From Actinotalea sp. JY-7876 (GTDB taxonomy: Bacteria > Actinomycetota > Actinomycetes > Actinomycetales > Cellulomonadaceae), in NCBI RefSeq assembly GCF_014042015.1, contig NZ_CP059493.1, positions 434,001 to 498,000 on the forward strand: 64,000 bases of DNA. Reading direction: 5' to 3'. The position numbers and the translations under genes are program-made. Shown in pieces: positions 1 through 64,000 of this stretch. Below the pieces are notes generated by a model. It was not told the DNA's origin. It saw only the letters and a list, made by a program, of their open reading frames with translations, and searched no databases. Numbering within the stretch: position 1 is the first letter of the stretch; every line of letters begins with the position of its first letter.

Positions 1-13
1 CAGCGGGTGCCGC

Positions 14-757
14 GTGACCTGGGGGGCGCGGCTGCGCCTGCTCGTGGGCCTGGTGCTCGTGCTCGCGCTCGCGGCCTGGCTGACCATCCACCTCAACGAC
101 CGCCGCGGCGAGGCCACCAGCACGTCGGCCTCGATCCACACCCGGACGTACGACGTCGGCTCGTCCTACGCGGGGCTCGTCGTCACGCAGGAGGTCGAGG
201 TGGGCGACGCGGTGACCCAGGGCCAGCCGCTGTTCGTCGTGGACAGCGCCGCGCTGCGGCACGACCTGCTCATCGGCCTGGTCTCCCCGGACGTCCCGGG
301 CTCCGGCATCGCCGCGGACGGCACGCTGACGGTGACGGCGGCGGCCGACGGCGTCGTCTCCGAGCTGGCGGCCTCGCGCGGCACCTTCGTGCAGGCCGGC
401 ACCCGGATGGCGACCGTCGACACGGACGGCACGCTGACCGTGCAGGCGGAGTTCACCCTGACCCCGGAGCAGTTCGCGCGGGTCGAGGACCGTGCGCCCG
501 TGAGCATCCGGCTGCCCGACGGCACGACCCTCGACGGCAGCGTGGACGAGGTCGACGCCACCACCGCGGCCGGGCAGGCCCAGGCGGTGGTGACCGTCGC
601 CAGCGCCGGCCTGGTCCGTGGCGACGCCGACGGCCTCGTGGCGCCGGGCACGCCGGTGACCGCCGTGCTGACCCTCGACAACGACGGTCTCGTCTCGACC
701 GTCGCCGAGAGCGTCGAGCGCGAGGTCGGCGAGCTCGTCACCCGGTGGTGGCCGTGA
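14..757 (+). CDS. HlyD/Alg44-like membrane-anchored adaptor protein
   Basis: A 247-residue protein with one N-terminal membrane helix (about residues 6-24), followed by an outer domain of beta-rich, lipoyl/barrel-sandwich type. Visible features are the VGDAVTQGQPLFVVD hairpin typical of HlyD-family membrane fusion proteins and a C-terminal barrel that includes PGTPVTAVL. Such proteins act as the extracytoplasmic partner of an exporter or polysaccharide synthase. The GTG start overlaps the TGA of an upstream gene (GTGA at 14-17), and its own TGA overlaps the next gene in the same way, so it sits inside a translationally coupled operon. The downstream beta-1,3-glucanase suggests a role in glucan synthesis or export. 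That is inference, because the expected glycosyltransferase lies outside the window. Confidence 0.75.
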   Translation: MTWGARLRLLVGLVLVLALAAWLTIHLNDRRGEATSTSASIHTRTYDVGSSYAGLVVTQEVEVGDAVTQGQPLFVVDSAALRHDLLIGLVSPDVPGSGIAADGTLTVTAAADGVVSELAASRGTFVQAGTRMATVDTDGTLTVQAEFTLTPEQFARVEDRAPVSIRLPDGTTLDGSVDEVDATTAAGQAQAVVTVASAGLVRGDADGLVAPGTPVTAVLTLDNDGLVSTVAESVEREVGELVTRWWP

Positions 758-2838
758 GGCGCCGCACGGTCGCCGCGGCCGTGGTGGGCGTGACGCTCGG
801 GGTCGGCGCCGTGACGGGTGTCGCGCTCGGTCTCGCGCGGGACCCGGACGCCGGCCCCGGCGAGGGCGGCGCATCGACCCCGAGCGCCCCCGTCCCCGAC
901 AGCACCCTGGCCGCACCGCCCGACGACCTGGACGCCCTCGTGGCGGCCGTGGGGCAGTCCTCGCCCGGGGACCTCGGGCCGATGCGCCTCGCGCCCGACC
1001 TCCTGCCGCCGACCAACCGCTGGTTCAGCGGCCTGGTCTTCGGCGACCAGCCCCAGCCCGTCTTCGCGCTGCCCGTCTCCTTCGGCCTGACCGACGAGGG
1101 GTTCGCGCTCGGGGCACCCGTGCCCGTCGCGAGCCCGCACGCGGTCGTCGGGCCGCACGTGCCGGCGGTCGAGGTCTCGGCCGGCACGTCCGGCGCGCGC
1201 GTGAGCGCCTACGACGCGGCACGGGTCGAGATCGCCCTCCTCGGTGACGACGGCGAGCCGCGCGCCACCGTGACGCTCGCCCAGGGCTCGCCCTTCGTCA
1301 CGGTCACCGCGCTCGCGGACGTCCGGCTCACCACGCCGGTGCCCTTCGAGGGCGACGAGGGTGCGCTGGTGGCCACGACCGAGGCCGGTGGCACGCGCGA
1401 GTGGGGGCTCGTCACCGACGGCGCCTGGGACGACGGCGTGGACCTCGCGACCGGCGAGACGGCGACGTTCTACCCGCTGCCCGACGACGCCGACCGCTCC
1501 GCGCTCGAGACGCTCGCCGAGGCGGCCGCCGACCCGCTCCTGCGGGTCGACCTGACGCAGGGCGTCGCGGCGGGCTCGGCGCGCACCACCCTGACCTACC
1601 GCACCGCGGACGGCGTCGCGGGCGCCGTCGTCGCGATGCCGCACCACCGGACGTGGGCCGCGCAGGGGGAGGGCGACTGCGGCCTCGGGACGTACCCGAG
1701 CGTGTACGGGACGCTCGAGCTCTGCGCGGGCGGCGAGCTGACGACGGTCGTCCCGGCGCTCACCGAGGCCGCGACGCTGGACCTGTCGGACGTCGACGAG
1801 GCCACGCGTGAGGCGCTGCGCGAGCAGCTCGCGGCGGACGTCGCGGCGACCCCGCCGTACCCCTCGGACTCCTACTTCGGCGGCAAGGCCCTGCACCGCT
1901 CGGCCGTGCTCGTCCAGCTCGGGCGCCAGCTCGGGGCCGACGACGTCGTGGCACCGCTCGTCGAGCGCGTGACCGAGGGGCTGCGCGAGTGGGCCGACCC
2001 GGACGGCTGCGCGGAGCGCGAGGCCCGGTGCGTGGTCTACGACCCCGTGGCCCGCGGCGTCGTCGGGCTCACCACGAACTTCGGCTCGGAGGAGTTCAAC
2101 GACCACCACTTCCACTACGGCTACCTCCTGGCCGCGGCGGGCATCATGGCCGCGGACGACCCGGACCTCGCCGCCGACCTCGCGCCGGTGATGGACCTGC
2201 TCGCTGAGGACATCGCCGCGGGGCAGGACACGGAGTGGTTCCCGCGGCTGCGGGTGTTCGACGCCTACCGCGGGCACTCGTGGGCCTCGGGCACGGTGCC
2301 GTTCGCGGACGGCAACAACCAGGAGTCGACATCGGAGGCCGTCGCGGCGTGGAACGGCCTCGCGCTGTGGGGCGCGGCCGCGGGACGCGAGGACCTCGTG
2401 ACGCAGGCGCGCTGGCTGCTGTCGGTGGAGGCGGCGACCGCCCGCACCTACTGGACCGAGCCCGACCTCACCGACCCGGCCCTCGAGGGGTTCGAGGACG
2501 CGATGTTCTCGCTCGGGTGGGGGGCCAAGCGCGACCACGCCACGTGGTTCAGCGCGGAGCCGAACGCGATCCTCGGGATCCAGCTCATCCCGCCCTCCCC
2601 GGTGGACGGTGTGCTGGCCGCGGATGAGGAGCGCGTGCGGCAGACGGTCGGGCAGGCGACGGCGAACGGGTTCGACGTCCAGTTCGGCGACCTGCTGCTC
2701 ATGTACCTCGCGCTCGTGGACCCCGACGCGGCGCGCACGGCCGCGCAGACCCTCCCGGCGGAGCGGATCGACGACGGCAACTCGCGCACCTACCTGGAGG
2801 CCTGGCTCGCGGCACCGCCGGCGCGCGCGAGCGGGTGA
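754..2838 (+). CDS. GH81 endo-beta-1,3-glucanase, secreted or membrane-anchored
   Basis: A 694-residue glycoside hydrolase of family 81, which cleaves beta-1,3-glucans with inversion. An Arg-rich start and hydrophobic stretch (residues 1-30) form a signal peptide or anchor, followed by a Gly/Ser/Pro linker. GH81 hallmarks are FNDHHFHYGY, the RVFDAYRGHSWASG segment and GNNQESTSEA; the Glu of the last motif is a conserved catalytic-site residue in the family. The GTG at 754 overlaps the preceding stop (GTGA). The reading frame is open upstream of 754, but that part is antisense-like Arg/Gly-rich shadow and is not used. Coupling to a HlyD-like gene suggests it trims or releases a self-made glucan rather than only degrading fungal or plant glucan. 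Confidence 0.9.
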   Translation: MRRRTVAAAVVGVTLGVGAVTGVALGLARDPDAGPGEGGASTPSAPVPDSTLAAPPDDLDALVAAVGQSSPGDLGPMRLAPDLLPPTNRWFSGLVFGDQPQPVFALPVSFGLTDEGFALGAPVPVASPHAVVGPHVPAVEVSAGTSGARVSAYDAARVEIALLGDDGEPRATVTLAQGSPFVTVTALADVRLTTPVPFEGDEGALVATTEAGGTREWGLVTDGAWDDGVDLATGETATFYPLPDDADRSALETLAEAAADPLLRVDLTQGVAAGSARTTLTYRTADGVAGAVVAMPHHRTWAAQGEGDCGLGTYPSVYGTLELCAGGELTTVVPALTEAATLDLSDVDEATREALREQLAADVAATPPYPSDSYFGGKALHRSAVLVQLGRQLGADDVVAPLVERVTEGLREWADPDGCAEREARCVVYDPVARGVVGLTTNFGSEEFNDHHFHYGYLLAAAGIMAADDPDLAADLAPVMDLLAEDIAAGQDTEWFPRLRVFDAYRGHSWASGTVPFADGNNQESTSEAVAAWNGLALWGAAAGREDLVTQARWLLSVEAATARTYWTEPDLTDPALEGFEDAMFSLGWGAKRDHATWFSAEPNAILGIQLIPPSPVDGVLAADEERVRQTVGQATANGFDVQFGDLLLMYLALVDPDAARTAAQTLPAERIDDGNSRTYLEAWLAAPPARASG

Positions 2839-2862
2839 GGGGGCGGCCATGGTCGGCGCCGC

Positions 2863-2868
2863 TAGGGT
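2863..2868 (+). promoter_or_regulatory. -10 element TAGGGT, leaderless promoter
   Basis: TAGGGT ends 7 nt before the ATG at 2876. Transcription would begin at or next to the start codon. This favours 2876 over the in-frame ATG at 2849, which lies upstream of the element. Confidence 0.6.
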
Positions 2869-2875
2869 GCCGACC

Positions 2876-4390
2876 ATGGCCCTCGTCGACGTCGCGGGGC
2901 AGCGCCGCGACCTCGGGGCGCTCCTGCGCAGCCGCACGCCCCTCGTCGTCATCGAGACGCGCGACGAGGACCGTGCCCGCGCCGTGGTCCGCGAGCTCGC
3001 GCGGGCCGCGGTGCCGGCGAAGCCCGTCTTCGAGTGGGTGGTCACCGAGGGGCTGCGCCGCGTCGACGTCGACCTCGGCGCGCCACAGCGGTTCCTCACC
3101 GGGCCGGAGAGCGTGCTGCAGTTCGTCCGCGACGGCATGCCGGCCGTGTACGTGCTGCTCGACTTCCACCCGTACCTGCAGGACCCGGTCACCGTCCGGC
3201 TGCTCAAGGACCTGTGCCAGGGCGCGGCGGCGGCGTCGCGCACCGTGGTGCTGATCAGCCACGAGGTCGACCTGCCGCCGGAGCTCGAGCACCTCGCGGC
3301 CAGGCTCGGGCTCGCGTTCCCGACCCGCGAGGAGCGGCGCGCGATCGTCGACGAGGTGGCGCGCGAGTGGGCCGCGGCCCACAGCGCCCTGGTGCGCGCC
3401 GACGAGACGTCGATCGCGCTGCTCGTCGAGAACCTCGCGGGCCTGTCGTTCGGCGACGTCCGCCGCCTCGCACGCGCGGCCGTGCACGACGACGGCGCCA
3501 TCACCGCGAGCGACGTGCCGGCGGTGATGCGCGCCAAGTACGACCTGCTCGCGCAGGACGGCGTCCTGACCTTCGAGTACGAGACCGCCGGCGCCGGCGA
3601 CCTCGCAGGGCTGGACCGGCTCAAGGAGTGGCTCGCGCGACGCCGCCCGGCGTTCGACGGCTCCGCGGCCGGGCTCGAACCGCCGCGCGGGGTCCTGCTG
3701 CTCGGCGTCCAGGGGTGCGGCAAGAGCCTCGCCGCCAAGGTCGCCGCGGGCGTCTTCGGCGTGCCCCTGCTGCGCCTGGACCTCGGTGCCATCGGCGACA
3801 AGTACGTCGGCGAGTCCGAGCGGCGCCTGCGCGAGAGCCTCGCGACGGCCGACGTCATGTCGCCGTGCGTGGTGTGGGTCGACGAGATCGAGAAGGGCCT
3901 TGCGACGTCCGACGGCGACACCGGGACGTCGCAGCGCGTGCTCGGCACCTTCCTCACGTGGCTCGCCGAGCGCCGCTCGCGCGTCTTCCTCGTCGCGACC
4001 GCGAACGACATCTCCCGGCTGCCGCCCGAGCTCATGCGCAAGGGACGCTTCGACGAGATCTTCTTCGTCGACCTGCCCGACGCCGCCGCGCGCGCCCAGG
4101 TGCTGCGCCTGCACGCCGCGCGGCGCGAGGTCGTCCTGAGCGACGCCGACGTCGCGGACCTCGTGGCCGCGTCCGACGGGTTCTCGGGGGCGGAGATCGA
4201 GCAGGCGGTCGTCGCGGCCGCGTACGCGGCGCACGCCGAGGCGTCGCCGTCGTCCGGCGGTGCGGCCCTCGTCCAGGCGCGGCACGTGGCCGACGAGCTG
4301 CGGGCCACGCGGCCGCTCAGCGTCGTCATGGCCGAGCAGGTCGCCGCCCTGCGGGCCTGGGCCGCGGGCCGGACCGTGCCCGCCGCCTGA
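2876..4390 (+). CDS. AAA-family ATPase, Ycf46-like
   Basis: A 504-residue AAA+ protein. The N-terminal half (to about residue 240) resembles the non-ATPase region of cyanobacterial/plastid Ycf46. The AAA module carries Walker A GVQGCGKS, a pore-type segment KYVGESERRLRES, Walker B VVWVDEIEK, sensor 1 VATAND and the MRKGRFDEIFF second region of homology. All catalytic elements are intact, so it should hydrolyse ATP and remodel a protein substrate in the cytoplasm. The substrate is unknown. In cyanobacteria Ycf46 proteins are linked to inorganic carbon and photosynthesis regulation, which cannot be its job here. The start is set by the leaderless -10 at 2863. Confidence 0.8.
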   Translation: MALVDVAGQRRDLGALLRSRTPLVVIETRDEDRARAVVRELARAAVPAKPVFEWVVTEGLRRVDVDLGAPQRFLTGPESVLQFVRDGMPAVYVLLDFHPYLQDPVTVRLLKDLCQGAAAASRTVVLISHEVDLPPELEHLAARLGLAFPTREERRAIVDEVAREWAAAHSALVRADETSIALLVENLAGLSFGDVRRLARAAVHDDGAITASDVPAVMRAKYDLLAQDGVLTFEYETAGAGDLAGLDRLKEWLARRRPAFDGSAAGLEPPRGVLLLGVQGCGKSLAAKVAAGVFGVPLLRLDLGAIGDKYVGESERRLRESLATADVMSPCVVWVDEIEKGLATSDGDTGTSQRVLGTFLTWLAERRSRVFLVATANDISRLPPELMRKGRFDEIFFVDLPDAAARAQVLRLHAARREVVLSDADVADLVAASDGFSGAEIEQAVVAAAYAAHAEASPSSGGAALVQARHVADELRATRPLSVVMAEQVAALRAWAAGRTVPAA

Positions 4391-4400
4391 GGTCGGCGCC

Positions 4401-4419
4401 GGCCGCCGCGCCGGCGGCC
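4401..4419 (+). terminator. Hairpin after the AAA ATPase gene
   Basis: GGCCGCC and GGCGGCC pair around a 5-nt loop, 10 bp after the stop codon. There is no T-run, as is usual in such GC-rich genomes. Confidence 0.4.
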
Positions 4420-4474
4420 CGCTCGCACGGGTGAATCGGGCGGCCGCCCCTCCCCGGGTGGTGCGCTCCTGCCC

Positions 4475-4480
4475 TAGCGT
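4475..4480 (+). promoter_or_regulatory. -10 element TAGCGT for the PLDc_N gene
   Basis: TAGCGT lies 57 bp before the GTG at 4538, giving a short leader that contains the GGAGG ribosome site at 4529-4533. Confidence 0.45.
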
Positions 4481-4537
4481 GTGCGCCGACCCGTGCCGTC
4501 GGCGCGGCGTCGTCGACCGTCCGACCCTGGAGGCCCC

Positions 4538-4978
4538 GTGCTGCGCGCGCTGCCGTACATCGTGGAGTTCGCGCTGCTGGTGTTCTGCCTCATCGACTGC
4601 ATCCAGACGCCCGAGGGCTCGGCGCGCAACCTCGGGAAGACGGCGTGGATCTTCGTCATCATCCTCATCCCGATCGCCGGAGCGGTCGCCTGGCTGGTCG
4701 CGGGGCGCCCGGCGAAGCAGCGCCCGTCGAGCGCCGTTCCGTGGCCGTCGACGGCGACCGCCGGCTTCCCCGAGTACGAGCGCCCGGCGCGGCCGCGCGG
4801 GCCCGACGACGACCCCGAGTTCCTCGCGTCGGTCGAGCGCCGCGAGCGCGCGGAGCACGAGAAGCTGCTCGCCGAGTGGGAGGCGCAGCTGCGCGAGCGC
4901 GAGCAGCGGCTCGGGTCCGTCGAGTCCGCGCCCGGTCCCGACGACACGACCGAGCCCGACCCCAGGCGCGAGGACTGA
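4538..4978 (+). CDS. Small membrane protein with a PLDc_N (phospholipase D N-terminal) domain
   Basis: A 146-residue protein. Two membrane helices lie near the N-terminus (about residues 3-20 and 35-54) with IDCIQTPEG between them, the usual PLDc_N (PLD nuclease N-terminal) layout. A charged, Arg/Glu-rich cytoplasmic tail follows and looks helical or coiled. No HKD catalytic motif is present, so it is a stand-alone membrane module of unknown function. GGAGG four bases upstream supports the GTG at 4538; an in-frame start at 4481 would overlap the promoter region. Confidence 0.7.
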   Translation: MLRALPYIVEFALLVFCLIDCIQTPEGSARNLGKTAWIFVIILIPIAGAVAWLVAGRPAKQRPSSAVPWPSTATAGFPEYERPARPRGPDDDPEFLASVERRERAEHEKLLAEWEAQLREREQRLGSVESAPGPDDTTEPDPRRED

Positions 4979-5030
4979 GCGCACCGCGCCGGAGCGCAGG
5001 TCGCCCCTGGGCGCCGTCGGTGCCGTCCCC

Positions 5031-5036
5031 TAGCGT
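5031..5036 (+). promoter_or_regulatory. -10 element TAGCGT, leaderless promoter
   Basis: TAGCGT ends 6 nt before the ATG at 5043. Confidence 0.6.
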
Positions 5037-5042
5037 GGCGCC

Positions 5043-5981
5043 ATGACCGCCCGCCGCCCGCTGCTGCTGCTCGACACCGCCTCGCTCTACTTCCGGGCGT
5101 TCTACGGCGTGCCGGACTCGGTGAAGGCGCCGGACGGCACCCCCGTCAACGCCGTGCGCGGCCTGGTCGACATGATCGCCCGGCTCGTCACGGCCCGGCG
5201 CCCGGACCGGCTGGTCGCGTGCTGGGACGACGACTGGCGGCCGGCGTTCCGGGTCGAGGCGATCCCGAGCTACAAGGCGCATCGCGTCGCCGAGGGCGAC
5301 CGTGAGGAGGTCCCCGACCTGCTCACGGCGCAGATCCCGGTGATCGTCGAGGTGCTCGAGGCGTTCGGCATCGCGCGCGTCGGAGCGCCGGGCTTCGAGG
5401 CCGACGACGTCATCGGGACCCTGACCGAGCGCGAGGCGTCCCGGCCGGCGGGCGAGCGCGCCCCGGTCGAGGTGGTCACGGGGGACCGCGACCTGTTCCA
5501 GCTCGTCGACGACGCGCGGGGCGTGCGCGTGCTCTACACGGCCCGCGGCATCACCGACCTCGACGTCGTCGACCAGGCGCGCCTGGCCGAGCGGTACGAC
5601 GTCGCGGACGGGCAGGCCTACGCCGACCTCGCGGTCCTGCGCGGTGACGCGAGCGACGGCCTGCCCGGCGTCGCCGGCATCGGAGAGAAGACGGGAGCGG
5701 CGCTGCTGCGCCGCTACGGCACGCTGGCGGGTGTCCTGGCGGCGCTCGAGGCGCACGACGCCGGCCTCACGCCCGCGCAGCGGCGCCGCCTGACCGAAGG
5801 GCTGCCCTACCTCGCCGTCGCCCCGGGCGTGGTCAACGTGGCGCGGGACGCGCCAGTGGCTGACGCCGACGACGCCCTGCCGCGCACCCCCGCAGACCCC
5901 GAGCGCCTGGTCGAGCTCGCCACGCGGTGGGGGCTGACGTCGAGCGTCGCCCGGCTCGTCGACGCGCTCGCGGCCGACTGA
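5043..5981 (+). CDS. 5'-3' exonuclease (FEN/PIN-type flap nuclease)
   Basis: A 312-residue stand-alone 5'-3' exonuclease related to the N-terminal domain of DNA polymerase I. Metal-binding acidic motifs are seen as LLLDTASLYFRAF, the FEADDVIGTL segment and VTGDRDLFQLV. The LRGDASDGLPGVAGIGEKT segment is the last acidic cluster plus the helix-hairpin-helix (H3TH) region that binds DNA. Its length matches the family (about 300). It probably removes RNA primers or 5' flaps as a backup to PolA. It is transcribed alone from a leaderless promoter and converges on the AIM24 gene with a gap of only 7 bp. Confidence 0.9.
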   Translation: MTARRPLLLLDTASLYFRAFYGVPDSVKAPDGTPVNAVRGLVDMIARLVTARRPDRLVACWDDDWRPAFRVEAIPSYKAHRVAEGDREEVPDLLTAQIPVIVEVLEAFGIARVGAPGFEADDVIGTLTEREASRPAGERAPVEVVTGDRDLFQLVDDARGVRVLYTARGITDLDVVDQARLAERYDVADGQAYADLAVLRGDASDGLPGVAGIGEKTGAALLRRYGTLAGVLAALEAHDAGLTPAQRRRLTEGLPYLAVAPGVVNVARDAPVADADDALPRTPADPERLVELATRWGLTSSVARLVDALAAD

Positions 5982-5988
5982 CGGGCCG

Positions 5989-6654
5989 TCAGCTGCTGGT
6001 CTGCGGCGCCGGCGGGCCCTCGCTGGACTGGACGATGACGAAGCCCTGACCCTCGAACGCGAGCTGGAACGCCTCGCCCGACCCGCGCCCGATGAACGCG
6101 CCGGCTGTCATCGAGCTCTTCACGCTGGTGCGCAGGCCGGTGGACCACGCGACCGCGGACTGCGCGTCCGCGAAGGTCGGCGCGTCGACCGTGAGCACGA
6201 CGGGCGGGCCGAACGACGTGATGGCGAGCTGGCCGTGGCCGGTGAACACGGTGTTGAACAGGCCGCCCGCCATCATCGAGGCACCCTCGACCCGGCGGAT
6301 GTCCCACTGGAGCGTCGGGTCGAACGCGAGCACGTTGCGCCCGTTGACCGTCACGGAGTCGCCCTCGAGTGTCAGCACGTGGATCTCGGAGGCGTCGTCG
6401 GCCAGGAAGAGGTCACCGCGCCCGGTCACGCGCATGAGCGGGACACCCTCGCCCGTGAACGCCTTCTTGAGCAGCTTCCCGACCCCGCCGGCGCCCTGGT
6501 ACGCAAAGTCCATCTGCCCCTGGTAGGCGACCATCGCGCCCTGGCGGGCCATCACCTCGCCGTCGAGCCGGACGCGGAGCATCTTGGGGTTCTGCAGGCC
6601 GAAGCGCTCCTCGCTGACCTGCTCGAGGTGGGTGCCGAAGATCTGGCTGCGCAC
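5989..6654 (-). CDS. AIM24 family protein
   Basis: A 221-residue all-beta protein of the AIM24 (DUF124/TRAP-like) superfamily. Visible family features are repeated beta-turn motifs such as GEVMARQGAMVAYQG, a GGVGKLLKKAFTGEG segment, GDLFLADDA and a C-terminal GSGEAFQLAF strand region. It has no signal peptide and no membrane helix. Bacterial AIM24 proteins lack a settled biochemical role; a stress or envelope link is sometimes proposed. GGAGG lies 7 bases before the GTG start. It may share a transcript with the M50 peptidase gene that ends 73 bp upstream on the same strand. Confidence 0.8.
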   Translation of the reverse strand: MRSQIFGTHLEQVSEERFGLQNPKMLRVRLDGEVMARQGAMVAYQGQMDFAYQGAGGVGKLLKKAFTGEGVPLMRVTGRGDLFLADDASEIHVLTLEGDSVTVNGRNVLAFDPTLQWDIRRVEGASMMAGGLFNTVFTGHGQLAITSFGPPVVLTVDAPTFADAQSAVAWSTGLRTSVKSSMTAGAFIGRGSGEAFQLAFEGQGFVIVQSSEGPPAPQTSS

Positions 6655-6727
6655 GTGTGGTCCTCCTGTCGCGGGCCCCCGCGGGCCGAGGCCCCAGCCT
6701 CGCAGACACGGCGGCGCGGGAGGGCCT

Positions 6728-7462
6728 CTAGCCTGCGGCGAGCCCGGTCCGGAGCACGTCGAGCACGTCCGGCAGCAGCAGCGCCACGCCGCCGGCGGCC
6801 GCGGCGACCGTCACGGCCAGGAGGATCCCCACCCAGATCCCGGCGGGCACGCGCGTGAGCCGTGCGAGCTGGTCGGGGTCGGACGTCCGTGGGCCCGTGC
6901 GCCGGCTCGCCACGAGCTCGAGCACCGCGCGCGGCGCTCCCAGGAGCAGGAACCACGTCAGGGTCAGCGCGACGGCGAACTGCAGGGCGGGCTCGAGCCA
7001 CCACGTGACCGCCACGACGCCCGCGCCGCACACCAGCACGACCCACAGCCCGAAGAGGTTGCGGATCTGGAGCAGCAGGAGGGTCAGCAGGAGCAGGACC
7101 GACCACAGCAGCGCGACGGCGCGGCCGGTCGAGAGCAGGGCGGCCGCCGCGAGTCCCACGAGCGCCGGCCCGGTGTAGCCGGCGAGCAGGGTCACGACCA
7201 TGCCGGGGCCGCGCGGCCGCCCGCGCGAGACCGTGAGGCCTGACGTGTCCGAGTGCAGGCGGATGCCGGTGAGCCGGCGGCCGCTGACCACCGCGGCGAT
7301 CGCGTGCCCGCCCTCGTGCGCGACGGTGACGACGTGCCGCGTGACGCGCCAGAGCCACGGCACCAGCACGAGCAGCAGGGCGAGCGCCGCCGTGGCGGCC
7401 ACGACGCGGGCGGACGGCAGCGGCTGGGTGGCAAGGATCCGGTCCCAGAGCTCGGCGATCAC
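6728..7462 (-). CDS. M50B-family membrane metallopeptidase (site-2 protease-like)
   Basis: A 244-residue multi-pass membrane protein. A first helix (about residues 20-40) precedes the zinc motif HEGGH at residues 49-53 and then GRRLTGIRLHSDTSGLT, as in actinobacterial M50B peptidases. Several further hydrophobic segments follow. By family it would cut a membrane-embedded substrate such as an anti-sigma factor; no partner is evident nearby. The GTG start lies 6 nt after a CACGAT -10 element, so it looks leaderless. Short M50B proteins of this kind lack PDZ domains, as here. Confidence 0.8.
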   Translation of the reverse strand: MIAELWDRILATQPLPSARVVAATAALALLLVLVPWLWRVTRHVVTVAHEGGHAIAAVVSGRRLTGIRLHSDTSGLTVSRGRPRGPGMVVTLLAGYTGPALVGLAAAALLSTGRAVALLWSVLLLLTLLLLQIRNLFGLWVVLVCGAGVVAVTWWLEPALQFAVALTLTWFLLLGAPRAVLELVASRRTGPRTSDPDQLARLTRVPAGIWVGILLAVTVAAAAGGVALLLPDVLDVLRTGLAAG

Positions 7463-7468
7463 TGCGTC

Positions 7469-7474
7469 ATCGTG
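7469..7474 (-). promoter_or_regulatory. -10 element CACGAT, leaderless promoter of the M50 gene
   Basis: CACGAT (minus strand) ends 6 nt before the GTG at 7462. The same hexamer and spacing recur before the starts at 31695, 34330 and 43254. Confidence 0.55.
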
Positions 7475-7528
7475 CCAGCCCGCCGGGGCCGCGCCGTCGC
7501 CCGGGCGCGAGCCGGCCGCGGTGCGCGG

Positions 7529-10500
7529 TCAGCCGTGGGCCGGGGCGCGGGTCCCGAGCAGGACGCCGGCCTCGTCGCCCGGCAGGGCGCTCGCGTAGAG
7601 CCAGCCCTGGGCGTTGGCGCAGCCCATGGCGCGCAGCCGCTCCTCCTGGTCGGGGGTCTCGACGCCCTCCGCGACGACCTCCAGGCCGAGCACCCGGCCC
7701 ATGGCCACGATGACCCCGACGAGCTCGCTCGTCCGGTCGTCCACGCCGAGCTGCGCGACGAAGGACTGATCGATCTTGAGCGCGTCGACGGGGAACCCCC
7801 GCAGCGCGTTGAGCGAGGAGTGCCCGGTGCCGAAGTCGTCGATGTGCAGCCGCACGCCGGCGGCCCGCAGGTCGGACATGATCGCCCGCGCGGCCTCCGG
7901 GTCGGACATGAGCACCGACTCCGTGATCTCCAGCACCAGCGACGACGCCGGGACGCCGTGCCGCTCGATGGCGTCGGTCACGGTGCGCAGCAGCCGGTCC
8001 GACCAGAACTCCCGGTGGGACAGGTTCACGGACACGCTGACCGGGCCGCCGTGCTCCGTCAGCCACCGGGCGACCTGCGCCGCGACGGCGTCCAGGATCC
8101 ACTGGCCGAGCGTGACGATGGTGCCGCTCTCGGCCATGACCGGCAGGAAGTCGCCGGGCAGCATGATCCCGCGCGTCGGGTGGTCCCACCGGACGAGCGC
8201 CTCGAACCGCGTCAGCCGCGAGCCGTCGAGGGCGACGACCGGCTGGTAGTGGACGACGAACTGCTGCTCCTGCAACGCCGTGCGCAGCTCCGCCTGGGCG
8301 TGGAGGCGTCCGGTCGCGCGCGAGTGCATCGACGGGTGGAACACGCTGGAGGTGCCCCGCTCCGCCTCCTTCGCGTGGTACATCGCGATGTCGGCGTCGC
8401 GCAGCACGTCCTCCGCGACCACGTAGCCGGTGTCGGACGTCGCGATGCCGACGCTCGCCGTGACGGCGACCTCCTGCCCGGCGAGCACGACGGGCACCGC
8501 GATGCGCCGCTGCAGCCGCTCCACCACGGAGAGCACGGCGTCGTGATCCAGGTCGTACAGCAGCAGCGCGAACTCGTCGCCGCCGAAGCGCGCCGCCGTG
8601 TCGACCGAGCGCAGGTCGTCCCGCAGGCGACCGCCCACCTCGGCGAGGAGCTGGTCGCCGACGAGGTGGCCGAGCGAGTCGTTGATCAGCTTGAAGCCGT
8701 CCAGGTCGAGGAACACGACGGCGAAGCGCGTGGTCGGGCGCCGGCGCGCCTGGTCGACCGCCCACGTGAGCCGGTCGAGGAACAGGCGGCGGTTGGGGAG
8801 CCCGGTGACGGTGTCGTAGAGCGCGGCCTGGCGCAGCTGGTCCTCGAGCTCACGCCGCGGGTGGATGTCCGCCAGGGAGCCCACCACGCGCCGTGCCGTG
8901 CCGTCGGGCCCGCTCTCCGGCAGCGCGCGGCACACGACCCAGCGGTGGGAGCCGTCGGGCCGCACGATGCGGTGCTCGACCTCGAACGGCAGGCACTCGA
9001 CGAGCGCGCGCCGCAGCTCGGCCCGGACGCTCGCGAGGTCGTCGGGGTGCACCGCGCCGAGCCACGGCGCCATCTCGTCCGGGTCGGCACCGCCGCAGGA
9101 CGGGGCGGCTGTGGTCCGGTCGTGCGTGCTGCCGAGCAGGTCCTGGCAGCGTGAGGACCAGAAGCACTCGCCGGTCTCGACGTCCCAGTCCCACAGCCCG
9201 TCGTGCGTCGCGCCGACGGCGAGGGAGTACCGCTCCTCGCTGCGGCGCACGTCCTCGAGCAGCGCCTCCTGCTTGAGCGCGACGCCGAGCAGGGCGGCCC
9301 AGTGGTTGTAGCGGGCGCGGCCCGTGCCGGCGGTGGCGTCGACCGGCCCGATCACCGTCAGCATCCCGTGGTCCCCGCTCGCGCCGCGGACGGGCAGCAC
9401 GAAGGTGACCTCGTCGCGACCGGCGTCCGCGAGGTCGACGAGCGCCCGCGGCGGGAAGTCCTCGACGCGCAGGTGCTCCGGGAGCGGTGCCGTGAGCAGC
9501 CCGGCCGGGTCGAAGACGCCGGCCGTGCGCAGCCTGCCGTCGCCGGGCGGCCCGTCCCAGAGCCCGAGGACGCCCACGCTCGCGGAGGCCTGGCTGAGCC
9601 AGCGCAGGTCGCTCGGGTCGGTGCCCACGCGACCGAGCAGCTCCATGCTGACCTCGTACTGCTCGACGAGCGAGCGCGACAGGCGCGTCGTCAGGTCCAG
9701 GCCGCTGGCGGCCTGGAGGTGGGACAGCGCCACGCTCAGCCGCACCATGCAGTGGGCGACGAGCTCGTGCGCGGCGCCCACGTCGGACCACGCGAGGTCC
9801 AGACCGCGTGCCATCTCGTGGAGCCGGCCGATCGCGGTCTCGGTGAACGCCTCGACGGTCTCGGGCGACGGCGCGGTCGGGTACAGGTCCTGCACGAGCC
9901 GTTCGAGCAGGGCGTCCAGCTCGTCGCGGTCCACGTCGGTGCGGATCCGCCGGGGGGCCCGCGCCGGCTCCCCCCCGAGCAGCTCGGTGACCCGCGCCGC
10001 GAACGTGGCCCCGTCCGCCCGGCCGCGATCGGACGAGCCGACGGCGCCCGAGCCGCACCCGCACGAGCGCCGCGGGCGGAACGACGACGCCACGAGGTGC
10101 AGCGCGTGCGGCACCTCCTGCCCGCCCAGCTCCGCGAGCAGCAGCCGGGCGGCCGTGGCGCCCAGCTCGACGATGTGCTGGTCGACGGTCGCGAGCGGCG
10201 GGTTGCTGTGCCACCCGGCCTCGATGTCGTCGAAGCCGACGACCGCGAGGTCCTGCGGCACGCGCACGCCGCGCCGTGCGAGCTCCTCGACGAGGCCGAG
10301 CGCGATCCGGTCGGTGGAGGTCACGGCGGCGGTCACCCCGTGGGCCTCCCGCGCGGCGAGGAACGCGTCCACGGCCCGGCGCCCGCCGGTCTCCACGTGG
10401 TCCTGCGTCGGGACGAAGAGCTCGTCGCGGGCGGGCAGGTCGTGCTCGGCCAGGGCGTCGCGGTAGGCCGTGAAGCGCTCGCGCATGTCGGGCTGGGCCA

Positions 10501-10906
10501 CGTTCCCGACGAAGGCGATCGAGCGGTGGCCGTGCGCCACGAGGTGCGCGACGGCGGCCCGCACGCCCGCGCCGTTGTCGGGGCAGACGCGGGCCGCGTC
10601 CACGTCGAGGTCGTTGCTGACCACGACGACGGGCTTGCCGGCGGCCCGGAGGCGGTGGACGAAGTCGGCTCGGGTCGCCTCCGCGACCGTGACGAAGCCG
10701 TCGAGGTGCTCCCAGCCGACGGGCGTGCGGACGTCCGGCGCGGGGATGAGCTCGTCGCCCGAGCGACCGGCGTCGAGCGTCTGGATCAGGACGACGTGCC
10801 CGCCCGCGGCGGCGACCTCACGGACGACGCCGGCGAGCACCTCGCCGAAGTAGAAGCCCCCGGTGACGGGGGACAGCACGCCGATGCGGGTCATGCCCCT
10901 CGCCAT
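7529..10906 (-). CDS. LacI-like sensor-PAS-GGDEF-EAL c-di-GMP enzyme (copy 1)
   Basis: A 1125-residue cytosolic protein. Residues about 5-275 form a LacI-type periplasmic-binding fold without a DNA-binding helix-turn-helix, ending in RRSCGCGSG. A helical/GAF-like middle region follows. The PAS domain starts near residue 560 (ATHDGLWDWDVETGE). The GGDEF domain has an intact RFGGDEFALL site and an I-site RSVD five residues before it. The EAL domain has FEALVRWDHP, VNLSHREFWS, LEITES, IDDFGTGHSS, LKIDQSF and AEGVET. Both synthesis and hydrolysis of c-di-GMP are therefore possible, presumably gated by a small ligand, perhaps a sugar. It is a paralogue of the next gene in the same order. The start could instead be the ATG at 10894 (MTRIGVL), which aligns better with the paralogue. 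Confidence 0.85.
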   Translation of the reverse strand: MARGMTRIGVLSPVTGGFYFGEVLAGVVREVAAAGGHVVLIQTLDAGRSGDELIPAPDVRTPVGWEHLDGFVTVAEATRADFVHRLRAAGKPVVVVSNDLDVDAARVCPDNGAGVRAAVAHLVAHGHRSIAFVGNVAQPDMRERFTAYRDALAEHDLPARDELFVPTQDHVETGGRRAVDAFLAAREAHGVTAAVTSTDRIALGLVEELARRGVRVPQDLAVVGFDDIEAGWHSNPPLATVDQHIVELGATAARLLLAELGGQEVPHALHLVASSFRPRRSCGCGSGAVGSSDRGRADGATFAARVTELLGGEPARAPRRIRTDVDRDELDALLERLVQDLYPTAPSPETVEAFTETAIGRLHEMARGLDLAWSDVGAAHELVAHCMVRLSVALSHLQAASGLDLTTRLSRSLVEQYEVSMELLGRVGTDPSDLRWLSQASASVGVLGLWDGPPGDGRLRTAGVFDPAGLLTAPLPEHLRVEDFPPRALVDLADAGRDEVTFVLPVRGASGDHGMLTVIGPVDATAGTGRARYNHWAALLGVALKQEALLEDVRRSEERYSLAVGATHDGLWDWDVETGECFWSSRCQDLLGSTHDRTTAAPSCGGADPDEMAPWLGAVHPDDLASVRAELRRALVECLPFEVEHRIVRPDGSHRWVVCRALPESGPDGTARRVVGSLADIHPRRELEDQLRQAALYDTVTGLPNRRLFLDRLTWAVDQARRRPTTRFAVVFLDLDGFKLINDSLGHLVGDQLLAEVGGRLRDDLRSVDTAARFGGDEFALLLYDLDHDAVLSVVERLQRRIAVPVVLAGQEVAVTASVGIATSDTGYVVAEDVLRDADIAMYHAKEAERGTSSVFHPSMHSRATGRLHAQAELRTALQEQQFVVHYQPVVALDGSRLTRFEALVRWDHPTRGIMLPGDFLPVMAESGTIVTLGQWILDAVAAQVARWLTEHGGPVSVSVNLSHREFWSDRLLRTVTDAIERHGVPASSLVLEITESVLMSDPEAARAIMSDLRAAGVRLHIDDFGTGHSSLNALRGFPVDALKIDQSFVAQLGVDDRTSELVGVIVAMGRVLGLEVVAEGVETPDQEERLRAMGCANAQGWLYASALPGDEAGVLLGTRAPAHG

Positions 10907-10957
10907 CGGCGCAGGGGGGCGTCTCGCAAGGAACCGGGCAGAACGTCACCCGGATGC

Positions 10958-13900
10958 TCACACGGGCGCGAGCCTCCGGCCGAGCAGCCGGCCGGCCTCG
11001 TCGCCCGGGACGGCCCGGCCGAAGAGCCAGCCCTGCGCGTGGCGGCAGCCGAGCGCCCGCAGGCGCTCGGCCTGCTCCGGGGTCTCGACGCACTCGGCGA
11101 CGACGTCGAGGCCGAGCACCTGCCCGATCTCCAGGATCACGCGGACGAGCTCGGCGGTCGGCGGGTCGTCCATCTCCCGGATGAACGAGCCGTCGATCTT
11201 CAGCGCGTCGACGGGGAAGTGGCGCAGCGCGTGCAGCGACGACTGCCCGGTGCCGAAGTCGTCCACGTGCAGGGTGACACCGACCGCGTGCAGCTCGTCC
11301 ATCACGCGCCGCGCCTCGTCCGGGTCGGTCATGATCACCGACTCGGTGATCTCCAGCACCAGGCGCGAGGCGGGCACCCCGTGCCGCTCGAGGGCGCGCC
11401 GCACCCGGCCCGGCAGGTCCGCCGACCAGAACTCGGCGTGGGACAGGTTGACCGCCACCGACGCGCTCGCGGTGTGCTCGCGTCCCCAGGCGGCGAGCCG
11501 GGCGCACACGTCGTCGAGCACCTGCTCGGCCAGCGCGGTCACCGCCGGTTGGTCCACCAGGGCCGGCAGGAACTCGCCCGGCAGCAGGAGGCCGCGCTCC
11601 GGGTGCTGCCAGCGCACCAGCGCCTCGAAGTGGCACGCGACGCCGTCCGCCAGGCGCACGACGGGCTGGTAGTGGACCACCAGCTGGCGCTCGGCCAGCG
11701 CGACCCGCAGCTCCGCGCGGGTCCGCAGTCGCTCGGTGGCGCGCGTGTGCATCTCCGGGTCGAAGAGGGCCGTCGTGCCGCGTTCGGCGGACTTCGCCTC
11801 GTACATCGCGATGTCGGCGTCCCGCAGGACGTGCTCCGGGTCCGTGTACGGGGTGTCCGACGTGGCGATGCCGATGCTGGCGGTCACGGCCACCTCGTGG
11901 CCGGCCAGGTCGACCGGCCGCGCCACCGCCTCGCGCGCCCGCCGCGCCACGGCGAGCACCTCCTCGGGCGTCGCCCCCGTGACCAGCACCGCGAACTCGT
12001 CGCCGCCCAGGCGCGCGGCCGTGTCGCACGTGCGCAGCTCGGTCCGGAGGCGCTCGGCGATGGCGGTCAGGAGCTGGTCGCCCACCAGGTGCCCCAGCGA
12101 GTCGTTGACCAGCTTGAACCCGTCGACGTCGAGGAACATCACGGCGAAGCGGTGGTCGGGGTCGCGCTGCCGCTGCTCGAGCGCGTGACGCAGGCGGCCC
12201 AGGAAGTGGCGCCGGTTGGGCAGCCCGGTGACCTCGTCGTACAGGGCCCCGAGCCGCAGCCGCTCCTCGAGGACCTTGCGCTCGTCGATGTCCGACAGGG
12301 AGCCGACGACGCGCCCCGCGGAGCCGTCCTGGCCGGGCATCGCGAGGGCCCGGTACAGGAGCCAGCGCTGCCGGCCGTCGTCGTCGATCGTGCGGTACTC
12401 GATCTCGACCGCCGTGCCGGGTGCGCGCCGCGCGGCCGCCGTCGCCTCCGCGAGCCGGACGACGTCGTCGGGGTGCACGTGCCGGCGCCAGCTCGCCACG
12501 TCCGAGGGGGCGTCCCCGCTCAGCCCGACCAGCTCGCGGGCGCGGGGGGACAGGTAGGTCCGCTCCTCCACGCCGTCGTACTCCCACAGGCCGTCCCGCG
12601 CGGCCTCGGCGACCAGCGCGTAGCGGCGCTCGTTGCTGCGCACGGCCGCCTGCAGCGCCTGCTGCTCGAGCGCGGACGCCAGCAGCGCGGACCAGTGGTG
12701 GAACGTCTCGCGTGCGGCCGCCGGGTCGATCTCGGCCACCAGTGCGAGCAGGCCCCACCGGCGCTCGCGCGTGCGGACCGGCAGGACGTGGCACACGAGG
12801 CGCTCCTGAGGGTCCGCGTCGCGGACCAGGGACGCGTGGGGGAAGCGCTCGACGGGCACCGTGGTGCCGACGCGCTCGCCGAGCCGCCCGGCGGGGTCGT
12901 GGACGCCCTCGACGCGCAGGTCGCCGGCGTCGTCCCAGGCCGCGAACACGGCGGCACGGACCCGGGTCCCGGCCAGCCAGTCGAGCGTGCGCGGGTCCGC
13001 CGCGGCGAGCAGCCCGACGTCCACGGCGTACTGCTCGTCCAGCATCTGCCCGACCTGGGCCGAGCGGCGCAGGAGCGCCACCGCCTGCACCTCGCGCAGC
13101 ACGGCGAGGGTCAGGCCCGCGTGCTCGGGCCGGTGGGTCGCGCGGACGTACTCGTCGAGCGTGCGGGTGACGCGCCGCAGCGCGTCGTTGCGGCCCGTGG
13201 AGCGGAGCAGGGCGGCCCGCAGCGACTCGAGCACGTCGGGCGGGTCGCCGCCCGGTGACCGCAGCGTCGCCGGGTCCGTGCGCAGGAGTCGCTCGACGGC
13301 GTCGAGGAGCTCCTCGCCCACGGGTGCGACGGCGTCGTCGCGTCCGTCACGGCCGGTGACCAGGGCCTGGCGCAGCCGGTGGGCCGTGGCGTCGCGCGCG
13401 GCCCGCGGGTCGACCGCGACCCGAAGGCCGGGACGGCCCGCCACCGGGCCGACGCCGGGCCGGCACCCGCACGACCAGCGCACGACGAGGGTCGCCGGCG
13501 CCACGTGCGCGGTGGGCGGCACCTCCTCGCCGGCGACCATGCGCAGGGCCAGGCGCGCGGCGAGCGCACCCACCTCGTCGAACGGCTGGTCCACGGTCGT
13601 CAGCGCGGGGCTGGCGAAGCTCGCGGGCTCGATGTTGTCGAAGCCCGTGATCGCGAGGTCACCGGGGACCGCGACGCCCCCGGCGGTGACGGCCTCGAGG
13701 AAGGCGACCGCGTTGCGGTCCGTGCCCGACACGACGGCCGTGGGCCGGTCGTCGGCCGCGAGGAAGACCGCGGCCGCCGCCCGCCCACCGGCCTCCCCGT
13801 TGTCGGGCGCCACGAACAGGTGCCGGGGCGCGCTCGCCAGCCCGTGGTCCTCGAGCGTGCCCAGGAGCGTCTCGTAGCGCTCCGCCGTGTCGCGCTGCAC

Positions 13901-14308
13901 CAGGTTGCCGACGAACCCGATGCGCGTGTGGCCGTGCGCCAGCAGGTGCTCGACGGCCGCGCGCGTGCCGCCCACGTTGTCGGCGACCGCGCTGGGAGCG
14001 GTGAGGTCGTCGAGGCGGGCGCTCGTCACCACGACGGGCAGCCCGTGCTCCTGGGCGCTCCGCAGGTAGGCCGCGCCCACGGCGTAGGTGACCGCGACGA
14101 CGCCGTCGACCTCGTCCCAGCCGACCGGCACCGCGAAGTCCGGCGCCTCGCCCGGCTGGTCGCTCTCCAGGCCGGGCTCCAGGGTCTGCACGACGACGGC
14201 GCGTCCGCCCACGGCCGCCAGCTCGCGCGCGACACCCGTGAGCAGGCCGCCGAAGTAGTCCCCGCCCGTGCTGGGCGTCAGCACGAGGAGGGTCGGCGGG
14301 TGTGTCAC
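10958..14308 (-). CDS. LacI-like sensor-PAS-GGDEF-EAL c-di-GMP enzyme (copy 2)
   Basis: A 1116-residue paralogue of the downstream gene with the same domain order. A LacI-type ligand-binding domain (LVLTPSTGGDYFGGLL) ends in RWSCGCRPG, followed by a helical middle region and a PAS domain (AARDGLWEYD). The GGDEF domain has RLGGDEFAVL with I-site RTCD. The EAL domain has FEALVRWQHP, LEITES, VDDFGTGQSS, LKIDGSF and AECVET; Cys replaces the usual Gly, but the Glu ligand is kept. No membrane helix or HTH is seen. GGAGG six bases before the GTG at 14308 fixes the start; the frame is open to 14494, but that extension has no ribosome site. A 51-bp gap to copy 1 suggests co-transcription. Confidence 0.87.
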   Translation of the reverse strand: MTHPPTLLVLTPSTGGDYFGGLLTGVARELAAVGGRAVVVQTLEPGLESDQPGEAPDFAVPVGWDEVDGVVAVTYAVGAAYLRSAQEHGLPVVVTSARLDDLTAPSAVADNVGGTRAAVEHLLAHGHTRIGFVGNLVQRDTAERYETLLGTLEDHGLASAPRHLFVAPDNGEAGGRAAAAVFLAADDRPTAVVSGTDRNAVAFLEAVTAGGVAVPGDLAITGFDNIEPASFASPALTTVDQPFDEVGALAARLALRMVAGEEVPPTAHVAPATLVVRWSCGCRPGVGPVAGRPGLRVAVDPRAARDATAHRLRQALVTGRDGRDDAVAPVGEELLDAVERLLRTDPATLRSPGGDPPDVLESLRAALLRSTGRNDALRRVTRTLDEYVRATHRPEHAGLTLAVLREVQAVALLRRSAQVGQMLDEQYAVDVGLLAAADPRTLDWLAGTRVRAAVFAAWDDAGDLRVEGVHDPAGRLGERVGTTVPVERFPHASLVRDADPQERLVCHVLPVRTRERRWGLLALVAEIDPAAARETFHHWSALLASALEQQALQAAVRSNERRYALVAEAARDGLWEYDGVEERTYLSPRARELVGLSGDAPSDVASWRRHVHPDDVVRLAEATAAARRAPGTAVEIEYRTIDDDGRQRWLLYRALAMPGQDGSAGRVVGSLSDIDERKVLEERLRLGALYDEVTGLPNRRHFLGRLRHALEQRQRDPDHRFAVMFLDVDGFKLVNDSLGHLVGDQLLTAIAERLRTELRTCDTAARLGGDEFAVLVTGATPEEVLAVARRAREAVARPVDLAGHEVAVTASIGIATSDTPYTDPEHVLRDADIAMYEAKSAERGTTALFDPEMHTRATERLRTRAELRVALAERQLVVHYQPVVRLADGVACHFEALVRWQHPERGLLLPGEFLPALVDQPAVTALAEQVLDDVCARLAAWGREHTASASVAVNLSHAEFWSADLPGRVRRALERHGVPASRLVLEITESVIMTDPDEARRVMDELHAVGVTLHVDDFGTGQSSLHALRHFPVDALKIDGSFIREMDDPPTAELVRVILEIGQVLGLDVVAECVETPEQAERLRALGCRHAQGWLFGRAVPGDEAGRLLGRRLAPV

Positions 14309-14614
14309 TGCTGGCCTCCAGCGGTCCGTGCCGTCGAGCGGGACGGCCTCAGGGTGCCACCGGCGGCCCGAGACCGTGCGTGACCACGGCCCCAGCGCGT
14401 CGCCGGAAGAAGCCCGGTGCAGGCCGGAACAACGACGTAGGGCACACTGTTCACCGAGGAGCGTGCATCCTGCGCGCCTTCCGTCGTGGAGCACCGGTGG
14501 TGCCTGCCCCGTGGACGTCCGCGCCGTGACCCCGTCCGGCGCACGTCCCGCAGGTCACCATGACCGCCGCCGCGAGCCCCGACCCCCGATGCCTGAGAGG
14601 CAGTCCCCATCCCC
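14309..14614 (+). other. Intergenic region and probable leader of the DEAD-box gene
   Basis: This 306-bp gap separates the divergent c-di-GMP enzyme and helicase genes. The 14309-14330 end carries the ribosome site of the minus-strand gene. No clear -10/-35 pair was found for the helicase. Just before its ATG a small hairpin TGCCT-GAG-AGGCA (14590-14602) encloses the only purine-rich stretch that could serve as a ribosome site, which hints at structure-controlled translation, as in cold-shock helicase leaders. This is weak evidence. Confidence 0.3.
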
Positions 14615-16171
14615 ATGAGCTTCACCTCCCTCGGCGTACCCGAGACCCTTGCCCGCTCCCTCGCCGAGCAGGGCATCACCGAGCCGTTCCCCATCCAGGT
14701 CGCGACGCTGCCCGACACGCTCGCCGGCCGCGACGTGCTGGGCCGCGGCCGGACCGGCTCCGGCAAGACCCTCGCCTTCAGCCTCCCGATGGTCGTGCGC
14801 CTCACCGGCGGACGGCGCGTCCCGGGCCGTCCGCGCGGCCTCGTCCTCGCCCCGACGCGCGAGCTCGCCACGCAGATCGCCGCGACGCTCGAGCCGCTCG
14901 CCGAGGCGGCCGGCCTCCGCGTCACGACGATCTTCGGCGGCGTGAGCCAGCACCGCCAGGAGGTCGCCCTCAAGGCCGGCGTCGACATCGTCGTCGCCTG
15001 TCCCGGCCGGCTGGAGGACCTGCTCAAGCAGAAGGTCCTCACGCTCGCCGACGTGCAGATCACGGTGCTCGACGAGGCCGACCACATGGCGGACCTCGGC
15101 TTCCTCCCGGGCGTCAAGCGCATCCTGTCGGCGACCCCCGCGAACGGCCAGCGCCTGCTGTTCTCGGCCACGCTCGACAACGGCGTGGACCGCCTCGTGG
15201 CCCAGTTCATGAACCGGCCGTCGTCGCACGCCGTGGACTCCGAGCAGTCGCCGGTCGCCGCGATGACGCACCACCTGTTCACGGTGGGTGACGCCGAGAC
15301 CAAGCGTGCCGTCGTGCAGCACCTCGCGTCCGGCATGGGCCGCCGCCTGCTGTTCACGCGCACCAAGCACCAGGCCAAGAAGCTCGCCAAGCAGCTCACC
15401 GCGGCCGGCATCCCCGCCGTCGACCTGCACGGCAACCTCAGCCAGAACGCCCGCGAGCGCAACCTCGAGGCGTTCTCCACGGGCGGCGTGCGCGTGCTCG
15501 TCGCCACCGACATCGCGGCGCGCGGCATCCACGTCGACGACGTCGAGCTCGTCGTGCACGTCGACCCGCCGGCCGAGCACAAGGCGTACCTGCACCGCTC
15601 GGGCCGTACGGCCCGCGCGGGCTCGGGCGGCGACGTCGTCACGCTCGTCCTGCCGGAGGAGACCGGCGACGTGCGGACGCTCACGCGCCTGGCGAAGATC
15701 AACGCCCGCCCGACCCCGGTCCGCGTCGGCACCCCCGTGCTCGAGGCGCTCGTCGGGGAGGTCGCGGCGCTCGTGACGCCGGCCCCGCCGGTCCTCGAGC
15801 AGGCCCGCACCGGCGCCCCCCGCACGGGTGGGCGTGGCAGCCGGTCCAGCCGCTCCGGCACGTCCGGTGCTCCGCGGCCCGAGGCGGCCGGCACGGGTAC
15901 CCGTGGTCGCCGCCGCGGCGCGCAGGGTGGGCAGGGCGGCGAGCGCGGTGGCGCCGAGCAGCACGCCGGCTCGGCCCCGGCCGCGTCGGCCGGCGCTCGC
16001 GGTGCGCGTGCGGGCGGCGCCCGCTCCGGCGGCTCCGGCCGTGCGTCGGCCTCGCAGGGCCGCGCGCCGGGCTCGCAGTTCCGCGTCCCGGCGGCGGGCT
16101 CGGGCAGCACCGCCGGTCGCTCCGGCGCGGTCGACATGTCCCTGGGCGGTGGCCGGCGCCGTGGGCGCTGA
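14615..16171 (+). CDS. DEAD-box ATP-dependent RNA helicase with RG-rich tail
   Basis: A 518-residue RNA helicase. All core motifs are visible: Q-motif region (EPFPIQ), Walker A GRTGSGKT, APTRELA, the GG segment, CPGRLEDLL, DEAD (VLDEADHMADLGF), SAT (FSATLD), ARGIHVDD and HRSGRTARAG. A low-complexity Gly/Arg/Ser/Ala tail of about 140 residues follows the core (from about residue 380), typical of actinobacterial RhlE/CsdA-like enzymes, and would bind RNA or help condensate formation. It likely remodels ribosomal or mRNA structure, for example in the cold. The gene overlaps the next one by 11 bp. Confidence 0.9.
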   Translation: MSFTSLGVPETLARSLAEQGITEPFPIQVATLPDTLAGRDVLGRGRTGSGKTLAFSLPMVVRLTGGRRVPGRPRGLVLAPTRELATQIAATLEPLAEAAGLRVTTIFGGVSQHRQEVALKAGVDIVVACPGRLEDLLKQKVLTLADVQITVLDEADHMADLGFLPGVKRILSATPANGQRLLFSATLDNGVDRLVAQFMNRPSSHAVDSEQSPVAAMTHHLFTVGDAETKRAVVQHLASGMGRRLLFTRTKHQAKKLAKQLTAAGIPAVDLHGNLSQNARERNLEAFSTGGVRVLVATDIAARGIHVDDVELVVHVDPPAEHKAYLHRSGRTARAGSGGDVVTLVLPEETGDVRTLTRLAKINARPTPVRVGTPVLEALVGEVAALVTPAPPVLEQARTGAPRTGGRGSRSSRSGTSGAPRPEAAGTGTRGRRRGAQGGQGGERGGAEQHAGSAPAASAGARGARAGGARSGGSGRASASQGRAPGSQFRVPAAGSGSTAGRSGAVDMSLGGGRRRGR

Positions 16172-16763
16172 CACCCACCACGAGCACCCGCCCGCGCCGG
16201 GCGCGCGGGGCCGGCTGGCCGCGTGGCTCATGCGCGCGGCCGGTTGGCGCGTCGTCGGCACCCTGCCGCACCGCGGCATCTTCATCGGCGCGCCGCACAC
16301 GTCGAACTGGGACTTCGTCCTGACTGTCCTGGTGCTGTGGCATGGGGGCGTGTCCCCGCGCGTGCTCGTCAAGCGGGAGCTGTTCTGGTGGCCGCTCGGG
16401 CCGGTCCTGCGCGCCCTGGGCGCCGTCCCGACCGACCGCGGCGCCGGCGGGCTCGTCGAGCGACTCACGGCCGAGGCCAGGGAGGACCAGAGCTATGCCC
16501 TGGTCATCGCACCGGACGGCACGCGGCGCCCGACCGACCACTGGAAGTCGGGCTTCTACCGGATCGCGACGGCGACCGGCATGTCGGTGACCCTCGGCTT
16601 CATCGACGGCCCCACCAGGACGGCCGGCGTCGGTCCGACGATCGCGCTCACGGGCGACGTCCGGGCCGACATGGACGTCATGCGGGCGTTCTACGCGGAC
16701 AAGCACGGGGTGCGTCCGGGCCGCGGCTCGACGCCGTACCTGCGCGAGGAGGGCCCGTCCTGA
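16161..16763 (+). CDS. Lysophospholipid/1-acylglycerol-phosphate-type acyltransferase family protein
   Basis: A 200-residue protein of the PlsC-like acyltransferase family. It shows the acyl-transfer H-X4-D motif in PHTSNWDFV, an FW-containing KRELFWWPLGP segment, a PTDRGAGG block and APDGTRRP (the EGTR-equivalent motif), then KSGFYRIA. It lacks a clear N-terminal membrane helix and is short for PlsC, like the cytoplasmic-face acyltransferases common in Actinobacteria. The GTG at 16161 overlaps the helicase stop; an in-frame GTG at 16149 is an alternative. The specific acceptor is unknown. Confidence 0.75.
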   Translation: MGADTHHEHPPAPGARGRLAAWLMRAAGWRVVGTLPHRGIFIGAPHTSNWDFVLTVLVLWHGGVSPRVLVKRELFWWPLGPVLRALGAVPTDRGAGGLVERLTAEAREDQSYALVIAPDGTRRPTDHWKSGFYRIATATGMSVTLGFIDGPTRTAGVGPTIALTGDVRADMDVMRAFYADKHGVRPGRGSTPYLREEGPS

Positions 16764-16839
16764 CGCGTGGCCCCGGTCGCGGTGACACGGGGATCCACCC
16801 GCCCGTCGAGGCGTGCGTCCGCGTCGTCGCGGTCGGTCG

Positions 16840-17661
16840 TCAGGAGGGGAGCAGGACGACCACCGGCGTCGTCGTCGGCTGGGCCGAGCCACCCGCCGGC
16901 TCGACGGAGACCGCGAGGCCGTCGCCCGGGCGGTAGTCCGCGGCAGTGACCTGCGCGCTGCCCGACGCCGGCTCGAAGAGTCCCGCGGGCACCGGCACGC
17001 CGTCGCGCATCGCCCAGAGCTGGTACGTGCGGCCCCCGTCGAGCGTGGGGAGCCCTTCGGTGACGAGCACGGCCGCGTCGGCGGCCAGCACGGCGACCGC
17101 GGTGCCGCCGCCCTCGACGTCGCCGCGCAGCACCTCGGTGCCCGGGGCGGCGAGCAGCTCGGTGAGCTCCGCGGACCGCTGCTCGGCGACGACGGCCCGC
17201 TCGTGCTGCTGCCACGCGATCGACGACGGCACGGCGAGCGCGACGACGGCTGCGGCGGCCGCCGCGAGGAGCCACCGCGGGGTGGGCCTGCCGGCTGCCC
17301 GGCTGCTCACCGTCCCCGGCGCGGACCGCACCCCGGGCGTCGGGGCCGCCGTGGGCGCGGCGGCCTCCTGCGGGGTCGTCACGACCTCGGCGAGGACGGC
17401 CGCGCGCACGTGGTCGGGCGCGGGCGTCGCGGAGGCGCCTGCCAGCTCGGCGACGGTGGCGCGGAGCTCTGCCAGCTCGGCGGCGGCGTCCGCGTCGCGC
17501 GCGACGAGGTGCTCGACGGCGCGACGCTCGAGGTCGTCGACGGCGTCGAGCGCGTAGGCGGCGAGCAGGTCGCGCGGGCTCGCGTCCATGCCGTCGCCAC
17601 CGTCCGTGACGTCGTCGTCGCGTGCACCGCCGCGGGGTCCGTCGGGGTCCCGGTGGGTCAT
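16840..17661 (-). CDS. rskA: Anti-sigma-K factor RskA-like membrane protein
   Basis: A 273-residue anti-sigma factor. A short N-terminal cytoplasmic segment with MDASPRDLLAAYALDAVDD is the sigma-binding helix region. One membrane helix lies near residues 125-150, followed by an extracytoplasmic RskA domain (RTYQLWAMRDGVPVPAG and a C-terminal TTTPVVVLL strand). ATGA overlap (17658-17661) with the sigma factor gene couples their translation, the classic sigma/anti-sigma arrangement. By family it holds SigK at the membrane until regulated proteolysis. The start could also be the internal Met of MDASP, but the coupled ATG is preferred. Confidence 0.85.
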   Translation of the reverse strand: MTHRDPDGPRGGARDDDVTDGGDGMDASPRDLLAAYALDAVDDLERRAVEHLVARDADAAAELAELRATVAELAGASATPAPDHVRAAVLAEVVTTPQEAAAPTAAPTPGVRSAPGTVSSRAAGRPTPRWLLAAAAAAVVALAVPSSIAWQQHERAVVAEQRSAELTELLAAPGTEVLRGDVEGGGTAVAVLAADAAVLVTEGLPTLDGGRTYQLWAMRDGVPVPAGLFEPASGSAQVTAADYRPGDGLAVSVEPAGGSAQPTTTPVVVLLPS

Positions 17662-18236
17662 GCCGCCACCCCCAGGCAGTCGCGCAGCCGGATCAGCCCG
17701 TCGCGGATGCGGCTCTTGACGGTGGGGAGCGCGGCGTCGAGCTCCTCCGCGACCTCGCGGTAGGTGCGCCCGCCGTAGTACGCGAGCACGACGGCGTCGC
17801 GCTGGGTGTCGGTCAGGGTGCCGAGGCAGCCGCGGACACGCGCACGTTCCATCGTGTCCTCCACCTCCTGCGAGACGACGTCGAACGGCGCGTGGTGCTC
17901 GCGGTCCAGTGCGCGCTGGTCGCGGTCGCGCTGGGCCTGGACGGCCCGGACGCGGTCGACCGCACGGCGGTGGGCGAGCACGAGGACCCACGTGCGGACC
18001 GTGCCCTGGGCCCGGTCGTAGCGGGCCGCCGTGCGCCACACCTCCAGCATGACCTCCTGGCTCACCTCGGCGGCGTGGTCCGGGTCCCGCAGGACGGACC
18101 GCGCGACGCCGTGGACACCCGGGGAGACGAGGTCGTACAGGTGCGCGAAGGCCTGCTGGTCGCCTCGGGCGACGGCCGCCATGAGCACCTCCGCGCCCGG
18201 GCCGGGCGCCTCGTCGGTGCCGGGAGCGTGGGCCAC
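17658..18236 (-). CDS. sigK: ECF RNA polymerase sigma factor, SigK-like
   Basis: A 192-residue ECF sigma factor. Region 2 is LMAAVARGDQQAFAHLYDLV through AAEVSQEVMLEVWRTAARYD and RTWVLVLAHRRAVDRVR. Region 4 is LTDTQRDAVVLAYYGGRTYREVAEELD with recognition helix PTVKSRIRDGL. The RskA-type partner overlaps its 3' end, which makes SigK the best assignment. I chose the GTG at 18236 because a CAGACT -10 lies 6 nt upstream. The in-frame ATG at 18287 sits directly after a strong terminator hairpin and has no ribosome site. Confidence 0.85.
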   Translation of the reverse strand: MAHAPGTDEAPGPGAEVLMAAVARGDQQAFAHLYDLVSPGVHGVARSVLRDPDHAAEVSQEVMLEVWRTAARYDRAQGTVRTWVLVLAHRRAVDRVRAVQAQRDRDQRALDREHHAPFDVVSQEVEDTMERARVRGCLGTLTDTQRDAVVLAYYGGRTYREVAEELDAALPTVKSRIRDGLIRLRDCLGVAA

Positions 18237-18242
18237 CCACCG

Positions 18243-18248
18243 AGTCTG
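18243..18248 (-). promoter_or_regulatory. -10 element CAGACT, leaderless promoter of sigK
   Basis: CAGACT on the minus strand ends 6 nt before the GTG at 18236, between that start and the terminator hairpin at 18290-18324. Confidence 0.4.
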
Positions 18249-18289
18249 CCAGGCGGCGGGCGGACCGCACGGTCGGGACGAGGGCATGC

Positions 18290-18324
18290 AGGTGGTGCGG
18301 GCCGACCCACGGCCCGCACCACCT
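18290..18324 (-). terminator. Strong terminator between the lipoprotein gene and sigK
   Basis: A perfect 14-bp stem (AGGTGGTGCGGGCC with GGCCCGCACCACCT) has a 7-nt loop. It lies 16 bp after the stop of the lipoprotein gene and separates it from the sigK-rskA unit on the same strand. Confidence 0.75.
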
Positions 18325-18339
18325 CGCGCGCGGGTCCGG

Positions 18340-19629
18340 TCAGCCGACGAGCGCGACCTTCAGCGAGTCGATGGCGCCCGCGAGCGTCTCGACGTGGTGG
18401 GTCAGTCCTTCGGCGACGGTGTCCGCCGGCAGCTCCCCGGCGCTCACCTCGGCGAAGAAGGCGCCGGCGGCCGGCCGGTAGCCGTCGAGGGCGACGAGCG
18501 CGGCCTGCGCGCCCTCGGTGTCGTCCCCGGCCGTCGCGACCGCGTAGTCGACGAAGTACCCGATGTGCTCACGCCACAGGTCGAGGAACGCCTCGCCGTG
18601 CTCCGGACCCGCGAGCGAGCCGACGGCCTCGGACAACGCGACGGAGTTGCCGTCGAGCTCCGCGGCGGCGGCCGCGAAGGCCGGCGACCCGGTCGCGCCG
18701 TCGTCCGTGTAGGCGGTGAAGACCGCGGTGCTCGCGAGGTAGACGTGCTCCTGGAGCAGCTGCGTCAGGCCGGCGCGCAGCGTCGAGGCGGCGTCGGCCG
18801 GGTCGCCCTCGAGGTCCAGCGCCGTGTCGAGCCCGCCCGCGATCGTGCCGGCCGCCATGGCGACGTGCTCCGAGGCGTCCTGGAGCTTGGCGTAGGCGGT
18901 CGGGTCGCCCGCCGCGAGGGCGTCGATCGCCGCGCCGAGCGTGGTGATGTGCATGCCGAGCGACTCGGTGATGGCCGCGGCCGGGAGGTTGCCGGCGCTG
19001 ATCTCCTCGAAGAACTGGCCGGCCGAGACGGTGTACGCCTGCAGGTCGGCCAGGGCCTGGTCCTTGCCGGCCTGGTCCTCGCCCTTCGCCGCCACGGCGT
19101 AGTCGACGAAGTTGCCGACGTGCGAGCGCCAGAGCTCGAGGAACGCGGCTCCCTTCTCGGGGCCGGCGAGGCTGCCGATCGCCTCCGAGAGGTCCACCGA
19201 GTTGGCGTCGAGGGTCGCGGCAGCGGCCTCGAACTCCGGCGAGTCCGGTGCTGTCGCGTAGGCCGTGGCGACGGCCGTCCCGGCCAGGTACACGTGCTCC
19301 TGGAGCAGAGCGGTGAGCTCCGAGCGCAGGTCCGCCGCGGCCGAGCCGACGTCGCCCTCCGTGCCCGTCGCCGCGGCCAGGCCGGTCGCGAGCGTGAGGG
19401 CGGTCGGGGCCATGTGCTGCGCCGCGGTGCGGGCGTCCGCGAACGGGTCGCCCGTGCTCATCGGCACGATCGCCGCCTCGGTCATCTCCATGTCCTCGGA
19501 CTCGGCGACGGGCGCCCGGCCGGTCTCGTCCGCGGCGGGCGTCCCCGCCGAGCAGGACGTGAGGGCGAGGGAGGCCGCCACCGCGGCCACGACGGCGGCG
19601 GTGCGGGTGGTGCGGGTGGGGGTGCGCAT
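18340..19629 (-). CDS. Lipoprotein with a duplicated helical domain, sigK-linked
   Basis: A 429-residue predicted lipoprotein. The signal peptide ends in lipobox LTSC with lipidated Cys26. The rest is two tandem copies of an all-helical domain (about residues 60-240 and 245-429). Shared motifs are LLQEHVYLA, LDxNSVxLSEAxGSLAGPE, LWRxHxGxFVDYAVA, and a His in each C-terminal part (GMHITTLG, THHVETLAG). The conserved Glu/His/Asp pattern on helices could bind metal or copper, but I do not recognise a characterised family. AGGAG lies before the ATG. A SigK-type promoter-like sequence lies about 50 bp upstream, so control by the adjacent SigK/RskA pair is likely. Confidence 0.7.
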   Translation of the reverse strand: MRTPTRTTRTAAVVAAVAASLALTSCSAGTPAADETGRAPVAESEDMEMTEAAIVPMSTGDPFADARTAAQHMAPTALTLATGLAAATGTEGDVGSAAADLRSELTALLQEHVYLAGTAVATAYATAPDSPEFEAAAATLDANSVDLSEAIGSLAGPEKGAAFLELWRSHVGNFVDYAVAAKGEDQAGKDQALADLQAYTVSAGQFFEEISAGNLPAAAITESLGMHITTLGAAIDALAAGDPTAYAKLQDASEHVAMAAGTIAGGLDTALDLEGDPADAASTLRAGLTQLLQEHVYLASTAVFTAYTDDGATGSPAFAAAAAELDGNSVALSEAVGSLAGPEHGEAFLDLWREHIGYFVDYAVATAGDDTEGAQAALVALDGYRPAAGAFFAEVSAGELPADTVAEGLTHHVETLAGAIDSLKVALVG

Positions 19630-19679
19630 GAGGTGCTCCTGAGGTGGTCGGGCGTCGTGTGACGGTGCTGTCGGAGGTG

Positions 19680-19706
19680 GTTCGGAGCAGCACCCCCGTC
19701 GGATGG
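19680..19706 (-). promoter_or_regulatory. Candidate SigK-type promoter (CCATCC / CCGAAC)
   Basis: On the minus strand CCATCC (19706-19701) and CCGAAC (19685-19680) are separated by 15 nt and would start transcription about 40 nt before the lipoprotein ATG. They resemble the -35 CCATCC and -10 CCGAATC elements described for mycobacterial SigK. The spacing is slightly short, so this is tentative. Confidence 0.4.
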
Positions 19707-19788
19707 GTCGCGCCGTGGAGCCGCCGGTGCCGATGGGGCGCCGGGACCAAACGCGGGGTGTGCGGTGTTGGGCTCGGTGACGCGGACG

Positions 19789-19794
19789 TACGCT
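19789..19794 (+). promoter_or_regulatory. -10 element TACGCT for msrB
   Basis: TACGCT lies 33 bp before the msrB ATG, which has its own AGGAGG site, so msrB has a short conventional leader. Confidence 0.4.
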
Positions 19795-19826
19795 CGACGA
19801 CGTCCGCCCGACGAGGAGGCCAGAGC

Positions 19827-20237
19827 ATGGGTTACGAGGTCACGAGGTCCGACGCGGAGTGGCGCGAGGAGCTCTCGCCCGAGGAGTTCGCGGTGCTGCG
19901 CCAGGCGGGTACCGAACGCCCCTGGACCGGCGAGCTGCTCGACGAGAAGCGCGTGGGTACGTACGCGTGCCGGGCGTGCGGGCAGGAGCTCTTCCAGGCC
20001 GAGACCAAGTTCGACTCGCACTGCGGCTGGCCGAGCTTCTACGCCCCGAAGGCGGGCGACGCCGTCGAGCTCCTCGAGGACCGCAGCCTGGGCATGGTGC
20101 GCACCGAGGTCCGCTGCGCGCGCTGCGGCTCCCACCTGGGCCACCTGTTCGACGACGCCCCGCAGACGCCCACGGGCGACCGGTACTGCATGAACTCGGT
20201 CTCGCTGACGTTCGCGCCGCAGGGCGGCGCCGCGTGA
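19827..20237 (+). CDS. msrB: Peptide-methionine (R)-S-oxide reductase MsrB
   Basis: A 136-residue protein that reduces methionine-R-sulfoxide in oxidised proteins. It shows two zinc CXXC pairs (CRACG and CARCG), the HCGWPSF motif and the catalytic RYCMNSVSL motif; the Cys of the last is the nucleophile. The length is normal for a stand-alone MsrB. AGGAGG lies before the ATG. It is divergent from the sigK-linked lipoprotein and is followed by an unknown gene after 28 bp, probably in the same transcript. Confidence 0.95.
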
Positions 20238-20265
20238 GCCGGCCGCACACCGCCGGGGGGCGCCC

Positions 20266-20898
20266 GTGAGCGAGCGGCGCCACCCCCGACGCCCCGCGAT
20301 GCTCGACCCGCGCGCGGCCGACGAGCTGCCCGGCGACGTCGACCCCGCCGTGCGCGCCGAGGTGGCCCACACCACCGCGAACGCGCTGGTGCACCAGGGC
20401 CGTGCGGCGGAGGACCCCGAGATCGTCGCCCGGCTGGTCCGCCTGGTGGAGGCCGAGGGCCTCGACACCGTCGCGGGGATGTGGGCCGACAGCCCGGCGA
20501 ACACGCTGCCCGGCTCGCTGTGGCGGCTGTACGTGCTCCGGGAGATGGTGCGCCGCGACGCGCCGACCATCTCCGAGCGCTACCGGATGGGCGTCGCGCG
20601 CGCCGAGGTCCACGACGCGGTGGCTGGCGTGGCCAGCCCGCCCGGCCCCGCCGAGGTGACGGAGGTCGTCGACGCCGTGCTGTCGGGCGTCTACGCCGGG
20701 GACCTCGCCGTCGCCCTCGAGCGCGGGGCGGCCTTCTGCCGCGTCCTCGCCACCGGGGCGGCGATCGACGCCGACTACCACGACGAGCACGACACCGACC
20801 TCGCGGGCCGCATGACCCACGGGGCCTCGGGCCTCGTGCGCACGGCCGAGGAGCTGGAGCACGCCGCGCAGCTGTGGCGCGCGGGCGTCCTGGACTAG
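20266..20898 (+). CDS. Conserved actinobacterial protein of unknown function
   Basis: A 210-residue, soluble, mostly helical acidic protein that I cannot assign to a characterised family. The segment EIVARLVRLVEAEGLDTVAGMWA followed by SPANTLPGSLWRLYVLREM recalls a family found next to housekeeping genes in other Actinobacteria, sometimes mislabelled as an RNA polymerase subunit; nothing in it resembles RpoB. The GTG start follows a GGGGGG tract. It is probably co-transcribed with msrB. A terminator-like hairpin follows its stop. Confidence 0.6.
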   Translation: MSERRHPRRPAMLDPRAADELPGDVDPAVRAEVAHTTANALVHQGRAAEDPEIVARLVRLVEAEGLDTVAGMWADSPANTLPGSLWRLYVLREMVRRDAPTISERYRMGVARAEVHDAVAGVASPPGPAEVTEVVDAVLSGVYAGDLAVALERGAAFCRVLATGAAIDADYHDEHDTDLAGRMTHGASGLVRTAEELEHAAQLWRAGVLD

Positions 20899-20946
20899 GC
20901 GTCGCTGCCGCGGCGCCGCGGCGCCGCGGCCCGCGGGCCCGGCTCG

Positions 20947-20964
20947 GGGTGAGATGCCTCACCC
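20947..20964 (+). terminator. Hairpin after the unknown gene downstream of msrB
   Basis: GGGTGAG and CTCACCC pair around a 4-nt ATGC loop, 49 bp after the stop. More GC-rich self-complementary sequence lies just upstream (CGGCGCCGCGGCGCCG). Confidence 0.45.
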
Positions 20965-20995
20965 TGGCGGGGGTCGCCCCCGGGGGCGCCGCGGG

Positions 20996-21238
20996 TAAAA
21001 TGGTGAGCGACGTCGGGCCGCGGTAGCCCCGGGCTCCACACAGAGCCGCTTCGAGCGGCCTTCGCGCCGACAGGCGCTCTGCGGTCCGGCGTCATCACTA
21101 CCGCACCTCACATCGATGCTCACCGAGGTGTCCCGGGACACCGCGCTGTGGCCGGGGCGACACCCGGCGGGTTGTACGTTCACCGCGCGGCTGCCCTAGC
21201 CTGTGCAGGACCGACACCCCTCCAGACGGAGAACTTCT
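20996..21238 (+). promoter_or_regulatory. Promoter and structured leader of the DUF47-Pit operon
   Basis: TAAAAT at 20996-21001 is an unusually AT-rich -10 for this genome. It would start a transcript near 21008 with a leader of about 230 nt. The leader holds a hairpin GCCGCT-TCG-AGCGGC (21045-21059) and other self-complementary GC-rich stretches. A second -10 (TAGCCT, 21197-21202) lies close to the gene, with the ribosome site GGAGA before the GTG at 21239. The long leader could be a regulatory RNA or the 5' part of a separate small RNA. No known riboswitch was recognised. Confidence 0.45.
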
Positions 21239-21853
21239 GTGCGCCTGACTCCGCGCAACACCACCTTCTTCGACCTCCTGGCCGAGTCCGCTCGTCACCT
21301 CGTGACCGGCGCGGACCTGCTCAGCCAGCTGCTGGGGGCCGAGCGCTCCGGGCGGAAGGCGATCGCCGACCAGCTCCGCGATGCCGAGCACGCCGCCGAC
21401 GAGTCGACGCACTCGATCATGCGCCAGCTCAACCAGACGTTCGTCACGCCGTTCGACCGCGACGACATCTACGCGCTCGCGTCCGGCCTCGACGACTGCA
21501 TGGACCACATGGAGGAGGCCGGGGACCTCATCGTCCTCTACAAGCTCGACGCCCTCCCGGCGCTGGTCAGCGACCAGGTCGACGTCCTGCGCCGGTGCGC
21601 CGAGCTCACCGCCGACGCGATGCCGCGGCTGCGCTCGATGAAGGACCTCAACGAGTACTGGGTCGAGATCAACCGCCTCGAGAACCAGGCCGACCGCACG
21701 TACCGCAAGCTGCTCGCCGAGATGTTCAACGACGGGACCGACGCGATCGAGCTCATGAAGCTCAAGGAGGTCGTCGACGCCTTCGAGGCCGCCGCCGACT
21801 CGTTCGAGAAGGTCGCGAACCACGTCGAGACCATCGCGCTCAAGGAGTCCTGA
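21239..21853 (+). CDS. DUF47/PhoU-like phosphate transport regulator
   Basis: A 204-residue all-helical protein of the DUF47 (PhoU-related) family. It has the expected long helices with MRQLNQTFVTPFDRDDIYALASGLDD and a C-terminal KLKEVVDAFEAAADSFEKVANHVE segment. DUF47 proteins are encoded directly before Pit-type phosphate transporters and are thought to control their activity. That holds here: only 6 bp separate it from the Pit gene. The GTG is chosen from GGAGA upstream and the family N-terminus (MRLTPRNTTFFDLL). Confidence 0.9.
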   Translation: MRLTPRNTTFFDLLAESARHLVTGADLLSQLLGAERSGRKAIADQLRDAEHAADESTHSIMRQLNQTFVTPFDRDDIYALASGLDDCMDHMEEAGDLIVLYKLDALPALVSDQVDVLRRCAELTADAMPRLRSMKDLNEYWVEINRLENQADRTYRKLLAEMFNDGTDAIELMKLKEVVDAFEAAADSFEKVANHVETIALKES

Positions 21854-21859
21854 GCTCCG

Positions 21860-22861
21860 GTGGAACTCGCGCTCGTCGTCGTCGTCGTCGCCTTCGCCCT
21901 CGGCTTCGACTACACCAACGGCTTCCACGACGCCGCCAACGCGATCGCGACCTCGGTCTCGACGCGTGCGCTGACGCCCCGCGCGGCGCTCATCATGGCT
22001 GCCGTCTTCAACATGATCGGCGCGCTCCTGGGGACCGGCATCGCCGAGACCATCGGCAGCGGCATCATCGACGTCTCCGAACGGCCGGCGCACACCGCGC
22101 TGATCATGGTGTTGTCGGCCGTCATCGGCGCGATCGTGTGGAACCTCATCACGTGGTGGTTCGGCATGCCGTCGTCGTCCTCGCACGCGCTCATCGGGGC
22201 GCTCACGGGCGTGGGCCTGGCCTCCGGCATCACGGTGCACTGGGAGGTCATCCTCAACAAGGTCGTCATCCCGATGCTGCTCTCGCCGGTGGTCGGCTTC
22301 GGCCTCGCCTTCGTGCTCATGGTCGGGCTGCTCTGGCTGTTCAAGAACGCCAACCCGCACAAGGTCACGCGGCGTTTCCGCATCGCGCAGACGGCGTCGG
22401 CCGCCGCGATGGCGCTGGGCCACGGCCTGCAGGACGCGCAGAAGACGATGGGTGTCATCGTCCTCGCGCTCGTCGCGGGCGGGTACCAGGACACCCACGA
22501 CATCCCGCTCTGGGTCAAGATCGCCGCGGCGCTGGCGATCAGTGCGGGCACCTACTCCGGCGGCTGGCGCATCATGCGCACGCTCGGCCGCAAGGTGATC
22601 GAGCTCGACCCGGCGCGCGGGTTCGTGGCGGAGTCGGTCGCGGCGGGCGTGCTCTACACGACGGCCTTCGTCTTCCAGGCGCCCATCTCGACGACGCAGA
22701 CCATCACGTCCGCGATCATGGGCGTCGGTGCGACGAAGCGGCTCTCCGCGGTGCGCTGGGGCGTCGCCGGCAACATCGCCGTCGCGTGGGTCCTGACGAT
22801 CCCCGCTGCCGCGGCGGTCGCGGCCGGCATGTTCTTCCTGCTCGACGCCATCATCGGCTGA
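21860..22861 (+). CDS. Low-affinity inorganic phosphate transporter, Pit family
   Basis: A 333-residue membrane transporter that takes up metal-phosphate complexes driven by the proton gradient. The Pit signature appears twice: DYTNGFHDAANAIATSVSTRALTP near the N-terminus and QAPISTTQTITSAIMGVGATKRLSAVRWG near the C-terminus. About ten membrane segments are visible. The GHGLQDAQKTMGV motif in the middle is also typical. It is co-transcribed with the DUF47 regulator. Its last 11 bp overlap the end of the convergent MutT1-like gene. Confidence 0.93.
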   Translation: MELALVVVVVAFALGFDYTNGFHDAANAIATSVSTRALTPRAALIMAAVFNMIGALLGTGIAETIGSGIIDVSERPAHTALIMVLSAVIGAIVWNLITWWFGMPSSSSHALIGALTGVGLASGITVHWEVILNKVVIPMLLSPVVGFGLAFVLMVGLLWLFKNANPHKVTRRFRIAQTASAAAMALGHGLQDAQKTMGVIVLALVAGGYQDTHDIPLWVKIAAALAISAGTYSGGWRIMRTLGRKVIELDPARGFVAESVAAGVLYTTAFVFQAPISTTQTITSAIMGVGATKRLSAVRWGVAGNIAVAWVLTIPAAAAVAAGMFFLLDAIIG

Positions 22862-23860
22862 GCGGGTCGTCCGGCTCCCCGCTGGGGGGCCGGTGGATCT
22901 CGAACGCCACGGCCCGCGCCGAGCGGTCCAGGTGCGCGACGACGGCCTCGCCGGGTCGCAGCCACGGGTTCTCGGCCGGCAGCTCGCCCGACGTCCACCT
23001 CCGGCCGCTGGCCGCGAGGGCGGCGAGCACCGTCGGGAGCACCGGGCGGTGCGTGCACACCGCCACCGCGCCCGCGCCGTCGGCGACGAGCGCCGAGGCC
23101 ACCTCGCGCGCACCCGACGGGTCGTCCCGGTACGCGTCCTGCGAGAGCACGACCTCCTGGCGCAGGGCGGCGCCGCTGGCCTCCACGTACGGCGCCACGG
23201 TCTGCAGGCACCGTGACCACGGGCTCGTCACGACCTCCGAGACGCCGAACGCCGCGAGCACCGGCACGAGCGCCTCGGCCTGCGCGACGCCGTCGCCGGT
23301 CAGCGGACGGCTCGCGTCCGAGCCGTCCCAGCGCCCCCGCTTGACCGCCTGGCCGTGGCGGGCGACCGCGAGCGCCCGCGTGGCCAGGCGCCCGCGCTCC
23401 CACAGGTCCACCACGCCCGCCAGCGGCGCCCGGTCCGCTCGGCGTGTGAGCAGGTCCGCGGCGGTCGGGGCGCTCACCCAGACGAGGTCGTCGATCTCCG
23501 TCAGCTCGGCGCGCGGCACCGGCCCGCGCGCCGCCAGCGCCGGGGCGTCGCCGGGGCCCGCCGCGCGCGCGGCCCAGTACCGGACGTGCTTCGCCCGGCC
23601 CTCCGGCGTCCGGTAGTGCAGCGCGGGCAGGGGCACGCCCAGGACGACGGGGGTGCCCGTCTCCTCCGCCACCTCCCGGGCCGCCGCCGAGGGCACCGCC
23701 TCGCCCGGATGGAGCTTGCCCTTGGGCCAGGACCAGTCGCGATAGCGGGGGCGGTGGACGAGCGCGACCTCGAGGCGCGCCCGGTGCTCGCGCCACACGA
23801 CGGCCCCGGCCGCGTGGATGGTCCCCAGCGGCGCGGCCGCGCGGCCGTCGATCGCGAGCG

Positions 23861-23864
<4 letters not shown>
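22851..23864 (-). CDS. Nudix hydrolase-histidine phosphatase fusion, MutT1-like
   Basis: A 337-residue two-domain protein. The N-terminal Nudix domain has the box [22 protein letters not shown] (about residues 48-69). The C-terminal histidine phosphatase domain has [15 protein letters not shown] (the RHG motif with the phosphorylated His) and [12 protein letters not shown]. Mycobacterial MutT1 has this architecture and hydrolyses 8-oxo-dGTP and diadenosine polyphosphates in two steps. The GTG start overlaps the ppk1 stop (GTGA at 23861-23864), so it is translationally coupled to polyphosphate kinase. Confidence 0.9.
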
Positions 23865-26173
<2,309 letters not shown>

Positions 26174-26180
26174 GCCGTCA

Positions 26181-26186
26181 ATCGTC
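26181..26186 (-). promoter_or_regulatory. -10 element GACGAT, leaderless promoter of ppk1
   Basis: GACGAT on the minus strand ends 7 nt before the ATG at 26173. Confidence 0.45.
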
Positions 26187-26211
26187 CCACCGGACCGTGC
26201 GCCGTGGGAGG

Positions 26212-27186
26212 TCACGGCGCGTCCGCGTACTGCACGTCGGCGCGCACCGTCTCGAACCCCGCGCGCCGGTACGTCCGGACCGCCGCCTCGTCGCCCGCGG
26301 AGACGTAGAGCACCACGCGTCGCAGGCCGCGCGCGCCGAGGTGCGCGAGCGTGCGGGCCGTGAGGAGCCGGCCGAGCCCCCGACCCTGGGCGTCCGGGTC
26401 GACGCCGAGCACGTACAGCTCGCCCTCGTCGCTCCCGGGCTCGACCTTCATCCAGACGGAGGCCACGACGACCCCGTCGCGCTCGGCGAGGAGCAGGTCG
26501 GCGGGGTCGAACCACGGCTCGGCCTCCCGGGCGTCCAGGTCCGCGCGCGTCATGCGCCCCTGCTCCGGGTGCCGCGCGAAGGCGCGGGCGTTGACGCGCA
26601 GCCACGCGTCCTCGTCCCGCCCGACGACGAACGGCCGCACCGTGACACCGGGCGCCACCATGGCGTCCGAGGGCAGGGCGCCCTCGTCCGCGGGCAGGTC
26701 GCGCGCCATCTGCCACAGCTCCCGCACGACGGCGAGCCCGGCGCGGGCCGCGAGCGCCCGCGCGGCGGGCAGGTTCCCGTGGGCCCACACCGGTGGCGTT
26801 CCGGCGGGCGAGCCGTCGCGCACGGCGGCGAGGAGGGCGGTGCCCAGGCCCCGCCCGCGGTGGTCCGGGTGGACGACCAGCTCGGCGCTCGTCGCGCCGC
26901 CGCCCGGGCCGTCGTGGCGCACGGCCGCGTAGCCGACGACGGTGGGCGCCTCGCCCGCCGCCTCGCCCGACGTGTCGCCCGCTGGATCGCCCGAAGCGTG
27001 GCCGGATACGGCGAGCACGTGCCGCGCGGGCGAGGGCCCGGCCAGGTCGAGCAGGGTCTGCTCGCCGAGGGCCTCGATGCCGTCGTGCGCCTGGGCCGCC
27101 GCGGCGAGCGCGCGCACCGCCGCGGCGTCGCCGGCGTCCAGCTGCGTGTGGGGAGGGACGGTCCGCAGGTGGTGGTCGGCGCTCAT
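26212..27186 (-). CDS. mshD: Mycothiol synthase (acetyl-CoA:Cys-GlcN-Ins acetyltransferase)
   Basis: A 324-residue enzyme with two GNAT domains that acetylates Cys-GlcN-inositol in the last step of mycothiol synthesis. Both acetyl-CoA loops are visible: [14 protein letters not shown] in the N-terminal domain and [18 protein letters not shown] in the C-terminal domain. [18 protein letters not shown] and [12 protein letters not shown]-like segments match MshD. An Asp/Gly/Ala-rich insert ([18 protein letters not shown]) sits in the first domain. The start is uncertain among 27201, 27198 and 27186; I prefer 27186, with GGATGGGG just upstream. Confidence 0.88.
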
Positions 27187-27223
27187 GCCCCATCCCATCA
27201 CGGCACGCGCGGCACGGGACGAC

Positions 27224-27251
27224 GACGGCGGCGGCCTCAGCCGCCGCCGTC
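27224..27251 (-). terminator. Terminator after acs
   Basis: A perfect 12-bp stem (GACGGCGGCGGC with GCCGCCGCCGTC) has a 4-nt loop. It lies between the acs stop and the mshD start on the same strand. Confidence 0.7.
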
Positions 27252-27280
27252 GCGCAGTCGTCGTCCGGGGTGCGGTCGGG

Positions 27281-29293
<2,013 letters not shown>

Positions 29294-29324
29294 TGTTCCT
29301 CCGGACGCAGCGTCAGTGGTGCGT

Positions 29325-29341
29325 CACCGGCTGAGCCGGTG
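29325..29341 (-). terminator. Hairpin after the disordered membrane protein gene
   Basis: CACCGGC and GCCGGTG pair around a TGA loop, 49 bp beyond the stop of the minus-strand gene ending at 29390 and just before acs. Confidence 0.45.
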
Positions 29342-29389
29342 TCGACTCGGATGGTAGAGCAGAGCCCCGGCCGCCGCCGGGAGAAGTCC

Positions 29390-30559
29390 TCAGGCGGTCC
29401 CGTCGGCGGCGGCTGCCCGCTGCTCGGCCCGCGCGGCGTCCGCACGCACCGCCTCGGCGCGTGCGGCGTCGGCCAGGGCGACGCGCTCCGCCCAGCGTCG
29501 TCCGATCCGGCGTGCGCGTCCGATCGCGATGCCCGCGGCCGTGAGGAGCGTGCCGGTGACGAGCAGGTGGCCGCTCAAGGCGTTGTCGGTGAGCTGCTCG
29601 AGCACGGCGGGGAGCACGCGGTCCCCGAGGAGCTCGTCGACCCACTCCTCCATCCGCACCGGCACGATCAGGTAGGCGAGGCCGAGGCCGACGCCCCACA
29701 CGGCTCCGCCGACCAGCGGCACGGCCGGCGACCACGTGCCGAGCAGCACGATGACCGCGAGCAGCACCACACCGAGCGCGAGCAGCGTGATGCCGAGCGC
29801 GTCGCCCACCGGGTCGCCGCTGACGGCGGCGTCGCTCAGGCGAGCGGTCCCGATCCCGCTGAGCAGGAGTGCCACGGGCGTCAGCACCAGGCCGAGGAGC
29901 GTGCCCAGCAGGTGCCGGCCGACGCCGGGCCGCGACGGCCGCTCGGGCAGGTCGTGGTGGTCGGCGGGTGCCGGGTCCGCCCCGCGCCGCCGCGTCCGGC
30001 TGTGTCCGGACGCGCTCGCGTCCGCGGCCGCCGTCCCCGCTGATGCCGCCGCCGCGGCACCGGACGTCCCGGCCGCGCCGGTGACGGCCGGGGCGTTCGT
30101 GCCCGTGTGGGTCGTCGGCGTGCCACCCGCCGCGGCACCGCTGTCAGCGGCGCCGCCGCCCGTAGAAGGTGCGCCGGCGCCCGTGGCGGCAGCGCCCTCG
30201 GCTGAGGCTGCGCCGCTCGTCGTGGATCCGCCGTCGGCGTCCGGCGTGCGCGCCGCGCGTCCCTGCGCGCCGATCACCGGCGGGTACGGGCGTGCCGCCG
30301 CGTGCTGGCCGGTGGTCGGGTCCGCAGGGGTCGAGGGCGGTCCGCCCGGCTCGAGCTGCCCGATGACGGGGCCGTCGTCGATGGGGCGACCGGTGACGCT
30401 CACGGCCTCCGCGCCGGCCGACGGCTGCGCGTCGGTCCCCGTCCGGTCCGGTCCGTTCGGGTCCCCGGCGCTGCGCGCGTCGGTGCCCACGGGATCGGCA
30501 GCCGGCGTCGTGTCGGGTGCGGCACCCTCGTCGGGCTCTCGGCTCGGGAGGGAGGGCAT
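29390..30559 (-). CDS. Membrane protein with a long disordered Ala/Thr/Gly/Pro-rich N-terminus
   Basis: A 389-residue protein. The first 205 residues or so are low-complexity and rich in Ala, Gly, Thr, Pro and Asp with no fold visible. Then come an RTRRRGADPAPADHHDLP stretch and about four membrane helices (residues about 220-350). A charged Ala/Arg-rich coil ends the protein. I do not recognise a family. AGGAG seven bases before the ATG at 30559 supports the start. It may be a cell-envelope or division accessory protein, but there is no direct evidence. Confidence 0.6.
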   Translation of the reverse strand: MPSLPSREPDEGAAPDTTPAADPVGTDARSAGDPNGPDRTGTDAQPSAGAEAVSVTGRPIDDGPVIGQLEPGGPPSTPADPTTGQHAAARPYPPVIGAQGRAARTPDADGGSTTSGAASAEGAAATGAGAPSTGGGAADSGAAAGGTPTTHTGTNAPAVTGAAGTSGAAAAASAGTAAADASASGHSRTRRRGADPAPADHHDLPERPSRPGVGRHLLGTLLGLVLTPVALLLSGIGTARLSDAAVSGDPVGDALGITLLALGVVLLAVIVLLGTWSPAVPLVGGAVWGVGLGLAYLIVPVRMEEWVDELLGDRVLPAVLEQLTDNALSGHLLVTGTLLTAAGIAIGRARRIGRRWAERVALADAARAEAVRADAARAEQRAAAADGTA

Positions 30560-30828
30560 GGTCGGCTCCTGTCGGTGCTGGCGGTTCCCCGTCCGGTTGC
30601 GACTCGGATCGCGAGGACGGGGACATGGGGGTCTCGCCTCAACGTAGCGCCGGGGCATCTGGCCCGCTCGCGGGCCGGACTCCGCCTGCCCCTGCGTCGG
30701 CCACCACCCGCGGCCCTGCTGCGCGTCTGCCCCGCGGTGGAGCTGCGCGGTATCGAGGCGCGACCACTGACACGGCCCCGCCGAGCCCGTCGGGCCCTGT
30801 GGAGGGAGCGCGCGCGGGGGAGTGCGGG
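30560..30828 (-). other. Gap between the FNT gene and the disordered membrane protein gene
   Basis: 269 bp with no convincing gene. On the minus strand it holds a hairpin (30661-30676, GGCCCG-CTCG-CGGGCC), a likely terminator for the FNT gene, followed by TACGTT (30646-30641), a possible -10 for the downstream gene with a leader of about 75 nt. Confidence 0.4.
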
Positions 30829-31695
30829 TCAGACGTCGACGGTGCGCCGCGCGGCCACCGGGGCCGTGCCGTCGGTCGCCACCACCGCGCCGCCCTCGGG
30901 CACGTCACCGGCAGCCGCCACGCGGCGGGCCGACCCCGCGACCACGTACGCGGCGCCGACGAGCACCGCGCCGCCGACGAGGTTCCCGAGGCCCACGACG
31001 AGCATGTTGCGGCCCATCTCGGCCCACCCGGTCTCGGGCAGCCCGCCGATGATGCCGAGACCGAAGCTGGTCATGTTGGCGACCACGTGCTCGAACCCCG
31101 ACGTGATGAACGCGAGCAGGCACCAGAAGATCAGCGCGAGCCGCGCGCCCTCGGACTTCAGCCGCGCCCCGCCCCAGATCGCCAGGCACACGAGCATGTT
31201 GCAGAGCACGGCGCGCCAGAACAGCTGCCCGGTCGTCGCCTCGGCCTTGTGCTCCAGCAGGGAGGCGAGCATCTCCCCGGCCGGCGTCCCCGGCGCGAGG
31301 ACGCCCGACTGGTGCACCATCGCGGCGAACACGAACGCGCCCAGCAGGTTGCCCACGAAGCTCAGGCCCAGCGTCGCCGCGGCCCGTCCCCACGTGACGG
31401 CGCGCCCCAGGGCGCCCTGCGTGAGGGTCATCATGTTCGACGTCGCGAGCTCGCCGCCGGCGGTCACCACGAGGGTGAGGGCCACCCCGAACACGAGGCC
31501 CTGCACGAGCGGCGCCCAGGGTGACTCGGCGGCGCGCAGCGGTCCGGCCGCGGTGAGCATGAGGACGACGGCGACGCCGATGAAGGCGCCGCCGAGCATG
31601 GCCTGGACCAGGTACGCCGCCAGGTTGCGGGTGCTGCGCACCTTCGCTGCGGCGGTCGCCTGCTGCGCCACCAGGGCGTCCGGGATCGTGAGCAC
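30829..31695 (-). CDS. Formate/nitrite (FNT) family channel
   Basis: A 288-residue membrane protein with six membrane segments. FNT hallmarks are GGELATSNMMTLTQG, the CNMLVCLAIWGG motif and ITSGFEHVVANM, whose central His gates anion protonation in FocA and NirC. The short soluble tails are also typical. It passes formate, nitrite or related small monovalent anions; the substrate cannot be decided from sequence, and no nitrite reductase or formate lyase is nearby. The GTG at 31695 lies 6 nt after a CACGAT -10. Confidence 0.9.
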   Translation of the reverse strand: MLTIPDALVAQQATAAAKVRSTRNLAAYLVQAMLGGAFIGVAVVLMLTAAGPLRAAESPWAPLVQGLVFGVALTLVVTAGGELATSNMMTLTQGALGRAVTWGRAAATLGLSFVGNLLGAFVFAAMVHQSGVLAPGTPAGEMLASLLEHKAEATTGQLFWRAVLCNMLVCLAIWGGARLKSEGARLALIFWCLLAFITSGFEHVVANMTSFGLGIIGGLPETGWAEMGRNMLVVGLGNLVGGAVLVGAAYVVAGSARRVAAAGDVPEGGAVVATDGTAPVAARRTVDV

Positions 31696-31701
31696 CCGTC
31701 G

Positions 31702-31707
31702 ATCGTG
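31702..31707 (-). promoter_or_regulatory. -10 element CACGAT, leaderless promoter of the FNT gene
   Basis: CACGAT on the minus strand ends 6 nt before the GTG at 31695. Confidence 0.55.
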
Positions 31708-31797
31708 CCGCAGGCACGCCGCCAGGACATGGGACGAAAGCCCGCGCCGCGCGTCGGGCACCGGAATGATCACCGCACCCCGACGGTTGCCAGCGAC

Positions 31798-32910
31798 GTG
31801 AGCCGACTCTTCACCCCCCTGACCCTGCGCGGCACGACGTTCCGCAACCGTGCCTGGCTGGCCCCGATGTGCCAGTACTCCGCGATCGACGGCGTCCCCG
31901 GGGACTGGCACCTCGTCCACCTCGGCGCGCGGGCCTCGGGCGGGTTCGGGCTCGTCATCGCCGAGGCGACCGCCGTCGTCCCGGAGGGGCGGATCACGCC
32001 GCAGGACACCGGGATCTGGGACGAGACCCAGACCCAGGCCTGGTCGCGCATCGTCCGCTTCGTGCACGAGCGCGGGGCGCGCGCCGGGATCCAGCTCGCG
32101 CACGCCGGGCGCAAGGCGTCCACGTACCGCCCGTGGTCGCCGCGCCGGGGCACCGTGCCGGGAGCCGACGGCGGCTGGGCCACCGTCGGGCCGTCCGACG
32201 TCGCCTTCGACGGCCTCGACGCGCCGACCGCGCTCACCACCGAGGCCCTGGCCGACGTCGTCACGGCGTTCGCCGCGGCCGCCGAGCGCTCGCTGCGCGC
32301 GGGCTTCGACGTCGTCGAGGTGCACGCCGCGCACGGCTACCTGCTGCACGCGTTCCTCTCGCCGCTCTCGAACCGGCGCACGGACGCCTACGGCGGCCCG
32401 CTGGAGAACCGGTCGCGCCTCCTGCGCGAGGTCGTCACCGCGGTGCGCGCGGTCTGGCCGCAGGACCGGCCCCTGTTCGTGCGCGTGTCCGCCACGGACT
32501 GGACGGACGGCGGTCTGACCCCCGACGAGGTCACGGCGGTCTGCGCGGAGCTCGCCGGGCTCGGCGTGGACCTGGTCGACGTCTCGTCCGGCGGCAACGT
32601 CGTCGCTCCGGTCCCCGTCGGCCCCGGGTACCAGGTCCCGCTCGCCCGCCGGGTCCGCGCGGGCGCGGGCGTGCCGGTCGCGGCGGTCGGCCTCATCACC
32701 TCGGCCGCGCAGGCCGAGAGCATCCTGGTCGACGGCGCCGCCGACGCGGTCCTGCTCGGGCGCGAGGCGCTGCGCGACCCCATGTGGCCGCTGCGGGCCG
32801 CGCACGAGCTGGGCGTGCCCGTCGCCTCGCTCGATCTGGACGCGGTGCCCGACGACGCCGTCGTGCCGGCGCCGTGGCAGCCGCAGTACGAGCGGGGCGC
32901 GTGGGCCTAG
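31798..32910 (+). CDS. NADH:flavin oxidoreductase, Old Yellow Enzyme family (YqjM-like)
   Basis: A 370-residue FMN enzyme with a TIM barrel that reduces activated C=C bonds using NAD(P)H. It shows NRAWLAPMCQYSA (the Cys and Tyr of YqjM-type enzymes), QLAHAGRKAS, EVHAAHGYLLHAFLSPLSN with the substrate-binding His pair, and a C-terminal GREALRDPMWPLRAA. The physiological substrate is unknown. The GTG at 31798 matches the family N-terminus (SRLFTPLTLRG); an in-frame ATG at 31705 would add an Arg-rich stretch. It converges on the malic enzyme gene. Confidence 0.92.
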   Translation: MSRLFTPLTLRGTTFRNRAWLAPMCQYSAIDGVPGDWHLVHLGARASGGFGLVIAEATAVVPEGRITPQDTGIWDETQTQAWSRIVRFVHERGARAGIQLAHAGRKASTYRPWSPRRGTVPGADGGWATVGPSDVAFDGLDAPTALTTEALADVVTAFAAAAERSLRAGFDVVEVHAAHGYLLHAFLSPLSNRRTDAYGGPLENRSRLLREVVTAVRAVWPQDRPLFVRVSATDWTDGGLTPDEVTAVCAELAGLGVDLVDVSSGGNVVAPVPVGPGYQVPLARRVRAGAGVPVAAVGLITSAAQAESILVDGAADAVLLGREALRDPMWPLRAAHELGVPVASLDLDAVPDDAVVPAPWQPQYERGAWA

Positions 32911-32929
32911 CGCTCGGCGGCGCGCCCCG

Positions 32930-34330
32930 TCAGGCGTGCGAGGCCGTCGCGCGCGCGGCCTCCTCCACCGCGGCCGCGACGCGGGTGGTCACCTCCGGGT
33001 TGAAGACGCTCGGCACGATGTAGGTCGGGTTGAGCTCCTCGGGCGCGACGACGGCGGCCAGGGCCCGCGCCGCGGCCAGCAGGAGGTCCTCGGTGATGCG
33101 GTGCGACTGCGCGTCGAGGAGCCCGCGGAACACCCCGGGGAACGCGAGCACGTTGTTGATCTGGTTCGCGAAGTCCGAGCGTCCGGTCCCCACGATGGCC
33201 GCGTGCTGGGCGGCGTCGTCCGGGTCCACCTCGGGGCGCGGGTTGGCCATCGCGAACACGATCGAGCGCTCGGCCATGGTCGCGATGTCGTCCCCGGTGA
33301 GGATGTCGGGCGCCGAGAGCCCGATGAACACGTCCGCGCCGACCAGCGCGTCGCGGAGGGTGCCGGTGGCGCCGCGCGGGTTCGTCCGCTCGGCGGTCCA
33401 CTCGAGCGACTCGTGCAGGTCCGGACGCGCCGCGTGGACCACCCCCTCCACGTCGCACACGACGACGTCGCGCGCGCCCGCCGCGAGCAGGAGCTTGAGC
33501 ACCGCCGTACCCGCCGCGCCCGCGCCGGACATGACGATCCGCACCGTGGCCAGGTCCTTGCCCACGACCGTGAGCGCGTTGGTCAGGGCGGCGAGCGCGA
33601 CGATCGCGGTGCCGTGCTGGTCGTCGTGGAAGACGGGGATGTCGAGGCGCTCCCGCAGCCGCCGCTCGACCTCGAAGCAGCGCGGCGCGGAGATGTCCTC
33701 GAGGTTGATGCCGGCGAACACGGGCGCGATCGCGCACACGGTCTCGACGATCTGGTCGACGTCGGTCGTGTCGAGCGCGATGGGGAACGCGTCGATGTCG
33801 CCGAAGCGCTTGAACAGCGCGGCCTTGCCCTCCATGACCGGCAGCGCGGCGAGCGGCCCGATGTCGCCGAGGCCGAGCACCGCGGTGCCGTCGGTGACCA
33901 CCGCGATGGTGTTGCGCTTGATCGTCAGGTTGCGGGCGTCGGCCGGACGCGCGGCGATCGCCTCGCACACCCGCGCGACGCCGGGCGTGTAGACCATCGA
34001 CAGGTCGTCGCGGTTGCGAATGGGCACCTTCGACTCGATCGACAGCTTGCCGCCCAGGTGCATGAGGAACGTCCGGTCGCTCACCCGCTCCACGACGACG
34101 CCCGTGAGCCCGCGCAGCGCCGTCACGATGTCGGCGGCGTGCTCCTCGCCCCGTGTCGCGCACGTGACGTCGACGCTGATCCGCTCGTGGCCCGACGCCG
34201 TCACGTCCAGCGCGGTGACGATCCCCCCGGAGTGCTCGATCGACGTCGTCAGCTCGCTGACGGCCGTCGGGCGGGCCTCGACCTGCAGGCGGACGGTGAT
34301 GGAGCTGGACACGCTCGGCGTTGAGGTCAC
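32930..34330 (-). CDS. NAD-dependent malic enzyme with N-terminal ACT domain
   Basis: A 466-residue protein. Residues about 10-85 form an ACT regulatory domain ([22 protein letters not shown]). The malic enzyme core follows with [53 protein letters not shown], the metal site [15 protein letters not shown]-binding [15 protein letters not shown] and [10 protein letters not shown]. It decarboxylates malate to pyruvate; the ACT domain suggests control by an amino acid or similar effector. The GTG start lies 6 nt after a CACGAT -10. It is divergent from the Fic-like gene across a very short shared promoter region. Confidence 0.93.
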
Positions 34331-34336
34331 GGGGTC

Positions 34337-34342
34337 ATCGTG
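34337..34342 (-). promoter_or_regulatory. -10 element CACGAT, leaderless promoter of the malic enzyme gene
   Basis: CACGAT on the minus strand ends 6 nt before the GTG at 34330. It lies only 24 bp from the -10 of the divergent gene. Confidence 0.55.
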
Positions 34343-34366
34343 GCACCGGTCACCGGCCGCGCCACC

Positions 34367-34372
34367 TACGCT
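34367..34372 (+). promoter_or_regulatory. -10 element TACGCT, leaderless promoter of the Fic-like gene
   Basis: TACGCT ends 7 nt before the GTG at 34380. Confidence 0.55.
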
Positions 34373-34379
34373 GGCCCGC

Positions 34380-35264
34380 GTGCCGGACCATCCCCTCGAG
34401 CCGCTCGTCGCGCTCGACGGCGTGACGCAGGCCGTGGCCGAGGCCCGGGCGGCGTGCGAGGAGCTGCGCTGGCACCGCGGGCTGCGCCGCCAGTGGCTCG
34501 TCGCCCGCACCGAGTCGGGCGTCCGCTCCGCCCACGCCGGCCTGGCCGCCGACGGCGTCCGCGTGCCGCTCGACGTCGTGCGCGACGTCGCCCGCGGGGC
34601 CGCGACGCCGGGCGGGCCGGACGGCCTCGCCGTCGCCGGCGCGCTGGCCGTGCAGGCGGAGGTCGAGCGCCTCATGGCGGCGCCGGGCGCGACCCGCGCC
34701 GCGGGGTCCGTGCCGCTCGGCCAGCTCCTGCCGCGCCTGCACGCCGTGGGTGGCGGGCCGGCGGCCGGGCGCTCGGACGCGCCGGGCCGCCCGCGCGCGT
34801 CGCAGCCGCCGCAGGACCTGCGGGGTCTCGGACCGGCCCCGGCCGGTGCGGAGCTCGCCGACCGGCTGGCGCTCCTGGCCGAGCTCGCCGCGACGCCGTT
34901 GCCACCGTCGGTGCCCGCGCTCGTGCTGGCCGCCGTCGTCCACGGCGAGGTGCTGGCGCTGCGCCCGTTCGTCGCCGGCAACGGGGCCGTCGCGCGGGGC
35001 GTCCTGCGCCACCTGCTCACGCGCGACGGCGTGGACCCCGTCGGCGTCGTGGTGCCGGACGTGGTCTGGGCGGCCCGGCCCCACGTGCACCTGTCCGCGG
35101 CCGCGCGCTTCGCCACGGGCACGCCGGAAGGCGTCGCGACCTGGCTGCGCCACGTGGCGGGTGCGGTGCGGGCGGGTGCACAGGAGGGGACGCGGGTGGC
35201 GGACGCCGTGGTCGCGCGGCGGCTCGCACCGCCGGACGGCGACCGGGACACCGACGGGCCCTGA
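34380..35264 (+). CDS. Fic-domain-like protein with degenerate catalytic motif
   Basis: A 294-residue mostly helical protein. A motif resembling the Fic signature HPFxxGNGRxxR appears as RPFVAGNGAVARG (around residue 200), preceded by ALVLAAVVHGEVLALR. The catalytic His is replaced by Arg, the acidic residue by Ala and the nucleotide-binding Arg by Ala, so AMP transfer is unlikely. Homologues at this position beside acs/HAD/tad genes in other actinobacteria are often labelled oxidoreductase without support. The middle holds an Arg/Pro-rich linker. The start follows the leaderless -10 at 34367. A strong terminator lies 6 bp after the stop. Confidence 0.6.
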   Translation: MPDHPLEPLVALDGVTQAVAEARAACEELRWHRGLRRQWLVARTESGVRSAHAGLAADGVRVPLDVVRDVARGAATPGGPDGLAVAGALAVQAEVERLMAAPGATRAAGSVPLGQLLPRLHAVGGGPAAGRSDAPGRPRASQPPQDLRGLGPAPAGAELADRLALLAELAATPLPPSVPALVLAAVVHGEVLALRPFVAGNGAVARGVLRHLLTRDGVDPVGVVVPDVVWAARPHVHLSAAARFATGTPEGVATWLRHVAGAVRAGAQEGTRVADAVVARRLAPPDGDRDTDGP

Positions 35265-35270
35265 CGCGAC

Positions 35271-35302
35271 GACGGCGCCCCCGGTAGTCCGGGGGCGCCG
35301 TC
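35271..35302. terminator. Symmetric terminator between convergent units
   Basis: A perfect 14-bp stem (GACGGCGCCCCCGG with CCGGGGGCGCCGTC) has a 4-nt TAGT loop. It can stop transcription from both sides: the Fic-like gene on the plus strand, and the HAD gene or the RNA candidate on the minus strand. Confidence 0.8.
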
Positions 35303-35500
35303 GGCGACAGCTGCGGGAGGAGAGGTATCAGGCGCTTCAGGTACTGCCGCTACGGGGCTAGCCCGGTCGGCAGGTCCGCTCGAGGACAGGTCGAGCGTGG
35401 GTTCTCAGGTCCCGCTGTGCTGTTGTGGTTCATTTCTACGCTCGCTTGCCCGACGAGGGAAGGGACTGAAGTCCTAGGCGTCGCCCGACCCACGGGGATG
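35303..35500 (-). ncRNA. Candidate structured small RNA at the Ms1/scr3559 (6S-like) position
   Basis: A 221-bp non-coding gap between the convergent Fic-like and HAD genes has a base composition unlike its neighbours, with an A-rich stretch (GTAGAAATGAACCACAAC on the minus strand). Two hairpins are visible: CTGCCG/CGGCAG (35344-35370) enclosing GGGC-TA-GCCC, and CGCTCGA/TCGAGCG (35377-35397). CTTCAG at 35335-35340 can pair with CTGAAG at 35466-35471 to close a large loop. A strong terminator follows at 35302-35271 on the minus strand. In M. tuberculosis the abundant RNA MTS2823 (Ms1) lies beside the homologous HAD gene (Rv3661), and Streptomyces scr3559 lies in the matching region. Boundaries are approximate; identity rests on synteny and structure. 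Confidence 0.5.
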
Positions 35501-35523
35501 CCCAGCACGTGGCCGGGACCGTG

Positions 35524-36306
35524 TCAGGACGTGGACCGCCGGTGCCGGCGGACCAGCAGGACGGCCGCGACGGCGGCGACCAGAACCAGCGCGGCGACGG
35601 GGATGGTGCGCCGGGGCTGCGGGAACGAGGGCCGCAGGGCGACGGGCCGCGCGAACGTCAGGACGTCCCAGCCGCGCTCGATCGCGAGCCGGCGCAGGGC
35701 GCGGTCGGGGTTGACGACGGCGGCGCTGCCCACGGACTCGAGCATCGGCACGTCCGTCACCGAGTCGGAGTAGGCGTAGCTGGCCTCGAGGTCGTAGCCG
35801 TGCTCGGCCGCGAGCCGCCGCACCGCCTCCGCCTTCGCGGGGCCGTAGGCGTAGAAGGCGATGCCACCGGTGTAGCGGCCGTCGAGGGTCTCCATCTGCG
35901 TCGCGACCACCCGGTCGGCGCCGAGCAGGGCGGCGATCGGCTCGACCACCTCGGACCCCGAGGCCGAGACGACGACGACGTCACGGCCCGCCGCGTGGTG
36001 CTCGTCGATGAGCGCGACGGCCTCGGCGTAGACGGTCGGCGCGATGTGCAGGTGCAGGGTCTCGGCGACGATCGAGGACACCTGGGCGACGTCCCACCCG
36101 GTGACGAGCGAGGACAGGTGGGCGCGCAGGCGCTCGGTCTGGTCGGCGTCGGCGCGGCCGAGCAGGAACACGAACTGGGCGTAGGCGGTGCGGAGCACGT
36201 CGCTGCGCGTGATCAGCCCGCCCGCGTAGAACGGACGGGAGAAGGCGGTCGCCGACGACGTCGCGATGATCGTCTTATCCAGGTCGAAGAACGCGGCGGC
36301 ACCCAT
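35524..36306 (-). CDS. HAD-IB family phosphatase with C-terminal membrane anchor
   Basis: A 260-residue HAD-superfamily protein of subfamily IB (SerB-like). Motif I is FFDLDKTII, motif II is VVVSASGSE, and motif III/IV is the Lys in GPAKAEA with YSDSVTDVPML. A C-terminal hydrophobic helix (about residues 235-253) and an Arg tail would tether it to the membrane. GGAGGG before the ATG supports the start. Homologues (Rv3661) flank the Ssd/Tad cluster in actinobacteria; the substrate is unknown, and a phosphomonoester or lysolipid is possible. Confidence 0.85.
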   Translation of the reverse strand: MGAAAFFDLDKTIIATSSATAFSRPFYAGGLITRSDVLRTAYAQFVFLLGRADADQTERLRAHLSSLVTGWDVAQVSSIVAETLHLHIAPTVYAEAVALIDEHHAAGRDVVVVSASGSEVVEPIAALLGADRVVATQMETLDGRYTGGIAFYAYGPAKAEAVRRLAAEHGYDLEASYAYSDSVTDVPMLESVGSAAVVNPDRALRRLAIERGWDVLTFARPVALRPSFPQPRRTIPVAALVLVAAVAAVLLVRRHRRSTS

Positions 36307-36506
36307 GTCGCTCCCTCCGCGCCCCTCCCGGACGCTCCGGCCGGCCTCCCGTGAGGGTAGCGAGCCGGCGCCCTGCCGGGAGTCGCGGTGATCGTCATGT
36401 CCGGGTCGTCCCCAGTCCGGGGCCTTCGGGCGTCGTCCCCAGGCCCGCGGGTCCTTCCGTCGTGCCGCGCGACGGCGCCGCCACGCTGCTCGGCGGAGGT
36501 GGTGCG

Positions 36507-37259
36507 GTGCGAGCGCGGGTGGTCGTCGTGGTGGGGGCGTGCGGCGGGGTCGGGGCGTCCACGCTCGCGGCCTTGCTCGCGCTGCGCGCGGTGCGCGCCG
36601 GGACGAGTCCGGTGCTCGTGGACCTCGCCGCGACGGGCGGCGGGGTCGACGTCCTCCTGGGCACGGAGGACCTGCCGGGGGTCCGCTGGCCGGACCTCGC
36701 GCACGTGCGGGGTGCCCTCGCCGGCGCCGATCTCGACGGCGCGCTGCCGACGTGGCGCGGCGTGGACGTGCTCGGCGGTGACCGGCGCGGCGGTGCCCCG
36801 CCCCGGGCAGCGGTCGAGGCGCTGTGGCCCGCCCTGGAGGAGCGGTACGGCGTCGTCGTCGTGGACGCCCCGGCCGCCGCGCTGGCCGACGATGCCGTGG
36901 GCGGCGTGCTCGCGACGCGGCCCCACCTGCTGCTCGTCACGGGCCAGGACGTGCGCGGGGTCGCCGCCGGGCTGACGGCGGCGGCCGGGCTCGAGGCGGG
37001 CGGGGCTCCGGGCGCGCAGCTCGTGCTGCGGCGTCGGCGGTCACCGCGCGTCGCGCCCCTCGAGGCGGCGCAGGTCCTGGACGCCCCCCTGCTCGGGCTG
37101 CTGCCCGGCGACCGGCGCGTCGCGGCCGCCGTCGACCGCGGCTTCGGGCCGTGGGTGCCCGGTCGCTCGGCGCTCGCCCGGTCGGTCGAGCGGGTCGCAC
37201 GGGGGTGCGGGATCACCGGGCCGGTGCGCGGCGCCCGCGGCAGGGGCCGGCGTGCCTGA
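36507..37259 (+). CDS. CpaE/Ssd-like MinD-type ATPase of the tad locus
   Basis: A 250-residue ParA/MinD-superfamily protein. The deviant Walker A is VGACGGVGASTLAALLALRA; VLVDLAATGGGVDVLLG follows as switch I, and VVVVDAPAAALADDA as the Walker B region. It lacks the N-terminal receiver-like domain of full CpaE/TadZ, as is common for actinobacterial Ssd (septum site-determining) proteins. GGAGG seven bases before the GTG at 36507 sets the start; the frame is open to 36351. Its last 8 bp overlap the TadA gene. It probably positions the pilus or secretion apparatus at the cell pole or septum. Confidence 0.8.
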   Translation: MRARVVVVVGACGGVGASTLAALLALRAVRAGTSPVLVDLAATGGGVDVLLGTEDLPGVRWPDLAHVRGALAGADLDGALPTWRGVDVLGGDRRGGAPPRAAVEALWPALEERYGVVVVDAPAAALADDAVGGVLATRPHLLLVTGQDVRGVAAGLTAAAGLEAGGAPGAQLVLRRRRSPRVAPLEAAQVLDAPLLGLLPGDRRVAAAVDRGFGPWVPGRSALARSVERVARGCGITGPVRGARGRGRRA

Positions 37260-38478
37260 GGGCCGGGCGGTCCGCGCGGCCCTGCCCGGCCGCCCGGGCG
37301 CGGCGCTGGACCCGCATGCGCCCGACGCCCGCCTCATCGCCGAGGTCCGCCGGCGGGCGGCCGGGGGCACCGCCCCGGCGCGGGAGACGGTCGCGGCGAT
37401 CGTGCGCGACCGCGGCGCCGTGCTGGGCAGCGCCGACCTGGACGCGCTCGTCGCGGCCGTGGGCGCCGAGGTGGGCGGCGCCGGTCCGCTGCAGCCGCTC
37501 CTGGACGCACCCGACGTCACGGACGTCCTGGTCAACGGCCCGCGCGACGTGTGGGTCGACCGCGGGCGGGGTCTCGAGCGCACCGGCCTCGACCTCGGGG
37601 ACGCGTCGCGCGTCCGCGCCCTCGCCGTCCGGCTCGCCGCGGCGGGTGGGCAGCGCCTCGACGACGCGGCGCCCGTGGTCGACGCGCGCCTGCCCGACGG
37701 GACGCGCCTGCACGCCGTGCTGCCACCGGTCGCGCCCGACGGTGCCCTGCTGTCCCTGCGCGTCCTGCGCCGCACGTCGTTCTCGCTCGAGGAGCTGGTC
37801 GCGTCGGGGACCGTGGCGGCGGAGGTCGCCCCCGTCCTGCGCGCGCTCGTGGCGTCCCGGGCGAACGTCCTCGTCTCCGGCGCGACGGGGACGGGCAAGA
37901 CGACGCTCCTGGCATCGCTCCTCGGGCTGGTCCCGCACGACGAGCGCGTCGTCGTCATCGAGGAGGTCGGGGAGCTGGCGCCTCGGCACCCCCACGTCGT
38001 CCGCCTCGCGGCCCGGCGCCCGAACGTCGAGGGCGCGGGCGAGGTGGACCTGGCGGCGCTGGTGCGGCACGCGCTGCGGATGCGGCCCGACCGCATCGTC
38101 CTGGGGGAGTGCCGGGGTGCCGAGGTGCGCGAGGTGCTCACGGCGCTCAACACGGGCCACGACGGCGGCTGGGCGACGGTGCACGCCAACGGCGTGCGCG
38201 ACGTCCCGGCGCGGCTCGAGGCGCTGGGGGCGCTCGCCGGCCTCGGACCGGAGGCGCTCGCGGCGCAGGCCGCGGGCGCGCTCGACGCGGTCGTGCACCT
38301 GCGGCGCACGGACGGTCGTCGGCGGGTCGCGGAGATCGGGGCGATCGCGCTCGGCCGACGCCTCGTCGTCGAGCCGGTGCTCGAGTCCGGGCCCGACGGC
38401 GCCGTCCGGTACGGACCGGGCTGGCCGGCGCTCGCGGCCCGCTGCGGCCTGGCGACCTGCGCCGGGGGCGCACGATGA
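37252..38478 (+). CDS. tadA: TadA/CpaF-type secretion ATPase
   Basis: A 408-residue type II/IV secretion ATPase. It has the N-terminal domain segment PLLDAPDVTDVLVNGP, Walker A SGATGTGKTTLLASLL, the Asp box region VVVIEEVGELAP, Walker B RPDRIVLGECRGAEV, and the His box GHDGGWATVHAN. It powers assembly of Flp/Tad pili. It overlaps both neighbours (8 bp upstream, ATGA downstream), so the cluster is one operon. Confidence 0.93.
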   Translation: MPEGRAVRAALPGRPGAALDPHAPDARLIAEVRRRAAGGTAPARETVAAIVRDRGAVLGSADLDALVAAVGAEVGGAGPLQPLLDAPDVTDVLVNGPRDVWVDRGRGLERTGLDLGDASRVRALAVRLAAAGGQRLDDAAPVVDARLPDGTRLHAVLPPVAPDGALLSLRVLRRTSFSLEELVASGTVAAEVAPVLRALVASRANVLVSGATGTGKTTLLASLLGLVPHDERVVVIEEVGELAPRHPHVVRLAARRPNVEGAGEVDLAALVRHALRMRPDRIVLGECRGAEVREVLTALNTGHDGGWATVHANGVRDVPARLEALGALAGLGPEALAAQAAGALDAVVHLRRTDGRRRVAEIGAIALGRRLVVEPVLESGPDGAVRYGPGWPALAARCGLATCAGGAR

Positions 38479-39068
38479 GCCGCGCCACGGCGCTGCGGCC
38501 GGCGCGCGCCCGGCGCCGGCGGCCGCGGCGGTCGTGGTGGCGGCGCGGTCGTCGGCCCGCACCCGGCTCGGCTGCCGAGCTGGACGACCTGGTGGCCGCC
38601 GTGACCGGCGTCGCGGCCGCCCTGCGCAGCGGCGCGCTGCCGGCGCAGGCGTGGCGGCGGGCCGGGGTGCTCGCCCCCGACGGCGCCCCCGAGCCCGCCG
38701 ATCTCGCGCGCCGGTGGCCGGGACGCCCGGCGGCGGTGGCGACCCTGGTGGCCGCCACGCGGCTCACCGCGACCCTCGGTGCCGCACCCGCGACCGTCCT
38801 CGACCAGGTCGCGGCGTCGCTGGCCCGCGAGGGCGAGGCGGCCGGTCAGCGGCGCGCAGCCCTCGCCGGCCCGCTCGCGACCGCGCGGCTGCTCGCCTGG
38901 CTGCCCGCCGTCGGTCCGGTGCTCGGCCTGGTGCTCGGCGCCGACCCGGTGGGCGTGCTGCTCGACGGTCGCGGCGGCACGGCACTCCTCGTCGCGGGCC
39001 TGCTCCTGGTCCTGGGCGGCCGACGCTGGACCGCGCGGCTCCTCGCCGACGCGCAGGACCAGGGGTGA
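38475..39068 (+). CDS. TadB-like membrane protein (short form)
   Basis: A 197-residue protein. An Arg-rich N-terminus is followed by a helical cytoplasmic stretch with ELDDLVAAVTGVAAALRSG (the T2SS-F type region) and two C-terminal membrane helices (about residues 137-160 and 168-185). It is about two thirds the length of proteobacterial TadB, as usual in actinobacterial tad loci. The start ATG overlaps the tadA stop. Confidence 0.75.
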   Translation: MSRATALRPARARRRRPRRSWWRRGRRPAPGSAAELDDLVAAVTGVAAALRSGALPAQAWRRAGVLAPDGAPEPADLARRWPGRPAAVATLVAATRLTATLGAAPATVLDQVAASLAREGEAAGQRRAALAGPLATARLLAWLPAVGPVLGLVLGADPVGVLLDGRGGTALLVAGLLLVLGGRRWTARLLADAQDQG

Positions 39069-39637
39069 GCCGGGCGCAGCGGCTCGGCCGCGCGGGTGGT
39101 GCGGGCGGTGCGACCGGCAACCTCGGCGGGGCCCAGGACCTCCGCGGGGCCCAGGACTGCCCGGACCTGGCCACCGTGCTGGACCTGGTGGCCGCGGCCT
39201 GTGCCGCCGGGGCCGGCGTGCCGGCGGCGCTCGTCGCGGTCGGCGCGGCGCTGCCCGGGGACCGGGGCCGGCTGCTGGTGCGCGCGGGTGGCGCCCTCGC
39301 GCTGGGCGCGGCGTGGGACGAGGCGTGGCAGAGCGCACGGGAGGGCCCCGTCGCCGACGGCCCCGGCGCCGGTGACCCTGGTGCCGGTGACCCCGGTGCC
39401 GACGTGATCGCCGACGCCCTTCGCGCGTCGTGGGAGACGGGCGCCGCGCCCGGGCCCGCGCTGCAGGCGGCCGCGCGCACGGCCCGGCGTGAGCGGCACG
39501 CGCGCGCCATGGAGGCGGCGGGGCGGCTCGGCGTGCGCCTCGTGCTGCCGCTGGGCCTGTGCTACCTGCCGGCGTTCGTCCTGGTGGGGCTCGTGCCGGT
39601 GCTGGTCTCGATGGCGTCGGGCGGGCTCAGCCGGTGA
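39065..39637 (+). CDS. TadC-like membrane protein (short form)
   Basis: A 190-residue platform protein. The cytoplasmic part holds the T2SS-F-like segment DLATVLDLVAAACAAGAGVPAAL and WETGAAPGPALQAAARTARRERHARAMEAAGRLGVRLVLPLGLCYLPAF, followed by a terminal membrane helix. A GAGDP repeat from duplicated 15-bp units lies mid-protein (39365-39402). The GTG overlaps the TadB-like stop (GTGA). Confidence 0.75.
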   Translation: MSRAQRLGRAGGAGGATGNLGGAQDLRGAQDCPDLATVLDLVAAACAAGAGVPAALVAVGAALPGDRGRLLVRAGGALALGAAWDEAWQSAREGPVADGPGAGDPGAGDPGADVIADALRASWETGAAPGPALQAAARTARRERHARAMEAAGRLGVRLVLPLGLCYLPAFVLVGLVPVLVSMASGGLSR

Positions 39638-39779
39638 GCGTCCACAGGTCCTCGGGCCGGACGGTCGTCCACCGGCCCTCGGGTCCCCGACCCCGGCCCG
39701 GCCCGCGCGGCGCGACCGTGGGCGGGCGCCGCACGGCGCACCCGGTGCCCGCGCGACGGGCCTGACGAGAGGTGGATCC

Positions 39780-40031
39780 ATGACCATGACGACACCAGCA
39801 CCCGGGACGGAGGTCGCGCGCGCGCCGGCAGCGGTCGTCACGCGACGGCGCCGCGCCGTGGACCGCGTGCGCGCCGGCCTCGGCGTCCGTGACGCGGGGA
39901 TGGCGACGGCCGAGTACGCGATCGTGACGGTCGCGGCCGCGGGCTTCGCCGGCCTGCTCCTGCTGATCCTGCGCAGCGAGGAGGTCCGGGGCCTCCTCCT
40001 GGGCATCGTCCGCGGCGCGCTGTCGGTGTGA
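39780..40031 (+). CDS. DUF4244 Flp-pilin-like small protein
   Basis: An 83-residue protein with a basic N-terminus, the processing-site-like GMATAEYA motif (about residues 41-48) and one hydrophobic helix (TVAAAGFAGLLLLIL). This is the layout of Flp pilins and actinobacterial DUF4244 (Rv3656c-like) proteins, cut by a prepilin peptidase before the Glu/Tyr motif. GAGAGGTGG lies before the ATG. A 142-bp gap from the TadC-like gene makes it the start of a sub-unit of the operon. It is the likely pilus subunit. Confidence 0.8.
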   Translation: MTMTTPAPGTEVARAPAAVVTRRRRAVDRVRAGLGVRDAGMATAEYAIVTVAAAGFAGLLLLILRSEEVRGLLLGIVRGALSV

Positions 40032-40381
40032 GCGTCCGGCCCGGGCCCCGCGACCGGGGAGCGGTGACCGCGGAGCTCGCGCTCGCGCTCCCCGCCGTCG
40101 TCCTCGTGCTCGCGGCGCTCCTGGTGACGGCGTCCGTCGCCGCGGGGCAGCTGCGGTGCGCGGAGGGGGCCCGGGCCGGTGCGCGCCTCGCCGCCCTGGG
40201 CGAGCCGGACGCGACCGTCGCCGACGTCGCACGCCGGGTCGCCGGCGAGGGCGCCCGCGTCGGCGTGGCGCGGGACGGCACGTGGGCCGAGGTGACCGTG
40301 GCGGCGGACGGCCCCGCCGCCTGGTTCACGGGCGGGGCGGTCGCCGTGTCCGCGACGGCGACCGCGTGGGTCGAGCCGTGA
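40028..40381 (+). CDS. TadE-like pseudopilin
   Basis: A 117-residue protein with the TadE motif RGAVTAELALALPAVVLVLAALLV (prepilin-like cleavage region plus hydrophobic helix) and an outer beta-rich domain containing RCAEGARAGARLAALGE. The GTG overlaps the DUF4244 stop (GTGA). By family it is a minor pilin of the Tad apparatus. Confidence 0.82.
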   Translation: MSVRPGPRDRGAVTAELALALPAVVLVLAALLVTASVAAGQLRCAEGARAGARLAALGEPDATVADVARRVAGEGARVGVARDGTWAEVTVAADGPAAWFTGGAVAVSATATAWVEP

Positions 40382-40767
40382 GCCGGCGGGTCGGGCCGCG
40401 CGGCGACGATCGCGGCGCGGGCACCGTGCTGGTGCTCGCCCTCGTGGGCGTCGTCGTGCTGCTGTGCGGGGCGCTCGGGGTGCTGGTCGGCGGCCAGCGC
40501 GAGCGCCAGGCCGCACGGACCGCGGCGGACCTCGCCGCGCTCGCGGCGGCCGAGGCGGTCGTCCTGCCCGACGGCGTGACGGACGCGACCGGGGGCGGCC
40601 GGGACGACGCGTGCGCGCGCGCCGGGCAGGTGGCCGCGCGCAACGGCGCCCGCGCGAGCCGGTGCGTCGTCTCCGGGCGCGTCGTGGAGGTGACCGTCGT
40701 GCGGGCCGGTCCGTGGCGGGCCGCCGCGACGGCGTGGGCCGGGCCGGCTTCCGAGCGGGACGGGTCA
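40378..40767 (+). CDS. TadE-like protein of the helicase/secretion neighbourhood, no stop codon at the expected end
   Basis: The family (Rv3654c-like) is recognisable: RGAGTVLVLALVGVVVLL hydrophobic helix, RQAARTAADLAALAAAEAV, two Cys (DACARAGQ, SRCVV) and the usual C-terminal AATAWAGP. GTG overlaps the upstream stop (GTGA). Homology runs out at about 40750, but the frame has no stop until 43491, and no frame has one before 40952. The end given is therefore the end of recognisable sequence and not a stop. Either the sequence carries a frameshift or the gene truly overlaps the convergent helicase gene. Confidence 0.6.
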
Positions 40768-43254
40768 GCCGACGGCGTCCTCGCCCTCGTGGGCGAGGAC
40801 CGCGTCGAGCAGCCGGATCGCGCCGGCCTTGTCCAGGGGGTTGTTGCCGTTGCCGCACTTGGGCGACTGCACGCACGCCGGGCAGCCGGCGCCGCACGCG
40901 CACCCCGCGATGGCGTCCCGCGTGGCACGGAGCCACGCCGCGCCGAGGTGGTAGCCGCGCTCGGCGAAGCCGGCGCCGCCCGGGTAGGCGTCGTAGACGA
41001 AGACCGTCGCCACCTCGGTGTCCACGTGCAGGGCCGTGGACACCCCGCCGAGGTCCCAGCGGTCGCACGTCGCGAGCAGCGGCAGGAGCCCGATCGACGC
41101 GTGCTCGGCCGCGTGCAGCGACCCGGGGACGTCGCCGTCGTCCAGCTGCGCCTCCGCGAGCAGCGACGCCGGCGCCGTCCACCACACGGCGGTCGTCGAG
41201 AGCGTGCGCGCCGGGAGGTCGAGCACGTCCCCGCCGACCGGGACGAGGTCCGGCAGCCGGCGCTTCTGGTAGCTGATGACCTGCGTCGTGACGTCGACGG
41301 GCCCGAACCCCCAGCGCACCGGACCGGCCTGCCGTTCCTGGCGGACGCCCCGGATCTCGATCGACGTGAGGAAGCGCGACCAGGTCCCGTAGTCGACCCG
41401 CTTCGGGTGGACGACCGCCACCGACGCCTCGAGGTCGAGCTCGTCCACCACGTACGTCGCGCCCTGGTGCACGTAGACGGCGCCGGGGTGGACGCTGGCG
41501 TCGGCCGAGCCCGCGTCGACGGTGCCCAGCAGCCGCCCCGTGCCCTCCTCCACCACCCGGACCGGCTCGCCGCCCGAGCCACGCAGGTCGGTCAGCCGGG
41601 AGGCCGGGTCCGCGTGGGTCCAGTACCAGCCGGAGCTGCGGCGGCGCAGGGCCCCGCGCGCGACCAGCACGTCGAGCAGCTCCGCCGTGCCGGGGCCGAA
41701 CAGCGCGACGTCGTCGGAGCGCAGCGGCAGCTCCGCGGCCGCGGCGCACAGGTGCGGCGCGAGCACGTAGGGGTTCGTCGGGTCGAACACGGTGGCCTCG
41801 ACGGGCGTGGCGAAGATCGCCTCCGGGTGGTTCACCAGGTAGGTGTCGAGCGGGTCCTCGCGCGCCACGAGGGCGACCAGGCCGTCGGCCCCCGCACGCC
41901 CGGCGCGGCCCGCCTGCTGCCAGAGCGAGACCCGCGTGCCGGGCCAGCCGGCGATGAGCACGGCGTCGAGCCCCGAGATGTCCACGCCGAGCTCCAGCGC
42001 GTTCGTCGTCGCCAGGGCGCGCAGCGTGCCGTCGCGGATCGCCCGCTCCAGCTCGCGGCGCTCCTCGGGCAGGTAGCCGCCGCGGTACGCCGCGACGGCC
42101 GCACCCAGCCCCGGCCGGACGCTCTCGAGGTGGCGCTGCGTGGACGCGGCCACGGACTCCGCCCCGCGGCGCGAGCGCGTGAAGGCCAGCGTCCGGGCGC
42201 CCGCGACCGTGAGGTCCGCGAGCAGGTCCGCGACCTCCGCGGTCGCCGTGCGGTGCGTGGGCTGGGTGGGCGCGTCGTCGCGCGGCGCGTCGGGGGAGTC
42301 CGCGGGGGCGAGGGTCGGGTCGAGCCCCGCCATCACGGGTGGCTGCCACAGCGCGAACGTCTTGGTGCCCCGCGGCGAGGCGTCGTCCGTCACGGCGACG
42401 ACGCCGCTCGGGTCCACGCCGAGCAGCCGGGCCGCGCTCTGCGCCGGGTCGGACGTCGTCGCCGACGCCAGCACGACGGTCGGCTGGGCGCCGTGGTGCG
42501 CGGCCAGCCGGCGCAGCCGGCGGAGCACGGCCGCGACGTGCGCGCCGAAGACGCCGCGGAACGCGTGGCTCTCGTCGACGACCACGTACCGCAGGTCGCG
42601 CAGCAGCCGGGTCCAGCGGCGGTGGCCGGGCAGGAGCGCGAAGTGCAGGAAGTCGGGGTTGGTCAGCACGACGTCGGCGTGGTCCTGGACCCACCGGCGC
42701 TCGGTCACGTCCGTGTCGCCGTCGCAGGTCGCGACGCGCAGGTCGCGCGTGCCGGCCGCGGCCAGGAGGCGCTCGAGCCCCGCGAGCTGGTCCGCGGCGA
42801 GGGCCTTGGTCGGGCACAGGTACAGGACCGTGCCGCGCCGCGTGGTGCCGGGCAGGACCGTTCGGGGACGGGGACGGGGGCCGGCCGCACCCGCCGGCGC
42901 GCCGCCCGCGCCGTCACCCGAGGCGTCGTCGGGCACGGGGCGGCGCGGCGCGTGCCGCACCGCGGTCAGCGCCGGGAGCCAGAACGCGAGCGACTTGCCG
43001 GAACCCGTCGAGGTCGCCAGGACGGTGTGCCGACCCGACCACGCCGCCTCGGCCGCCTCCACCTGGTGCGCCCACGGCCGGTCCACCCCGAGCGTGCGGT
43101 ACCCCGCGACGAGCTCGGGGTCGGCCCACGTCGGCCAGGGCGCGCGGCGCCCGGGGCGTGCCGGCAGCCGCTCGACGTGGGTGACGCGGTCCGCGCGCCT
43201 GCCGCCGGCCAGCAGCACGCTCAGCAGGGCGTCGCCGCCGGTGACCTCGTCCAC
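40765..43254 (-). CDS. DEAD/DEAH-box helicase with DUF1998 zinc module, MrfA/YprA-like
   Basis: An 829-residue superfamily 2 helicase. It has Walker A ATSTGSGKSLAF, YLCPTKALAADQ, Walker B VVVDESHAF, motif III SATTSDP, and the second RecA domain with TRSRRGAE, TTNALELGVDISGLD and QQAGRAGRAG. The C-terminal cysteine cluster CACGAGCPACVQSPKC is the DUF1998 zinc module. Bacillus MrfA, of this architecture, helps repair mitomycin DNA damage. The start is the GTG at 43254, 6 nt after CACGAT; the ATG at 43287 lies upstream of that element. The tad neighbourhood is conserved, but a joint role is unproven. Confidence 0.9.
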   Translation of the reverse strand: MDEVTGGDALLSVLLAGGRRADRVTHVERLPARPGRRAPWPTWADPELVAGYRTLGVDRPWAHQVEAAEAAWSGRHTVLATSTGSGKSLAFWLPALTAVRHAPRRPVPDDASGDGAGGAPAGAAGPRPRPRTVLPGTTRRGTVLYLCPTKALAADQLAGLERLLAAAGTRDLRVATCDGDTDVTERRWVQDHADVVLTNPDFLHFALLPGHRRWTRLLRDLRYVVVDESHAFRGVFGAHVAAVLRRLRRLAAHHGAQPTVVLASATTSDPAQSAARLLGVDPSGVVAVTDDASPRGTKTFALWQPPVMAGLDPTLAPADSPDAPRDDAPTQPTHRTATAEVADLLADLTVAGARTLAFTRSRRGAESVAASTQRHLESVRPGLGAAVAAYRGGYLPEERRELERAIRDGTLRALATTNALELGVDISGLDAVLIAGWPGTRVSLWQQAGRAGRAGADGLVALVAREDPLDTYLVNHPEAIFATPVEATVFDPTNPYVLAPHLCAAAAELPLRSDDVALFGPGTAELLDVLVARGALRRRSSGWYWTHADPASRLTDLRGSGGEPVRVVEEGTGRLLGTVDAGSADASVHPGAVYVHQGATYVVDELDLEASVAVVHPKRVDYGTWSRFLTSIEIRGVRQERQAGPVRWGFGPVDVTTQVISYQKRRLPDLVPVGGDVLDLPARTLSTTAVWWTAPASLLAEAQLDDGDVPGSLHAAEHASIGLLPLLATCDRWDLGGVSTALHVDTEVATVFVYDAYPGGAGFAERGYHLGAAWLRATRDAIAGCACGAGCPACVQSPKCGNGNNPLDKAGAIRLLDAVLAHEGEDAVG

Positions 43255-43260
43255 CGGGTG

Positions 43261-43266
43261 ATCGTG
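43261..43266 (-). promoter_or_regulatory. -10 element CACGAT, leaderless promoter of the helicase gene
   Basis: CACGAT on the minus strand ends 6 nt before the GTG at 43254. Confidence 0.55.
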
Positions 43267-43290
43267 CCATCGGGGCCGGACATCCACGGT

Positions 43291-43308
43291 CCGCGGACGC
43301 GTCCGCGG
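43291..43308. promoter_or_regulatory. Perfect 18-bp palindrome in the helicase-bldG divergent region
   Basis: CCGCGGACGCGTCCGCGG is a perfect palindrome between the helicase -10 (43261-43266) and a TACGAT -10 for the STAS gene (43325-43330). It covers about -34 to -17 relative to that -10, a typical operator position. Function unproven. Confidence 0.4.
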
Positions 43309-43324
43309 CGCCTCCGGCGGGGGA

Positions 43325-43330
43325 TACGAT
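43325..43330 (+). promoter_or_regulatory. -10 element TACGAT upstream of the STAS gene
   Basis: It would start a leader of about 165 nt before the GTG at 43503. That leader contains a possible 36-codon ORF (43381-43491) without a ribosome site, which I do not call as a gene. Confidence 0.4.
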
Positions 43331-43502
43331 CTTGCTCGCGGCGGGGTGGCGTCCGCCGGTGGTGGGCGTGTTCTGTTTCAATGAGCGCTCCGCCCGCACG
43401 CGCGCGTCTCGGTGAGCGCGCCGGGCGGACGTGGCCCAGGATGGGTGCGGCCGCCGGAGGGCGGCCGGTTCCGCAGGACGTCGAGCTGTGAAGGAGACCG
43501 GT

Positions 43503-43838
43503 GTGGACGTGTCCGTCACGAGTCGCGCGAGCGGCGACCGGACCGTGGTCGACGTCACGGGGGAGATCGACGTCTACACGGCCCCGGTGCTGCGCGAGGA
43601 GCTCGCCTCCCTCATCGACGCGGAGAAGACCGACATCCTCGTGAACCTCACGGGCGTCCGGTTCATGGACTCCACGGGCCTGGGTGTCCTCGTCGGTGCC
43701 CTGAAGAAGGTGCGCACCGTCGGCGGCGACCTCCAGCTCGTCATCGACCAGGAGAAGATCCTCAAGGTCTTCCGCATCACCGCGCTCACGCAGGTCTTCA
43801 CGATCCACTCGTCGCTCGACGAGGCGCTCCAGGGCTGA
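43503..43838 (+). CDS. bldG: STAS-domain anti-sigma factor antagonist, BldG-like
   Basis: A 111-residue STAS protein (anti-anti-sigma factor). The phosphorylation loop VRFMDSTGLGVLVGALK places the Ser at residue 57, the same number as the phosphorylated Ser of Streptomyces BldG. BldG also lies beside a helicase/tad/topA region (SCO3549), so synteny agrees. It would release a sigma factor by binding its anti-sigma kinase when unphosphorylated. Unlike Streptomyces, no anti-sigma kinase gene follows; a terminator comes 34 bp after the stop. AAGGAGA upstream supports the GTG at 43503. Confidence 0.85.
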   Translation: MDVSVTSRASGDRTVVDVTGEIDVYTAPVLREELASLIDAEKTDILVNLTGVRFMDSTGLGVLVGALKKVRTVGGDLQLVIDQEKILKVFRITALTQVFTIHSSLDEALQG

Positions 43839-43872
43839 GCGCCCGGCGCCGACGCAGACGCAGCAGACGCCG

Positions 43873-43906
43873 AACGGCCGGTCCCCCGAGCGGGGGACCG
43901 GCCGTT
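43873..43906. terminator. Symmetric terminator between bldG and the SDR gene
   Basis: A perfect 15-bp stem (AACGGCCGGTCCCCC with GGGGGACCGGCCGTT) has a 4-nt GAGC loop, between convergent genes. Confidence 0.85.
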
Positions 43907-43942
43907 GTGCGTCGGTCGCTGACCAGGTCAGGGCGGCTCAGC

Positions 43943-44839
43943 TCACGGCAGCGGCTTGCCGCCCGTCACGCCGATGCGCTCGCCACTGATGTAGCTGGAC
44001 TCCTGCGAGGCGAAGAAGACGAAGGCGGGAGCCAGCTCGGCCGGCTGTCCGGCGCGCCCCATCGGGGTGTCCGCGCCGAACTGCTCGACCTTCTCGGCAT
44101 CCATCGTGGCGGGGATGAGCGGCGTCCAGATGGGCCCGGGTGCGACGGCGTTGACCCGGATGCCCTGCTCCGCGAGCTGCTGCGCGAGCCCCTTGGTGAA
44201 GTTGAGGATGCCCGCCTTGGTCGTCGCGTAGTCGAGCAGCTGCGGGCTCGGCTGGTACCCCTGGATGGAGGCCGTGTTGATGATGCTCGCGCCCTCCTGC
44301 ATGTGGGCGAGCGCGGCCTTGGTCAGCCAGAACATCGCGTAGATGTTGGTCTTCATCACGCGGTCGAGCTGCTCGGTCGTGATGTCGAAGATCCCGTTCT
44401 CCTGCGCCATCTGGTACGCCGCGTTGTTCACCAGGACGTCGATGCCGCCGAGCTCGGCCACCGCCTGGTCCACGATCGCCTGGCACTGCTCCTCGCTGCG
44501 GATGTCACCCGGTGCGAGCACCGCCGTGCGGCCCGCGTCACGCACGTGCTGCGCCGTGATCTCGGCGTCCTCCTGCTCCTCGGGCAGGTAGGAGATGAGG
44601 ACGTCGGCGCCCTCGCGCGCGAACGCGATGGCCACGGCCCGGCCGATCCCGGAGTCGCCGCCGGTGATGACCGCCCGCTTGCCCTCGAGCTTGCCCGAGC
44701 CGACGTAGGAGTCCTCGCCGTGGTCGGGCTGCTGCTCCATGTCGGACGTCTCGCCCGGGTGGTCGATCTTCTGCGCGGTCTGCTCCTCGGGGCGCCGGAA
44801 CTGCTCGGTGGGGTCCTGCGGGGTGTGCTGGTCGCTCAT
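43943..44839 (-). CDS. Short-chain dehydrogenase/reductase with N-terminal extension (YhdG/GsiB-type stress SDR)
   Basis: A 298-residue SDR. A hydrophilic extension of about 50 residues (MSDQHTPQDPTEQFRRPEEQ) precedes the Rossmann domain. Motifs are TGGDSGIGRAVA for cofactor binding, LVNNAAYQ, a Ser in INTASIQGY, and catalytic YATTK. The long N-terminus and EEQTAQKIDHPG-type start match the general-stress/glucose-dehydrogenase-like SDRs of Bacillus and actinobacteria; the substrate is unknown. GAGGGAGC precedes the ATG. The HAD gene lies 37 bp upstream on the same strand. Confidence 0.88.
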   Translation of the reverse strand: MSDQHTPQDPTEQFRRPEEQTAQKIDHPGETSDMEQQPDHGEDSYVGSGKLEGKRAVITGGDSGIGRAVAIAFAREGADVLISYLPEEQEDAEITAQHVRDAGRTAVLAPGDIRSEEQCQAIVDQAVAELGGIDVLVNNAAYQMAQENGIFDITTEQLDRVMKTNIYAMFWLTKAALAHMQEGASIINTASIQGYQPSPQLLDYATTKAGILNFTKGLAQQLAEQGIRVNAVAPGPIWTPLIPATMDAEKVEQFGADTPMGRAGQPAELAPAFVFFASQESSYISGERIGVTGGKPLP

Positions 44840-44876
44840 GGTGCTCCCTCGGTGGTGGTGGGGCGGGATGGAGGTG

Positions 44877-45563
44877 TCAGTCGGTCGTCCAGGTGGTGGT
44901 GAGCGGGCTCTCGTCCAGGTGCGCGAGCAGGTCGGCGACGTCGTCGTAGACCTCGACCGCGCCCGCGGACCGCAGCTCCGCGCGCGACGTGCCGCCGGAG
45001 AGCAGCCCGACGCACGGCACTCCGGCGCGCGCGGCGGCCTGCACGTCCCACACCGAGTCGCCGACCATCACGGCCCGCTCGGCGGGCACGGCGGCGGCGT
45101 CGAGCGCGGCCTGCACGAGGTCGGGCTCCGGCTTCGCCTCGTCGACGTCCTGGTCGGACGTGATGCCGGCGACGACGTCGTCCAGGTCGAGCGTGGCGCG
45201 CAGCTTCTCGAGCTCGTCGGGCGCGGCCGATGTCGCCAGCACGGCGGCGGCCCCCCGGTCGGCGATCGCGCGCACGAGGTCGCGGGCGCCGTCGAACGGG
45301 CGGAGCAGGGGCGCGAGCTCCGCGTAGTACGCGGAGTGGCGCTCGCGCACGTCGTCGCCGAGCGTCTCCGCGTCCTCGTCCCCGAGGATCTCGGCGACGA
45401 GGAGGTCGGAGCCCATGCCGATGCAGCGGTGCACGCGCCACGCGTCGGCGGGGCGGCCGACGTCGGCGAACGCACGCACCCAGGCGTGGACGTGCAGGAA
45501 GTTGGAGTCGACGAGCGTGCCGTCGATGTCGAGCAGCACGGCACCGGGAGCGTGGGAGGTCAC
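44877..45563 (-). CDS. HAD-superfamily hydrolase (phosphoglycolate phosphatase-like)
   Basis: A 228-residue HAD hydrolase. Motif I is LLDIDGTLVDSN, motif II VLATSAAPDE, motif III Lys in EAKPEPDL, and motif IV VMVGDSVWDVQAA. A C1-type helical cap lies between motifs I and II. It dephosphorylates a small metabolite; the exact substrate is not visible. The GTG start lies 6 nt after TAGGAC. It is probably co-transcribed with the downstream SDR. Confidence 0.87.
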   Translation of the reverse strand: MTSHAPGAVLLDIDGTLVDSNFLHVHAWVRAFADVGRPADAWRVHRCIGMGSDLLVAEILGDEDAETLGDDVRERHSAYYAELAPLLRPFDGARDLVRAIADRGAAAVLATSAAPDELEKLRATLDLDDVVAGITSDQDVDEAKPEPDLVQAALDAAAVPAERAVMVGDSVWDVQAAARAGVPCVGLLSGGTSRAELRSAGAVEVYDDVADLLAHLDESPLTTTWTTD

Positions 45564-45569
45564 CCCACA

Positions 45570-45575
45570 GTCCTA
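45570..45575 (-). promoter_or_regulatory. -10-like element TAGGAC, leaderless promoter of the HAD gene
   Basis: TAGGAC on the minus strand ends 6 nt before the GTG at 45563. Its last base departs from TANNNT. Confidence 0.35.
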
Positions 45576-45671
45576 ACCCGGCTGGCCGTCCCCCGCGCGT
45601 CGAGCGGGCGGTTCGCGCCGCCCCGCGCCGGCCCGCGCACCCGTGGGGTGCTGTGACGCAGATCTCACCCG

Positions 45672-45731
45672 TAGACTTCGCCGCGTCTGCGGCCAGGGGG
45701 GCCGCGCGCCGCCGGCAACGAGGCCGGCGGC
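45672..45731 (+). promoter_or_regulatory. hppA promoter and leader hairpin
   Basis: TAGACT (45672-45677) is a probable -10, giving a leader of about 70 nt. It contains a 9-bp hairpin GCCGCCGGC/GCCGGCGGC with a 6-nt loop (45708-45731), followed by the strong TAGGAGGA ribosome site before the ATG at 45753. Confidence 0.5.
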
Positions 45732-45752
45732 TCCCTAGTCGTAGGAGGACGC

Positions 45753-48047
45753 ATGCCGTCGCTCGGGACATCGAGCCTCACCATCGTGGGCGTGATCGCT
45801 GCCATCGCGGTCGTCTCGCTCGCCTTCGCCGTCGTCCTGCGCCGCCAGGTGCTCGCGGCGCCCGAGGGCACGGCCAAGATGCAGGAGATCGCGCTCGCGG
45901 TGCAGGAGGGTGCCTCGGCGTACCTGAACCGCATGTTCCGCACGCTGGTGCTGTTCGCGGTGCTGGTCTTCGCGCTGCTCTTCCTGCTCCCGGGCGACAC
46001 CGGCGTCAAGCTGGGACGGTCGATCTTCTTCCTGCTCGGCGCCGGCTTCTCGGCCGCGATCGGCTACCTCGGGATGTGGCTGGCCACCCGCGCGAACCTG
46101 CGGGTGGCCGCGGCCGCGATGCGGCCGAACGGGCGCATCGAGGGCTCGCGCATCGCGTTCCGGACGGGCGGCGTCGTCGGCATGTCGGTCGTGGGGCTCG
46201 GCCTGCTCGGCGCCGCGTCGGTCGTGCTCATCTACCGCGAGCAGGCGCCCGCCGTGCTCGAGGGCTTCGGCTTCGGCGCCGCCCTGCTCGCGATGTTCAT
46301 GCGCGTGGGCGGCGGCATCTTCACCAAGGCGGCCGACGTCGGCGCGGACCTGGTCGGCAAGGTCGAGCAGAACATCCCGGAGGACGACCCGCGCAACGCC
46401 GCCACCATCGCCGACAACGTCGGCGACAACGTGGGCGACTGCGCCGGCATGGCCGCCGACCTCTTCGAGTCCTACGCGGTGACGCTCGTCGCCGCGCTCA
46501 TCCTCGGCAAGGTCGCGTTCGGCGAGCAGGGCCTGGTCTTCCCGCTGATCGTCACCGCCATCGGCGCGGTGACGGCGGCCCTGGGCGTCTACATCACGCG
46601 CGTGCGCGGCTCGGAGAGCGGCCTGGCGGCGATCTACCGCGGCTTCTACACCTCGGCGCTGATCGGCGCGCTGCTCGCGGGCGCCGCCGCGTTCCTCTAC
46701 CTGCCGTCGTCCTTCGCCGAGCTCTCGGGCGTCGGCGAGGAGCTCGCCGTCCACACGGGCGACCCGCGCGTGGTCGCGACCCTCGCCGTCGCGATCGGCG
46801 TCGTGCTGGCCGGCGTCATCCTGTGGCTCACCGGCTACTTCACGGGCACGACGTCGAAGCCCACGCTGCACGTGGCGCGCACGTCGCTGACCGGCGCCGC
46901 GACGGTCGTCCTGTCCGGCATCGGCGTCGGGTTCGAGTCCGCCGTCTACACGGCCGGCATCATCGCGGCCGCGATCTGCGGGGTCTTCCTCATCTCCGGC
47001 GGCTCCGTCACGCTCTCGCTCTTCCTCATCGCGCTGGCCGGCTGCGGCCTGCTCACGACCGTCGGCGTCATCGTCGCGATGGACACCTTCGGCCCGGTGA
47101 GCGACAACGCGCAGGGCATCGCGGAGATGTCCGGCGACGTCGACGCGGAGGGCGCCCAGATCCTCACCGACCTCGACGCCGTCGGGAACACCACCAAGGC
47201 GATCACCAAGGGCATCGCGATCGCGACCGCCGTCCTGGCCGCGACCGCGCTGTTCGGCTCGTACACCGACGCCGTCCGCCAGGCGGTGGCGGAGCTCGGC
47301 GACGCGCTCGACACGTCGGGGACCGCGCTCGCGATGGTCTCCTACGAGGTCATCTCCCCGATCACGCTCGTCGGCATCATCCTCGGTGCCGCGACGGTGT
47401 TCCTGTTCTCCGGGCTGGCGATCGACGCGGTGACCCGCGCGGCCGGCGCGATCGTCTTCGAGGTGCGGCGGCAGTTCCGCGAGATGCCCGGGATCATGAC
47501 GGGCGAGGTGCGGCCGGAGTACGGCAAGGTCGTCGACATCTGCACGCGCGACTCCCTGCGCGAGCTCGCCACCCCAGGGCTGCTCGCCGCCTTCGCGCCC
47601 ATCGCCGTCGGCTTCGGCCTGGGCGTGGGGCCGCTGGCCGGGTTCCTCGCCGGCGCGATCGGCGCCGGCGTGCTCATGGCCGTCTTCCTCGCCAACTCCG
47701 GCGGCTCGTGGGACAACGCGAAGAAGATCGTCGAGGACGGGAAGTACGGCGGGAAGAACTCCGACGCGCACGCCGCCGTCGTCATCGGCGACACCGTCGG
47801 CGACCCGTTCAAGGACACCGCCGGCCCGGCGATCAACCCGCTGCTCAAGGTGATGAACCTCGTCGCGCTGCTCATCGCGCCCGCGGTGGTCCAGGTCAGC
47901 CTGGGCGACGACGCCAACCACGCGCTGCGGCTCGGCATCGCCGGTGCCGCCGCGTGCATCGCGTTCGGCGCGGTGATCGTGTCCCGGCTGCGGGCGGCCG
48001 CCGTCGACCGCGAGGGCAGGCTCGAGCGCGAGGTGCACCTCGTCTGA
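45753..48047 (+). CDS. hppA: K+-independent proton-translocating membrane pyrophosphatase
   Basis: A 764-residue membrane enzyme with about 16 helices that pumps protons while hydrolysing pyrophosphate. The catalytic segments are ADVGADLVGKVEQNIPEDDP, DNVGDNVGDCAGMAADLFES and, near the C-terminus, the second site GKYGGKNSDAHAAVVIGDTVGDPFKDTAGPAINPL. The GNTTKAITKG motif has Lys where K+-dependent enzymes have Ala, marking the K+-independent subclass. Full length. AGGAGG lies before the ATG. It saves energy from biosynthetic pyrophosphate and fits the polyphosphate and phosphate genes elsewhere in the window. Confidence 0.97.
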   Translation: MPSLGTSSLTIVGVIAAIAVVSLAFAVVLRRQVLAAPEGTAKMQEIALAVQEGASAYLNRMFRTLVLFAVLVFALLFLLPGDTGVKLGRSIFFLLGAGFSAAIGYLGMWLATRANLRVAAAAMRPNGRIEGSRIAFRTGGVVGMSVVGLGLLGAASVVLIYREQAPAVLEGFGFGAALLAMFMRVGGGIFTKAADVGADLVGKVEQNIPEDDPRNAATIADNVGDNVGDCAGMAADLFESYAVTLVAALILGKVAFGEQGLVFPLIVTAIGAVTAALGVYITRVRGSESGLAAIYRGFYTSALIGALLAGAAAFLYLPSSFAELSGVGEELAVHTGDPRVVATLAVAIGVVLAGVILWLTGYFTGTTSKPTLHVARTSLTGAATVVLSGIGVGFESAVYTAGIIAAAICGVFLISGGSVTLSLFLIALAGCGLLTTVGVIVAMDTFGPVSDNAQGIAEMSGDVDAEGAQILTDLDAVGNTTKAITKGIAIATAVLAATALFGSYTDAVRQAVAELGDALDTSGTALAMVSYEVISPITLVGIILGAATVFLFSGLAIDAVTRAAGAIVFEVRRQFREMPGIMTGEVRPEYGKVVDICTRDSLRELATPGLLAAFAPIAVGFGLGVGPLAGFLAGAIGAGVLMAVFLANSGGSWDNAKKIVEDGKYGGKNSDAHAAVVIGDTVGDPFKDTAGPAINPLLKVMNLVALLIAPAVVQVSLGDDANHALRLGIAGAAACIAFGAVIVSRLRAAAVDREGRLEREVHLV

Positions 48048-48059
48048 CCGGGCCCCGGC

Positions 48060-48101
48060 GTGCGGCGAGGGTGGGACCCGCAGGTCCCACCCTCGCCGCA
48101 C
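48060..48101. terminator. Symmetric terminator between hppA and a convergent lipoprotein gene
   Basis: A perfect 19-bp stem (GTGCGGCGAGGGTGGGACC and its complement) has a 4-nt CGCA loop. It serves both strands and is the longest stem in the window. Confidence 0.9.
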
Positions 48102-48113
48102 GTCGTCGGTGGC

Positions 48114-48779
48114 TCAGTCGCGCGTCATCACCTGGGTGAAGCCCGTGGTGTCGACCCCCTCGACCTGCGGGGTGAGGCGCAGCTCGTCGTCGGTGCACTC
48201 GTAGGTCGAGACGCCGCCGAGCGGGACGCCTGATGCCTCGGCGCTCTCGATGCCGGGGATCTCCGTCTCCTGGCCGTCCACGATCGACGTGTTCCGCACG
48301 GTCAGGCCGCTGAGGTCGACGTCGCTGATCGTGAGCTCGGTGTCCGTGGCCGTGTAGGCCGCCACGAGCGTGCCGTCGTACGAGGTCGTGGTCGTCACGG
48401 GGGCGCCCTCGAGCTCGATCGTCACGGAGGACACCTGGTCCTCGTAGACCGTCGTCATCGCGGACCCGTCGAACGTCACCGTCGACGTGCCGGTGACCTC
48501 GACCTGCGGGTTGAGCTCCTCCATGCCCGGCGCGGAGAGCATCGACTCGCCGACGCTGCTCACGTCCACGGACCAGGTGCCGGCGAGGCAGTCCGGGCCA
48601 CCGGCGGCCGCGGCGTCGCCGTCCGCCCCGTCCTCGGGCTGCTCGTCGCCGCCCTCGGTGGCCTCGTCGCTGGCCGTCGGCTCCGCGGTCTCGGGGTCGT
48701 CGCCGCCGGACGTGCACGCGGTCAGGGTGAGGAGCGCCGCGAGGGCGATCGGCGTGGCGGCGGTGCGGGTCAGGCGCAT
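48114..48779 (-). CDS. Lipoprotein of unknown function
   Basis: A 221-residue predicted lipoprotein with lipobox LTAC (Cys22). A Thr/Glu/Asp/Gly-rich linker of about 45 residues (GGDDPETAEP onwards) follows, then a domain beginning CLAGTWSVDVSS and rich in beta strands (TSTVTFDGSAMTTVYEDQ, TTTTSYDGTLVAAYTA) with a second Cys near the end (STYECTDDELRL). The lipocalin-like GTW start and strand pattern suggest a small beta-barrel, but I do not recognise a named family. GGAG lies before the ATG at 48779. Confidence 0.7.
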   Translation of the reverse strand: MRLTRTAATPIALAALLTLTACTSGGDDPETAEPTASDEATEGGDEQPEDGADGDAAAAGGPDCLAGTWSVDVSSVGESMLSAPGMEELNPQVEVTGTSTVTFDGSAMTTVYEDQVSSVTIELEGAPVTTTTSYDGTLVAAYTATDTELTISDVDLSGLTVRNTSIVDGQETEIPGIESAEASGVPLGGVSTYECTDDELRLTPQVEGVDTTGFTQVMTRD

Positions 48780-48912
48780 CGGTGCTCCAGGAGGTCGTGG
48801 GCGGTGACGGGGCCGCGCCGGTGGCGAGTGCCCCGGTGGCCGCAGACCGTCATGCAACCACGGGACCGAGGGGCGCGCCGGGCCGGTGACCGGACCGTGA
48901 CCTCCGACGCGC

Positions 48913-48918
48913 CACAAT
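48913..48918 (+). promoter_or_regulatory. -10 element CACAAT, leaderless promoter
   Basis: CACAAT ends 6 nt before the GTG at 48925. Confidence 0.55.
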
Positions 48919-48924
48919 GGCTGG

Positions 48925-49581
48925 GTGCCCAGGTCGCTGCGAGTGCTCACGTACAACATCCGCCAGCTGCGGGACGACGCCGCCGGAGTCGCGGAGGTCC
49001 TGCGCCGCGCCGACGCCGACGTCGTCGCGATCCAGGAGCCGCCGCGCGGCCCCTTCGGCCGCTCGCGCCTGCGACGCCTCGCGGCCGACGCCGGCTACGA
49101 CGTCGCCGTCGGCGGTGGCCGCGCCCGGACGACGGCGCTGCTCGTGCGTGAGGGCACGACGGCCACGACCACGCAGGGCGTGTGGCTCAAGTGGCGTCCC
49201 GGGCGCACCCGCCGTGGGCTCGCCATGGCGGAGGTCGCCGGGGTGCGGGTGATCAGCGCGCACCTGAGCCTGCACGAGGCCGAGCGGCTCCAGCACGCGC
49301 ACCGCCTCATGCTCCTGGTGCGGTCGGCGCCCGGCGACTGCGTGGTCGCGGGGGACCTGAACGAGGAGCCCGGCGGTCCGACGTGGCGGCGCCTCGGCCT
49401 GCACCTGCGTGACCTGTCCGCGGCCACGGGCCCGACGTTCACGGCGCGCAACCCCCGCCGGCGCATCGACGCGGTGCTCGCCACGGGCGGCGTCAGCGCG
49501 GTGCACGTCCGGCGGATCGACGACGAGGTCGCCCGCACGGCGAGCGACCACCTCCCCGTCCTCGCGGAGCTCCGCTGGTGA
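48925..49581 (+). CDS. Endonuclease/exonuclease/phosphatase (EEP) family protein
   Basis: A 218-residue EEP-fold enzyme with the metal and catalytic motifs TYNIRQLRDD, VVAIQEPP, ISAHLSLHE, VAGDLNEEPGG and ASDHLPVLAELRW. It is a metal-dependent phosphodiesterase or phosphatase acting on nucleic acid or lipid phosphates; the class is clear, the substrate not. No signal peptide, so it is cytosolic. Its stop overlaps the GTG of the methyltransferase gene (GTGA), forming a two-gene operon. Confidence 0.9.
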   Translation: MPRSLRVLTYNIRQLRDDAAGVAEVLRRADADVVAIQEPPRGPFGRSRLRRLAADAGYDVAVGGGRARTTALLVREGTTATTTQGVWLKWRPGRTRRGLAMAEVAGVRVISAHLSLHEAERLQHAHRLMLLVRSAPGDCVVAGDLNEEPGGPTWRRLGLHLRDLSAATGPTFTARNPRRRIDAVLATGGVSAVHVRRIDDEVARTASDHLPVLAELRW

Positions 49582-51170
49582 GTGCGGTGCCCGGCGTGCT
49601 GGCACCCGGGGCGGCGCCGCGCACCGACGAGGCGCTGCTGCCGCTGCTCCACGCCGACCTGCGGGCCGCCTCGTTCTCCGCGACCGACGTCGAGACCCTC
49701 GTCGGCCCCGTGGCGGCCGCGGCGCTCGACCGGGAGCAGACCCTGCCCGCCCGGCGCGCCGCCCGGGCCGCCGGGGCCGAGCCCCTCGCGGTGCTCGTGC
49801 GGCTGTTCCTGTGCGGCGACGACGTGACGCGCCGCGACCTGGACGCCGCGCTGCCGCGCGTCGGTGCCCGGGGCGCGGAGCACCTCGGCATCGTGACGGC
49901 GGCCGGGGCCGCGTCGCAGGACGCCGTGCGCGCGGCCGTCGACCTCAGCCCGGTCGAGTACGAGGCGCCGGGCGGCGGGGCGGGGACGTGGTTCGTCGCC
50001 TCGGACATGGGCGAGGCCGTGACGGGCGCCGCCCTGCGCGCTGACCACGTGCTCGGCGTCGGCGGCGCGTCCACCAGCCTCGCCCGCGCGACGATCCGCG
50101 AGCCGCGCCGGCGCACCCTGGACCTCGGCACCGGGTGCGGCATCCAGGCGCTCTACGCCGCGACGCACAGCGACGACGTGGTCGCGACCGACGTGTCCGC
50201 GCGGGCCCTGGCCTTCGCGCGCTTCAACGCGGCGCTCGCCGGGATGCGCCTCGACCTGCGGCGCGGCTCGATGCTCGAGCCCGTCGCGGGCGACCCGGGG
50301 TTCGACCTGGTCGTGTCCAACCCGCCCTTCGTCATCACGCCGCGGCACCACCGCGACGGCGCCGCGCCCGAGGCCGGCCTGCCGCACTACGAGTACCGCG
50401 ACGGCGGCCGTGCGGGCGACGACCTGGTGCGTGACCTCGTCGTCGACGTCGGCTCCGTGCTCGCCCCGGGCGGCGTCGCGCAGCTCCTCGGCAACTGGGA
50501 GCACCGGCGCGGGGAGCCCTGGACGGAGCGCGTCGGCGCGTGGCTCGACCGTGCCGGACTGGACGCCTGGGTGGTCCAGCGGGAGGTCCTCGACCCCGCC
50601 GAGTACGCCGAGACGTGGCTGCGGGACGGCGGCGCGACCGCCGACCGTGACACCGCGGGCTGGGAGGCCGCCTACGGCGCGTGGATCGACGACTTCGCGG
50701 CGCGCGACGTGGAGGCGGTCGGGTTCGGCATGCTCCTGCTGCGCCGGGCCCAGGGGGCGCCGACCCTGCGCCGCGTCGAGGAGTGGACCGGTCCGCTGCG
50801 GCGCCCGCTCGGCGACCACCTCGCGGCGGCGCTGCGCGCGCACGACTGGCTCGTGGCCCACGACGACGACGCGCTGGCGCGAGCCCGACTGACCGTCGCG
50901 GGCGACGTCACGGAGGAGCGCCACCTGCGCCCGGGCGCGGCCGATCCCTCGGTCGTCCTGCTGCGCCAGGGCGGGGGGTTCGGCCGGACGGCGCGGGCGG
51001 GCACGGCCCTGGCCGGGCTGGTCGGCGCGTGCGACGGCGAGCTCGCCGTGGGCCAGGTGGTCGGCGCGCTCGCGGTGATCCTCGACGCGCCCGCCGACGC
51101 GCTCGCCGCGGAGCTGCTCCCGCAGGTCCGGGACCTGGTGCGCGACGGGTTCCTCGTCCCGCCGCGGTGA
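49578..51170 (+). CDS. SAM-dependent methyltransferase with DUF7059/DUF7782-type flanks
   Basis: A 530-residue protein. An N-terminal helical winged-helix-like domain (about residues 1-130) precedes a class I methyltransferase core with SAM motif TLDLGTGCGIQALYAA and the NPPF catalytic tetrad (VVSNPPFVITPRH), as in N6-adenine or glutamine methylases of the HemK/RsmC group. A large C-terminal domain (from about residue 330) is actinobacterial. The target, nucleic acid or protein, cannot be told. Translationally coupled to the EEP gene. Confidence 0.85.
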   Translation: MSAVPGVLAPGAAPRTDEALLPLLHADLRAASFSATDVETLVGPVAAAALDREQTLPARRAARAAGAEPLAVLVRLFLCGDDVTRRDLDAALPRVGARGAEHLGIVTAAGAASQDAVRAAVDLSPVEYEAPGGGAGTWFVASDMGEAVTGAALRADHVLGVGGASTSLARATIREPRRRTLDLGTGCGIQALYAATHSDDVVATDVSARALAFARFNAALAGMRLDLRRGSMLEPVAGDPGFDLVVSNPPFVITPRHHRDGAAPEAGLPHYEYRDGGRAGDDLVRDLVVDVGSVLAPGGVAQLLGNWEHRRGEPWTERVGAWLDRAGLDAWVVQREVLDPAEYAETWLRDGGATADRDTAGWEAAYGAWIDDFAARDVEAVGFGMLLLRRAQGAPTLRRVEEWTGPLRRPLGDHLAAALRAHDWLVAHDDDALARARLTVAGDVTEERHLRPGAADPSVVLLRQGGGFGRTARAGTALAGLVGACDGELAVGQVVGALAVILDAPADALAAELLPQVRDLVRDGFLVPPR

Positions 51171-51171
51171 G

Positions 51172-51205
51172 CACACCCGTCGGCCGGGCACACCCGTCGG
51201 CCGGG
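51172..51205 (+). repeat. Two tandem 17-bp repeats after the methyltransferase gene
   Basis: CACACCCGTCGGCCGGG occurs twice head-to-tail immediately after the stop codon, in the gap before the convergent FAD oxidase gene. Confidence 0.8.
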
Positions 51206-51227
51206 CACGCCCGCGCCGAGCGCGGAC

Positions 51228-52595
51228 TCAGCCCGCCAGGACCGGGTGGTTGCTCCGCAGGACCCCGCCGGGGTCGACCTCCCGCTTGACCCGCTGCAGG
51301 CGCCCGAGCACGTCGGCGGGGTAGACGTCCGTGAGCGGCGCGCCCTCCTGGTGGAAGGTGAGGGTCGAGCCGGTCGTGGCCCAGGGGCCGACGTCGCGGT
51401 CGAGCCGGTCGACGGCGCCCCGGCCCTCGCGGACCCCCTCGGGGTCGCGCGCCATCCCCATCGCCCAGAGCGAGTACTCCGGCTCGACCCGCAGCCCGGC
51501 GCCCCGGGCCGGGTCCGCGCGCCGCAGCGCGCCGCCGAGGTGCCGGACCTGGGAGTAGGTCAGGGGCGCACCGGGCCCGACGTGCCGCAGGACCACGTCC
51601 ACGAGTGCGTCGTCGACGCGCGTGACCGGCCGGGCCACGTTGACCGCCGTGATCCCCGTCGGCGCCTCGTCCGGCTCCTCGCTGATGGTGCCGAGGTCGC
51701 TGGGCCGCAGGGCGCGCAGCGTCTCGCGCAGCACGGGTCCGAGGGCGCGGAAGGGCGCGAGGAGCGCCTCCGCCTCGGCCGCGGGACCGAGATGCACCGC
51801 GTCGACGAACGTGAACGAGCGTCCCCGCACCTCCTCGGGCAGCTGCGGTACCGGGGGGAAGCTCATCGCCGTGACCCACACCGTGAAGGCGTCCGGCGCG
51901 GTGCGGGTGACCTCGGCGAACGTCCGGTACGCGGCGCCGGCCAGCTCCCCGGGCAGCACCAGACGGCCGCCGTAGATCTCGGGCGCCGCCGGCAGCTCGA
52001 CCTCCACGGCCGTGACGACGGCGAAGTCGCCCCCGCCCCCGCGCAGGGCCCAGAGCAGGTCCGGGTCGGTGTCCGCGTCCACGCGCCGGGCGGTGCCGGA
52101 CGCGTCGACGACGTCGGCCGCGCGGACGATCGACGCCCCGGTGCCGAAGGACCGGCTCAGCCAGGACAGCCCTCCCCCGAGGAGGTAGGGGACCGCGGTG
52201 ATCGACGGGTTCGACCCGGACGGGGCCACCAGGCCCGTCCCGTCGAGGGCCGCGAGGACGCGTCCCCACGGCACGCCCGCGCCGATGCGTGCCGTGCGGG
52301 CGTCGACGTCGACCGCGAGCTCGTCCAGCGCGCCCGTGCGCAGCAGGAGGCAGCCGTCCAGCGCCCGCGTCCCGCCGTGCCCGCGCGGCTGCACGGCCAC
52401 CGGCAGGCCGGCGTCGGCCGCGAAGCGCACCGCGGCGACGACGTCGGTGGCCGATGCCACGCGCACCACGGCCGCGGGGCGCTGGTCCAGGCCCCTGCTC
52501 CAGCCGCGCCGGGCCTCGTCCCACCCGTCGTCGCCGGGCGCCACCACCGTCCCGGCGAGGGCCGCCCGCAAGGACCCGAACGTCGTCGTCGACAT
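51228..52595 (-). CDS. FAD-binding oxidoreductase with berberine-bridge-like C-terminus
   Basis: A 455-residue flavoprotein of the PCMH/BBE family. The FAD-binding part has VAVQPRGHGGTRALDG, whose His is the usual covalent flavin site, and LLGGGLSWLSRSFG. A second Cys linkage, seen in bicovalent members, is not obvious. The C-terminal berberine-bridge-type segment ends VLRSNHPV. It oxidises a sugar, alcohol or other small molecule with oxygen; substrate unknown. The ATG lies 6 nt after CACTCT, suggesting leaderless transcription. No signal peptide is visible. Confidence 0.88.
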   Translation of the reverse strand: MSTTTFGSLRAALAGTVVAPGDDGWDEARRGWSRGLDQRPAAVVRVASATDVVAAVRFAADAGLPVAVQPRGHGGTRALDGCLLLRTGALDELAVDVDARTARIGAGVPWGRVLAALDGTGLVAPSGSNPSITAVPYLLGGGLSWLSRSFGTGASIVRAADVVDASGTARRVDADTDPDLLWALRGGGGDFAVVTAVEVELPAAPEIYGGRLVLPGELAGAAYRTFAEVTRTAPDAFTVWVTAMSFPPVPQLPEEVRGRSFTFVDAVHLGPAAEAEALLAPFRALGPVLRETLRALRPSDLGTISEEPDEAPTGITAVNVARPVTRVDDALVDVVLRHVGPGAPLTYSQVRHLGGALRRADPARGAGLRVEPEYSLWAMGMARDPEGVREGRGAVDRLDRDVGPWATTGSTLTFHQEGAPLTDVYPADVLGRLQRVKREVDPGGVLRSNHPVLAG

Positions 52596-52601
52596 GACCC
52601 C

Positions 52602-52607
52602 AGAGTG
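52602..52607 (-). promoter_or_regulatory. -10 element CACTCT, leaderless promoter of the FAD oxidase gene
   Basis: CACTCT on the minus strand ends 6 nt before the ATG at 52595. Confidence 0.45.
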
Positions 52608-52685
52608 CACCCGGGCGCCGACACGCGGAACCGGCATTTTCGCCCGGAACGTGCGGCGGCCGTGCCCGGCGGCACGCATGTCGCC

Positions 52686-52691
52686 TACCGT
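52686..52691 (+). promoter_or_regulatory. -10 element TACCGT, leaderless promoter of the PAP2 gene
   Basis: TACCGT ends 6 nt before the GTG at 52698. Confidence 0.55.
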
Positions 52692-52697
52692 GGTGAC

Positions 52698-53693
52698 GTG
52701 CCCGCGCCCCCGAGCTCTCCGCCCACGACCGAGCCCCCCACGGGGCGCCCGGTCGGGCCGTCGAGGCTGCCGGGACCGCGCGAGCGCGCCGGCGGTGACC
52801 CGACGACGGGCCCCGGGCGCCGCGCCCCGGTGGCGCCGGGTGTGGTCGTCGCCGTGGTCGCCGTCGCCGGCATCTGGGCGGTGTGGCGCGGCTTCGTCCT
52901 GTCCCGCACGGGCCGGGCGGCCGACATGGGCGCGCTGGAGGGTGCCGAGTTCGGCCGCAACCAGCTCTGGACCGCGGCCGAGCAGGTGCTCGACGTCATC
53001 TCGGTGCCGCTCCTCGCGGCCGTGCTGATCGCCACGGTCCTGCTCGCGGTCCTGCGCCGTCGCGTCGTGCTGGGCGTCCAGGTCGCGCTGATCATGGGCG
53101 GCGCCAACCTCACGACCCAGGTCCTCAAGCGGTGGGTCCTCGACCGGCCCGACGTCGGCATCGACGCGGACCACCTCGTCCCCTCGCTCCCGAGCGGCCA
53201 CACTACGGCGGCCGCGTCCGTCGCGGTCGCGCTGCTGCTGGTCGTGCCGCGCCGCCTGCGTCCGCTGACCGCGGTCGCGGGGGCGCTCTACACCGTGGTC
53301 ACGGGCGTCTCCACCCTCGTCGCCGGCTGGCACCGGCCGAGCGACGTCGTCGCCGCGGTGCTCGTCGTCCTCGCGTGGGCGGGCGTCGCGAGCGCCGTCG
53401 GCGCCCTCCTGGACCCGGCCGGGCGCTCCGTCGGCAAGCCGGGCGGGGACCGGCCGCGGCGCACCGCGACCGCGATCGCGACCCTCCTCGTGGCGGCCGG
53501 CGCGACCGGCGCCGCGGCCGCCGTCGCGCTCGAGCGGACGGTCGCCTCGGTGGACGACGGCCTCGAGGCGGGACGGGAGCTCGTGACGGCGTACGCGGGC
53601 GGCGCGCTGGGCATCGCCGCGGTCTCGTGCGTGTGCTTCGCCACTGTCCTGGTCCTGCGCCGCGCGACCGAGGCGAGCCGCCGCCGCGGCTGA
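52698..53693 (+). CDS. PAP2-family membrane phosphatase
   Basis: A 331-residue membrane protein. A Pro/Arg/Gly-rich N-terminal cytoplasmic stretch (about 45 residues) is followed by about six membrane helices. The acid phosphatase motifs are KRWVLDRPD, LPSGHTTAAAS and VSTLVAGWHRPSDV, with the catalytic His residues in the last two. It dephosphorylates lipid pyro- or monophosphates, perhaps undecaprenyl-pyrophosphate or phosphatidate, on the outer face. A terminal helix pair extends beyond the usual core. The start follows the -10 at 52686. Confidence 0.85.
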   Translation: MPAPPSSPPTTEPPTGRPVGPSRLPGPRERAGGDPTTGPGRRAPVAPGVVVAVVAVAGIWAVWRGFVLSRTGRAADMGALEGAEFGRNQLWTAAEQVLDVISVPLLAAVLIATVLLAVLRRRVVLGVQVALIMGGANLTTQVLKRWVLDRPDVGIDADHLVPSLPSGHTTAAASVAVALLLVVPRRLRPLTAVAGALYTVVTGVSTLVAGWHRPSDVVAAVLVVLAWAGVASAVGALLDPAGRSVGKPGGDRPRRTATAIATLLVAAGATGAAAAVALERTVASVDDGLEAGRELVTAYAGGALGIAAVSCVCFATVLVLRRATEASRRRG

Positions 53694-53721
53694 GGCGGCG
53701 ACCGGGGAGCGCGCCAGGTCG

Positions 53722-53753
53722 TAGAGTGCGCCCCGACCGACGTACCGTCGGGG
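53722..53753 (+). promoter_or_regulatory. topA promoter -10 and leader hairpin
   Basis: TAGAGT (53722-53727) is a probable -10, giving a leader of about 118 nt. A hairpin CCCCGAC/GTCGGGG (53731-53753) sits at the start of the transcript. Confidence 0.4.
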
Positions 53754-53851
53754 GGCGGTGCGGTCCGTCGAGGCGCGTGCGCCACGGCCCCGCCCGGTCC
53801 CGGGAGCACGCCCCGTCCTCCCGGCCGAATGATGAGAGAGCAGGTCCCCGC

Positions 53852-56689
53852 ATGGCCTCAGGTCGCAAGCTCGTGATCGTGGAGTCGCCCGCGAAGGCGC
53901 GCACGATCGCCGGCTACCTCGGCGACGGCTACGTCGTCGAGGCGTCCGTGGGGCACATCCGTGACCTCCCGCAGCCCTCCGAGCTCCCCGTGGAGATGAA
54001 GAAGGGCCCGTTCGGCAAGTTCGCCGTCGACGTCGAGAACGGCTTCGAGCCGTACTACGTCGTGGACGCCGACAAGAAGAAGAAGGTCGCCGAGCTCAAG
54101 CGCGCGCTCAAGGACTCCGACGAGCTCTTCCTCGCGACCGATGAGGACCGCGAGGGCGAGGCCATCGCGTGGCACCTGCTCCAGGAGCTCAAGCCCAAGG
54201 TGCCCGTGCACCGCATGGTCTTCCACGAGATCACGCGCGAGGCCATCCAGCGCGCCCTGGCGAGCACGCGCACGCTCGACGAGCGGCTCGTCGACGCGCA
54301 GGAGACGCGCCGCATCCTCGACCGCCTCTACGGCTACGAGGTCTCGCCCGTGCTGTGGCGCAAGGTCCGCCAGGGCCTGTCCGCCGGGCGCGTGCAGTCG
54401 GTCGCGACGCGGCTCGTCGTCGAGCGGGAGCGCGAGCGCATGGCGTTCCGGGCCGCCGAGTACTGGGACGTCACCGGGACCTTCGCGCAGTCCGCCCCGG
54501 CGACCGAGGCGGAGCAGGGCTCCTTCGGGGCGCGGCTCGTCGCGCTCGACGACCGGCGGGTGGCGAGCGGGCGGGACTTCGACGACCGCGGCCGGCTCAA
54601 GGCGAGCGGCGCCGACGTCGTGCAGCTCGACGAGGCGCGGGCCACGGCGGTCACCGCCGGGCTGCAGGGTGCCGACTTCCGCGTGACGAGCCTGGAGACC
54701 AAGCCGTACACGCGCCGGCCCGCGGCGCCGTTCACGACGTCGACCCTCCAGCAGGAGGCCAGCCGCAAGCTGCGCCTGGGGTCGCGGCAGACCATGCGCA
54801 CCGCGCAGACGCTGTACGAGAACGGCTACATCACCTACATGCGTACCGACTCGCCCGCGCTGTCGGCGCAGGCGATCGACGCCGCCCGTCGCCAGGCGGC
54901 CGAGCTCTACGGCCCCGAGTACGTGCCGGACAAGGCGCGCCACTACGCGAGCAAGGCCAAGGGTGCTCAGGAGGCCCACGAGGCCATCCGCCCCGCGGGC
55001 GACCACTTCCGCACGCCCGCGCAGGTCGCGCGCGAGCTGTCCGGCGACCAGTTCCGCCTCTACGAGCTGATCTGGAAGCGCACGGTCGCCTCCCAGATGG
55101 CCGACGCGCGCGGCTCGACGGCCTCGGTCCGGCTGGCCGCGACGACGTCGGCCGACGCGGGCGAGCTCGCCGGGGCGCGCGCCGTGTTCGCGGCGTCCGG
55201 CACGGTCATCACCTTCCGCGGCTTCATGGCCGCGTACGAGGAGGGGCGCGACGTCGACCGCTACGCCGACGACGACCCCGCGGCCCCCGTCACGCGGGGC
55301 CGGCGCGGCAAGGCCGCGACCGAGGCGGCCGACGGCGCCGGCGGGGGCACGTCCGCGAAGGCGGAGGCCGACGCGCGCCTGCCGCAGATGGCGGAGGGCG
55401 ACGCGATGGTCGGCTCCGAGCTGACCGCCGACGGCCACCGCACCTCCCCGCCGCCGCGCTTCACCGAGGCGAGCCTCATCAAGGCGCTCGAGGAGCGCGG
55501 CATCGGCCGGCCCTCGACCTACGCCGCGACGATCTCGGTGATCCAGGACCGCGGGTACGTCTCGAACCGGGGCCAGGCTCTCGTGCCGTCGTGGCTCGCG
55601 TTCGCCGTGACGCGGCTGCTCGAGGAGAACTTCGACCGCCTCGTCGACTACGACTTCACGGCGGCCATGGAGCAGGACCTCGACCTCATCGCCGCGGGCG
55701 AGAAGGAGCGGGCGGCCTGGCTGCACCAGTTCTACTTCGGCGACGACGCCGTCGCCGGCGCGGACGGCCTGCACGGGCTGGTCGCCAACCTCGGCGACAT
55801 CGACGCGCGCGACGTGAACTCGATCGACATCGGCGAGGGCATCACGCTGCGGGTCGGCCGGTACGGGCCCTACCTCGAGGACGGCGGCACGACCGAGGAC
55901 GGCACGCCGCGGCGCGCGTCGGTCCCCGAGGACCTGGCGCCCGACGAGCTCACCGTCGACAAGGCGCGCGAGCTGCTCGAGACCCAGCCCGACGGCGACC
56001 TCGTCCTCGGCGAGGACCCCTCGACCGGCACGACGATCGTCGCCAAGAACGGCCGCTACGGGCCGTACGTCACCGAGCTGCTCCCGGAGCCCGAGCTGGA
56101 CCCGGGGCTGTCCGCCGCGGCGAAGAAGAAGGCGCTCGCGGCGGCACCCAAGCCGCGCACGGCGTCGCTGCTCAAGTCGATGGACCTGCAGACCGTCACG
56201 CTCGACGACGCCCTGAAGCTCCTCTCCCTGCCGCGCGTGGTGGGCACGGACCCGGAGAGCGGCGAGCCGATCACGGCCCAGAACGGCCGCTACGGTCCCT
56301 ACCTCAAGAAGGGCACCGACTCGCGCACCCTCCCCAGCGAGGAGGCGATGTTCGACATCACGCTCGAGGAGGCGCTCAAGATCTACGCCGAGCCGAAGCG
56401 CGGACGGGGCGCGTCGGCGTCCGCGGCGCTGCGCGAGCTCGGCACGGACCCCGTGAGCAACAAGCCGGTCGTGGTCAAGGACGGCCGCTTCGGCCCGTAC
56501 GTCACCGACGGCGAGTCCAACGCGACGCTCCGCAAGGAGGACGCGGTGGAGACGATCACGCTCGAGCGTGCGTCCGAGCTGCTCGCGGAGAAGCGCGCGC
56601 GCGGCCCGGTCAAGAAGCGCGCGACGACCCGCAAGGCGCCGGCCCGCAAGGCACCCGCCAAGCCGAAGGCCGCCGCGAAGAAGTCCTGA
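53852..56689 (+). CDS. topA: DNA topoisomerase I
   Basis: A 945-residue type IA topoisomerase that relaxes negative supercoils. The TOPRIM domain has KLVIVESPAKARTIAGYL and FLATDEDREGEAIAWHL. The active-site Tyr is in NGYITYMRTDSPALS. PPRFTEASLIKALEERGIGRPSTYA lies in the core. An acidic/Ala-Gly-rich insert precedes it (around residues 475-510). As in other actinobacterial TopA proteins there are no C-terminal zinc fingers; instead there are repeated TopoI C-terminal domains (NGRYGPY repeats four times) and a Lys/Ala/Pro-rich basic tail that aids processivity. Confidence 0.97.
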   Translation: MASGRKLVIVESPAKARTIAGYLGDGYVVEASVGHIRDLPQPSELPVEMKKGPFGKFAVDVENGFEPYYVVDADKKKKVAELKRALKDSDELFLATDEDREGEAIAWHLLQELKPKVPVHRMVFHEITREAIQRALASTRTLDERLVDAQETRRILDRLYGYEVSPVLWRKVRQGLSAGRVQSVATRLVVERERERMAFRAAEYWDVTGTFAQSAPATEAEQGSFGARLVALDDRRVASGRDFDDRGRLKASGADVVQLDEARATAVTAGLQGADFRVTSLETKPYTRRPAAPFTTSTLQQEASRKLRLGSRQTMRTAQTLYENGYITYMRTDSPALSAQAIDAARRQAAELYGPEYVPDKARHYASKAKGAQEAHEAIRPAGDHFRTPAQVARELSGDQFRLYELIWKRTVASQMADARGSTASVRLAATTSADAGELAGARAVFAASGTVITFRGFMAAYEEGRDVDRYADDDPAAPVTRGRRGKAATEAADGAGGGTSAKAEADARLPQMAEGDAMVGSELTADGHRTSPPPRFTEASLIKALEERGIGRPSTYAATISVIQDRGYVSNRGQALVPSWLAFAVTRLLEENFDRLVDYDFTAAMEQDLDLIAAGEKERAAWLHQFYFGDDAVAGADGLHGLVANLGDIDARDVNSIDIGEGITLRVGRYGPYLEDGGTTEDGTPRRASVPEDLAPDELTVDKARELLETQPDGDLVLGEDPSTGTTIVAKNGRYGPYVTELLPEPELDPGLSAAAKKKALAAAPKPRTASLLKSMDLQTVTLDDALKLLSLPRVVGTDPESGEPITAQNGRYGPYLKKGTDSRTLPSEEAMFDITLEEALKIYAEPKRGRGASASAALRELGTDPVSNKPVVVKDGRFGPYVTDGESNATLRKEDAVETITLERASELLAEKRARGPVKKRATTRKAPARKAPAKPKAAAKKS

Positions 56690-56720
56690 CGGCCGCGCGC
56701 CGGGGCCGGGTGCGGCCGCA

Positions 56721-56757
56721 CGGAGGGTTCTGACCGCTGAGCGGTCGGAACCCTCCG
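56721..56757. terminator. Terminator between topA and the Nudix gene
   Basis: CGGAGGGTTC pairs with GAACCCTCCG (10 bp), continued after one T-G pair by GACCGC/GCGGTC with a TGA loop. It lies between convergent genes and can serve both. Confidence 0.8.
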
Positions 56758-56777
56758 GCGCATCAGGGGCGCGCGCG

Positions 56778-57278
56778 TCAGGAGGGCGCGGCGGGGGACG
56801 GGTAGCGGTCCGGCGGCGGGTCCAGGCGGACGACGAGGAGCGCCGGGGGGCGCGTGCCGCGGGCCAGGTGGTCCAGGACCAGGCGCTCGTGCGGCACGAC
56901 GTCGGGCAGCGCGTCCAGCGGGAACCACGCCATCGCCGACGCCTTGTCCGGCTCGGCGAGGCGCGGGCTGCCCGACCAGCGCCACGCCTCGAAGAAGACG
57001 TCGCACCGCTGCTCGACCGGCGGGCCGCCGGGCTCGAACCGGTGCAGGGTCGTGAGCGGCTCGAGGTCCTCGGCTGCCACCCGGACGCCGGACTCCTCGC
57101 GCACCTCGCGCACGGCGGCGTCGACCACGGACTCCCCGAGGTCGACGTGCCCGGCGAGCAGGCACCAGTACCCGTCCATGTACCCCGTGCCCTGGCGGAG
57201 CTGGAGCAGGACCTTGTCGCGTCGCCGGAGCGCCACGTAGGCGGCGGCCACGAGCAGCGTGCGCTCCGGGGCGCTCAT
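56778..57278 (-). CDS. Nudix hydrolase
   Basis: A 166-residue Nudix protein with a complete box GHVDLGESVVDAAVREVREESGV and upstream RQGTGYMDGYWCLLAG. It hydrolyses a nucleoside diphosphate linked to another group; it resembles the ADP-ribose/8-oxo-dGTP type, but specificity cannot be inferred. The ATG lies 13 bp after the CDGSH gene stop on the same strand, so the two are co-transcribed. Confidence 0.88.
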   Translation of the reverse strand: MSAPERTLLVAAAYVALRRRDKVLLQLRQGTGYMDGYWCLLAGHVDLGESVVDAAVREVREESGVRVAAEDLEPLTTLHRFEPGGPPVEQRCDVFFEAWRWSGSPRLAEPDKASAMAWFPLDALPDVVPHERLVLDHLARGTRPPALLVVRLDPPPDRYPSPAAPS

Positions 57279-57291
57279 CGAACCGGTGCCC

Positions 57292-57573
57292 TCAGACCGG
57301 CTCGTCGTCCGTGGTGAAGCCGATCACCTTGTGGCTGCCGTCGCAGTACGGCTTGATGCCCGAGGCGCCGCACCGGCACAGGGCCACCGTGCGCCGCCGG
57401 CGCGGGGCGGGCTCGCCGCTGGCGAGAAGGATCTCGACGTCGCCGCGCACGAGCAGGGGGCCGTTCGGGCAGGCGGTGATGCTCGCCCAGCCGCCGTCGG
57501 CCGGCGCCTCGACGGCGGCGGCGTCGTCGGGCTGGTGGGGCGTCCGGGCACCGCGGATCTCGCTCAGGCTCAC
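57292..57573 (-). CDS. CDGSH-type iron-sulfur protein
   Basis: A 93-residue protein with one complete 2Fe-2S CDGSH motif, CRCGASGIKPYCDGSH, near the C-terminus (3 Cys and 1 His ligands) and a beta-rich N-terminal part (ITACPNGPLLVRGDVEILL). CDGSH proteins act in electron or cluster transfer. It is divergent from a haem-oxygenase-like iron enzyme gene 176 bp away, a pairing also seen in other actinobacteria, so it may be the electron donor. The GTG is preceded by TTGACT at 6 nt, a weak leaderless signal; the frame is open to 57714. Confidence 0.85.
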   Translation of the reverse strand: MSLSEIRGARTPHQPDDAAAVEAPADGGWASITACPNGPLLVRGDVEILLASGEPAPRRRRTVALCRCGASGIKPYCDGSHKVIGFTTDDEPV

Positions 57574-57749
57574 GACCGCAGTCAACCGCGGCCCGTGCCC
57601 GTCCGCGCGCCGAGGGCCCGTCCGCCGGGGCGGGCTGCGGATGCGGACGGCCACCGCCGGTGACAGGGTGACCGCGGGACGCCGCGAAGGCGCCCCCTGT
57701 CGGCGCGGGCGCAACGTGGCGCCGACGGCGTTCGACGAGGAGGACCTGA

Positions 57750-58781
57750 ATGCGACGACCGGCTGCCCGAGGCCCGCTGAGCGAGCTCCTGCTGGAGACC
57801 CTCGCCGGTGACCCGGCCGGTGTGACCTGTCTGCCCGCCCTCCAGGCGGCGGCCGAGCGTGCGGTGGCCATGACCGACGACGTCCTGGCGGACGAGGACG
57901 TCCAGGTCTCGCTGCTGGCGCTCTACGAGCTCTCCTACCGCGGGCTCGACGGGGTCGACGAGGACTGGGAGTGGCAGCCCGACCTGCTGCGGGTGCGCGC
58001 GACGCTCGAGGGCCCGTTCGAGGCCGCGATCCGGGCCCTGGTCCCCGTGCCGCAGACCGACGCGCGCACCGCGAACGAGATCGCCGAGGCGCTGTTCGCG
58101 CTGACCGCGGCCGACGACGGCCCCAGCGTCTCGGCGTACATCGCGAAGAAGGCGACCGATGAGCAGCTGCACGAGTTCCTCGTCCACCGCTCGATCTACC
58201 ACCTCAAGGAGGCGGACCCGCACAGCTGGGCGCTGCCGCGCCTGAGCGGCCGGGCCAAGTCCGCGCTGATCGAGATCCAGACCGACGAGTACGGCGGCGG
58301 CCGCCCGGGCTACATCCACGCCGAGCTGTTCGGCCGGACGCTGCGCGCCATGGGGCTGGACGACACGTACGGCGCGTACGTCGACGTCGTGCCCGCGCCG
58401 ACGCTCGCGTCGGTCAACATGATGAGCCTGTTCGGGCTGCACCGGCGCCTGCGCGGCGCGATCACGGGGCACCTCGCGGCGTTCGAGATGACGTCGTCGA
58501 TCCCGTGCCGCAGGTACGCCAACGGCTTCCGTCGCCTGGGATACGGCGACGACGTCACCCTCTACTTCGACGAGCACGTCGAGGCCGACGCCGTGCACGA
58601 GCAGATCGCGGGCCGCGACCTCGCCGGTGCCCTCGCCGAGGCCGAGCCTCAGGTGCGCGACGACGTCCTGTGGGGCGCGGCGGCGTACCTCGCGGTCGAC
58701 GGCCTGGCGGGCGCCGCGATGCTGGCGGCCTGGGAGTCCGGCGCCAGCGCGCTGCGCCGCCCGCGCGCGGCCGCGGCCTGA
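57750..58781 (+). CDS. Iron-containing redox enzyme, haem-oxygenase-like fold
   Basis: A 343-residue protein of the iron-containing redox enzyme family (haem-oxygenase-like di-iron oxidases/oxygenases). The all-helical fold shows candidate metal ligands: Glu60 in ALYELSYRG, Glu142/His146/His151 in LHEFLVHRSIYHLKEADP, the EIQTDEYGGGRPGYIHAELF segment, and FDEHVEADAVHEQ. Characterised relatives act in natural-product or fatty-acid oxidation; this one has no biosynthetic neighbours apart from the CDGSH protein. GAGGAGGACC lies before the ATG. It may have an ordinary house role in actinobacteria. Function undetermined. Confidence 0.8.
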   Translation: MRRPAARGPLSELLLETLAGDPAGVTCLPALQAAAERAVAMTDDVLADEDVQVSLLALYELSYRGLDGVDEDWEWQPDLLRVRATLEGPFEAAIRALVPVPQTDARTANEIAEALFALTAADDGPSVSAYIAKKATDEQLHEFLVHRSIYHLKEADPHSWALPRLSGRAKSALIEIQTDEYGGGRPGYIHAELFGRTLRAMGLDDTYGAYVDVVPAPTLASVNMMSLFGLHRRLRGAITGHLAAFEMTSSIPCRRYANGFRRLGYGDDVTLYFDEHVEADAVHEQIAGRDLAGALAEAEPQVRDDVLWGAAAYLAVDGLAGAAMLAAWESGASALRRPRAAAA

Positions 58782-58855
58782 CGCCCCGCCCCGCCCCGAG
58801 GCACCTGTCCCCGTCCGGAAGGTGATCCGGGTTCCTCCCACTGCGTGGGCTCGCG

Positions 58856-59452
58856 TCAGGGCGCCGGCCGGTGCCCTCCGGCACGCAGGTAGCCGTCGAG
58901 CAGCGCGACCGTGGCCTCGTACGCGCGATCGAGGTCCCCGGTCTGCTCGACGCGCTGGGACGCCGCGTGCAGCAGCGCCACGACCAGCTCGGTCATCGTG
59001 TCCGGGTCCGGCTCGCCCAGCTCCACGAGCGCCTCGCGCAGCGGCACGAGCAGCTGGTCGTGGAACGTGCGCGACCGGTCGGCGAGCTCCTGCGTCGGTG
59101 CGACGACCGCCAGCGTGCGGGCGAGCGCGTGCTCGCCGTCGGCGACGAGCTCGAGGTTCGCCCGGAGGAAGGCGAGGATCCGGCCGCGCGGCCCGTCGGC
59201 CGCCGCGATCGCCGCGTCGAGCCGCTCGGTCCAGCGTGGGAACGAGTCGCGCACGAGCGCCGAGAGGAGGTCCTCGCGCGAGCCGAAGTACTGGTAGACG
59301 CTCGAGCGGGACAGCCCCGCAAGCTCGCCCACCTCCGCGAGCGTCGGCAGTCGCTCGGGCCGGTCCGTGAGGAGCGCCCGGGCGGCGTCGAGGAGCGCGC
59401 GCTCCCGCGCGGCCCGGTGCTCGGCGACCGTCGGTGCGTCGATGCGCGGCAC
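58856..59452 (-). CDS. TetR-family transcriptional regulator
   Basis: A 198-residue regulator. The N-terminal HTH is LLDAARALLTDRPERLPTLAEVGELAGLSRSSVYQYFGSREDLLSALV. The ligand-binding C-terminal domain is helical. GGGAGG seven bases before the GTG at 59452 supports the start; the frame is open to 59521. The targets are unknown; it converges on the iron redox enzyme gene and lies downstream of the PfkB kinase gene on the same strand (112-bp gap). No operator repeat was recognised next to it. Confidence 0.88.
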   Translation of the reverse strand: MPRIDAPTVAEHRAARERALLDAARALLTDRPERLPTLAEVGELAGLSRSSVYQYFGSREDLLSALVRDSFPRWTERLDAAIAAADGPRGRILAFLRANLELVADGEHALARTLAVVAPTQELADRSRTFHDQLLVPLREALVELGEPDPDTMTELVVALLHAASQRVEQTGDLDRAYEATVALLDGYLRAGGHRPAP

Positions 59453-59564
59453 GTCCACACCTCCCGTCGCGCGCGCCCTCGCCGGGCGCCGGCACCCCTC
59501 GGTGCCGAAGAAGGATGGCACGCCGGGACCGGCGCCGCCGCCGGTCCGGACCGGCTGCGCAGGC

Positions 59565-60515
59565 TCAGACGTCGCGTGTCAGGGCGGACCGGGCGCCGTG
59601 CACGACGTCGGCGTCCCGCTGCCAGCCCCGCGCGCCGTCCGCCGCGCACGAGGCGGACGCGACCCGGGCCGCGAACGCGAGGCCCTGCCGCAGCGTCGCC
59701 GCGTCGCGGGCGCCGTGGTGCGCGAGCCACGCCGCCAGCGCGCCGTGCAGCACGTCACCGGCGCCGAGCGTGTCGACGACCGCGACCGGCGGGACCGCGA
59801 CGTCGTCGGCGCCGTGCACCTGGATCGCCGCGCCGCCCCGCGAGCGGGCCACCAGGCGCGGGCCGAGGGCCGCGACGGCGGCGAGCGCGTCGGGGGCCCG
59901 CCCGTCGCCCGGGCCCGGCAGGCGGAAGTCCGCGGACAGGAGCGCGACGTCGGTGAGGGCGAGCAGCGCCTCCAGCCCTGGCTTCCACGAGCCGCCGTCG
60001 AGCAGCACGGGCACCCCCGCCGCGCGGGCAGCGCGGGCGAGGCGGGTCGCGAGGTCGAGGTGGTGGCCGTCGACCAGGAGCACCGCGGCGCCGGTGACCG
60101 CGGCCTCGGCGTCGCTCAACGCCGCGCCGTGCGGCGCGAGCGCGGCGTTGACGGAGACCACCGCGCGCTCGCCCGTGCCCGCCGTCACGAGCACCGTCGA
60201 GACGGCCGGCGCGTCGTCCGCGCCGCCGAGGTCGCGCACCGCGACGCCGTGCGCCTCGAGGTCGGCGACGACCAGCCGCCCGAGCACCGAGCCGCCCGCA
60301 CGCGTCACCAGGGTCGCGGGGCAGCCGAGGGTCGCGGCCGTGACGGCCGCGTTCGCCGCCGGTCCGCCCGAGGAGACGGCGAGACCGCGGGCCTGGACCT
60401 TCTGGTCCGCGGCGGGCACGTGGTCGACCGTCTGGACGACGTCGAGCGTCGCGAGGCCGCAGCACAGCACGGCGCGCGAGGGTGGCGACGCGGTCCGGGA
60501 CGACACCGAGGGCAC
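59565..60515 (-). CDS. PfkB-family carbohydrate kinase
   Basis: A 316-residue sugar or nucleoside kinase of the ribokinase family. It has signature 1, SSGGPAANAAVTAATLG, and signature 2, VDTLGAGDVLHGALAAWL with the catalytic Asp. It phosphorylates a sugar-like substrate not identifiable from sequence. Transcription from TACGCT 6 nt before the GTG at 60515 would be leaderless. It is divergent from a Gfo/Idh/MocA oxidoreductase gene with only 39 bp between start codons, suggesting joint control of one catabolic or conversion pathway. Confidence 0.88.
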   Translation of the reverse strand: MPSVSSRTASPPSRAVLCCGLATLDVVQTVDHVPAADQKVQARGLAVSSGGPAANAAVTAATLGCPATLVTRAGGSVLGRLVVADLEAHGVAVRDLGGADDAPAVSTVLVTAGTGERAVVSVNAALAPHGAALSDAEAAVTGAAVLLVDGHHLDLATRLARAARAAGVPVLLDGGSWKPGLEALLALTDVALLSADFRLPGPGDGRAPDALAAVAALGPRLVARSRGGAAIQVHGADDVAVPPVAVVDTLGAGDVLHGALAAWLAHHGARDAATLRQGLAFAARVASASCAADGARGWQRDADVVHGARSALTRDV

Positions 60516-60521
60516 GGCCCG

Positions 60522-60554
60522 AGCGTAGGCGCGCCAGCCGCTAGGTTGGCGCGC
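60522..60554. promoter_or_regulatory. Divergent leaderless promoters with inverted repeat
   Basis: TACGCT (minus, 60527-60522) and TAGGTT (plus, 60542-60547) are -10 elements 6 and 7 nt from the two start codons. An inverted repeat GCGCGCCA/TGGCGCGC (60529-60536 and 60547-60554) lies between and over them, a possible shared operator. Confidence 0.5.
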
Positions 60555-61562
60555 ATGACCCACGCCGAGGACCCGCGCACCGCCCCGCCGATCCGCTGGG
60601 GCGTCCTCGCCCCGGGCGGCATCGCCCACACGTTCGCCGCGGCGGTCCTGGGGCACACGCAGGGGAGCATCGTCGCCGTCGGGTCCCGCAACCGCGAGCG
60701 GGCTGCGGCCTTCGCGCAGCAGTACGACGTCCCCACGGTGCACGAGGGCTACGAGGCGCTCGTCGCCGACCCGCAGGTCGAGGCCGTCTACGTCGCGTCG
60801 CCGCACTCCGAGCACCGCGCGCACGCGCTGCTCGCGATCCGGGCCGGCAAGCACGTGCTCGTCGAGAAGTCGTTCACGCGCAACGCCGTGGAGGCGCAGG
60901 AGGTCGTGGACGCCGCGCGCGCCGCGGGCGTCTTCGTCATGGAGGCGATGTGGACGCGCTTCCTGCCGCACGTCGTGGCGCTGCGCTCGGTCCTGGAGCG
61001 TGGCGACATCGGCGAGGTCGTCACGCTCATCGCCGACCACGGCCAGGCGTTCGGCCACCTGCCCGCGACGCACCGGCTGCACGACCCGTCGCTCGCGGGC
61101 GGCGCGCTGCTCGACCTGGGCGTGTACCCCGTCTCGTTCGCGCACGACCTGCTGGGCGTGCCCGACCGGGTGCAGGCCACGGGCTCGCTGACGCCGACCG
61201 GGGTCGACGGCCAGCTCAGCATCGCCCTCGGCTACGGCGAGCGCACCCAGGCATCGCTGAGCACCACACTCTGGTCGCGGACCGCGACGACGGCCGTCAT
61301 CGGCGGCACGCAGGGCCGCATCGAGATCGAGAGCGACTTCTACCGGCCGACCGGCTTCACCGTGATCCGCTCCGACGGCAGCTACTGGGCCTACGACCGC
61401 GAGGTCGACGGCGGCTTCCAGTTCCAGGCGGCCGAGGTCGCCCGGCGGGTCGCCGAGGGGGCGACCGAGAGCCCGCGCATGACCCTCGACAACACGCTCG
61501 AGGTGATGCGGACCATGGACGAGATCCGCCGCCAGGCCGGGGTGACGTACCCGGGGGAGTGA
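60555..61562 (+). CDS. Gfo/Idh/MocA-family oxidoreductase
   Basis: A 335-residue NAD(P)-dependent dehydrogenase. The Rossmann motif is WGVLAPGGIAHTF (a Pro variant of GxGxxA), followed by AVGSRNRERAAAFAQ, VYVASPHSEHRAHALLA, and the catalytic-lysine motif GKHVLVEKSFTRN. The C-terminal domain has LLDLGVYPVSFAHDLLG and WRTRFLPH-like segments typical of the trans-1,2-dihydrobenzenediol/scyllo-inositol group. Substrate unknown, perhaps a sugar or polyol linked to the divergent PfkB kinase. Leaderless from TAGGTT. Confidence 0.88.
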   Translation: MTHAEDPRTAPPIRWGVLAPGGIAHTFAAAVLGHTQGSIVAVGSRNRERAAAFAQQYDVPTVHEGYEALVADPQVEAVYVASPHSEHRAHALLAIRAGKHVLVEKSFTRNAVEAQEVVDAARAAGVFVMEAMWTRFLPHVVALRSVLERGDIGEVVTLIADHGQAFGHLPATHRLHDPSLAGGALLDLGVYPVSFAHDLLGVPDRVQATGSLTPTGVDGQLSIALGYGERTQASLSTTLWSRTATTAVIGGTQGRIEIESDFYRPTGFTVIRSDGSYWAYDREVDGGFQFQAAEVARRVAEGATESPRMTLDNTLEVMRTMDEIRRQAGVTYPGE

Positions 61563-61598
61563 GGGGCCCCGGCGACCGGGGCTGTCGGTCCGCCGGGC

Positions 61599-61604
61599 TA
61601 CCCT
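61599..61604 (+). promoter_or_regulatory. -10 element TACCCT, leaderless promoter of tmk
   Basis: TACCCT ends 6 nt before the GTG at 61611. Confidence 0.55.
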
Positions 61605-61610
61605 GACGCC

Positions 61611-62219
61611 GTGTTCATCTCCTTCGAGGGCGGCGACGGCGTCGGCAAGTCCACGCAGCTCGCCCTCCTGGCGGACCTCCTGGCCGGACGCGGTCTCGAG
61701 GTCGTGCGCACGCGCGAGCCGGGCGGCACGCCGCTGGGCGTCGAGCTGCGCAACGCCGTCCTGCACGGCGAGCACGTGAGCCCGCGGACGGAGGCGCTGC
61801 TGTACGCCACCGACCGCGCCCACCACGTCGACGCGGTCGTCCGCCCCGCGCTCGAGCGCGGCGCCGTCGTGCTCACGGACCGGTACCTCGACTCGTCCGT
61901 CGCCTACCAGGGGGACGGGCGCGCGCTCGGCGCGGACGAGGTCGAGCGCCTCTCGCTGTGGGCGACGGACGGGCTGCTGCCGGACCTCACGGTGCTCCTC
62001 GACCTCGACCCCGCGGTCGGGCTCGGGCGGCTCACCGGAGCGCCGGACCGCCTCGAGAGCGCGGGCCTGGAGTTCCACCGGCGCACGCGCGCGGCGTTCC
62101 TGGCGCGCGCGGCGGCCGAGCCCGCGCGCTGGCTCGTCGTGGACGCGGCGCTCCCGCCCGCCGAGGTCCACGCCCGGATCGCGGCGCGCGTCGACGCCCT
62201 CCCGGTACCGGTGCGATGA
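61611..62219 (+). CDS. tmk: Thymidylate kinase
   Basis: A 202-residue dTMP kinase. The P-loop is FEGGDGVGKSTQ, the DR(Y/H) motif is VVLTDRYLDSSVAYQG, followed by the LID region VLLDLDPAVGLGRL. It makes dTDP for DNA synthesis. The GTG start is leaderless. ATGA overlap with holB downstream (62216-62219) couples the two, a conserved order near topA in actinobacteria. Confidence 0.96.
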   Translation: MFISFEGGDGVGKSTQLALLADLLAGRGLEVVRTREPGGTPLGVELRNAVLHGEHVSPRTEALLYATDRAHHVDAVVRPALERGAVVLTDRYLDSSVAYQGDGRALGADEVERLSLWATDGLLPDLTVLLDLDPAVGLGRLTGAPDRLESAGLEFHRRTRAAFLARAAAEPARWLVVDAALPPAEVHARIAARVDALPVPVR

Positions 62220-63349
62220 GCGTCTGGACCGAGCTGGTGGGCCAGCGCCACGCGGTGGAGGTGCTGCGCGAGGCCGCGACCGACCCGGGCGCCATGACGC
62301 ACGCCTGGCTCCTCACCGGCCCGCCGGGGTCGGGCCGTTCGAACGCCGCGCGCGCCTTCGCGGCGGCGCTGCAGTGCACCGAGGGCGGGTGCGGCCGCTG
62401 CCAGGCGTGCACGACGACGCTCGCCGGCACGCACGCGGACGTCATGGTGGTCGCGACGGAGAAGGTGACCATCTCGATCGACGAGGTCCGCGAGCTCATC
62501 GGCGTCGCCCAGCGCGCCCCGTCGCAGGGCCGCTGGCGGGTCATCGTGCTCGAGGACGCGGACCGCATGGTGGAGCGCACCTCCAACGTGCTCCTCAAGG
62601 CGATCGAGGAGCCGCCGCCGCGCACGGTGTGGCTGCTGTGCGCCCCCAGCCCGCAGGACGTGGTCGTCACCATCCGGTCGCGCTGCCGCGGCGTCGCGCT
62701 GCGCGTGCCGCCGGTCGACGACGTCGCCGCGCTGCTGGTCGAGCGCGACGGCGCCGACCGGGAGGTGGCGCGGATGGCCGCGCGCGCCGCGCAGAGCCAC
62801 ATCGGCCTCGCCCGCCGGCTCGCCCGCGACCCGGCCGCGCGGGAGCGGCGCACCCGCACGCTGCGGCTCGCCGCGGAGATCCGCGGCATCGGGGACGCCG
62901 TGCTCGCGGCCGCCGACCTCGTCGAGGTCGCGACGACCGAGGCGAAGGCCGCCACCGAGGACCGCGACGCCGCCGAGCGGGCCGCGCTCCTGCACACCCT
63001 CGGCGCCGACGGCGTCGCGACCCTGCCGCCGTCGGTCCGCTCGCAGGTCAAGCAGCTCGAGGACGACCAGAAGCGCCGGGCGACCCGGGCTCAGCGCGAC
63101 GTCCTGGACCGGACCCTGCTCGACCTGCTCTCGCTGTACCGGGACGTGCTCGTGGTGCAGCTCGGCGCCGACGTCGACCTCGTCAACCCGGTGCACGACG
63201 AGATCCACCGGCTGGCGGCGGGCAGCACGCCCGAGCAGACGATCCGGCGCATGGATGCGATCGGTGAGGCGCGGACCCGGTTGGAGGGGAACGTGGCCCC
63301 GCTGCTCGCCATGGAGGCGATGGCCGTCGCGCTGCGCCCGCAGGGGTAG
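62216..63349 (+). CDS. holB: DNA polymerase III delta' subunit
   Basis: A 377-residue clamp-loader subunit. The N-terminal AAA+ domain has GPPGSGRSNAAR (a Walker A-like loop with Arg after Gly-Ser-Gly), a zinc-binding Cys cluster (CTEGGCGRCQAC), the IDEVRELI segment and the VLEDADRMVERTSNVLLKAIEEPP block, then sensor SRC. The C-terminal helical domain follows. In delta' the ATPase site is typically inactive, and the Arg finger in SRC serves the neighbouring gamma/tau subunit. Coupled to tmk by ATGA. Confidence 0.93.
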   Translation: MSVWTELVGQRHAVEVLREAATDPGAMTHAWLLTGPPGSGRSNAARAFAAALQCTEGGCGRCQACTTTLAGTHADVMVVATEKVTISIDEVRELIGVAQRAPSQGRWRVIVLEDADRMVERTSNVLLKAIEEPPPRTVWLLCAPSPQDVVVTIRSRCRGVALRVPPVDDVAALLVERDGADREVARMAARAAQSHIGLARRLARDPAARERRTRTLRLAAEIRGIGDAVLAAADLVEVATTEAKAATEDRDAAERAALLHTLGADGVATLPPSVRSQVKQLEDDQKRRATRAQRDVLDRTLLDLLSLYRDVLVVQLGADVDLVNPVHDEIHRLAAGSTPEQTIRRMDAIGEARTRLEGNVAPLLAMEAMAVALRPQG

Positions 63350-63364
63350 TCGCCCGGCGCGTCG

Positions 63365-63383
63365 GGTCACGCACGTTGTGACC
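63365..63383 (+). terminator. Weak inverted repeat after holB
   Basis: GGTCAC and GTGACC pair around a 7-nt loop, 15 bp after the holB stop. It could be a weak terminator or a protein site for the next gene. Confidence 0.3.
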
Positions 63384-63437
63384 AGATCGACGCCTGCGAG
63401 GGTCCGGACCGGAGGCCAGGACGTCGGTCCCGGCGGA

Positions 63438-63443
63438 TACCGT
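63438..63443 (+). promoter_or_regulatory. -10 element TACCGT, leaderless promoter of the final gene
   Basis: TACCGT ends 7 nt before the GTG at 63451. Confidence 0.55.
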
Positions 63444-63450
63444 GTGACTC

Positions 63451-64000
63451 GTGCTCCACGCCTTCCGCCGCCGCTCGACCTCACCCGCCCCCCGCCGCGC
63501 ACTGCGCGCTGCCGCGACGGGAGCGGTCGCCCTCCTCGCGCTGAGCGCGTGCGTCGCACCGAAGGAGCAGACGACGCCCGAGTCGGCGTCGTCCCCCTCG
63601 GCCTCGGCGCCGGCGGACACCGTCGAGGCCTTCTACGAGCAGGACGTCTCGTGGGAGACGTGCGGCGCGTACGAGTGCGCGACGGTCCGCGCGCCGCTCG
63701 ACTGGGACGACGTCGGCGCCGGGGAGATCTCGCTGGCCGTGCAGCGGTCGCTCGCCACGGGCTCCGACGACGAGCGCATCGGCTCGCTCCTCATCAACCC
63801 CGGCGGCCCCGGCTCGTCCGGGATCGAGTTCCTCGACTACGCCGTGACCGGAGTGCTGGGTGCCGACGTGCTGGCCGCCTACGACGTCGTCGGCTTCGAC
63901 CCCCGCGGCGTGGCCGCGTCCTCGGCCGTGGACTGCGGCCCCGACCCCGTCGTCGACGAGTTCCTGACGGCCGACGTCGCGCTCGAGAGCCAGGCCGACG
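63451..64000 (+). CDS. Alpha/beta-hydrolase lipoprotein, TAP/SlpD-like (partial)
   Basis: The 5' part (183 codons) of a secreted hydrolase cut by the window end. The Arg-rich signal peptide ends in a lipobox-like LSAC (Cys36). A Ser/Pro linker is followed by SWETCGAYECATVRAPLDW, the oxyanion-loop motif INPGGPGSSGIEF and FDPRGVAASS, as in tripeptidyl aminopeptidases (TAP) and the Streptomyces SlpD/SlpE group. The catalytic GxSxG region lies beyond the window. It probably removes short peptides from extracellular substrates, anchored on the cell surface. Confidence 0.85.
   Translation, partial: MLHAFRRRSTSPAPRRALRAAATGAVALLALSACVAPKEQTTPESASSPSASAPADTVEAFYEQDVSWETCGAYECATVRAPLDWDDVGAGEISLAVQRSLATGSDDERIGSLLINPGGPGSSGIEFLDYAVTGVLGADVLAAYDVVGFDPRGVAASSAVDCGPDPVVDEFLTADVALESQAD

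Follow-up and report, generated by a model that had tools for sequence, protein, structure and literature searches.

6S RNA binds the sigma holoenzyme of RNA polymerase. By contrast, the tested members of the Ms1 family are reported to bind mainly core RNA polymerase that lacks the main sigma factor (PMC4191392, PMC9130861). RIP-seq in Streptomyces coelicolor found scr3559 to be about 1250-fold enriched with RNA polymerase and about 45-fold with HrdB (PMC11077062). In Mycobacterium smegmatis, the 5' end of Ms1 is an adenine mapped by 5' RACE, and removal of the central bubble reduces RNA polymerase pull-down; in 33 species of Mycobacterium, Nocardia and Rhodococcus, no part of Ms1 is as well conserved as the bubble with its adjoining helices, and most Ms1 genes are transcribed toward the origin (PMC4191392). 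Ms1 has been predicted in 824 species of 146 genera, Cellulomonas included, on the basis of gene order (with phrases including HAD, Fic and CpaE) and BLAST between gaps (PMC9130861). Because no similarity between the S. coelicolor and M. smegmatis RNAs is detectable by BLAST, members outside the Mycobacterium group were found by gene-order text search, and no Ms1 was reported in Geodermatophilales (PMC9130861). A phylum-wide bubble motif or promoter of Ms1 was not found in the accessible part of PMC9130861, nor is one announced in the titles and abstract openings searched. CoRP RNA of Corynebacterium glutamicum is likewise an actinobacterial RNA-polymerase-binding RNA, but it is 516 nt long and lies between tRNA genes (PMC11077062).

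We analyzed the gap between a Fic-like ORF on the plus strand and an HAD-IB hydrolase gene on the minus strand in a window of 64,000 nucleotides (the whole stretch of DNA examined) from Actinotalea sp. JY-7876. This gap very probably holds the compact-form Ms1 RNA of this lineage, which, judging from its relatives, would store core RNA polymerase by means of its bubble. The RNA is a member of a known family, and its presence here is to be expected. The gap was found as the sequence-only reading had described it, except that it comprises 259 nt (35265–35523) and not 221; it is bounded on the HAD side by the HAD-IB stop codon (35524–35526, minus strand). Past the HAD gene lies a CpaE/Ssd-like gene (TIGR03815, 141.7 bits, below its cut-off of 154.45), followed on that side by a TadA-like ATPase gene (TIGR03819, above the cut-off), and a malic enzyme gene is located on the far side of the Fic-like gene. 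The RNA lies at 469.4 kb of the contig on the minus strand and dnaA at 1432 on the plus strand; the RNA gene therefore points toward the origin, whose position is inferred from dnaA. No Rfam family scored above its cut-off in the window; within the gap, weak matches to microRNA families and rne-II were seen, every one of them on the terminator hairpin. The features are listed in Table 1.

Table 1. Features of the Ms1 locus and its flanks, in window coordinates (R1 and R2, covariance models described in the text)
Feature	Position	Strand	Remarks
Ms1 RNA, about 160 nt	35268..35426	-	R1 and R2 matches (own sequence in both training sets); fold z -6.3; boundaries predicted
-35-like box CTTCCC	35457..35462	-	CTT[C/G] at equal spacing in relatives
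-10-like box TAGAAA	35433..35438	-	TACAAA in many relatives
Predicted transcription start, A	35426..35426	-	spacing to -10 as for the first base of the RF02566 model
Intrinsic-terminator-like hairpin	35270..35303	-	arms 35270-35284/35289-35303; 15-bp stem, 4-nt loop, no U run
Central bubble, 5' strand (ACCCACGC..)	35393..35402	-	ACCCAC invariant in 57 sequences; pairs also in RF02566
Central bubble, 3' strand (GCGCCUGAUA)	35326..35335	-	C-G-C, U-G and U invariant in 57 sequences; pairs also in RF02566
Closing helix, 5' strand	35404..35423	-	covarying helix
Closing helix, 3' strand	35307..35324	-	covarying helix
First apical hairpin GUCC/GGAC	35374..35387	-	RNAalifold consensus
Second apical hairpin	35344..35373	-	RNAalifold consensus and window fold
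HAD-IB hydrolase gene	35524..36306	-	directly upstream of the RNA; TIGR01490 200.1 bits, cut-off 98.3
Fic-like gene, convergent	34380..35264	+	PF02661 19.2 bits, below cut-off 24 (weak); predicted start codon

The -35-like and -10-like boxes are separated by a spacer of 18 nt, and the same spacing was observed in the aligned rows of Cellulomonas-type, Streptomyces-type and mycobacterial loci. In mycobacterial loci, the RF02566 model begins at an A that is the seventh base past the -10 box, and we placed the predicted start of the window RNA at the A that has the same spacing. Conserved elements appear in the 20 aligned gaps in the order CTTCC box, GGCGTACAAAGGA and then the RNA; upstream of the -10 box, the CTTCC box is the sole conserved element of the 21-row alignment, and in the rows of the DNA search the conserved block mostly starts near 35441 rather than at the HAD stop. 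At least 10 matches to a 13-base -10 consensus were found in 38 of 69 loci, compared with 23 of 1380 random stretches from the same loci, some of which may include a real box. The -10 box of the window itself is a weak match (9/13, a score also reached by 87 of the 1380 random stretches), and the case for a promoter in the window thus rests on the relatives and on the spacing. There are signs in these sequence comparisons that the RNA may form its own transcription unit.

These boundaries alter the picture of a minus-strand RNA spanning 35303–35523 that had been drawn from the window alone: the identity was right, but the predicted ends are at about 35426 and in the terminator (35270–35303), which leaves about 160 nt. 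Promoter and spacer take up the first 97 nt of the former interval, and its A-rich patch is not a structural part but corresponds to the -10 box and the 5' end of the RNA. The perfect terminator repeat that had been noted is present, with a stem of 15 bp instead of 14, and lies almost wholly outside the former interval. Compensatory changes occur in this stem among the relatives, and the hairpin could also serve the convergent Fic-like gene.

The folding energy depended strongly on the boundaries. For 35268–35426, none of 200 shuffled sequences folded as well as the actual one, and without the terminator the corrected transcript still gave a z of -2.5 (3/200 shuffles as good). The interval 35303–35523 folded no better than shuffled sequences (z +0.64, 144/200), and with the terminator added it gave a z of -2.2 (3/200). 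Hairpins had been proposed for this region and are indeed present; the first hairpin of the consensus is the one formed by GUCC/GGAC, whereas a CGCUCGA/UCGAGCG-type hairpin, which belongs to the minimum-energy fold of the window itself, is absent from the RNAalifold consensus.

The strongest support for a structured RNA is covariation. A DNA search of 99 relatives, with the genome itself included, gave 21 matches, and 20 gaps were aligned after L021 had been dropped (no HAD found in the locus and no motif); L011, which has no HAD match but the full motif, was kept. RNAalifold predicted 37 pairs, of which 13 show compensatory changes. In a wider set of 57 sequences (order-level, Streptomyces-type, f24 and two f31 sequences), the consensus again contained the closing helix, the bubble pairs and two hairpins; 85.4% of the cells pair, compared with 75.6% in shuffles, and 178 cells are changed on both sides, compared with 67.7 ± 6.8 (reached by 0/500 shuffles; no slid control exceeded 92), a comparison in which the structure, being derived from the same alignment, is favoured over its slid versions. 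Weaker measures on these sequences gave 15 pairs changed on both sides versus 13.6 (114/500 shuffles as high) and 46 further pair types versus 41.8 (19/500). Among the matches in named loci, whose alignment was fitted to the model (41 matches in 40 distinct rows, four of them weak and probably due to chance), 114 cells are changed on both sides versus 38.9 ± 5.1, and all five measures exceeded the shuffles (at most 1/500 as high). When 108 of 109 sequences were anchored on the motif, with the motif letters fixed by the search pattern and the helix letters free, the six pairs beside the bubble were standard in 81% of cases in the right register, compared with 39–47% in shifted registers (90 distinct helices); L160 has no match to the pattern, and the set no longer contained L042 and L059. 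The long-range closing helix that the sequence-only reading had considered possible is thus present and covarying in both the 57-sequence and the motif-anchored tests.

The same reading had suggested a covariance model of the homologous gaps and had identified the RNA as the Ms1 orthologue on the minus strand. We built two such models, R1 from f1 sequences only with the terminator included, and R2 from 57 sequences without mycobacteria (no f22 members); the window's own sequence is part of both training sets. Streptomyces-type (f21) and Mycobacteriaceae-type (f22) are inferred labels, the latter backed by Rfam Ms1 matches. L042 and L059, which the motif pattern had missed and which were left out of R2 training, were both matched by R2 afterwards. 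In local searches, R2 matched 10 of the 11 f22 loci (E from 2e-6 to 3e-4), including, at the same place, all six loci above the Rfam Ms1 cut-off, and gave a weak match in the eleventh (L079, E 0.035); R1 matched all 11 Streptomyces-type gaps (five at E < 0.01, the weakest at E 0.076). For named loci, R2 matched 37 of 80 HAD loci at E < 0.001, all on the HAD strand and all located 97–502 nt beyond the point where the HAD match ends. These comprised 18/18 Mycobacterium loci, none of which is in the training set, and 8/8 Streptomyces/Kitasatospora loci, which may overlap with training genomes. In the strict whole-genome mode, R2 recovered the locus in only one of 11 f22 genomes (G341), a weak match in another (G382) lying elsewhere than the Ms1 locus, and matched 11/11 Streptomyces-type genomes, 10 of them in the training set.

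A direct match of RF02566 to the window did not materialize (none at E ≤ 10 in 35000–35800). By cmscan, this model exceeded its cut-off in six of 18 HAD loci and scored below it in five more f22 loci; of four Streptomyces-type loci it missed three at E ≤ 1, and the fourth (L066) reached 26 bits (E 0.0076) against a cut-off of 162 bits. We did not treat the lack of a match as defining, because the model misses three of these four loci, although the Streptomyces RNA is accepted as Ms1 in print. The model comparisons show the window RNA to be homologous to Mycobacterium Ms1 and to the RNA in the Streptomyces-type gaps, and its orthology is upheld since local searches with a mycobacteria-free model locate the Rfam Ms1 loci correctly, with the same neighbouring gene, promoter and bubble.

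The central bubble is nearly invariant in sequence, with the signature ACCCACGCG and CGCYUGRUA. RF02566 has six pairs between the strands ACCCACGCG and CGCUUGGUA; these include all four bubble pairs of R1 (Cellulomonas-type gaps) and all five of R2, RF02566 having one more. The register of the closing helix is identical in RF02566 and the Cellulomonas-type gaps. Ms1/MTS2823 (RF02566) and the window RNA agree in the HAD-IB neighbour, the promoter-like boxes and their spacing, the terminator, the direction toward dnaA, the closing-helix register, the bubble strands (ACCCACGCG and CGCYUGGUA, with common pairs) and a hairpin beside the 5' bubble strand. They differ in size: RF02566 spans 304 nt, about 60 of which form a 5' hairpin and about 100 an arm, whereas the window RNA is about half as long as mycobacterial Ms1, lacks the 5' hairpin and has a second hairpin of 30 nt. 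The comparison with scr3559/Str13 was made through the Streptomyces-type gaps and named Streptomyces loci, not the S. coelicolor sequence itself; these share the HAD neighbour, the -35 and -10 boxes, the bubble strands and the closing helix, but the distance from the predicted start to the bubble is about 80–84 nt in Streptomyces-type loci versus 24 nt in the window RNA.

In the order sample, R1 matched 73 and R2 76 of 248 genomes, R2 at one place per genome. Opposite-strand terminator palindromes scored up to 26.7 bits as spurious matches of R1; the match in L026 (G310) was judged to be of this kind, and second R1 matches in G034, G042 and G561 were not confirmed by R2. In the phylum sample, R2 matched 22 genomes at E ≤ 0.001, and in 18 of them the match adjoins HAD and shares its strand; the training set contains 14 of the 18, but not G256, G198, G137 and G341. 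G076 and G061 gave strong matches without HAD; they belong to the same order and to the training set, and have Fic and TadA genes nearby. The matches in G316, G179 and G210 (E from 8e-4 to 2e-3) are probably due to chance: none has HAD within 1.5 kb, those in G179 and G210 have no closing helix, and that in G316 keeps ACCCACGCG without the usual 3' strand. Among the other seven matches at E 0.001–0.1, only G107 lies beside HAD. Outside the class, five genomes of two families have matches 21–199 nt behind HAD on its strand with recognizable bubble and helix: G119 and G134 (f31) were found blind by R1 and then put into training, while G198 (f31), G137 and G107 (f33; G107 at E 0.0024) were matched without being in training, the 3' bubble strand being more diverged in f33. 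The named loci MGR_bin305 and MAG113 behave like f31/f33, MAG113 probably being the G137 genome; at least these two are metagenome bins, and class membership is an assigned label. At E < 0.001, R2 matched none of seven Geodermatophilus/Blastococcus/Modestobacter loci and none of 13 loci labelled Acidimicrobi-, and no motif pair with at least 5/7 helix pairs was found in these two groups, where some loci end 400–600 nt past HAD. Outside these groups, L147 has 5/7 helix pairs without the rest of the motif. Two MAGs labelled Geodermatophilaceae (L155 and L186) carry the RNA behind HAD; these labels may be wrong.

No HAD was found within 1.5 kb in 15 of 31 order-level loci. We re-read 20 order-level places (14 of these 15 and six new ones) together with flanks of at most 7 kb apiece, those of L199 and L204 being shortened by contig ends. 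HAD was present in three, all among the six new places; 15 without HAD keep TadA, Fic or malic-enzyme genes, and L204 and L213 have none of the four genes nearby. In L197–L203, L205–L210 and L214, from several families of the order, HAD is not recognizable near the Ms1 RNA and a TadA-like (tad pilus) gene remains. The RNA lies beside HAD in inverted orientation in three of 53 loci with HAD (L036, L049 and L056), which indicates that the RNA gene is able to invert independently of its neighbour.

The inverted and HAD-less loci bear on the possibility that the RNA is no more than the 3' tail of the HAD mRNA, a fragment stabilized at a shared bidirectional terminator. Its position directly behind HAD on the same strand would agree with such an origin, as would a terminal palindrome that also suits the convergent gene, and the weak promoter box of the window counts against the Ms1 reading and slightly favours this one. 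However, HAD and the RNA are separated by promoter-like boxes whose sequence and spacing are conserved, the bubble and helix are under RNA-level constraint, and both the inversions and the order-level loci without HAD speak against an mRNA tail; we consider this explanation very improbable. That the structured RNA in the gap is a cis-acting element (a riboswitch or attenuator) of a neighbouring gene is scarcely credible, since the next gene is convergent and none directly follows on the strand of the RNA, its homologues adjoin different genes, and the Rfam search of the window gave no family above its cut-off.

It is also unlikely that the RNA is a true 6S RNA, in which the bubble would imitate an open promoter, bind the sigma-A holoenzyme and serve as a template for short product RNAs. 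The gross shape is the same (closing stem, central bubble and apical part), the length is close to that of 6S RNA, and the minor fraction of scr3559 with HrdB in the S. coelicolor RIP-seq (PMC11077062) would fit. Against this, no sequence relation was found: RF00013 had no match in the whole genome, while the same model matched in five of 14 control genomes, and the homology is to Ms1, whose tested members are, as reported, bound mainly to core free of the main sigma factor (PMC4191392, PMC9130861).

As an Ms1 RNA, the window RNA would, by analogy with its Mycobacterium and Streptomyces relatives, accumulate when growth stops; its bubble would replace melted DNA in core RNA polymerase that has no sigma factor and so keep free core in store, and the RNA would be released on the return of the main sigma factor. 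Because the bubble strands are almost fixed while the surrounding helices change freely, we infer that core polymerase may read the bubble bases and that the arms of variable length (the 5' hairpin and the long arm) may be dispensable. More tentatively, and with slightly more doubt than assurance, we propose that Ms1 is one ancient family of the actinobacterial phylum, that core RNA polymerase recognizes fixed bases in ACCCACGCG/CGCYUGRUA and not just an open duplex, that the compact form is near the smallest working unit, and that the family extends beyond the class (f31, f33) and beyond HAD-linked loci. What is added here is the bubble signature, the common promoter, the HAD-less and inverted loci and the HAD-adjacent matches in five genomes outside the class. 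The comparison reveals what is invariant in Ms1; the signature, promoter and covariance model make the family easier to find from sequence without annotation, and the compact form offers a naturally small RNA for structural studies of how sigma-free RNA polymerase is held by an RNA.

Two minor observations concern the surroundings and the fold of the RNA. On the far side of HAD, Mycobacteriaceae-type and Streptomyces-type loci carry 6C RNA (RF01066), the match in Streptomyces-type loci being near or just under the cut-off; no 6C match was found in the corresponding gap of the window (36290–36620), and none above the cut-off anywhere in the window, which has kept Ms1 while 6C is absent or unrecognizable. 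At the inner edge of the closing helix, the bases corresponding to 35403 and 35325 are most often C/A (47 of 108 sequences), followed by A/C (17), A/A (15) and U/G (13), and form a Watson-Crick pair in only 11 of the 108; they are perhaps a conserved wobble-type pair.
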